The translations under genes were made by a program, and so were the position numbers. From the NCBI GenBank assembly GCA_001800275.1, contig MGVB01000121.1, positions 1 to 33,706 on the forward strand: DNA of 33,706 nt, in the 5' to 3' direction. Positions 1 through 33,706 of the stretch are shown piece by piece (position 1 is the stretch's first letter; every line of letters starts with the position of its first letter). The notes beneath the pieces were generated by a model that saw only the letters and a list, made by a program, of their open reading frames with translations, was not told where the DNA came from and ran no database searches. The DNA comes from Elusimicrobia bacterium RIFOXYA12_FULL_57_11 (GTDB taxonomy: Bacteria > Elusimicrobiota > Elusimicrobia > Elusimicrobiales > UBA9959).

Positions 1-3000
1 TTCACCGGGTCGGCGGCGGGCTGCCTGTCTGTAATGTAATACTGCCGGGTAGCGTCGGCATTCAGCTCTATAAAGAAGTTATTGTTGGGATCCGAGATCT
101 GCTCGGTGATGGTAGGCACCATGTTGTGGCTTGAAATGGCGATAAAGTAACCGCGGCCCGAGGGCAGCGACATATTTACCGCGCCTGAAGAATCAGTCAC
201 TCCCATGCGTATACCGTTGGGATCCATGCCGCCGGTCTGGTTGAAAGACATTACGGCGACGGCCACACCCTCAAGGCCCAGGTTGGGAACCTTGTTTACC
301 CGTACGGTAAGTTTGGGGTTGGTAGCTGTCATGGTGGACTGCGTGTGTTTGAAATATCCGGCGCCGTTAATGGTGTCGACGGTATAGGTCCCGGGCACAG
401 TATAGCCGCCCGCCACAGCGCCCATCTGCGCCGCGTCCATGGCCACATACACATTCCTTGCCCTGTCGGCGACTATGCCGCCGGCAGTATCTTCATTGTT
501 CCCGGCGCTGTTAAGCACCTGGGACCAGATAAAGTCACCCTCGGTATTGTATTTGCGCACGAAAATGTTCTTGCCCTGGTTCAGGTCATACCTGAACTCG
601 GTTCCGGAGATATAAACGCCGCCCACACCATCCAGTGCCAGGCCATAGGCTTCGTCCGGGTTCTGGTTGGTGGAATTGTAGGTTTTTTCCCACAATGCCC
701 CGCCCGCCAGGTCCTGAGCGTCATACTTAGCCAGGTAAGCGTCCTGTGTACCCATTCCCCCATCCACTGCGCCGGCCAGGTATACGGCAGCATTGTCCGT
801 GTCAACGGCAACGGCGTAGATCTCATCCTCAACCCCGAACTCGGCGGTAAGGTCCGTGCCCTCGTCGTTCAGGGAGCCGTCGAACGTAAAAACTTTAACA
901 AGTCCGTCCGCGTCCGTCCCGTTGAATATTCTTCCAGCGGCATACAGCAAGTCACCCTCAACATCATATGCCACTGCCCGGAAACGTTCCTCTCCGGAAG
1001 ACACATCCGGCAGCTTATAGAGGTCCTGCACCTCCCCGTCAGTGTCGAGAGCGGCCAGGAAAGCGTCGTCGTAAGTATTAGCGTCCGTGTTGTTATAAAA
1101 CTTGCCGGCCACAAAAACATTTGCCGGGCTGACAGCCAGGCCATAGGCGTGATCATTGCCGCCGTCTATGTCGTAAGACCGGGCCCAGTGCATGCGGCCG
1201 GAAACCGCGGAATACTTAATAAGGAGAACGTCTTTGCTGGTAACAGACTCCGGCATGGTGCAGGGGTAGTCGTTGGACATACAATAGTCCGAACCTTTGG
1301 TTCCCGCGGCGTACAAATTGCCTGCGGCGTCCAGCGCCAGGGCGTTTATGACCGGGCTGGAATTGTTATATTCGTCGGAATAATACCTGGTCCAGACCGG
1401 CTGTCCGAGCGGGCTGAACTTGCGCACATAGGCTGTGTTGGAATTCCAGCCCCAAGCGTTGAAAGAACCGGCGGTATAGATATTCCCCGCAGCGTCCCGC
1501 ACCAGCGGGAATCTTTCGCCATGCGCGTTATTCAACACAAAGAGATTGCCGTTGGGATAGCGGTCCATGCGGTCCCAGGTGCCGGGGGTATTGGCCACGG
1601 CTTCGGTAGAACCGCTTAGTTCCGTTACCGCCACCTCGGACGGCTGCTGGTAACCCAGTTTGAAGCGGTAAGTCGGAGAATCAATATTCCTCTGTCCGGG
1701 CACAGGCACCCCGTTGCCGGCTTCAAGGCCGGGCACCAGGCGGCTGACGGGCGAGCCGCTGAAGGCGGGGTAATCAATGAAGAAAGTGTATTGCGCGGCC
1801 GCGGAGTTAAAAACCACACCGGCGGGATCGGTGGTGTAATGCACATAGAAGGTGGTCCCGGCTGCCAGGTCCGTATCGGTCATCAGGGACAGCTGCACCG
1901 AACAGGGTTTATAACCGGTCATCGCGGTAAGGCCGCTGGAGGGCTCGGAGACGCGGGCCACACCGGGCTGGCCTTCTTCGTCAGACCCCCACATGTTAAA
2001 GAGCCCGCTGAGGTAGAAATACCCGTCCGCGCCGGCTTCCACGCCAAAAGCCTGTACGGATTCGTTCATATACGAACCGTCTATTGACTTGCTCCAGTCC
2101 ACCGCCCCGCTCGCCATATCATATTTACGCAGCAGCATATTCCTGTTGCCGTCGGGCGGGTAGGTACGCGTTTCGAAACCGGCCAAATACAGGCTGCCGG
2201 AATTTATTTTAAGCCCGTAAGCCGCCGCGGCCAAACCGTCCGCGGTATGCGTGCTTTCCCAGACAATGGAAGCCAGGTTGGCGGGGTTAAGCTTGGCCAC
2301 CCAGAACTGAGGCAGCGTATTGCTGGATTTCATGCCGGAAGCGTAAAGAAAGGCGCCGTCAACAGCCAGGCCGGTAACCCTGTCTAAGGTTTCAACGTCC
2401 GCTGTGAGGGGAGGGGTGGCGTTCACATAAGCATGGCTGCTTACGATGGTCAGCGAAGAATTCAGTTTCAGCACCACCGCGTCCCTGTCGGGAGCCGTGC
2501 CGTTGGGAGAACTCACATAACCGCCAGCGTACACGTTATTGGAGGCATCTATGGCCAGTGTCCAGATCTCCGCGGGTAAAGCCGAAGCGGGGCCATTGTC
2601 GAAAGTGGCGGAAGAAATGAACGCGCCGGAAGGGCTATACCTGGCCACCAGCATGTCGTCATTCTCACCGCTGCCGGCCTTAACGGAACCCGCGGCATAA
2701 ACATTGCCCCCCAGGTCCAGGGCCAGTGTGGAGAACCTGTCATCGCCGTCCGCTTCAGGGCCGGCTAATATGTTTTCCCACTGCAGCACGCCCGCGCTGT
2801 TAAACTTTGCCACCCACGCGTTGTCGCCGCTTACAGGCCCCTCAAAAGCGGCAGAACCGGCGACATAAATATTGCCGCTGGCGTCCAGCACCACCAGGCT
2901 GGCGTTAAAACGCCCGTTGGTTGAACTGGAATTATGAAAACTGGTCCATTCGGACACGCCCTGGGGATTTACCTTGGAAAGCGCCAGGCCCTGCATCATG

Positions 3001-4682
3001 CCGGTATATCCGGCGGCATGGGCGATATAAGTGTTGCCGCCCGCGTCACGGGCCATGCCCGCTACGGGAACACGCGCGCTGTTGAAAGTGTAGAAACTGT
3101 CCAGGCCGCGGTCCATCACCATCCAGGGGTTGAAAGGCGCATAAGGCACACTGGTGGTCACATTCAGTTCGGTCCAGATAGCGGAGTCGGGACTGGTCCA
3201 GACCTTGAAATAATATGCGGGCCCGGTCACGCCGTTGCCAGCGGCACCTGACTGGCCGGTTACAAAAGTAGGCAGGCCGCCAAGCGTGTGGATACGCGTA
3301 TCACCCGAGGTAACGGACAAGCCGGATTCGGTCACCTGCGCACTGGCGGGGCTCCAGGCTGTGCCGGGAATAGTGGAATACTGTATTTTGTAAGCGGAAA
3401 TATCGGCGGACTCGAAAACCCAGGAAAGATTGACCGAGCCCGTATTCCAGCCGGGGCCAGCAAAAAGCTGCTGCGGCGTGCCGAACTGTTCGGGGGCAAC
3501 GGTAACAAGGCCGTAACTATCGTCAAAGCCGCCGCCCACGGTCACCATGACGCTGCCTACCTCAACGTCATAGCCGACTTCAGAACCCCTGTCCGCAACC
3601 ACCTCGGAAATAAGGGAACCGGAAGGAGAATACTTACCCAGCCACAGATTATCCCCCTGGCCCAGCGTATAGGCCTGCACTTTGCCCGTCACATAAACAT
3701 TACCTACAGAATCCAGCGCCACTCCGTAACCCTTGTCATAGCCGTTGGAGGGGCCGTTCTTGGTTTTCGTATAGATCAGGTTACCGGATGGGTCGTATTT
3801 ACCCAGCCAGACATCGTTGCCGGTATTCTGGCCCTGGTAAAAGCCTACAACGTAAATGTTGCCGACGGCGTCGGTTTTAACGGCATGAGCCTCGTCCTGG
3901 CCCCAGTACTGATGGTTTTCGGCAGGAGTATAGGTACTGGCCCAGACCTGGGACAGGTTGGACTTATTGAATTTGCCCAGCCAGATCTCGTTACCGTAAC
4001 CGGTTTCCTCGTTCATGGTTCCGGAAACGACAAGGTGCGTTAAGGAGGATAACGCTATGGCATAGCCTGAACTATAGGAACCGCCGCTCACATTAACCTT
4101 GGAAACAGCACAACTCCCGGCCGGGAATTTCATTACAGCTATCTGGTTGCCGGTGGTACCGGCCACATAGGCGCCGGCGGCATCGGCCACAATGTCGTAA
4201 GCGTTATTGCCGTTGCCGGAATCATAAGAGCAGGACGAAACCTGCACACCGGTAGCGGGATTATATTTTGCCACCAATATTTTATTTATTTGGGAATCCA
4301 TCATCCTGCCCAGCACATACAGGCTGCCCACTCCGTCCAGGGCCACACCGCGGCCATAAGCGTCGCCGGTACCCGTAAATGTGCTGGTCCATATCTCAAT
4401 GCCGGACACTGGATTCATTTTCCTTATATATATCACGTTCTGGGAACCATTATAAAAAGTTCCCGCCATGTAAATATTGCCGTCCGCGTCTTTGGCGATA
4501 TTGTTTTCCATATCCCATTCATAGTTCTGCCAGGTTCCATTGCCGCTGGTAAGGTAAACAGTGGCGCCGTTGGCAACCGGCTGCGTGGAGATACCCCCCG
4601 GCACCTGGGCGCTGGCTTGCGCGGCGCACAGCGCTATCGCCAGCACCGCCAGATTTAAAATGAGTTTTTTAGTTTTAAACAT
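1..4682 (-). CDS. Giant exported beta-propeller (SBBP-like repeat) protein with Fn3-like linkers and a C-terminal carboxypeptidase-regulatory/Ig-like region; 3' end beyond the window
   Basis: Minus-strand frame reads from ATG (CAT at 4680-4682), preceded by AGGAGA RBS, as MFKTKKLILNLAVLAIALCAAQASAQVPGG... (signal peptide) and stays open to position 1 (...NADATRQYYITDRQPAADPV). Many D-x-x-G-N-x-Y-x-x-G blade motifs (DADGNIYMAG, DAVGNIYVVG, DSVGNVYVTG, DASGNIYVAG, DAAGNLYAAG). Absent from the ORF track because no stop lies in the window. Confidence 0.9.
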   Translation of the reverse strand, partial: MFKTKKLILNLAVLAIALCAAQASAQVPGGISTQPVANGATVYLTSGNGTWQNYEWDMENNIAKDADGNIYMAGTFYNGSQNVIYIRKMNPVSGIEIWTSTFTGTGDAYGRGVALDGVGSLYVLGRMMDSQINKILVAKYNPATGVQVSSCSYDSGNGNNAYDIVADAAGAYVAGTTGNQIAVMKFPAGSCAVSKVNVSGGSYSSGYAIALSSLTHLVVSGTMNEETGYGNEIWLGKFNKSNLSQVWASTYTPAENHQYWGQDEAHAVKTDAVGNIYVVGFYQGQNTGNDVWLGKYDPSGNLIYTKTKNGPSNGYDKGYGVALDSVGNVYVTGKVQAYTLGQGDNLWLGKYSPSGSLISEVVADRGSEVGYDVEVGSVMVTVGGGFDDSYGLVTVAPEQFGTPQQLFAGPGWNTGSVNLSWVFESADISAYKIQYSTIPGTAWSPASAQVTESGLSVTSGDTRIHTLGGLPTFVTGQSGAAGNGVTGPAYYFKVWTSPDSAIWTELNVTTSVPYAPFNPWMVMDRGLDSFYTFNSARVPVAGMARDAGGNTYIAHAAGYTGMMQGLALSKVNPQGVSEWTSFHNSSSTNGRFNASLVVLDASGNIYVAGSAAFEGPVSGDNAWVAKFNSAGVLQWENILAGPEADGDDRFSTLALDLGGNVYAAGSVKAGSGENDDMLVARYSPSGAFISSATFDNGPASALPAEIWTLAIDASNNVYAGGYVSSPNGTAPDRDAVVLKLNSSLTIVSSHAYVNATPPLTADVETLDRVTGLAVDGAFLYASGMKSSNTLPQFWVAKLNPANLASIVWESTHTADGLAAAAYGLKINSGSLYLAGFETRTYPPDGNRNMLLRKYDMASGAVDWSKSIDGSYMNESVQAFGVEAGADGYFYLSGLFNMWGSDEEGQPGVARVSEPSSGLTAMTGYKPCSVQLSLMTDTDLAAGTTFYVHYTTDPAGVVFNSAAAQYTFFIDYPAFSGSPVSRLVPGLEAGNGVPVPGQRNIDSPTYRFKLGYQQPSEVAVTELSGSTEAVANTPGTWDRMDRYPNGNLFVLNNAHGERFPLVRDAAGNIYTAGSFNAWGWNSNTAYVRKFSPLGQPVWTRYYSDEYNNSSPVINALALDAAGNLYAAGTKGSDYCMSNDYPCTMPESVTSKDVLLIKYSAVSGRMHWARSYDIDGGNDHAYGLAVSPANVFVAGKFYNNTDANTYDDAFLAALDTDGEVQDLYKLPDVSSGEERFRAVAYDVEGDLLYAAGRIFNGTDADGLVKVFTFDGSLNDEGTDLTAEFGVEDEIYAVAVDTDNAAVYLAGAVDGGMGTQDAYLAKYDAQDLAGGALWEKTYNSTNQNPDEAYGLALDGVGGVYISGTEFRYDLNQGKNIFVRKYNTEGDFIWSQVLNSAGNNEDTAGGIVADRARNVYVAMDAAQMGAVAGGYTVPGTYTVDTINGAGYFKHTQSTMTATNPKLTVRVNKVPNLGLEGVAVAVMSFNQTGGMDPNGIRMGVTDSSGAVNMSLPSGRGYFIAISSHNMVPTITEQISDPNNNFFIELNADATRQYYITDRQPAADPV

Positions 4683-4701
4683 AAGTTCTCCTGGGAAACG
4701 C

Positions 4702-4724
4702 GGCTGTGCGGCAAACCGCCAGCC
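4702..4724 (-). promoter_or_regulatory. Hairpin in leader of giant propeller gene
   Basis: Plus strand GGCTG-T-GCGG-CAAA-CCGC-CAGCC: 9 bp of stem with a 1-nt bulge and 4-nt loop, about 10 nt upstream of the RBS. Confidence 0.55.
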
Positions 4725-4773
4725 AAAAACTAATTACTGTATTCTCCCTCACACTACCGCCGGCATCACTGCT

Positions 4774-6009
4774 TTAAAATTCCCATTCCAGCCCCAGCAG
4801 GTAAGTGCTGGCCCTGTAGTTATACCTGTAGTTCTCCTCGTAGCGCATATTGGAGGTTGAAACCTGGTAGTTATACGCCGCGCGCGCGAAAAAACGGTTA
4901 AAGACCGGATACCGGGCCGTTATGGAGGTAAGCCAGAAAGTCTGGTTTATTTCGGAATCGGCGTAAGTGCCGGTAACGCCCTGTTTCAGGCGCCCCAGGT
5001 AATATACCCGGCGCCAATCCAGCGCAAAACCGAACTGCGCGCCGTTCTTCAGCGCCAGGTTCATGGCGGGGCTTACGGCTATGTCCACATAGCTGTAGTA
5101 ATCCTCCATGTATTCGCTCTGCACGGAATCGTAAGAGCCCTGGTTGGAACTCAGCCAGCCCACGCGCACGCCGGCGCTCAGGTAAAGCGGCTTCAGGACG
5201 CGGTTAGCCTTAAGACTCAAGTTCTGCATTATGTCGGCGCGCTTGTCGCTCTTGAAAGGCGATTGCCCCGTAACGGGCCTGGCGGCAATAGCCTGGTCCG
5301 CGTAACTGCGGTAGGTAAGGTCGTAGCCGGCCTTCATATTAAGCGGCTCGGGAAACCAGGCATAAGTAAAACCCAGCCGGTGACTGGTATTATCCATAGG
5401 GTCCGTGCCGGAATTGGTGGACAACTGGTTAAAAGTGTCGGTATCGTTGAAGACGGACTGGGACTGGGACAACAGCGTGCTGTAGTTGGGATAAGCCACC
5501 TTGTAAAAATCATAGGATTCGGTAAAGGTGCCGTGCGGTCGCTCCTGCTCCGCGTCGATACCCACCGAGAGCGTAGTGTAATCAAAAAGACCGTCGTTCC
5601 ATTTTTCGTCCTTGGTTTCCTTTATAAGGGCCTTGGAATAGGAAATGCGTGGTTTATACTTATTGAACTCATCCGTATACACATATTTCAGCGAGAAAGT
5701 GTGGGTCTGGCGCTGACGGGTGAGCACACCGCCGCCGGCTAGTTCCTGTATATCCTGCGTACCTGAATAGTTGCCGGAGTAAATCGGTATCAGGTCGTGG
5801 TTCTCACCCAGCTTCATGGCCGGGGAGAAAAAAGCGTCGAACCGGCCCTGGAAAGAGGCCGCGTCGGAATCCAGGTAATACTTCCCGCCCAGCAGTGAGA
5901 TATCAGCCACCGGGGTAATTTTTATTCCGGCGTTAAGGAGAGTGAAAGGGCACAAGGCCAGGCCCGCGGCTACGCACAGTTCAAAGAAGTGATTGTTTAT
6001 TTTTAACAT
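4774..6009 (-). CDS. Outer-membrane beta-barrel protein
   Basis: 411 aa; N-terminal hydrophobic signal-like segment, alternating aromatic/polar strands throughout, C-terminal ...YLLGLEWEF ending in Phe as in OMPs. Confidence 0.8.
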   Translation of the reverse strand: MLKINNHFFELCVAAGLALCPFTLLNAGIKITPVADISLLGGKYYLDSDAASFQGRFDAFFSPAMKLGENHDLIPIYSGNYSGTQDIQELAGGGVLTRQRQTHTFSLKYVYTDEFNKYKPRISYSKALIKETKDEKWNDGLFDYTTLSVGIDAEQERPHGTFTESYDFYKVAYPNYSTLLSQSQSVFNDTDTFNQLSTNSGTDPMDNTSHRLGFTYAWFPEPLNMKAGYDLTYRSYADQAIAARPVTGQSPFKSDKRADIMQNLSLKANRVLKPLYLSAGVRVGWLSSNQGSYDSVQSEYMEDYYSYVDIAVSPAMNLALKNGAQFGFALDWRRVYYLGRLKQGVTGTYADSEINQTFWLTSITARYPVFNRFFARAAYNYQVSTSNMRYEENYRYNYRASTYLLGLEWEF

Positions 6010-6020
6010 ACGCTGATTTC

Positions 6021-7472
6021 CTAATTAAACCGCAGCAGGCCTGCGTCTTTAAGCATCTTGGCGGAATAGATCACATTTATGGAGCGGCCGTCAAAAAGGT
6101 TGCTGGTATAAACGCGCTCAAAGTTAAGGCGGTCCGTTATCTGGTCCACTGTTTCCCCCCCGGACAGGCCCGCCCCGAAATCACCGGTGGAAAGGATCTT
6201 GCCGTCGTCGAACAGCACATAGTCCGAAGCTGCTATCCAGGTGCCGTCCGAATAATCATTCCTCAGGTAAGTATGAAAAACGTCCGAACCGGAAGGGGAT
6301 GACTGGGGGGCTCCGGTAGGCGCCGAGCCGCCAAGGTAAGAGATCGCGCTGCATTGGTTAAGCGGCACATTATAATCGGTTTTGGCCCACAACAGCCTGC
6401 CAAGCCCGCCGCCTTCCAAGGCCTGGTCCGGCCCTGCGGCATAAAAGGAATAGCTCCCGAAAACCAGGTTGCGGCGCGGGTCGGTGAAACTGCCGTTATA
6501 GACCATGGTACCCCCTGAAGCGTCCTCGGTAACCTTGTCGGTGGTGTTGCTCATAACGCTGTTCATGTCCGTAAGGTACCACTCCGGGGCGGAGGAACCG
6601 GGGGAAGAAATCATATTGGCGGTAGCCAATGAAAGATCCGAGGGCAGGGCGGCGTTGAAAGTGAACAGTATCTTGCCGAAGTCGAAGCGGCTGGCGCGGG
6701 TATTAAGCACCACGTATTTAAACTGGTTGGCGGCGGGCCGTATAGTATATTCCTCCATACGCACCCTGTTGCCGAAAGCGTCTATGGCCACCTTGCGGTT
6801 CTGGTACTCGGCCGACTGCATCTCCTCCTGTGCCCTGGCCAGTACGTCCTCTTTGGAAATTTCCCCGTAGATCTCGGCCCGGGCCGCCTGCCTTGCGTCA
6901 CCCAGCGTAGCATTCATGTCGCCGGGCTCGTTGGGGTTGGAGCCGGGGTCTTTCATTTTCCCGCCGTTGGGGATATCGGAGAACTGGCCTTCCCGCACCA
7001 ACCCGGTATTCCCTTTGGAATCGCCGGCAAGCACGCTGCCCTCGTAAACTTCCACGCGGCTGTTGCCGTCCGCATCCGCCGACACCATAAAATCCGTACC
7101 GCGTACGGCACAGACCGCGGAAGGGGTGCGCACTTCGAATTTTTTTGAAAATTTCTTCACCCAGGAACGGACCCGGCCGAAATAGAGCCCCAGCGACACC
7201 GCATCCTTATTCTCCGCCGACAGCTTGAAAGCGGAAACGGGGGCCAGTTTCACCCGCGAACCGTCATCCATGAAAATCTCCGCCGTGGAAGCCCTGGCGG
7301 TGCGCAGTTCGTCGCCCGCGGCCAGGGGCACGTTGTCGTTGCCCGCCAGCAGCCGCCAATCGGTGGCCCCGCTTTGCTTAAGCTCCACTTCCCCGCGCCG
7401 TTGCGCTATATAAGCCGCCTCCGAAAACTGGTAGATGAACATAAAACCGGTTAAAAGAATAAGGTGTTTCAT
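6021..7472 (-). CDS. Secreted FecR-domain protein with uncharacterised C-terminal region
   Basis: Starts MKHLILLTGFMFIYQFSEAAYIAQRRGEVELKQ (signal peptide), then FecR-type core ...VRTPSAVCAVRGTDFMVSADADGNSRVEVYEGSV. Start at 7472 has AAGGAG upstream; the track's 7598 start would put the promoter inside the CDS. Confidence 0.85.
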   Translation of the reverse strand: MKHLILLTGFMFIYQFSEAAYIAQRRGEVELKQSGATDWRLLAGNDNVPLAAGDELRTARASTAEIFMDDGSRVKLAPVSAFKLSAENKDAVSLGLYFGRVRSWVKKFSKKFEVRTPSAVCAVRGTDFMVSADADGNSRVEVYEGSVLAGDSKGNTGLVREGQFSDIPNGGKMKDPGSNPNEPGDMNATLGDARQAARAEIYGEISKEDVLARAQEEMQSAEYQNRKVAIDAFGNRVRMEEYTIRPAANQFKYVVLNTRASRFDFGKILFTFNAALPSDLSLATANMISSPGSSAPEWYLTDMNSVMSNTTDKVTEDASGGTMVYNGSFTDPRRNLVFGSYSFYAAGPDQALEGGGLGRLLWAKTDYNVPLNQCSAISYLGGSAPTGAPQSSPSGSDVFHTYLRNDYSDGTWIAASDYVLFDDGKILSTGDFGAGLSGGETVDQITDRLNFERVYTSNLFDGRSINVIYSAKMLKDAGLLRFN

Positions 7473-7518
7473 GCGGCGCTCCTTGAACGGCGTTCTGTCA
7501 GGAAAATAAAATATAAAT

Positions 7519-7528
7519 TTTGCGCAAA
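7519..7528. promoter_or_regulatory. 10-bp perfect palindrome TTTGCGCAAA just downstream of predicted TSS
   Basis: Sequence TTTGCGCAAA equals its own reverse complement; lies in the predicted 5' leader of the FecR operon. Confidence 0.4.
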
Positions 7529-7541
7529 CCCCACTTGTCAA

Positions 7542-7571
7542 ATTATAGGTTACCCCCTCCGGCAGTGTCAA
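7542..7571 (-). promoter_or_regulatory. Sigma70-type promoter for the FecR/barrel/propeller operon
   Basis: On the minus strand TTGACA (7566-7571), 18-bp spacer, TATAAT (7542-7547); both hexamers match consensus exactly. A second TTGACA abuts the -10 at 7536-7541. Confidence 0.7.
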
Positions 7572-7672
7572 TGTTAAATACTGTGACTTTAGGCACATAA
7601 GGCAGTATTACCCTCTAATTGGCCTTGCTTAAGCCGGGGCAATCGCGTAAATGCTAGAATATTTCCCGGATA

Positions 7673-8644
7673 ATGATTATGGCAAAAACAGCTCGGAATA
7701 TTGAAAGTTCCATGCTTGCGGTCAGGGACGGCGTTAACGCGGCCCTGGACGGCATAGACCGGGAAATTTTTAATTTCTCCCTGTTCCCGGCTGCCTTCAT
7801 AGGCAAAGCGGTCCGGGCGCGCTTCACCCTGCTTTTGGCCCGCGCCCTCAGCCTGGATGCCCGCCAGGGGGTGAAACTGGCCGTAGCGGCCGAACTGGCG
7901 CATACCGCCTCCCTTTTGCACGACGATTGCATCGATATGGCGCGCTGCCGCCGTGGGCACCCCACGCTAAACGCCAGGCTGGGAGTAAACGCAGCCATCC
8001 TGGTAGGGGACCTGGTGATAGCGCTGGCTTTCGACCTGGCCGCCACGATCTCCCCGGACCTCGGCAGGGAACTGGTGCTGGCGGTAAAACACATGACGGA
8101 AGGCGCCCTGCTGGAAGAGAATATGCGGGGCAGCAAAATTTCAGCCGACACCGCCGCCCGCATAGTAACACTGAAAACCGGCGCTTTGTTCCGCTGGTGC
8201 GCGCTGGCAGCGGCAAGTCTGGCCGGCCGCAGGGAACTGCTTGAGCCCTGCGCCAACATAGGCTCACAGACCGGCTGCGCGTTCCAGGTAACGGACGACG
8301 CTCTTGACTTCGACGGGGACCCGGGGCAATGCGGCAAAGAGGTCCTGAAAGACATCTCGGCAGGCAAATTCACTCTGCCGCTGATACTTGCAATGAACGA
8401 CCCGGCGGCCGGCCCGCGGGCAGCGGCGCTGGCAGCTGAACTGGCCAAAGGCCCCACGGCCGACCTGGCTCCCGCCCTTGCGTTGGCGGCCCTGGTAAAG
8501 GAAGGCGGATTCACCACGGCGGCGAGAAATTCCGCCCTGGAGCGGATAAAAACCTTAACTCCGCTTATAGACGCACTGCCGGACCGGGATGGCGCGCTGG
8601 AACTTAAGGGCTTTTTGCTGGCGCTGGTAAAGCGCACGCGCTGA
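7673..8644 (+). CDS. Polyprenyl diphosphate synthase (polyprenyl synthetase family)
   Basis: 323 aa; first Asp-rich motif LLHDDCIDMARCRRGHPTLN and second QVTDDALDFDGD. Confidence 0.92.
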   Translation: MIMAKTARNIESSMLAVRDGVNAALDGIDREIFNFSLFPAAFIGKAVRARFTLLLARALSLDARQGVKLAVAAELAHTASLLHDDCIDMARCRRGHPTLNARLGVNAAILVGDLVIALAFDLAATISPDLGRELVLAVKHMTEGALLEENMRGSKISADTAARIVTLKTGALFRWCALAAASLAGRRELLEPCANIGSQTGCAFQVTDDALDFDGDPGQCGKEVLKDISAGKFTLPLILAMNDPAAGPRAAALAAELAKGPTADLAPALALAALVKEGGFTTAARNSALERIKTLTPLIDALPDRDGALELKGFLLALVKRTR

Positions 8645-8647
8645 ACC

Positions 8648-9499
8648 ATGATAAAACGGTGGCTCATTATCCTGCGCGCCTACTCCTGGCCCGCCTCGCT
8701 GGTGCCGGTAATACTAGGGTCGGTTACGGCGGCGCGCCACGGCAGGTTTTCCTGGACGGACCTGGCCCTTACGCTGCCCGCGGCCTTGCTTGTACACTCC
8801 GGGGCCAACCTGGCCAATACCTATTTCGACTTTAAGAACAACGTGGACACGGCGCGCACGGCGGACGACAGGGCGCTGGTGGACAAAATGCTCTCCCCAG
8901 CAGCCGCGCTGCGCCTGGCTGCGGGCCTGCTGGCGGCCGGGGCGGCCGCCGGTTTTTACCTGGCTTTTAAAAACCATGTGCCTGAACTGCTCTGGCTGGG
9001 AGCTGCCGGGCTGGCGCTGGCCTGGTCCTATACCGGCGCGGGCGCCTACAAATACCGCGCGTTGGGCGACATAGGGGTTTTCCTGGCTTTTGGACCGTTG
9101 ATAGTCACCGGCACGGCCCTGATACAGACCGGCGGTTTTGTGCCGGAAGCGCTGTGGGCCTCAATCCCGGTAGGGTTGCTGATAACGGCCATACTCCACG
9201 CCAACAACATGCGCGACGTGCGCCCCGACAGCGCGGCAAGGTTTCGCACGCTGGCCGGCGCGCTGGGGCCGGACGCCTCCTTAAAACTGTACTACGCCCT
9301 GATCTTCGTGCCCTACCTTTTCACCGTCACCTTTGGCAGCATCTGGCCCTTTGTTTTCTGCGCGCTCTCCGCCCCCCTGGCGGTCAGGCTCAGGGAGCGC
9401 GCGGCCCGCGGCCAGTTTACCCTGCTGGTACCGGAAACGGCAAGGTTCGTGGCCGTGTACGGCCTGCTGCTTTCGGCCGGGCTATACATAGCGGCTTAG
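8648..9499 (+). CDS. menA: UbiA-family prenyltransferase, MenA/UBIAD1-like
   Basis: 283 aa polytopic protein; NLANTYFDFKNNVDT...DDRALVD first Asp motif, ...YKYRALGDIGVFLAFGPL... and ILHANNMRDVRPD second Asp motif. Confidence 0.85.
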   Translation: MIKRWLIILRAYSWPASLVPVILGSVTAARHGRFSWTDLALTLPAALLVHSGANLANTYFDFKNNVDTARTADDRALVDKMLSPAAALRLAAGLLAAGAAAGFYLAFKNHVPELLWLGAAGLALAWSYTGAGAYKYRALGDIGVFLAFGPLIVTGTALIQTGGFVPEALWASIPVGLLITAILHANNMRDVRPDSAARFRTLAGALGPDASLKLYYALIFVPYLFTVTFGSIWPFVFCALSAPLAVRLRERAARGQFTLLVPETARFVAVYGLLLSAGLYIAA

Positions 9500-9619
9500 C
9501 CATACTTTCACCGGGACATGCCACGCCGCGGACGCCTGGATTTGCCAACGCTATTGTATTGTGTCTTGTTTTTTTATAGTTTATATGCAGATGTATCGCT
9601 TTACGGAGGTTCTTGTTAA

Positions 9620-10165
9620 ATGAGAAAGCATTTTACCCTTCAAATCGTTGCCCTGCCGCTGCTGGCGGCGCTCATCCTTTCCTCCTGCGCCGGGCGAAAC
9701 GCGAAGAAGGACGGCCGCGGTGACGACATGACCGGAGATACGGCCACCATCCCGTCCCTTGAAGTGATAGACAGCAGCGACACCATGACGCTGGAAGGGG
9801 ACATCCGGGGCGCGGAATTCATACCACAGGCGAACCTGAAGACGATAAGTTTCAACTACGACCGCTACGAACTTTCCGAAGACAGCCGCGGCATACTGCA
9901 GGCCAACGCCACCCTGCTTAAAGCCCGCAAAGAATGGACCGTGCTGGTGGAAGGGCATTGCGACGAACGCGGTACCACCGAATACAACCTGTCCCTGGGC
10001 CAGAAACGGGCTAAAGCCGTGCGCGACTATTACGTGCGCCTGGGCGTAGCCGAAAGTTCCATCGGCACCATTTCCTACGGGGAAGAAGTGCCGGTCTGCC
10101 AGGAAGTAACCGACGCCTGCTGGCAGTTGAACCGCAGGGCAGAGACCAAGATAAAGGCCCAATAA
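9620..10165 (+). CDS. pal: Peptidoglycan-associated lipoprotein Pal (OmpA-like domain)
   Basis: Lipobox LILSSC; OmpA_C motif ...TVLVEGHCDERGTTEYNLSLGQKRAKAVRDYYVRLGV... Confidence 0.93.
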   Translation: MRKHFTLQIVALPLLAALILSSCAGRNAKKDGRGDDMTGDTATIPSLEVIDSSDTMTLEGDIRGAEFIPQANLKTISFNYDRYELSEDSRGILQANATLLKARKEWTVLVEGHCDERGTTEYNLSLGQKRAKAVRDYYVRLGVAESSIGTISYGEEVPVCQEVTDACWQLNRRAETKIKAQ

Positions 10166-10930
10166 ATGCGCCGCCTCCGAACGCTTATAGTTATACCCGC
10201 CTGCCTGCTGGCCGCCGGCTGCGTAGCCACCCAGCAGGACATGCTGCAGATGCAGAGCCAGATGGACGACCTCAACAACAACCTCTCCAGCATGCAGAAG
10301 AACCAGGCCGAACTGGCCGTCAAGATGGACGACCTTTCCCGGAACCTCAACATTTCCTCGGAAAACATGAAGGACATCTCCACGCAGATGGGCCGCCTGT
10401 CCGGCCGGCTCGACGAAATAGACCTCTCCATGAACAAGCGCGTCAACGCCATAGGTCAGACCATCCGCAAACAGCAGGAAGAAGTGGCAACCGCGCTTCT
10501 GCCCGGAAAAATCTACAACGACGCCTACAACGCGTATCTCAACAACAACTTCGACGGCGCCGCCACGGGATTCAAAACCTATCTCTCAAAATTCCCCGCC
10601 GGGGAACTCGCGGAAGGCGCGTTTTTCTATATGGGCGAATCTTTTTACCTCAGAGAGCACTGGCAGGAAGCGGCGCTGGCCTACGCCAATGTCCTGGAAA
10701 AATTCCCCAACTCGGCCCGCGTTCCCGCCGCGCGTCTTAAATACGCCCTGGCGCTGCTGAAGCTGCCCGGCGACAAAAAGAGCGAAGCCGCGAAATACCT
10801 GCATTCTGTAATCCGGGATTTCCCCAAATCGCAGGAAGCGGCAACGGCAAGGGACCATCTCAACAAGCTTTCCCCGCCCAAACAAAATCCCGCGCCCAAA
10901 CCGGCCAACCCGGGCCTTAAAAAAGGATAA
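10166..10930 (+). CDS. cpoB: Tol-Pal system protein CpoB/YbgF
   Basis: Lipobox LLAAGC, N-terminal coiled coil, C-terminal TPR (YNDAYNAYLNNNFDGAATGFKTYLSKFP...GESFYLREHWQEAALAYANVLEKFP). Confidence 0.88.
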   Translation: MRRLRTLIVIPACLLAAGCVATQQDMLQMQSQMDDLNNNLSSMQKNQAELAVKMDDLSRNLNISSENMKDISTQMGRLSGRLDEIDLSMNKRVNAIGQTIRKQQEEVATALLPGKIYNDAYNAYLNNNFDGAATGFKTYLSKFPAGELAEGAFFYMGESFYLREHWQEAALAYANVLEKFPNSARVPAARLKYALALLKLPGDKKSEAAKYLHSVIRDFPKSQEAATARDHLNKLSPPKQNPAPKPANPGLKKG

Positions 10931-10939
10931 TCCCTCCGC

Positions 10940-12223
10940 ATGAAAGGGCTAACGGCTCTGCTCTTACTCGCGGCCGCGCTGCCGCTTGCGGCCGCCACGA
11001 ACATCTATATCGGGGTCGACTCAGCAAAGGAGCTGAAAAAAAAGCAGGTAGCGCTTTCACAGTTCCTGCCGGTCCGCGCCAGCAGCCAGGCCGACCTAGA
11101 TCTCGCGGAAACCTTGCGCGACATCGTCCGCTCTGACCTCCTTTTCTCCCGATATTTCGACATACAGGAAGACGCGTTGTCCACGGCGAATCTCGACGCT
11201 GGGCCGCAGGCCCTTGAATTCTGGAAGCTCCTTGCGCCCCATTTAATAACCGGCAAGGCGCAGGACGCGGGCTCGGTCTGGACCTTCAACGCAAAATTAT
11301 ACGACCTCGCTTCCGGGAAAATAGCCGTGGAAAAGCACTACCAGGGGGAAAAACGGGCGATGCGCCGGGCCGCGCACCTCCTGGCCGATGACCTTACCGA
11401 ACGCCTGGCGGGACGCAAGGGGATAGCGCACTCGAAACTCGTATTCTCCAACAACTCAACCGGCCGCAAAGAGATTTACATGGTGGATTACGACGGGGAG
11501 AACCTCTCCAAACTCACCTCGGACAACAGCATAAACCTGCTGCCGCGCTGGTCGCAGGACGCCGCGCGCATCTACTATACCACCTACCGCTGGGGCAACC
11601 CGGACATGTTCGAGATAGACCTTAAAGCCGGCAAGATACGCCCTTTCACCACCTTCCAGGGCCTCAATATCCCGGGCGGATTTTCTCCCGACGGCCTCAC
11701 CATGGTAATGACGCTCTCGAGAGGCGAGGACCCGGGCATCTACGCGCTGGACATCGTTACAAAAAAACTGAAAGCCCTCCTGAAGGGCTTCGGCCTCAGC
11801 ACCTCCCCCTCCTGGTCGCCCGACGGGAAAGAGGTGGCCTTTGTTTCGGACCGGGCCGGCAACCCGCAGGTTTACGTACTCACCCTCACCACCGGTAAAA
11901 CACGCCGCCTGACCAAGCTGAACTGGTGCGACTCCCCCTCCTGGTCCCCTTCGGGAGAATGGCTGGTATTCGCCGGCAGGGAAACCTCCAGGGACAAATT
12001 TAACATTTTCCTGACTGACATCACAGGCAGCCAGGTGCGCCGCCTTACCGAAAAAGCCGGCGACAACGAAGACCCGTCCTGGTCCCCCGACGGCAGGTTC
12101 ATAGCGTTCACCTCCACCAGGCGCGGACGCAAGGAGATCTTCGTAATGGATTCGGACGGCAGCGCCCCTCATCCCCTTACGGAACTGAAGGGCAGCTCTT
12201 TTACACCGCAATGGAGTCCCTGA
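10940..12223 (+). CDS. tolB: Tol-Pal system protein TolB
   Basis: Signal peptide, TolB N-domain and repeated WSPDGKEVAFVSDRAGNPQVYVL-type WD40-like (PD40) blades. Confidence 0.93.
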   Translation: MKGLTALLLLAAALPLAAATNIYIGVDSAKELKKKQVALSQFLPVRASSQADLDLAETLRDIVRSDLLFSRYFDIQEDALSTANLDAGPQALEFWKLLAPHLITGKAQDAGSVWTFNAKLYDLASGKIAVEKHYQGEKRAMRRAAHLLADDLTERLAGRKGIAHSKLVFSNNSTGRKEIYMVDYDGENLSKLTSDNSINLLPRWSQDAARIYYTTYRWGNPDMFEIDLKAGKIRPFTTFQGLNIPGGFSPDGLTMVMTLSRGEDPGIYALDIVTKKLKALLKGFGLSTSPSWSPDGKEVAFVSDRAGNPQVYVLTLTTGKTRRLTKLNWCDSPSWSPSGEWLVFAGRETSRDKFNIFLTDITGSQVRRLTEKAGDNEDPSWSPDGRFIAFTSTRRGRKEIFVMDSDGSAPHPLTELKGSSFTPQWSP

Positions 12224-12249
12224 ACCGGGCCCCCGGGCGGCGGCCTACG

Positions 12250-12272
12250 GCGGGATTATGTCCCGCTTTTTT
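12250..12272 (+). terminator. Rho-independent terminator after tolB
   Basis: GCGGGA-TTATG-TCCCGC followed by TTTTTT. Confidence 0.8.
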
Positions 12273-12771
12273 ATTTGAAAAAAACGGAACGCACCCTGTC
12301 AAACAGTGAGCAGAAGAAACACTCCCCGGCAATGGCCGGGCGGACACCGTGGAATTTCAGGTCCTTGTTGGCTTTAAGCGCGGCGGCCAGTTCCCCCTCC
12401 AGCAGCGCCAGGAACTCCGCCCCAAGACGTTTGCGGCGTTCGGAAAGCATGCCGGGGTTCACCACATTCTCCAGGGCAAAATATTCCTGCCCGCAAAAAG
12501 CCTGGATATACGGGCTTTCCATAAATTCCAGGACCGCGTCCTCGTCGGAAATATTCTTAAGCTGTTTTACCGCCAGCAGGCCGCAAACCAGCCGCGAATC
12601 CTTGGCGGGCCGGCCATAACCGGCCGAGAAATACCGGCCGTAAGCCTCGTCGAGCTTTCCCCAGGGCAACGCCTCCGCCAGCCTGAGCCAGCGGTTAGCA
12701 AGTGACAGTTTGCCCCCCAAATGGAATAATCTGCCGAACAGCGAGGGATTGAATTTTTCAGAGCGGTACAT
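12271..12771 (-). CDS. Stand-alone IS5-type transposase N-terminal (DUF772-like) domain protein; no DDE catalytic domain
   Basis: ATG at 12771 (MYRSEKFNPSLFGRLFHL...); GRPAKDSRLVCGLLAVKQLKNISDEDAVLEFMESPYIQAFCGQEYF...LSERRKRLG matches the N-terminal region of IS5-like transposases. ORF ends before any DDE region. The track start 12807 uses TTG. Confidence 0.7.
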   Translation of the reverse strand: MYRSEKFNPSLFGRLFHLGGKLSLANRWLRLAEALPWGKLDEAYGRYFSAGYGRPAKDSRLVCGLLAVKQLKNISDEDAVLEFMESPYIQAFCGQEYFALENVVNPGMLSERRKRLGAEFLALLEGELAAALKANKDLKFHGVRPAIAGECFFCSLFDRVRSVFFK

Positions 12772-12803
12772 GTTATTTTCCCGGGAAGAGAGCGCCCGGC
12801 GCC

Positions 12804-13367
12804 TCAATTTTCAGGCTGGAAACACTTGCGGCAGCGGGCTTCGTACTTATCCCCGGCCCCTACTTCTATGCGGCGCCCGGAATCCGTCAAACGCTGGCTG
12901 AAATGGGCTGGATTGCCGCAAACCATGCAGATGGCCAGGTTCTTGGTGACGAACTCCGCCACGGCCATAAGTTTGGCCATGGTAGTAAACGGGGCGCCGC
13001 GGTAATCCTGGTCGAGCCCGGCCACTATAACGCGCTTACCGCAATCCGCCAGTTTGCCGCAGACCTCAGCCAGTTCATCCCCGAAAAAATGCGCCTCGTC
13101 TATGCCCACCACCTGCGTGTCGCGGGCCACTTCCTTAAGGATTTCTTTGGCGGTTTTCACCGGGCGGGCCGACAGCGTGGTCTTATCGTGCGAGACCAGA
13201 TGCTCCTTTGAATAGCGGGTATCCAGGTGGGAATTAAAGACCTGCACTTTCTGCCGGGCTATGTTAGCCAATTTAAGGCGCCTTATAAGCTCCTGTGTTT
13301 TACCGGAGAACATGCTGCCGCAGACCACCTCTATCCAACCCGACGAAGACGAGACATTAAATATCAT
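12804..13367 (-). CDS. tdk: Thymidine kinase
   Basis: GSMFSGKTQELIRRL P-loop, IDEAHFF, YRGAPF, Zn ligands CMVC...CRKC. Confidence 0.95.
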   Translation of the reverse strand: MIFNVSSSSGWIEVVCGSMFSGKTQELIRRLKLANIARQKVQVFNSHLDTRYSKEHLVSHDKTTLSARPVKTAKEILKEVARDTQVVGIDEAHFFGDELAEVCGKLADCGKRVIVAGLDQDYRGAPFTTMAKLMAVAEFVTKNLAICMVCGNPAHFSQRLTDSGRRIEVGAGDKYEARCRKCFQPEN

Positions 13368-14320
13368 TCCCCCCCCTTATAACTGCCGGAGAAATAAGCC
13401 CAGGTGAGCCGCAAGCCTTCCGGGAAACCCACCAGTGGTTTATATTTAAGCACCCTGCGGGCCAGAGAGATATCGGAATAGGTCTTGCGGATGTCGCCCT
13501 GGCGCCTGGGGGAAAAGGTCATGGGAATCTTGCGCCCGACTATTTTTTCCAGCTGGCCGGCAATGTCCAAGAGCGAGATATTCGTCCCGGTGGCCACATT
13601 TATGGTCCTCCCGGAAATTTCGCCTCCGGCCAGCGCCGCGCGGATATTGCCGTCCACAATATTGCTCACGTAAGTAAAATCCCGCGACTGCCGGCCGTCC
13701 CAGTGCATTTCCAGCGGCCGCCCGCGCATTACCAGTTCCATAAAGCGCGGAATGACCGCCGAATAAACGGACTCCGGGTTCTGCCTTGGCCCGAACACGT
13801 TAAAATAGCGAAGCGCCACCGTCTCCAGCCCGTAGGTCCGGGCAAAAACCCGGCAATAATGCTCGCCCGCCAGCTTGCTTACCGCGTAGGGGGAAACCGG
13901 CGCGGTAGGCAGGTCTTCCGTTTGCGGGAAAATATTACATTCGCCGTAGGCGGAACTGGTGGCGGCGTAAACGAACCGTTTGACCCCTGCCGCCTTGGCA
14001 GCCATCAGGGCGTTAAGGGTGCCGGTGGCGTTGCTGTCGTTGGCGGCGCGCGGGTTATCCACCGATTTGGGCACTGACCGGAACGCCGCCTGGTGCAGCA
14101 CATAGGCCACGCCCTTCATGGCTTTGGCCAGGTCACGGGGCCGGCGCAGGTCGCCCTTTACCAGCTCGAACTTACCCTTGAACGGAGCCAGGTTCTCTTT
14201 TTTCCCGGTTGAAAAATTATCGAACACGCGCACGCGGCATTTGCGGCGCAAAAGTTCCTCCACTATATTGGAGCCTATGAACCCGGCCCCGCCGGTAACA
14301 AGCCAAAGCGGTTTTTTCAT
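13364..14320 (-). CDS. NAD-dependent epimerase/dehydratase (UDP-glucose 4-epimerase-like, extended SDR)
   Basis: TGGAGFIGSNIVEELL Rossmann motif, YAVSKLAGE YxxxK; overlaps tdk start by 4 bp. Confidence 0.92.
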   Translation of the reverse strand: MKKPLWLVTGGAGFIGSNIVEELLRRKCRVRVFDNFSTGKKENLAPFKGKFELVKGDLRRPRDLAKAMKGVAYVLHQAAFRSVPKSVDNPRAANDSNATGTLNALMAAKAAGVKRFVYAATSSAYGECNIFPQTEDLPTAPVSPYAVSKLAGEHYCRVFARTYGLETVALRYFNVFGPRQNPESVYSAVIPRFMELVMRGRPLEMHWDGRQSRDFTYVSNIVDGNIRAALAGGEISGRTINVATGTNISLLDIAGQLEKIVGRKIPMTFSPRRQGDIRKTYSDISLARRVLKYKPLVGFPEGLRLTWAYFSGSYKGGE

Positions 14321-14405
14321 ATATTTTCCAGTCCGTTCAGAAACAATAGTTTATCATTTTGCGCCCGGTCAAAAAAAGCCTTTGCCCCGCGATGCCCCCC
14401 CCCGG

Positions 14406-16490
14406 CTAATCCCTTACAGCTCCCGCCTGCCGCCACGGGTGCCAGAATTGCCGGGAGCGCTCGTCCAGGTTATTGTACCGGGAGGGATCGTTAAGTTTAA
14501 GGTTCACAAAAAAGAAGAACTCCTTAACGCCGCCCGCCCTTACCCTGAAATCCCAACGGGTGCGGAAATCGTGGAAATCCCTGTAAAGGGACACTGATTT
14601 TTCGAAGAACATGAATGAGCTGAATTTCAGCAGCCCCGAAGGCACCGCCCTGTAGCGCAAGGTAGCCTCCGCGCGCCACTTGGAGCCGCGCCAGGGGCGG
14701 AACCCCGCGGTATTGCTGAGCACCCAGGCCGCAGAATACGTGCTGTAATTAGCCAGGCCGGCGCCAAAGTATGTTTCCCCGCCGCCAAAATTCACCTGCG
14801 AAACGAAACTGCGGTTGCCATCCGAAAAGCTGTAGGAATCTTCGGCGTAAAGGTCCAGGGAAGGCCGGGGCGCATAATAAGCTTCAGCTATCAGGGGAGC
14901 CAGCCGGCGCGTGAAAGAAGCGGAAAAATAATCCCGCAGGTCATAGGAAGTGCGCGCCCTGAAATAGGAATTATGGCGCGGCATCAGGAACAAGTCGGCA
15001 TATAAAGACTCCGCCTCCTGTCCTTTGTCGGGCGCACCGAGGTCCGCCGCAAAAGCGCCTTCGCGCAGGCGCCGCTGGTACGAATAGCGCAGGTCCATGG
15101 ACCCCCAAAGCCGGTCATAGCGCAGGTTCAGGCTGCCGCCGTAGCGCCCCGTCCAGGCGTCGCTGCCGGCCGTGGTGGTGGAGAACAGCACCGCCTGGTC
15201 GTAAAAAACCGAAGGTGAAAGTATTACCCGGCGGCTCAGCGGGACCGTTTTAGAAACCGTCCAGGCGCCGCGGCCCTTTTTCTGATAATACGGGAGGCCG
15301 GCTTCTTTAGCGTTTTCCAGGTACCCGCCACAAGAATTCAGCACCGGCACGCCGGGGATGGCGAACGGCATCACATTCAGGTCCAGCCTGGGAGCCGACT
15401 CATAAGCTTTACGGAACTTCTCCGGGTTGCGCACCGAACGCTCGTCGCGGCCATAAGCGCTTACCCGCATTACCGTGTAATTGGATTTGCGGGTGAACGC
15501 CAGGCTGGCCTGCTTGTCAGGGGAGACCGCGAAGGGATTGCTGCGAAAAAAATCGTTATTAAAAGCCGGGTCGGAGATCAGCCGGAAAAAAGACTGGCTG
15601 TAGTATTGCGCCGGATCCGATTCGTTGAACCGGTTGAAGGAATGCCAGTAACCGCCGTTGATGCCCCAGCGGTCGATATGGCTGCCGTATTCCCGTATGC
15701 GGTAAAGCGACACATTACTCGTGTTTTTTTCCGGCCGGTGATAATCCAGCTCTCCGCCCGTCCCCACGCCGCGTTTGGCAAAATAGTCGAGGTAAACCCT
15801 GGCCCTGGTCCGCGGGTTTATACGGTAAGCGTAGTTGGACTTGATAAAAAATCCGTTTCGCTCGTCGTAGCCCGGAAAAAAACTACTCACAAAAGGGGTG
15901 CCGCCGCCTATAGGTTTATAGAACACCGGGAAATAGAAAACCGGGATCTTGCCGATAAAGAGCATCGTATTATAAGCCAGGAAATACCGTCCCGGCGCCA
16001 GGTAAATACGGGAAGCCCTCAGCCTGTAATGCGGCGGTTCTTCTTCACAGCTGGTAACGCTGGCTTTCTTGTAGACGTAACCGGACTGGTCGAACTCCAC
16101 CCGGCGGCCGCGGAATACGAAATTCTTATAAGAGAACCGGGCGTCGTTGATGTTGCCCGAGTCGGATGCGTAACTGATCTCCCCGCTTTTGCCGTAGATA
16201 GTGCCCGTGTCGTCGTCCACCACGAAATCCGCCGGGGAGATCACCGTCCTGCTGGCCATATTTACCGAAAGGTTTCTGGCGCGGACAAGCTTCATCACCC
16301 TGTCCTGCGCCGACACCTCCTCAAGTTTAACATCTCCGCTGAGCGCGATGACCCGGGTATATTCGTTGAACTGCGCCTCATCGGCCCAAAAACGCACCCT
16401 GTGCGCGCCCGTAGACGAAGGCAGCTCATATGCTCCGGCGGACATGACCGGCGCCAGCGTTAAAAGTATCCGGAAAATGTTTTTTTTCAT
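14406..16490 (-). CDS. lptD: LPS-assembly protein LptD (OstA)-like outer membrane protein
   Basis: Signal peptide, N-terminal OstA-like beta-jellyroll (VRFWADEAQFNEYTRVIALSGDVKLEE...), YNTMLFIGKIPVFYFPVFYKPIG motif, barrel-like C-terminus. Confidence 0.85.
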   Translation of the reverse strand: MKKNIFRILLTLAPVMSAGAYELPSSTGAHRVRFWADEAQFNEYTRVIALSGDVKLEEVSAQDRVMKLVRARNLSVNMASRTVISPADFVVDDDTGTIYGKSGEISYASDSGNINDARFSYKNFVFRGRRVEFDQSGYVYKKASVTSCEEEPPHYRLRASRIYLAPGRYFLAYNTMLFIGKIPVFYFPVFYKPIGGGTPFVSSFFPGYDERNGFFIKSNYAYRINPRTRARVYLDYFAKRGVGTGGELDYHRPEKNTSNVSLYRIREYGSHIDRWGINGGYWHSFNRFNESDPAQYYSQSFFRLISDPAFNNDFFRSNPFAVSPDKQASLAFTRKSNYTVMRVSAYGRDERSVRNPEKFRKAYESAPRLDLNVMPFAIPGVPVLNSCGGYLENAKEAGLPYYQKKGRGAWTVSKTVPLSRRVILSPSVFYDQAVLFSTTTAGSDAWTGRYGGSLNLRYDRLWGSMDLRYSYQRRLREGAFAADLGAPDKGQEAESLYADLFLMPRHNSYFRARTSYDLRDYFSASFTRRLAPLIAEAYYAPRPSLDLYAEDSYSFSDGNRSFVSQVNFGGGETYFGAGLANYSTYSAAWVLSNTAGFRPWRGSKWRAEATLRYRAVPSGLLKFSSFMFFEKSVSLYRDFHDFRTRWDFRVRAGGVKEFFFFVNLKLNDPSRYNNLDERSRQFWHPWRQAGAVRD

Positions 16491-16508
16491 CCCTGCCAGT
16501 CCGTCTTC

Positions 16509-17468
16509 TCAGTTTGCCGCGCACGGCTTGCGCTTTTTTTCCAGTCCGAACAGGGCAGCCCCGTGCGAACCGAGGTCGGAATTATCCGAAACTTTCACCC
16601 GTACCCGGGCGAAAGGCGTTTCTATCTGCTGGTTGCGCAGGACGGCGTTCATCGCCGGCAAAAACCATTTTTTCGCTTTGGAAACACCCCCGGTAAGCAC
16701 CACATAATCCGGGTTAAGCAGCAGTATCAGGCCGGCCAGGCCCCGGCCCAGATAGTCGCCGGTCTCGGCCCACACCCGCAGCGCGGCCCTATTGCCCGCG
16801 GCGGCGGCGTTGGTAAGGCAGATAGTGTTGAATTTACGGCGTGCAGGGGCGCCAAAACGGCGCGCGAACGCCGCTTCATCCTTTACAAGTTCCCTTGCGC
16901 GCGCCATTATGGCGTAGCTGCCACAGTATGCCTCAAGGCAGCCCCGGCCGCCGCAATGGCAGGCACGCCCGTCGCGCTCCACCTTAAAGTGCCCGGCTTC
17001 CCCGGCCGACCCCGTGGCCCCGTGATAAAGTTTTCCGTCGAGGATAAGTCCCGTGCCTATCCCGGTTCCAAGCGTAAGCGTGATGGCGGTACTTTTTTTC
17101 CGGCCCAGCTCCAGTTCAAAAGCGCCCCAGGCGGCCATATTGGCGTCGTTTTCCATGAAGCAGGGCAGTCCGGTAAGCCGCCCAAGCGGGGCGGCAAGGC
17201 TCACATTACGCCAGCCCAGGTTGGGCGAAAAGCGTATCTTTCCTTTTTCCGGGTCCACGTCCCCGGCCGCGCCTATGCCTATGGAAACAAGTTTTTTTCC
17301 GTACTTGCGCCTGAAAGCCGGTATTATCGCCGAAAGCCGGCGCACAAAATCCGCCGCGCCCTTGCCGGCTTCCGTGCGGAACCGCTCCTGCATAACCAGT
17401 TTACCGGCAGCATTTACCGCTACTATCTTAGTGTTTGTCCCGCCGATATCTATGCCGATGCCTATCAT
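16509..17468 (-). CDS. ROK family sugar kinase (glucokinase-like)
   Basis: GIDIGGTNTKIVAV, GTGIGTGLILDGKLYHG, ROK Zn motif CHCGGRGCLEAYCG. Confidence 0.92.
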   Translation of the reverse strand: MIGIGIDIGGTNTKIVAVNAAGKLVMQERFRTEAGKGAADFVRRLSAIIPAFRRKYGKKLVSIGIGAAGDVDPEKGKIRFSPNLGWRNVSLAAPLGRLTGLPCFMENDANMAAWGAFELELGRKKSTAITLTLGTGIGTGLILDGKLYHGATGSAGEAGHFKVERDGRACHCGGRGCLEAYCGSYAIMARARELVKDEAAFARRFGAPARRKFNTICLTNAAAAGNRAALRVWAETGDYLGRGLAGLILLLNPDYVVLTGGVSKAKKWFLPAMNAVLRNQQIETPFARVRVKVSDNSDLGSHGAALFGLEKKRKPCAAN

Positions 17469-17499
17469 GTGGCCTCCAAGATAAAAAATCGATACCTCG

Positions 17500-18774
17500 C
17501 TACCTCTCCCTTATCCTTGCCAGCGCCGCGCCGGCCAGGTAAAAAGATCCCAGCACGGCCACAACCCCGCTGCCGGACGCGCAGGCCAGCGCAGCGCCCA
17601 CGTCCTGCTGCACCTCCACCTCCGCGTCGGGTTTGATCGCCATAAGCTCATCGGCCAGCGCACAGGGGTCGGCGGCCCTGGGAGACTCCGGCCTGGTGAA
17701 AATAAACCTGCCGCACAGGCTTGCCAGGGTTTCCAGCATTACGCGGCGCTCCTTATCCTGCAGGATCCCCACCACAAAAGCGCAGGATTTGCCGGCAAAA
17801 GGCGAAATTGTCCAGGTGCGGGCGAACGCGCGCGCCGCTTCTTCATTGTGCGCCCCGTCTATAACGAATAAAGCGTTGCCGAAAGCGGGGCCGCCGCGCT
17901 GCGTCTGGAACCTGGCGGGCCACCGCGCGGCTCCGAAACCGGCTTTTGCGTGAGCGCGGCTCAAAGGCCAGCCCAGGCCGCGCAGGATCTCAAGGCCCTC
18001 CCAGACCAGCGTGGCGTTGGAAACCTGGGCCTCGCCCAGCATGCCAAAAGGAAAAGTTTCGCCGGTTTTTTTATGCCGCAGTGTCATGCGGCTGCCTTCC
18101 CAGTCCCGCGCAGTCACCTCGAATACCGGAGCGAAAAAATGCGCCTGCGCGCCCTTCCCGGCCGCCTCCTTCAGGATCTGCTCACGGGCGGCCCCGGGCA
18201 GTATAGGGGCCAGGCAGATACCGCCCTTTTTAATTATCCCGGCTTTCTGGGCGGCTATTTCCCCGAGCGTATTGCCCAGGTATTTCTTGTGGTCATAATC
18301 CACGGAAGTGATAACGCTCAGTTCAGGCTGCACCAGGACGTTCGTCGTATCCCAGCGCCCGCCAATACCCACTTCGATTACCGCCAGGTCAGTTTTTTCC
18401 CGTTCGAAAAAAAGAAAAGCCATGCAGGTCAGCAGCTCGAAAAAACCCAGGCCGGGGCCGGCGAGTAAAACTTCCTCAAAGAGCCCGGCAAACACATTTT
18501 CAGGGATGTCCCTGCCTCCCAGCCGTATCCTTTCGGTGAGGCTTACCAGGTGCGGCGAGGTGAAAAGCCCCGTCTTAAGCCCCGCCGCCAGGGAAGCCGC
18601 CTCGAAAAGCGCGCAGACCGAACCTTTGCCGTTGGTACCGGTAACATGCACCGTTTTTATGCGCTCATGGGGATTGCCCAATTTTTTCAGGCAGGCGTAA
18701 ACGCGCTCCAAGCCGTCCTTCTTAACGAAGGCCTGTCTCCCGCTTAATTCAGCTGCAGCTTCTTTAAAAGTCAT
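17500..18774 (-). CDS. folC: Bifunctional folylpolyglutamate synthase/dihydrofolate synthase
   Basis: HVTGTNGKGSVCALFEA P-loop, EVGIGGRWDTTNV, ITSVDYDHKKYLG, DGAHNEEAA. Confidence 0.93.
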   Translation of the reverse strand: MTFKEAAAELSGRQAFVKKDGLERVYACLKKLGNPHERIKTVHVTGTNGKGSVCALFEAASLAAGLKTGLFTSPHLVSLTERIRLGGRDIPENVFAGLFEEVLLAGPGLGFFELLTCMAFLFFEREKTDLAVIEVGIGGRWDTTNVLVQPELSVITSVDYDHKKYLGNTLGEIAAQKAGIIKKGGICLAPILPGAAREQILKEAAGKGAQAHFFAPVFEVTARDWEGSRMTLRHKKTGETFPFGMLGEAQVSNATLVWEGLEILRGLGWPLSRAHAKAGFGAARWPARFQTQRGGPAFGNALFVIDGAHNEEAARAFARTWTISPFAGKSCAFVVGILQDKERRVMLETLASLCGRFIFTRPESPRAADPCALADELMAIKPDAEVEVQQDVGAALACASGSGVVAVLGSFYLAGAALARIRER

Positions 18775-18817
18775 CGTCTGTCGGTCTTCCCTCGCCAGCT
18801 GCCCCGGCCCGCTATGT

Positions 18818-20074
18818 TCAGGCCTTTACGCGGGACGCGTCCACACCCAGGTCTTTCAGCTTATGTTCCAGTTTTTCGTAGCCGCGGTCGATATGGTAGA
18901 TACGCCGCAGGACGGTTTTGCCTTTAGCGGCCGCGGCCGCCACCACCAGGGCTGCCCCGGCCCTGAGATCGGAGGCCATCACCGGGGCGCCCAACAGTTC
19001 CGCCACGCCGCGCACCACGGCCTTCTTGTCGGTAACCATGATGTCCGCGCCCATACGCACAAGCTCGGGAGCATGCATGAAGCGGTTCTCGAAAATATGC
19101 TCGTGCACTTCGCTGACACCGGCCGCGCGCGCCATGAAAGCCATCCAGGGCGCCTGCAGGTCCGTAGGAAAACCCGGATGTGGCTTGGTGGCCACGTTCA
19201 CGGGCCTGGGGCGGCCGCGCGAAGCTTCCACTTCCACCGAATCTTTATAGACCGTAATTTTAACGCCGGCTTTCCTCATGCAGCGTATCAGCGCGTCCAG
19301 ACTTTTTGGGGCGGCGTTAAGCAGTTTTATCTTCCCCCCCGTGGCGGCGCAGAGCAGCATGAAGGTGCCGGTTTCTATCCGGTCCGGCATTACGCTGTAT
19401 TTCAAACCTTTTAAGGCGGCGGCCCCGTGTATTTTTATGGTCGCGGTGCCGGCGCCCTCCACCGGGGCGCCCATTTTGGCGAGGGCGGCGGCCAGGTCCT
19501 CTATTTCAGGTTCCCTGGCGCAGTTTTTAAGGGTGGTAACGCCCTCTATAAGGGCGGCGCACATCATAAGGTTCTCGGTAGCGCCTACGCTGGGGAACCG
19601 GAACCGCACCGTCCCGGCCTTAAGTTTTTTCGCGGACAGCAGCACATCGCCTTTTTCATAGGATACGCGCGCGCCCAGCTTCCTAAATCCTTCCAGGTGG
19701 ATGTCTATGGGCCGCATGCCTATAGAGCAGCCTCCCGGCAGCGAGAACCGCGCTTTTTTGAACCGCGCCAACAGCGGGCCCGCCACCAGCATGGAGGCGC
19801 GCATCTTGCGCACCAGTTCGTAAGGGGCGTGCAGCTTCAGCTGGCCGTGTTCTTCCGCCACAAAACTGCCATAGCCGTAAAAGCAATTTTTTCCCAGGTA
19901 GTTAAGCAACTCAAAAGTTGATTTTATATCCATCAGTTCCGGCACGTTCTTTATTTCGCACTTTTCCTTTGTAAGCAGCGTGGCGGCCAGTATGGGCAGC
20001 GCCGCGTTCTTCGAGCCGCTTATGCCAGTCTGCCCGGACAGCGGCCTGCCGCCTTTGATTATAAGGTTATCCAT
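18818..20074 (-). CDS. murA: UDP-N-acetylglucosamine 1-carboxyvinyltransferase
   Basis: GGRPLSGQTGISGSKNAALPILAATLL start; GGCSIGMRPIDIHL active-site Cys loop. Confidence 0.96.
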   Translation of the reverse strand: MDNLIIKGGRPLSGQTGISGSKNAALPILAATLLTKEKCEIKNVPELMDIKSTFELLNYLGKNCFYGYGSFVAEEHGQLKLHAPYELVRKMRASMLVAGPLLARFKKARFSLPGGCSIGMRPIDIHLEGFRKLGARVSYEKGDVLLSAKKLKAGTVRFRFPSVGATENLMMCAALIEGVTTLKNCAREPEIEDLAAALAKMGAPVEGAGTATIKIHGAAALKGLKYSVMPDRIETGTFMLLCAATGGKIKLLNAAPKSLDALIRCMRKAGVKITVYKDSVEVEASRGRPRPVNVATKPHPGFPTDLQAPWMAFMARAAGVSEVHEHIFENRFMHAPELVRMGADIMVTDKKAVVRGVAELLGAPVMASDLRAGAALVVAAAAAKGKTVLRRIYHIDRGYEKLEHKLKDLGVDASRVKA

Positions 20075-20078
20075 AGTT

Positions 20079-20954
20079 TTATTTTGTCATCCCGAATACG
20101 AATCTTTCCACCCCGTTAAGGTCTTTAAACAGTTTTTTCCCGGTCCAGGTTTTGGCGGACATGCGGGCCAGCAGGTTTTTGGCCTGGCCGCCGCCTACCT
20201 CCAGCAGCATGGCCCCGCCTTTTTTCAGCCGCCCCGGGGACAGCGCAATAAGCATGCGCGCTATGCCCAATCCGTCGCCGCCGCCGTCCAGCGCCATGCG
20301 CGGTTCGCTTAGCACTTCCGGAGACAGGCCGTTTATCACCCTGGTGGGGATATAGGGCGGGTTTGAAACTATCAGGTTAAATTTCCCGCGCATTCCCGCC
20401 AGGGTCTCCGCCCTGATAAAATTTATCCGGCCGGCCAGCCCCAGCGCCGCGGCGTTTTCGCGGGCGCAGGCAAGGGCGCGCGCGGATTTTTCGACCGCGG
20501 TAACCTTAAGGACCGGGAACCTGTGCGCCAGCCAGAGCCCGATAGCGCCGCTGCCGGCCCCGTAATCCAGCGCTGAAATATCTCCGGAAAAAGGTTTCAG
20601 GTAATCCGCGGCCAGTCCGGCCAGTTCCTCGGTTTCAGGCCGCGGGACCAGCACCCTGGCGTCGACTTTTATCTTAAGCCCGCGAAAATTCTGCCAGCCA
20701 AGAATGTAGGCCAGCGGCAGGCCGCTCTCTTTGAGGACCAGACCATTTTCAAAGCGCCGCAAGGCCGCGGCAGGCACCGGCACGGAAAGGTCGGTCAGGA
20801 GCGCAAGGCGTTCCGTCCCCAGGGCGTCGGCCAGCAGCCACTGGGCGTTCAATTCCGGTTCTTCAACGCCGCGCGTATCAAGGCGCCGTACAGCCGCGCG
20901 CAGCAGCAGCCCGGAGCTCCTGGCGCCCTTGCCGGGCACGCGCTCATTTCTCAT
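20079..20954 (-). CDS. prmC: Peptide chain release factor N5-glutamine methyltransferase
   Basis: NPPY motif (LIVSNPPYIPTRVI), VPRPETEEL, SAM site LDYGAGSGAIGLWLAH; overlaps prfA. Confidence 0.94.
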   Translation of the reverse strand: MRNERVPGKGARSSGLLLRAAVRRLDTRGVEEPELNAQWLLADALGTERLALLTDLSVPVPAAALRRFENGLVLKESGLPLAYILGWQNFRGLKIKVDARVLVPRPETEELAGLAADYLKPFSGDISALDYGAGSGAIGLWLAHRFPVLKVTAVEKSARALACARENAAALGLAGRINFIRAETLAGMRGKFNLIVSNPPYIPTRVINGLSPEVLSEPRMALDGGGDGLGIARMLIALSPGRLKKGGAMLLEVGGGQAKNLLARMSAKTWTGKKLFKDLNGVERFVFGMTK

Positions 20955-22002
20955 CGGATCCCTGCCTCCCTATCCCGAGCTTCACCTCTTCGAGCATTTC
21001 TCTTATCCCGCCATCCATGATAACCGGCATATTATGCCAGGAAACCTGTATGCGGTGGTCGGTGACGCGGTTCTGCGGAAAATTATAGGTCCGTATTTTT
21101 TCGGAACGGTCTCCGGTGCCGACCTGGCTCTTACGCGCGCCGGCGTTGGCTTTGGTCTGGGCTTCTTCGCTGATCTGCGCCAGTTTGGCCGCCAGCATGG
21201 CCATGGCCTTCATTTTATTCTGGCCCTGGGAACGCTCTTCCTGGCACTGCGTAATGATGCCGCTGGGAACATGCGTTATGCGGATGGCGGTTTCCACCTT
21301 GTTCACGTTCTGGCCGCCCGCCCCGCCGGAACGGAAAGTGTCCACCTTAAGGTCTTTGGCCTCTATCTTTATCTCTATCTCGTCGACCTCATGCATTATG
21401 GCCACGGTAACGGTGGAGGTATGCACGCGGCCCGAGGCCTCGGTCTGCGGCACGCGCTGCACCCGGTGCACACCGCCCTCGTATTTAAGCAGGGAATAAA
21501 CATCCTGGCCGGAAATATACACCACCGCGTTCTTTATCCCCTTAGGCCCGGAGGAGGATATGTCGCGAAGTTCCGCCTTCCAGCCCATATTCTGGGCGAA
21601 ACGGGTGTACATGCGCAACAGGTCCGCGGCGAACAGCGCGGATTCGTCCCCGCCCACGCCGGCGCGTATTTCGAGAAAGATGTTCTTGGAATCCGCGGGA
21701 TCAGGGGGGATCAGGAGCAGCCGCAGCTTTTTCTCGAGGACGGCCACGGCGGCCTCCAACTGCGGCATCTCAGCCCCGGCCAGCCCGGCTATTTCCTTGT
21801 CGGTGCTGGAAAGCATCTGGCGGGTGTCGCCGGCCTCTTTCACCGCCCGCTCAAGGGCGGTGTGGGTGTCGAGCACCTGCCGGCAGGCGGCATGCCGCCT
21901 TGAAAATTTTTCTATATCCGCCGGCTCCAGGGCGCCGCTGGAGAGCCGCGCCTCCGCTTCGGCGAATTCAAGCCTGACAGCTTTAAGTTCTTCTTCCAGC
22001 AT
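20944..22002 (-). CDS. prfA: Peptide chain release factor 1
   Basis: GGQ motif FRSGGAGGQNVNKVETAIRITHVPSG; VHRVQRVPQTEASGRVHTSTVTVAIMHE. Confidence 0.96.
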   Translation of the reverse strand: MLEEELKAVRLEFAEAEARLSSGALEPADIEKFSRRHAACRQVLDTHTALERAVKEAGDTRQMLSSTDKEIAGLAGAEMPQLEAAVAVLEKKLRLLLIPPDPADSKNIFLEIRAGVGGDESALFAADLLRMYTRFAQNMGWKAELRDISSSGPKGIKNAVVYISGQDVYSLLKYEGGVHRVQRVPQTEASGRVHTSTVTVAIMHEVDEIEIKIEAKDLKVDTFRSGGAGGQNVNKVETAIRITHVPSGIITQCQEERSQGQNKMKAMAMLAAKLAQISEEAQTKANAGARKSQVGTGDRSEKIRTYNFPQNRVTDHRIQVSWHNMPVIMDGGIREMLEEVKLGIGRQGSDEK

Positions 22003-22050
22003 AGCGCGCCTGAACCTCGGAAAATCTAAACAGCCTCTTCACCGCCGGCC

Positions 22051-22088
22051 AAAAAAAAGCAGGCGCTCCCTTGACGGGGAACGCCTGC
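22051..22088 (-). terminator. Rho-independent terminator after rpmE
   Basis: Minus strand GCAGGCGTTCCC-CGTCAA-GGGAGCGCCTGC followed by TTTTTTTT: 12-bp stem with one mismatch. Confidence 0.85.
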
Positions 22089-22101
22089 CTGTGCCGCCAC
22101 G

Positions 22102-22473
22102 CTACTTTGTTTCGGGCGCCTTTTCCGCCTTAACGGCGGCCTTGACCGCGGGCTTGGCGGCTTTTGCGTCCTTTTTAGCCGGGGCCGAAGAAAGAAGTTT
22201 CCTCTTGGCGGTATGGCGGGGCGTAACCGCCTTCACGGCCGCTTTTTTAGGCGCCCGTTCCACTGTTTTTCCGCCGGTGGAGGAGAATTTTTTCTGGAAT
22301 TTCTCTACGCGGCCGGCGGTGTCCGTAAAGCGCTGTTTGCCGGTATAGAAAGGGTGGCAGGCGGAGCAGATCTCGACTTTAATGACCGGCTTTATGGAGC
22401 GGGTCTTGAAAGCGTTGCCGCAGGCGCAGCTTACTTCACAAACTTCGTATTTAGGGTGGATGTCGTTTTTCAT
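22102..22473 (-). CDS. rpmE: 50S ribosomal protein L31 with long Lys/Ala-rich C-terminal tail
   Basis: [26 protein letters not shown]...[29 protein letters not shown], then ~55-aa AK-rich extension. Confidence 0.94.
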
Positions 22474-22510
22474 TATGTTCTTTCCTCTGAAATCAAGCCG
22501 TATTATTCAA

Positions 22511-22516
22511 ATTATA
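22511..22516 (-). promoter_or_regulatory. Candidate -10 element (TGTATAAT-like) for rpmE
   Basis: Minus-strand TATAAT preceded by TG; about 38 bp upstream of the rpmE ATG; no clear -35. Confidence 0.4.
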
Positions 22517-22537
22517 CAATAAAAAAAGCCGCCGGTC

Positions 22538-23458
22538 CTATTTCTTCCCTATCTTGGCCATGGGATTTACGGATTTGCCGGAAGGCGTGAGTATCTCAAA
22601 ATGCAAATGCGGCCCGGTGGACATCCCCGTAGACCCGACCTTGCCCAGCAGTGTCTTAGATTTCTGCACCGTCTCCCCCGCTTTGGCGTTCGTCTGGGAT
22701 AAATGCCCGTAGCGGCACATGGAACCGTCCTTGTGGCGCACCTCCACCACATTGCCGTAACCGCCTTTCCAACCGGAAAAAGTTACCGTGCCCGAACGGG
22801 ACGGGTAAACGGGGGTCCCCAGCGGCATGGGGATATCGCAGCCGTTATGGAAAATCCTGCGCTTGAGCACAGGATGGTACCGCATCCCGAAGCGCGAACT
22901 TACCCGGGAAAAACTCCTCAGCGGCATACGGTAGGTATCCAGGTCCAGGTACACCGCGGGCAGGTAAACCCTGTCGCCTTTTTTGAATTTGTAGTTGACC
23001 AGCAGGGAAGAAGGCGGCAGGTCGTTTTCCTGGACTATCTCTGCCTTGAAAGCCCGCAGGTCCCGGCCTTTACCGGCGTACCGCGCGGCGAGCCCGTTCA
23101 AAGTTTCTCCGGCGCCGGAAACCTCGTACAGCAGGCCATGGCCGTTATGCACGCGTATATAGCCGCCGCGCGACATGAAAATAAATTCGTTGGAGTTGGT
23201 GCTTTGCAACGAACGCACGTCGGTGCCGTAGGCGGAAGCTATGGCACGGACGTTGTCGCCTTTGGCTACTTTGTAGCGCGTATGCATCAGCCGCGGGACG
23301 GTTTTAAAGGCCTCGGACAAAGGAGCCTCCGGGCCCGGCGGGGTAAGCACAGAGAACCTGGCGTAATAGGCCGGGTTTACGCCCGGGGCGGAGGCGGACG
23401 CAATGACCGCCGCCCCCAGAACTATACCCGTAGCGAATTTTACGCGCGCGCGGCCCAT
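22538..23458 (-). CDS. LysM-containing M23 family metallopeptidase
   Basis: HTRYKVAKGDNVRAIASAYGTDVRSLQSTN (LysM); HNGCD...HLHFE Zn-binding motifs. Confidence 0.92.
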   Translation of the reverse strand: MGRARVKFATGIVLGAAVIASASAPGVNPAYYARFSVLTPPGPEAPLSEAFKTVPRLMHTRYKVAKGDNVRAIASAYGTDVRSLQSTNSNEFIFMSRGGYIRVHNGHGLLYEVSGAGETLNGLAARYAGKGRDLRAFKAEIVQENDLPPSSLLVNYKFKKGDRVYLPAVYLDLDTYRMPLRSFSRVSSRFGMRYHPVLKRRIFHNGCDIPMPLGTPVYPSRSGTVTFSGWKGGYGNVVEVRHKDGSMCRYGHLSQTNAKAGETVQKSKTLLGKVGSTGMSTGPHLHFEILTPSGKSVNPMAKIGKK

Positions 23459-25062
23459 TACCGGTCGGAACCGCCCATCTCCATGGAACGGAGAAAGTCC
23501 TTGTTGGACTTGGTGACCGAAAGCTTGGACACCAGCAGTTCCAGCGAGTCTATGGGTGACAGCGGGGCCAGCACCTTACGCAGTATCCACACCTTGTTCA
23601 ACTCATCCTCGGTCATCAGCAGTTCTTCCTTACGGGTGGAGGTGCGGTTGATATCTATGGCGGGGAACATGCGGCGGTCGGCCAGCTTACGCTCCAGGTA
23701 GATCTCGGAGTTGCCGGTGCCTTTGAATTCTTCGAAGATCACGTCGTCCATACGGCTGCCGGTCTCCACCAGCGCCGTGGCTATAATGGTAAGGGAACCG
23801 CCCTCTTCCATATTGCGGGCCGCGCCGAAAAAACGCTTGGGCCGCTGCAGGGAAGTGGATTCAAGGCCGCCGGACAGCACTCGGCCGGAGGACGGCGCCA
23901 CGGTATTGTAGGCGCGCGCCAGGCGCGTTATAGAGTCCAGCAATATCACGACGTCCTTGCCGTGCTCGGTCATGCGCTTGGCTTTTTCAAGAACTATTTC
24001 GGACACCTGTACGTGGCGGTCGGCCGGTTCGTCGAAGGTGGAAGCTATAACTTCACCGCGCACGGAGCGCTTCATATCGGTTACTTCCTCGGGCCGCTCG
24101 TCGATAAGCAGCACCAGCAGCTCTATCTCGGGGTGGTTCAGGGCCAGGGAATTGGCTATGCGCTGCAGTATCATGGTCTTGCCGGTCTTGGGCGCGGCCA
24201 CTATAAGCTGACGCTGCCCCTTGCCGACGGGAACTATCAGGTCTATTACGCGGCCTGTCATCTCGGTCTTGGTGGTCTCCAGCAGGAAGCGTTTATTGGG
24301 GTGCAGGGGCGTAAGGTTGTCGAACAGGGGGCGGTGGCCTATCTTCTCTATCTCAAAGCCGTTGACGGTCTTTACCTGCAGCAGCGCGAAGAAGCGCTCG
24401 CCGTCCTTCGGGGGCCGTATCAGGCCATTCACCGAGTCGCCCTTGCGCAGGCCCAGTTTCTTTATCTGGGAAGGGGAAACGTATATGTCTTCGTGGCTTG
24501 AAAGATAATTGTATTCCTGGGAGCGCAGGAACCCGAAGCCGTCGGGCAGTATCTCCAGCACACCCACACCCTGGACTATGCCGTTCTGTTTGGCCTGGGC
24601 CTCCATGATCTTGCCGATAAGTTCCTGCTTGCGCAGGCCGGAGACGCCTTCAAGATTATGCTGTTCGGCTATTTTCACAAGTTCCGCCACAGTCATCTTG
24701 GTCATCATCACTACGTCCACTTTAGGCAGGCTGGGGGCGGGAGCCTGGGGCTGGCCACCGGGACCCTGGTTATTCTGTACCTGACCGGGCGTCTTGGTGT
24801 TGTCCATTTGTTCGTTTCTCCTTGGTAATTCACTTTGCGGCAGGGCTGAGTCTTCGGCCGGGCCGTTGCCGTTTCCATTACCGTTGCCGTTACCGTTCCC
24901 ATTGCCGTTACCGTTCCCATTGCCGTTGCCGGAATGCTGCCCCTGGTTATCGCGCGCGCCGTCGGGCCTGCCGTAATAGCGCCGCCCGCCACCGCTCCGC
25001 CTGGGATGTCCGCCCGATGAAGGCCTTGAATATCTTTCGTCCCGGTTATGTGGATCGTTCAT
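23458..25062 (-). CDS. rho: Transcription termination factor Rho with low-complexity N-terminal insertion
   Basis: [46 protein letters not shown], and Rho RNA-binding CSD; start followed by Gly/Asn/Arg-rich region. Confidence 0.96.
24862..24930 (-). repeat. In-frame (GGN AAY)n hexanucleotide repeat encoding (Gly-Asn)11-Gly in Rho
   Basis: Minus strand GGCAACGGCAATGGGAACGGTAACGGCAATGGGAACGGTAAC...; includes two tandem copies of the 18-mer GGCAATGGGAACGGTAAC. Confidence 0.9.
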
Positions 25063-25063
25063 T

Positions 25064-25699
25064 TTATTTTTCTCCGGCCGCCTCTAAAAAGCGGCATAAA
25101 TCAGCTATCCCGGCTTTCAACTCGCCCGGGGCCCCGCCGTTATACAGCGTCATGTCCGAGCGCGAACTTTTCTCCCGCGGCCCCAGCTGCGCGGCGGCCC
25201 TTACCCTGTACTGCGCGGCGGTCCAACCCCTGGCCCTGGCACGCGCCAGCATGGCCCGCGCAGGGGAAACTACACATACGGTAAACGTAAAACACCCCGC
25301 AAGCCCGGCTTCAAAAAGCAGGGGCGCTTCCACTACGACTATTTTTTTACGGGATTTCTTTATTAAAGAGTGAATTCGCTTAATTATTTCAGGATGGAGA
25401 AGGCTCTCAAGCCATTTCCGCTTGGCCGGGGCGCTAAAAACTTCCGCGGCAAGCCGTTCTTTGTCCAGGAAACCGTTTGTAAGGATTGTCTTACGACCGA
25501 ACCTTGTTAAGATTCTATTATAACACGCGGGGGCTGTCAACACCTGCGCGGCTATAACGTCCGCGGAGATTCCCTCCGCCCCCGCCTGCGTGAAATATTC
25601 AAGGGCCAGGCTTTTACCGGAAGCTATTGCCCCGGTAAGCCCTATCACGGTTTTTCCGGGCGAGTCCAGCCGCGTGCACCGCTTGGCCTTTTTTTTCAC
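25064..25699 (-). CDS. coaE: Dephospho-CoA kinase
   Basis: [20 protein letters not shown]-loop, [19 protein letters not shown]. Confidence 0.92.
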
Positions 25700-26451
25700 G
25701 CGCGCCCCCCGTTTTTCCTGGCGTAGGCGTCCAGCCGGGCAAGTTCGGCGCGGCTCAAAGCGGCCTGCCCGCGGGCAGAAACCTTATCCAGCAGGTGGTC
25801 TATCTCCGCGCGCTCCTCAACCGCCGGGTCCGGCCCAGCGTCGCGCGGCGCGGCGCCTGCGGGCAGGCGGCGCTCCGCCCACAGCCACAGCAAGCCGGCC
25901 GCCAGCCCACCCAGGTGCGTAACGTTAGAGATTTTTGAACCCGGCCCCGCCATGGTCATGGCGAATTCCACGACCCCCAGCAGCACGGCCATGGTCCACG
26001 CGCTCATAGGGAAGAGGAAATACACATAAACCGTAGTCCGGGGATAAAGGAAAGCGAAAGCCCCCAGCAGGCCGTAAACCGCCCCGGAAGCCCCTATAAC
26101 CGGCCTCAGCGAAGAAGGTGACCAGGCCGCCGTGAACAGGGCGGCCGCCGCGCCGCAGCCAAGGAAATAAAGCAGGAACCTGCGCGCGCCCATTTCCGGC
26201 TCCAGCATACGGCCCAGCATCCAGAGCATGAAAGTGTTGAACAGGAAATGCCAGAAATCGGCGTGAATGAAAATATAAGTGAACACCTGCCACAGCCAGT
26301 ACCGGTCCGTAAGATTGAAAGGGACCAGGCCGAGATAGAAATTAAGTTTAAAACCCAAGGCAAGTTCGGCCAGCCAGCCGGCAAACAACAGCGCGGCCAG
26401 CGCCCTGGTAACCGGCGGCAATTCCCCCAGCGGCGCCAGGCTAAACCTCAT
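25696..26451 (-). CDS. Rhomboid family intramembrane serine protease
   Basis: HADFWHFLFNTFMLWMLG, GASGAVYGLLGAF (Ser), ISNVTHLGGLAAGLL (His); multiple TM segments. Confidence 0.92.
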   Translation of the reverse strand: MRFSLAPLGELPPVTRALAALLFAGWLAELALGFKLNFYLGLVPFNLTDRYWLWQVFTYIFIHADFWHFLFNTFMLWMLGRMLEPEMGARRFLLYFLGCGAAAALFTAAWSPSSLRPVIGASGAVYGLLGAFAFLYPRTTVYVYFLFPMSAWTMAVLLGVVEFAMTMAGPGSKISNVTHLGGLAAGLLWLWAERRLPAGAAPRDAGPDPAVEERAEIDHLLDKVSARGQAALSRAELARLDAYARKNGGRA

Positions 26452-29014
26452 ATCTCTCCATGTCCCGCCAGTTGGGGCCGGTCTTCAGGTCCACGCGCAG
26501 CGGCACGGCAAGTTTATAGGCGTTTTCCATCTCTTTTTTTATAAGGCGGGCGGCTTCCGCCAGCCCCTCCCGGCGCACCTCGAAAATCAGTTCGTCGTGC
26601 ACCTGCAGCAGCATGAAAACATCTTTCGACAGCCTGAACTCACCGAACAGCTTAACCATGGCTTTCTTTATGATATCCGCCGAACCGCCCTGCACCGGCG
26701 TGTTTACCGCGGCCCGTTCGGCAAAACCGCGCAAGTGCGGGTTGGAAGCTTTTAACTCCGGCAAGCTGCGGCGGCGGCCGGTGAAAGTCGCCACCAGGCC
26801 GGTTCGCTTCGCCTCCGCGGCGGTCTTGTCGCTCCAGTCCTTTACGCCCGGGCAGACCTCAAAATAATGCTTTATGTAATTTGCCGCTTCGGCGCGGCTT
26901 ACGCCCAACTCGCGCGAAAGACCCGTGGCCGTCTGGCCGTAAACGATACCGAAATTTATGGCTTTGGCGGCGCGGCGCATTTCTGGCGTTACCAGCTGGG
27001 GGGCGCAATGAAAAACCTCGGAGGCCGTGCGCAGGTGAATATCCTCTCCGTTTCGGAAAGCCTCCACCAGGTTACGGTCGCCGGAAAGGTGGGCCAGCAC
27101 GCGCAGGTCTATCTGCGAATAGTCCGCGCTGAGCATAACAAAGCCTTCCCTCACGGTAAAACATTTGCGCACCAGCAGGCCGGACTCGGAGCGCACTGGG
27201 ATATTCTGCAAATTAGGCCTGGCACTGGAAAAACGGCCCGTGGCCGTACCCAGCTGGTCGAAAGTCGTGTGCAGCCTCCCGTCGGGACCGGTGGCGGCCA
27301 GCAGGTTGTCCACGAAAGAAGATTTCAGTTTGGAGATCTCCCTGTACTCCAGGAGCAGCGGCACCACCGGATGCGCGGCTTTCAGATACTGCAACGCATC
27401 CTCCCCGGTGGAATAACCGTCCTTCAGCTTGAATTGTTTTTTCTGCGCGTCGGCCAGGCCCAGGTTCAGCTTCTCGTAAAGCAGGAAGGCCACCTGTTTG
27501 GGCGAGTTGAGGTTTATCTCAACGCCGGTAAGCCGCGTGGCTTCGGCCTGCAGCTCTCCCATCTTTTTCTCGAACCTGGAGGACAGTTCGCCCAGCAGGG
27601 CGGTATCCGCGGCCGTACCGGTCTGTTCCATACCGTAAACAGCCGGCAAAAGCGGCAGTTCCAGCCCGGCATATACTTCCCACATCCCGGCCGTCTCAAG
27701 CTCCTGTTTAAGTTTTAGCGCAAGCTCTCCCAGCGAGGCTATGGCCTGCACTTGCTCTTCTTGCGAACCCGGCAGCCGCGCCGGCAGGCCAAGCCCTTCA
27801 AAAACCAGTTGCGGCAGGTCCGGGCGCCGCGCGCCGGCCGAAAGCAGCGCGGCAGCGGCCTCGGCGTCAAATACATTGCCCGGCAGGAAGCCGGCCGGGA
27901 GTGCCAGCAGGCGCATTACCGCCTTCAGGCCGTAAACGGCTTTAAATATCTTTTCATCACCCAGCAGCTCCGCTGCTTTGGCGGCGGCTTCCGGAAAAAT
28001 GAAGCCGGGGCGCAGCACGCACGCGCCCCCGGGGCCGCCTATGGCAAGGCAGTCATCGAAAGCGGCCATGGCAAGGCCGGCGGCCGCGGCGTCGTAAACT
28101 TCTTCTGGGGTTTTGAGCGGCGGCAGGGCCGCCAGCTGCGGCTCGGCCGCGGCGGGGCCCAGCAAAGCCAGCAGGGCCTTGAATTCCAGGCGGCGGGCCA
28201 GCTCTTCCAGCGCGGGTCCGCCAGGGACCGCTGGCTTGAAAATTTCCATCCCCTCTTCCACAGGCGCGTCGGCTTCCAGCGTAACCAGCCGGCGCGACAG
28301 CCGGGCGTTGGCCATATCTTTGGCCACTTTAGCGAGCGCCTTGTCGGCGGCCACGAGCGCGGGGTCCATGGCCGCGGCCAGGATTTTCTCCAGCGGGCCG
28401 TACGCCTGCACAAGTTTCTGGGCGCTTTTGGGGCCGACCCCGGCCACGCCGGGAACATTGTCGGATGAATCCCCGGTAAGGGCGAAATAATCAGGCAGCA
28501 GGCCCGGGGGCAGGCCGTACTTTTTAAGCACCGCTTCGGGGCCGGCGAACTCGGCGGCGGAACCGTCCCACAGTTTCACATGCTCCCCGGCCAGCTGCGC
28601 GGCGTCCTTGTCCCCGGAAACGATGACCGCTTCCAGGCCGGCACGCACGGCCCGCCGGGCCAGCGTTGCGATGAGATCGTCAGCCTCAAAACCCCGCAGG
28701 TAAACGCCTTTCAGGCCCAGCGCGGCTACCAGGTCCCGGGCGGTATTAAGCTGGCCAACAAGCCCCGGCTCCGTGGCGGAACGGTTGGCTTTATATTCAG
28801 GGTACATTTCATCCCTGAAAGTGCCGCCTTTGGAATCGAAACATACTGCCACATATTCAGGCCTGCGCTCGCGCAGTATGCGCAGCAACACGCGCATAAA
28901 GCCGTACAGCGCCCCCACCTCCTCCCCTTTGGAAGTGGAGAACTTGGGCAGGGCGTGGTAGCTCCTGTGCAGGAAAGCGTGTGCGTCTATTATAAAAACG
29001 CGCTTGGGATTCAT
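26441..29014 (-). CDS. polA: DNA polymerase I
   Basis: 5'-3' exonuclease N-domain (FIIDAHAFLHRSYHAL...), polymerase motifs DYSQIDLRVLAHLSGD, RRAAKAINFGIVYG, VHDELIFEV. Confidence 0.96.
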   Translation of the reverse strand: MNPKRVFIIDAHAFLHRSYHALPKFSTSKGEEVGALYGFMRVLLRILRERRPEYVAVCFDSKGGTFRDEMYPEYKANRSATEPGLVGQLNTARDLVAALGLKGVYLRGFEADDLIATLARRAVRAGLEAVIVSGDKDAAQLAGEHVKLWDGSAAEFAGPEAVLKKYGLPPGLLPDYFALTGDSSDNVPGVAGVGPKSAQKLVQAYGPLEKILAAAMDPALVAADKALAKVAKDMANARLSRRLVTLEADAPVEEGMEIFKPAVPGGPALEELARRLEFKALLALLGPAAAEPQLAALPPLKTPEEVYDAAAAGLAMAAFDDCLAIGGPGGACVLRPGFIFPEAAAKAAELLGDEKIFKAVYGLKAVMRLLALPAGFLPGNVFDAEAAAALLSAGARRPDLPQLVFEGLGLPARLPGSQEEQVQAIASLGELALKLKQELETAGMWEVYAGLELPLLPAVYGMEQTGTAADTALLGELSSRFEKKMGELQAEATRLTGVEINLNSPKQVAFLLYEKLNLGLADAQKKQFKLKDGYSTGEDALQYLKAAHPVVPLLLEYREISKLKSSFVDNLLAATGPDGRLHTTFDQLGTATGRFSSARPNLQNIPVRSESGLLVRKCFTVREGFVMLSADYSQIDLRVLAHLSGDRNLVEAFRNGEDIHLRTASEVFHCAPQLVTPEMRRAAKAINFGIVYGQTATGLSRELGVSRAEAANYIKHYFEVCPGVKDWSDKTAAEAKRTGLVATFTGRRRSLPELKASNPHLRGFAERAAVNTPVQGGSADIIKKAMVKLFGEFRLSKDVFMLLQVHDELIFEVRREGLAEAARLIKKEMENAYKLAVPLRVDLKTGPNWRDMERYEV

Positions 29015-29129
29015 TGTTTTAAAAGGAAAACGGTGCGGAGGGAAGGCAGGCCGCGGCTATCCGGAGCGGTTGCCGGGGCCGGGGAAGGCAGGCAATGCCG
29101 CCCCCCCCAGCCCGGCGCGTACGTCCGGG

Positions 29130-29450
29130 TTAAACCGCGTCCAGGTGCCGCTTCAATTCTTCTTTTTTCTGCATCCCTACCAGTTCCTGAGTTACTTTGC
29201 CGTCCTTAAAAATAAGGATGGTGGGGATGGCCGAAATGTTGTATTTGGCGGCGGTGTCCTGCGCCTCATCGGTATTGAGCTTACAGACCTTAACCTTACC
29301 GGCGTAATCTTTGGCCAGCTCCTCTATTACCGGGCCCAGCATGCGGCAGGGGCCGCACCAGGGCGCCCAGAAATCCACCAGCACAGGCAGGGCGCTCTTC
29401 AGCACCTCCTGTTCAAAATTCGCGTCTGTAAGCTGTATTTCGTTGGACAT
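29130..29450 (-). CDS. trxA: Thioredoxin
   Basis: WAPWCGPCRMLGPVIEEL; ATG at 29450 with GGGAGG upstream (MSNEIQLTDANFEQEVL). The track start 29507 overlaps the promoter. Confidence 0.94.
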   Translation of the reverse strand: MSNEIQLTDANFEQEVLKSALPVLVDFWAPWCGPCRMLGPVIEELAKDYAGKVKVCKLNTDEAQDTAAKYNISAIPTILIFKDGKVTQELVGMQKKEELKRHLDAV

Positions 29451-29478
29451 ATGAACCTCCCGGTTACCGGTTAACTGT

Positions 29479-29507
29479 AATATATAAGACTTACCTTTTC
29501 CTGTCAA
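29479..29507 (-). promoter_or_regulatory. Sigma70-type promoter for trxA
   Basis: Minus strand TTGACA (29502-29507), 17-bp spacer, TATATT (29479-29484), about 29 bp upstream of the thioredoxin ATG. Confidence 0.7.
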
Positions 29508-29874
29508 TAAGATACTTTATCTCCTTCCACAACTCCTCTATGTCTATGGGCTTGGAAAAAAAAGCGCTGGCCCCGGCCAGCATAGCTTCGGAGCGGTCGG
29601 CGGGCTCGGTGTATTTGGCGGAAATGAAAAGCACCGGCACGGTTTTTAAGCGGGCGGACTCGCGTATCACCCGCAAAAACTCCACCCCGTGCATGTCCGG
29701 CAGCTGTATGTCCAGTATTATTATGGAAGGCACGCCTTTAGCCAGGACATCCATAGCCTCCCGCGCGGACTTGGCCACGGAAATCTCCGCGTCCACGTTC
29801 TTAAGCCTGAGGCCGTCCTCCAGCGTATATATAAAATTTTTATCGTCGTCCACTATCAGGATACTCATCGCCAT
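29491..29874 (-). CDS. Single-domain response regulator (CheY-like receiver)
   Basis: MSILIVDDDKNFIYTLEDGLR, phosphoacceptor IIILDIQLPDMHG, FISAKY, FFSKPID. Track start 29883 is TTG; ATG at 29874 has AAAGG upstream. Confidence 0.92.
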   Translation of the reverse strand: MAMSILIVDDDKNFIYTLEDGLRLKNVDAEISVAKSAREAMDVLAKGVPSIIILDIQLPDMHGVEFLRVIRESARLKTVPVLFISAKYTEPADRSEAMLAGASAFFSKPIDIEELWKEIKYLIDRKR

Positions 29875-29934
29875 ATAAATCAACCTTTAACCGCTCCGTG
29901 TTCGCGTTCCTGACCCTGCGGCCGGCGCCGAACC

Positions 29935-30669
29935 CTAGTAGCCGGAACTCAGCCGCTCCGCCAGCAGCTCCGGCAGCTTCACTTCCCCCATCAGCCGCTG
30001 CGTGGCTTCCACGTCATAAACCACCCTGTAGACCTCGAAAGCTTTTTTCTCCGCGTCAAAGATGCCGCAGGCGGCGCGCGGGTCGCCGTCGCGGGGCTGC
30101 CCCACCGAACCGGGGTTGAACATCATGCGCCCGGCCGCGGACGAGATGCGCATCATGGGCTTGAGGAAATCCGTCTCGGGTATCCCGCCGGGCTGCAGGC
30201 TGAAGTACATGGGCATATGGCTGTGCCCGATAAAGCAGGGGGAAACCGCCCACGCGTCGGCGTTATCGGCGAACTGCCTTTCACTGAGCATATACTCGGT
30301 AAGCGGCTTGCGCGGCGAACCGTGCACCAGCGTAAACGTTGCGGTCTCTATTTTTTCCGGCAGGTTGGACAGGAAATCCAGCGCTTTGCCGGTAAGCCTG
30401 GCGCGGGCGAACTCTATGGCGCGGGCCGCGTTGGCGTTGAACCATTTAAGTTCTATGCGGCCCACGGCCGCCCCGTCATGGTTGCCCATCACTATATGCA
30501 GGTTCCCAAGCCCGGACACGGCTTCCACGCATTCCAGCGGCTGCGGACCATACCCGACAATGTCCCCGCAGCACACAAAATCGGCAACGCCGTTTTTGCG
30601 GTAAAATTCCAGCACGGCCTTAAGGGCCTCGTAATTGCCATGCACATCCGAAAAAACGCCGTATTTCAC
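29935..30669 (-). CDS. Calcineurin-like metallophosphoesterase
   Basis: FSDVHGNYEAL, GDIVGYGP, GNHDGA, VHGSPR, GHSHMPM motifs. Confidence 0.93.
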   Translation of the reverse strand: MKYGVFSDVHGNYEALKAVLEFYRKNGVADFVCCGDIVGYGPQPLECVEAVSGLGNLHIVMGNHDGAAVGRIELKWFNANAARAIEFARARLTGKALDFLSNLPEKIETATFTLVHGSPRKPLTEYMLSERQFADNADAWAVSPCFIGHSHMPMYFSLQPGGIPETDFLKPMMRISSAAGRMMFNPGSVGQPRDGDPRAACGIFDAEKKAFEVYRVVYDVEATQRLMGEVKLPELLAERLSSGY

Positions 30670-30687
30670 TTTTTCCTTGGGCCGCGG

Positions 30688-33600
30688 TCAAACCCCTACG
30701 GCCTCATGCGTGGTGGCCAGGTCGGCCGCGCGCTTCAGATCCACCGAGATAAGCTTGGAAACCCCCAGCTCTTCCATGGTGACGCCGTACAGGGTATCGG
30801 CCGCCTCCATAGTGCGCTTGTTGTGGGTTATAACTATAAACTGCGTAGTGGAAGAAAATTCGCGGATAAGGCGCACGAACCGTTCCACGTTGGCTTCGTC
30901 CAGCGGCGCGTCGGCTTCGTCCATTACGCAGAACGGGGAAGGATTCACCCGGAAGAAGCTGAACAGCAGCGCCAGCGCCGTAAGGGCCTTTTCTCCGCCT
31001 GAAAGCTGGGTTATACTGACGAGCTTTTTACCTGGCGGGTGGGCCAGGATCTCCACCCCGGTCTCCAGCAGGTTATCGGGCAGGGTAAGCATAAGGTCAG
31101 CCTCGCCGCCGTTGAAGAGCAGGGAGTAGATTTCTTTGAAGCAGGCGCGCACTTTATCGAAGGTCAGTTTAAAATTCTCCCGCGTGGTGTCGTTTATCTT
31201 GTTGATGGCGCTGCGGAGGTCGGCCTTGGCCCGGTTCAGGTCTTCCACCTGGGAATTTATGAAGTTATAGCGCTGCGTAAGCGCCTCGTATTCTTCGGGG
31301 GCCGTCATATTCACAGGGCCCATGTTCTCTATGCGTTTGCGCAGGAACACTACGCGGTCGTGGTCGGTCTCCACGGCGCCGTATTTTTCCGCCGCTTCCG
31401 CGGGCGCCACGTTCCATTCGTCGGCCATGCGGCGCTCGGTCTCTTCGGCGCGGGCGTTGAGCGTAGCCATCTCGGTCTCTATCTGGTAGCGGGTGCGTTC
31501 GTTCTCGGCGGTAAGGTCGCGGCTGTCCTTCAAATTCTCGCCCAGGCGCCCGTAATTGGCGCGCATTTCGTTTATCTCGTCCTCGAACTGGCGGTCTATG
31601 ATCTCTTTCTCCGCCAGGTCGTGCATAAGCTCGCCCAGGCGGGCGCGCGCGGCGGCTATCTCGCCGTTAAGGCGGGTTTCGCGCGCGGCATATTCCTCGC
31701 GCCGGCCGGCGAAGTGCGACCTTTCCTCGTGTATGGCGGCCAGGTCGCCTTCGGTACGGGCAAGCTCGCCGCGCAGGGCGTCCAGGTTCTGGCGGTAATT
31801 ATCAAGGTTGGCCTTGCGGGACCCGAGGTCCTCTTTAAGACGGGCATGATCCTGGTGCAGGGCGTCCTTGCGCCCCACTATAACGGTTTGTTCGGCTTTC
31901 TTTGCCTCGGAAGAGGCATGGGCGGCCTTTATGCTTTCATTAAGGGCGGCAAGGGTGTTCTCCGCGTCCCGGACGGAAGCCTCCACTTTGCCTTTTTCCG
32001 CCTGAGCAAAAGCCAGACGGTCGCGCTTTACCTGCGCGTCGGAACTTACGCCTGAAATTTCGGTCTCGTTCTTATGGAAATCCACGTTCATGGTGGCGGC
32101 GGCGCTCTGCGCGGCGGCCGCGGCGGCGCGGGCCTGTTCAAGCCCCGGCAGCAGGGCCGCCTTCTCGGTCTCAAGGGCCGCGTTCTCCGCGTCCAGCCTG
32201 CCCAGGCCGGCCTTGAGTTCCCCCTCCTCCTCCCAATAGGGTTCGTTGGAAGCCACCTGCTCCACCCCGCCGGTGATCCAGAAAGCCCCGCGCACCGCGC
32301 CGCCGGAGGCGTACACCCCGGCCAGCAGGCCGTTTACCAGCGGCAGGTACTGCGGGTCGCATGAAATTTTATCCATTACGCGCGCCGCGCCCGGAGCGTC
32401 CCAGCCGGCCTGGGTCTGGCCCGCCGGTACGCGGTCCAGCATTAAAAAGCGGCAGCGGCCTTTGCCGATATGCTTAAGGTAGCCTATGGCCTCTTCGGCG
32501 GCGGCGGAATTTTCGCACACCACGGCGTCCAGGAAACGGCCCAGCGCGTCCTCAACGGCCAGCAGGTCTTCTTTCTTGACCGAAATCAGGTGCCGCAGCG
32601 TGGCGCGCACGCCCGCAATGCCGGCGTTCAGCACGCTGTTGAGACCCACCCAGTAAGTGTCGCGCTCACCCTGCGCCAATATGGCTTCCAGGCGCGATTC
32701 GTCCCAGGCTTTTTCTTCGCGTATGGCGGCCTGGCGCGCGTCAATTTCCGAAAGCCGGCTGGAAAGAGCAGTTGCCTGCGCGGCGGCCGCGGCAGCTTTT
32801 TCGTTCTCGGCGGCCAGGGAGGCCGTCAGCGCGGCTGAACGGGTTTTAAGCTCCGCTATGCGCCCTTCTATGGACACGGCGGCGGCTGTCAGATCGGTTA
32901 TATCGCGGTCAAGCCCAGCCTGGGTGTCGCGGTAATGGCTGATGTCGGAACCGGTGCGGGCGATATTATTGGAAATCCCCACTTCCTGCGTATAGGCCTC
33001 GTTCATCTGCGCGGCCAGCGCTTCGGCGGCGCCGTCGGCCGCGCGCATATCCTCTTCAACTTTCGCCAGGGCCGCGGCGGCGCCGTCGCAATCCGCCTGG
33101 AGCGCGGGCAGGCCGCCTTCCTCACCGCCCAGTTTTTCCCGCAGCTCCGCCAGGCGCGGTTCGGCGCGCAGCAGCTTTTCGGCGTTAAGCCGCCCGGAAG
33201 TTTCCAGGGAGGCGCGGGAAACGGCTATTTCGGCGAGCATTTCCTGGTTGGAAACTATGCGCCCCTCGGCGTTGTTCTTTTCGAATTTAACGGCGGTGGC
33301 CGCTTCACGGAGCAGGCGGTAATCCTCGTTCTTCTGGGTAAGGGTAAGACTGAGTGCCGCGTACTCGGCCTCCAGGCTGGTTATGGCCACGCGGGTCTCT
33401 TCCAGGTCTTTCTTTACCGGCTCAAGGCGCGCGGCGGCCTCGGCGCTTTTGCTCCTGAAAGCTTCGCGCTCGCGCAGCAAAAGGGATATCTCCGCTCCGG
33501 TAAGTTCTTCGCGGTACTTCTTCTGCAGGCGGGCTTTTTTGGCCTCGTTGTCGAGCTTGGTTATCTGCTCGTTCAAGAGCACCATGGAGTCGGCCAGGCG

Positions 33601-33706
33601 GGTAAGGTCCGCCTCAACTTTTTCCAGCTTGCGGGCGGCTTCATCGCGCTTGGCCTTGTATTTTGAAACGCCCGCGGCTTCTTCAAAGAGCTCGCGGCGC
33701 TGCTCG
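30688..33706 (-). CDS. smc: Chromosome segregation ATPase SMC; N-terminus beyond the window
   Basis: Frame open to right edge as EQRRELFEEAAGVSKYKAKRDEAARKLEKVEADLTRLADSMVLL...; C-terminal ABC signature TQLSGGEKALTALALLFSFF and Walker B FCVMDEADAPLDEAN. The track starts at an internal Met (33585). Confidence 0.95.
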   Translation of the reverse strand, partial: EQRRELFEEAAGVSKYKAKRDEAARKLEKVEADLTRLADSMVLLNEQITKLDNEAKKARLQKKYREELTGAEISLLLREREAFRSKSAEAAARLEPVKKDLEETRVAITSLEAEYAALSLTLTQKNEDYRLLREAATAVKFEKNNAEGRIVSNQEMLAEIAVSRASLETSGRLNAEKLLRAEPRLAELREKLGGEEGGLPALQADCDGAAAALAKVEEDMRAADGAAEALAAQMNEAYTQEVGISNNIARTGSDISHYRDTQAGLDRDITDLTAAAVSIEGRIAELKTRSAALTASLAAENEKAAAAAAQATALSSRLSEIDARQAAIREEKAWDESRLEAILAQGERDTYWVGLNSVLNAGIAGVRATLRHLISVKKEDLLAVEDALGRFLDAVVCENSAAAEEAIGYLKHIGKGRCRFLMLDRVPAGQTQAGWDAPGAARVMDKISCDPQYLPLVNGLLAGVYASGGAVRGAFWITGGVEQVASNEPYWEEEGELKAGLGRLDAENAALETEKAALLPGLEQARAAAAAAQSAAATMNVDFHKNETEISGVSSDAQVKRDRLAFAQAEKGKVEASVRDAENTLAALNESIKAAHASSEAKKAEQTVIVGRKDALHQDHARLKEDLGSRKANLDNYRQNLDALRGELARTEGDLAAIHEERSHFAGRREEYAARETRLNGEIAAARARLGELMHDLAEKEIIDRQFEDEINEMRANYGRLGENLKDSRDLTAENERTRYQIETEMATLNARAEETERRMADEWNVAPAEAAEKYGAVETDHDRVVFLRKRIENMGPVNMTAPEEYEALTQRYNFINSQVEDLNRAKADLRSAINKINDTTRENFKLTFDKVRACFKEIYSLLFNGGEADLMLTLPDNLLETGVEILAHPPGKKLVSITQLSGGEKALTALALLFSFFRVNPSPFCVMDEADAPLDEANVERFVRLIREFSSTTQFIVITHNKRTMEAADTLYGVTMEELGVSKLISVDLKRAADLATTHEAVGV

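Follow-up and report, generated by a model that had tools for sequence, protein, structure and literature searches.

The type IX secretion system (T9SS) has been described as restricted to Bacteroidetes (PMC4793230) or as limited to the Bacteroidetes-Chlorobi-Fibrobacteres group (PMC12421860). In Flavobacterium, cargo leaves SprA by lateral opening, C-terminal domain first and complexed with PorV (PMC10994853), and cognate shuttles are often encoded next to their cargo (PMC12618676). Published precedents exist both for cognate gene pairs of cargo and shuttle and for anchoring by a barrel (PMC12618676, PMC9143113); in Bacteroidota, the latter is represented by PorE-PorP and SprF (PMC9143113). 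We found no report of a T9SS in Elusimicrobia in the open-access literature, and an earlier mention elsewhere is possible.

Here we analyze a 33,706-nucleotide stretch of an Elusimicrobia genome (referred to as the window), in which a FecR-domain protein, an outer-membrane barrel and a giant protein are encoded side by side. Elusimicrobiota share with the Bacteroidota T9SS a SprA-like translocon, a PorV-family shuttle, adjacent cargo and shuttle genes, and large cargo that has a signal peptide and ends in an Ig-like domain. They differ in lying outside the Bacteroidetes-Chlorobi-Fibrobacteres group, in the expansion of the PorV family and in the extra FecR-barrel pair. A giant surface protein with a barrel encoded alongside is also seen for SprB-SprF and for type B cargo with PorP-like barrels, and a barrel with a periplasmic partner in the PorE-PorP-PG1035 complex (PMC9143113, PMC12618676). 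However, the window barrel does not belong to the PorP/SprF family and has approximately 16 strands against 14, FecR is unrelated to PorE by family searches, and in contrast to both systems the window cargo has a PorV-type partner as well. The FecR-domain/SBBP surface lipoproteins of Leptospira (LipL45, Lsa33, LipL53 family) have the same domains, but their NCBIfam models match far under the cut-offs, inspection by eye shows no lipobox in the window proteins, and both architecture and gene context of the window unit are different.

Layout of the unit and architecture of the giant protein

The genes follow each other in tandem on the minus strand: a FecR-domain protein of 483 aa (6021-7472; ATG start after an AAGGAGC ribosome site), a beta-barrel of 411 aa (4774-6009) and the giant (3-4682). 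Gaps of 11 nt (FecR/barrel) and 91 nt (barrel/giant) agree with the three-gene unit proposed in an earlier, sequence-only reading of this DNA. The strong promoter which that reading placed ahead of the FecR gene is likewise present: a sigma-70 promoter (TTGACA-18-TATAAT, 7542-7571, minus strand) matches the consensus at 12 of 12 positions, and in most relatives a near-consensus promoter is located about 100 nt 5' of the FecR start. Presumably the genes of the unit are co-transcribed. What the earlier reading missed, however, is a fourth gene and a secretion-type C-terminal domain, both situated beyond the contig end.

The frame of the giant is still open at base 3. Because the window starts at base 1 of its contig (C121), the gene is truncated by the contig end. 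Its remainder is found together with a PorV gene on another contig of the same genome (C87), which encodes the final 1,299 aa of the protein (cargo part L091:1-3900) and then PorV (3935-4867 of L091). The own-genome giant is known as these two pieces, for which a relative of 3,033 aa serves as reference; since the window corresponds to residues 1-1562 and C87 to residues 1711-3033 of that relative, about 150 residues are lost between the contigs. In relatives the unit reads FecR, barrel, giant, PorV.

The window holds the N-terminal 1,560 aa of a giant of about 3,000 aa. Pfam detects SBBP repeats, and three propeller-like blocks with a mutual identity of 26-32% can be distinguished on the minus strand: residues 41-404 (3471-4562), 551-925 (1908-3032) and 1051-1439 (366-1532). 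A conserved core of approximately 1,550 aa begins at about 3-275 (minus strand), while its further domains, the C-terminal one included, lie outside the window. Complete giants in twelve related genomes range from 1,543 to 4,903 aa. All of them have this core, which carries carboxypeptidase-regulatory-like (prealbumin-type) repeats and has a FlgD-Ig domain at the C-terminal end, and which shows about 30% identity to a cargo of approximately 1,620 aa in other Elusimicrobiota families. Along the protein, conservation climbs from approximately 0.35-0.45 in the propellers to 0.78 at the C-terminal end. The propellers precede the core as an N-terminal extension whose length differs between relatives: one of these (L071) has none, and they take up about 870 aa in L070, about 1,470 aa among the window's close relatives, about 2,400 aa in L067 and about 3,380 aa in L069. 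Judged from these sequences, it is the propeller part that is adjustable, with core and C-terminal domain kept constant. The description of the giant as a triple-propeller protein is therefore correct as far as the three blocks are concerned, but the propellers are the variable part and do not define the protein.

Matches to the C-terminal domain also occur inside open frames of 10,370, 12,767 and 17,343 aa (G000:C122:30849-31082, G226:C36:96304-96504 and G037:C6:90212-90400), far bigger giants than that of the window. The first two of these (G000 and G226) are followed by a PorV-family gene within about 650 nt.

Type-IX-like components and cargo-shuttle gene pairs

A SprA/Sov-like protein of about 1,800 aa was detected, in separate collinear stretches, in 253 of the 295 phylum genomes. 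The own genome is among them (contig C23, locus L078), as are 111 of the 115 genomes that carry the barrel. Its sole NCBIfam match is Sov/SprA (E 7e-35), with a score of 119.7 bits against a curated cut-off of 200. When a profile of eight SprA-like proteins was compared to 177,635 PDB sequences, SprA alone was found (E 2.5e-27, three collinear stretches). We also observed that the SprA-like gene adjoins lptF/lptG (LPS export permeases) and a comF-like gene (L079:2825-11250 and L081:5512-13988); this neighbourhood is conserved, since the same neighbours are seen in two distant families.

The C-terminal domain of the own-genome cargo scores above the cut-off for FlgD_ig (31.2 bits against 27), whereas the T9SS sorting model TIGR04183 stays below it (14.8-18.4 against 23); the FlgD-Ig match is thus the stronger one. 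The domain also matched PorU and PorZ weakly, at their C-termini. For the motor, ring and sortase components of the T9SS, searches run without a responding control genome gave no usable match to the motor GldL/GldM (PorL/PorM) and no match to the ring protein GldN or the sortase Peptidase_C25.

Directly 3' of the giant, all twelve related genomes have a PorV/PorQ-family gene of about 309 aa (in the twelfth relative, L069, at G248:C84:105954-106805). The family assignment is based on NF033709, for which the score exceeds the NCBIfam curated cut-off, and a profile of the twelve downstream proteins has PorV (6h3i_F, E 8.8e-29) as its only PDB match. Among 26 relative genomes the number of PorV-family genes amounts to 15-40 in the genus of the window versus 1-6 in a family with small genomes (f2).

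Linkage between cargo and shuttle extends well beyond this unit. Six genomes together contain 83 C-terminal-domain genes, and 55 of these are directly followed, at 81-521 nt and on the same strand, by a PorV-family gene; the chance expectation is 0.23 and both orientation controls gave 0. The profile used here was derived from the unit's own cargo and most of the 83 genes match it weakly; it is the PorV adjacency that makes them credible. The free-living genomes tested each contain 13-23 C-terminal-domain matches versus 1-4 barrels, and the other cargo-PorV pairs of the same genomes were mostly found without this barrel.

The FecR-barrel pair

The FecR protein has no N-terminal anti-sigma domain, because Pfam finds the FecR domain only (PF04773, residues 54-147, 7032-7313 on the minus strand, E 5.6e-18). 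Furthermore, no sigma factor or TonB receptor was found by Pfam among 20 other window proteins (the Pal and CpoB-like ORFs fell outside the scan). Both points had been noted before, together with the statement that this is not a classic Fec cassette, and both hold. The likeness to FecIRA cell-surface signalling is confined to the fold of the domain. The N-terminus looks like a signal peptide, making one probable; signal peptides in this unit were judged by eye only.

For the AlphaFold2 model of the protein (pLDDT 83.6), structure comparison shows the FecR domain to be similar to the signalling domain of PupR (6ovk, E 2e-6) and to 4m0n, a putative anti-sigma factor, while the C-terminal part of about 280 aa has no confident fold match in the PDB. 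Foldseek aligns the protein to 5ix9, annotated as a 'cell surface anchoring domain' (prob 1.00, TMt 0.73, 67 columns, E 0.05), and the paralogous FecR protein gives a weak LapA-retention match (E 0.03). These matches hint at an anchoring-type fold and are too weak for reliance.

The barrel was modelled with confidence as a porin-sized structure of about 16 strands (mean pLDDT 88, 41-sequence alignment) that has no POTRA-like or other additional domain. It represents an unnamed, phylum-wide family. The earlier note had raised the possibility of a match to a well-known porin family; Pfam, NCBIfam and PDB profile searches gave no match, and Foldseek returned generic barrels only, with TM <0.5 on the query. 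The PorP/SprF model TIGR03519 matches proteins on two other contigs of the own genome (C83 and C163), not the window barrel.

We detected the barrel model in 115 of 295 Elusimicrobiota genomes, which come from 60 of 89 genera; family f2, with its small genomes, lacks it almost entirely. Gene order in relatives, another check suggested earlier, shows the pair kept together: at 69 of 69 barrels (57 loci and the window) a same-strand FecR gene adjoins the barrel gene, in nearly all cases at no more than 200 nt. The 69 cases are not all independent, since several loci are the same genome reached by two routes and one (L030) is the window itself. Moreover, L002-L027 were picked by FecR and therefore prove nothing by themselves, and the contig scan with short FecR-protein peptide patterns reaches close relatives only. 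The 35 barrels in L028-L059, however, were located through the barrel model alone, and the 23 barrels of L040-L059 cover many families. Where their flanks are long enough, the cluster also includes PorV and a cargo gene that encodes this C-terminal domain, ordered either as FecR-barrel-cargo-PorV or as cargo-PorV-barrel-FecR. Several genomes (G111 among them) even contain paired units, arranged as cargo2-PorV2-barrel2-FecR2-FecR1-barrel1-cargo1-PorV1.

In five genomes, a PorV-family gene is found no more than 4 kb away from 10 of the 28 FecR-domain genes, a count that leaves out the units in which the giant gene separates FecR from PorV. A second, shorter FecR-domain gene (about 250 aa) was observed approximately 400 nt from a PorV-family gene, without a barrel, in three genomes (G264:C25:111978-113489, G111:C11:328238-329799 and G226:C20:59250-60742). 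The linkage of FecR to PorV may thus be more general.

A probable type-IX-like unit and competing explanations

Taken together, we consider it fairly probable that this is a type-IX-like cargo and shuttle unit of Elusimicrobiota, in which the FecR-barrel pair is a partner specific to this lineage, probably an anchor. The giant would enter the periplasm by means of its Sec signal peptide. Its FlgD-Ig/T9SS-like C-terminal domain would then be recognised at an outer-membrane translocon of the SprA/Sov type, whose gene lies elsewhere in the genome, and the PorV-family shuttle from the gene directly downstream would collect the protein there. Export of the cargo by this route we infer from homology and gene linkage. 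The giant likely ends up on the cell surface, where the propellers would face outward. FecR in the periplasm and the barrel in the outer membrane would form a dedicated pair retaining cargo or shuttle at the envelope, that is, an envelope anchor or receiving station with a role analogous to PorE-PorP or SprF of Bacteroidota. By this analogy a barrel serving as anchor of the cargo, with FecR as its periplasmic partner, is plausible. A wider reading, which we put forward tentatively, is that type IX secretion has a genuine deep branch in Elusimicrobiota, beyond the Bacteroidetes-Chlorobi-Fibrobacteres group, in which many cargo genes have a PorV-type shuttle each and the FecR-barrel pair is a new anchor for a giant of adjustable length.

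Several other explanations have to be weighed. The sequence-only reading had considered that the barrel exports the propeller protein; in its general form, the giant would pass through the barrel, as in two-partner secretion or another route mediated by a barrel, and FecR would act as the adaptor in the periplasm. The constant pairing of FecR and barrel and the position of the barrel gene next to the cargo gene would fit such a role. Nevertheless we regard it as improbable, because a SprA/Sov-type translocon is encoded and the gene of a cognate PorV-type shuttle follows the giant. A porin-sized barrel lacking any extra domain also argues against it, as does the finding that most other cargo-PorV pairs do without this barrel. 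The latter finding can also be taken to suggest that barrel and FecR are a common porin and its partner in the periplasm, mere companions of cargo and PorV that have no part in export or anchoring, and the generic, porin-like fold matches point in the same direction. Yet the pair keeps to one class of cargo, having the long core and a high-scoring C-terminal domain, and this association holds in two gene orders and across families; a companion porin is for these reasons rather unlikely.

The structural likeness of the FecR domain to PupR and to a putative anti-sigma factor raises the question of signalling, in which FecR would report the occupancy of the surface or the barrel to transcription in the manner of Fec systems. 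This is very improbable given a FecR protein without a cytoplasmic anti-sigma domain, the finding of neither sigma factor nor TonB receptor in the window genes scanned, and a consensus promoter of the housekeeping type ahead of the unit.

If the type-IX-like reading is true, the phylum-wide SprA-like translocon and the PorV-cargo pairs place the core of the T9SS outside the Bacteroidetes-Chlorobi-Fibrobacteres group. Tens of PorV-family genes per genome, with most of the detected C-terminal-domain genes directly paired, would offer a natural experiment in cargo-shuttle specificity. The FecR-barrel pair, constant at every site, is a clean target for studying the function of FecR domains beyond iron signalling.

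Elsewhere in the window, an ORF with a transposase domain (DUF772; 12271-12807), probably a fragment, adjoins a thymidine kinase gene. A protein of 694 aa (14406-16490) has no Pfam match at E<=1e-5 and is found in the same neighbourhood in several relatives.
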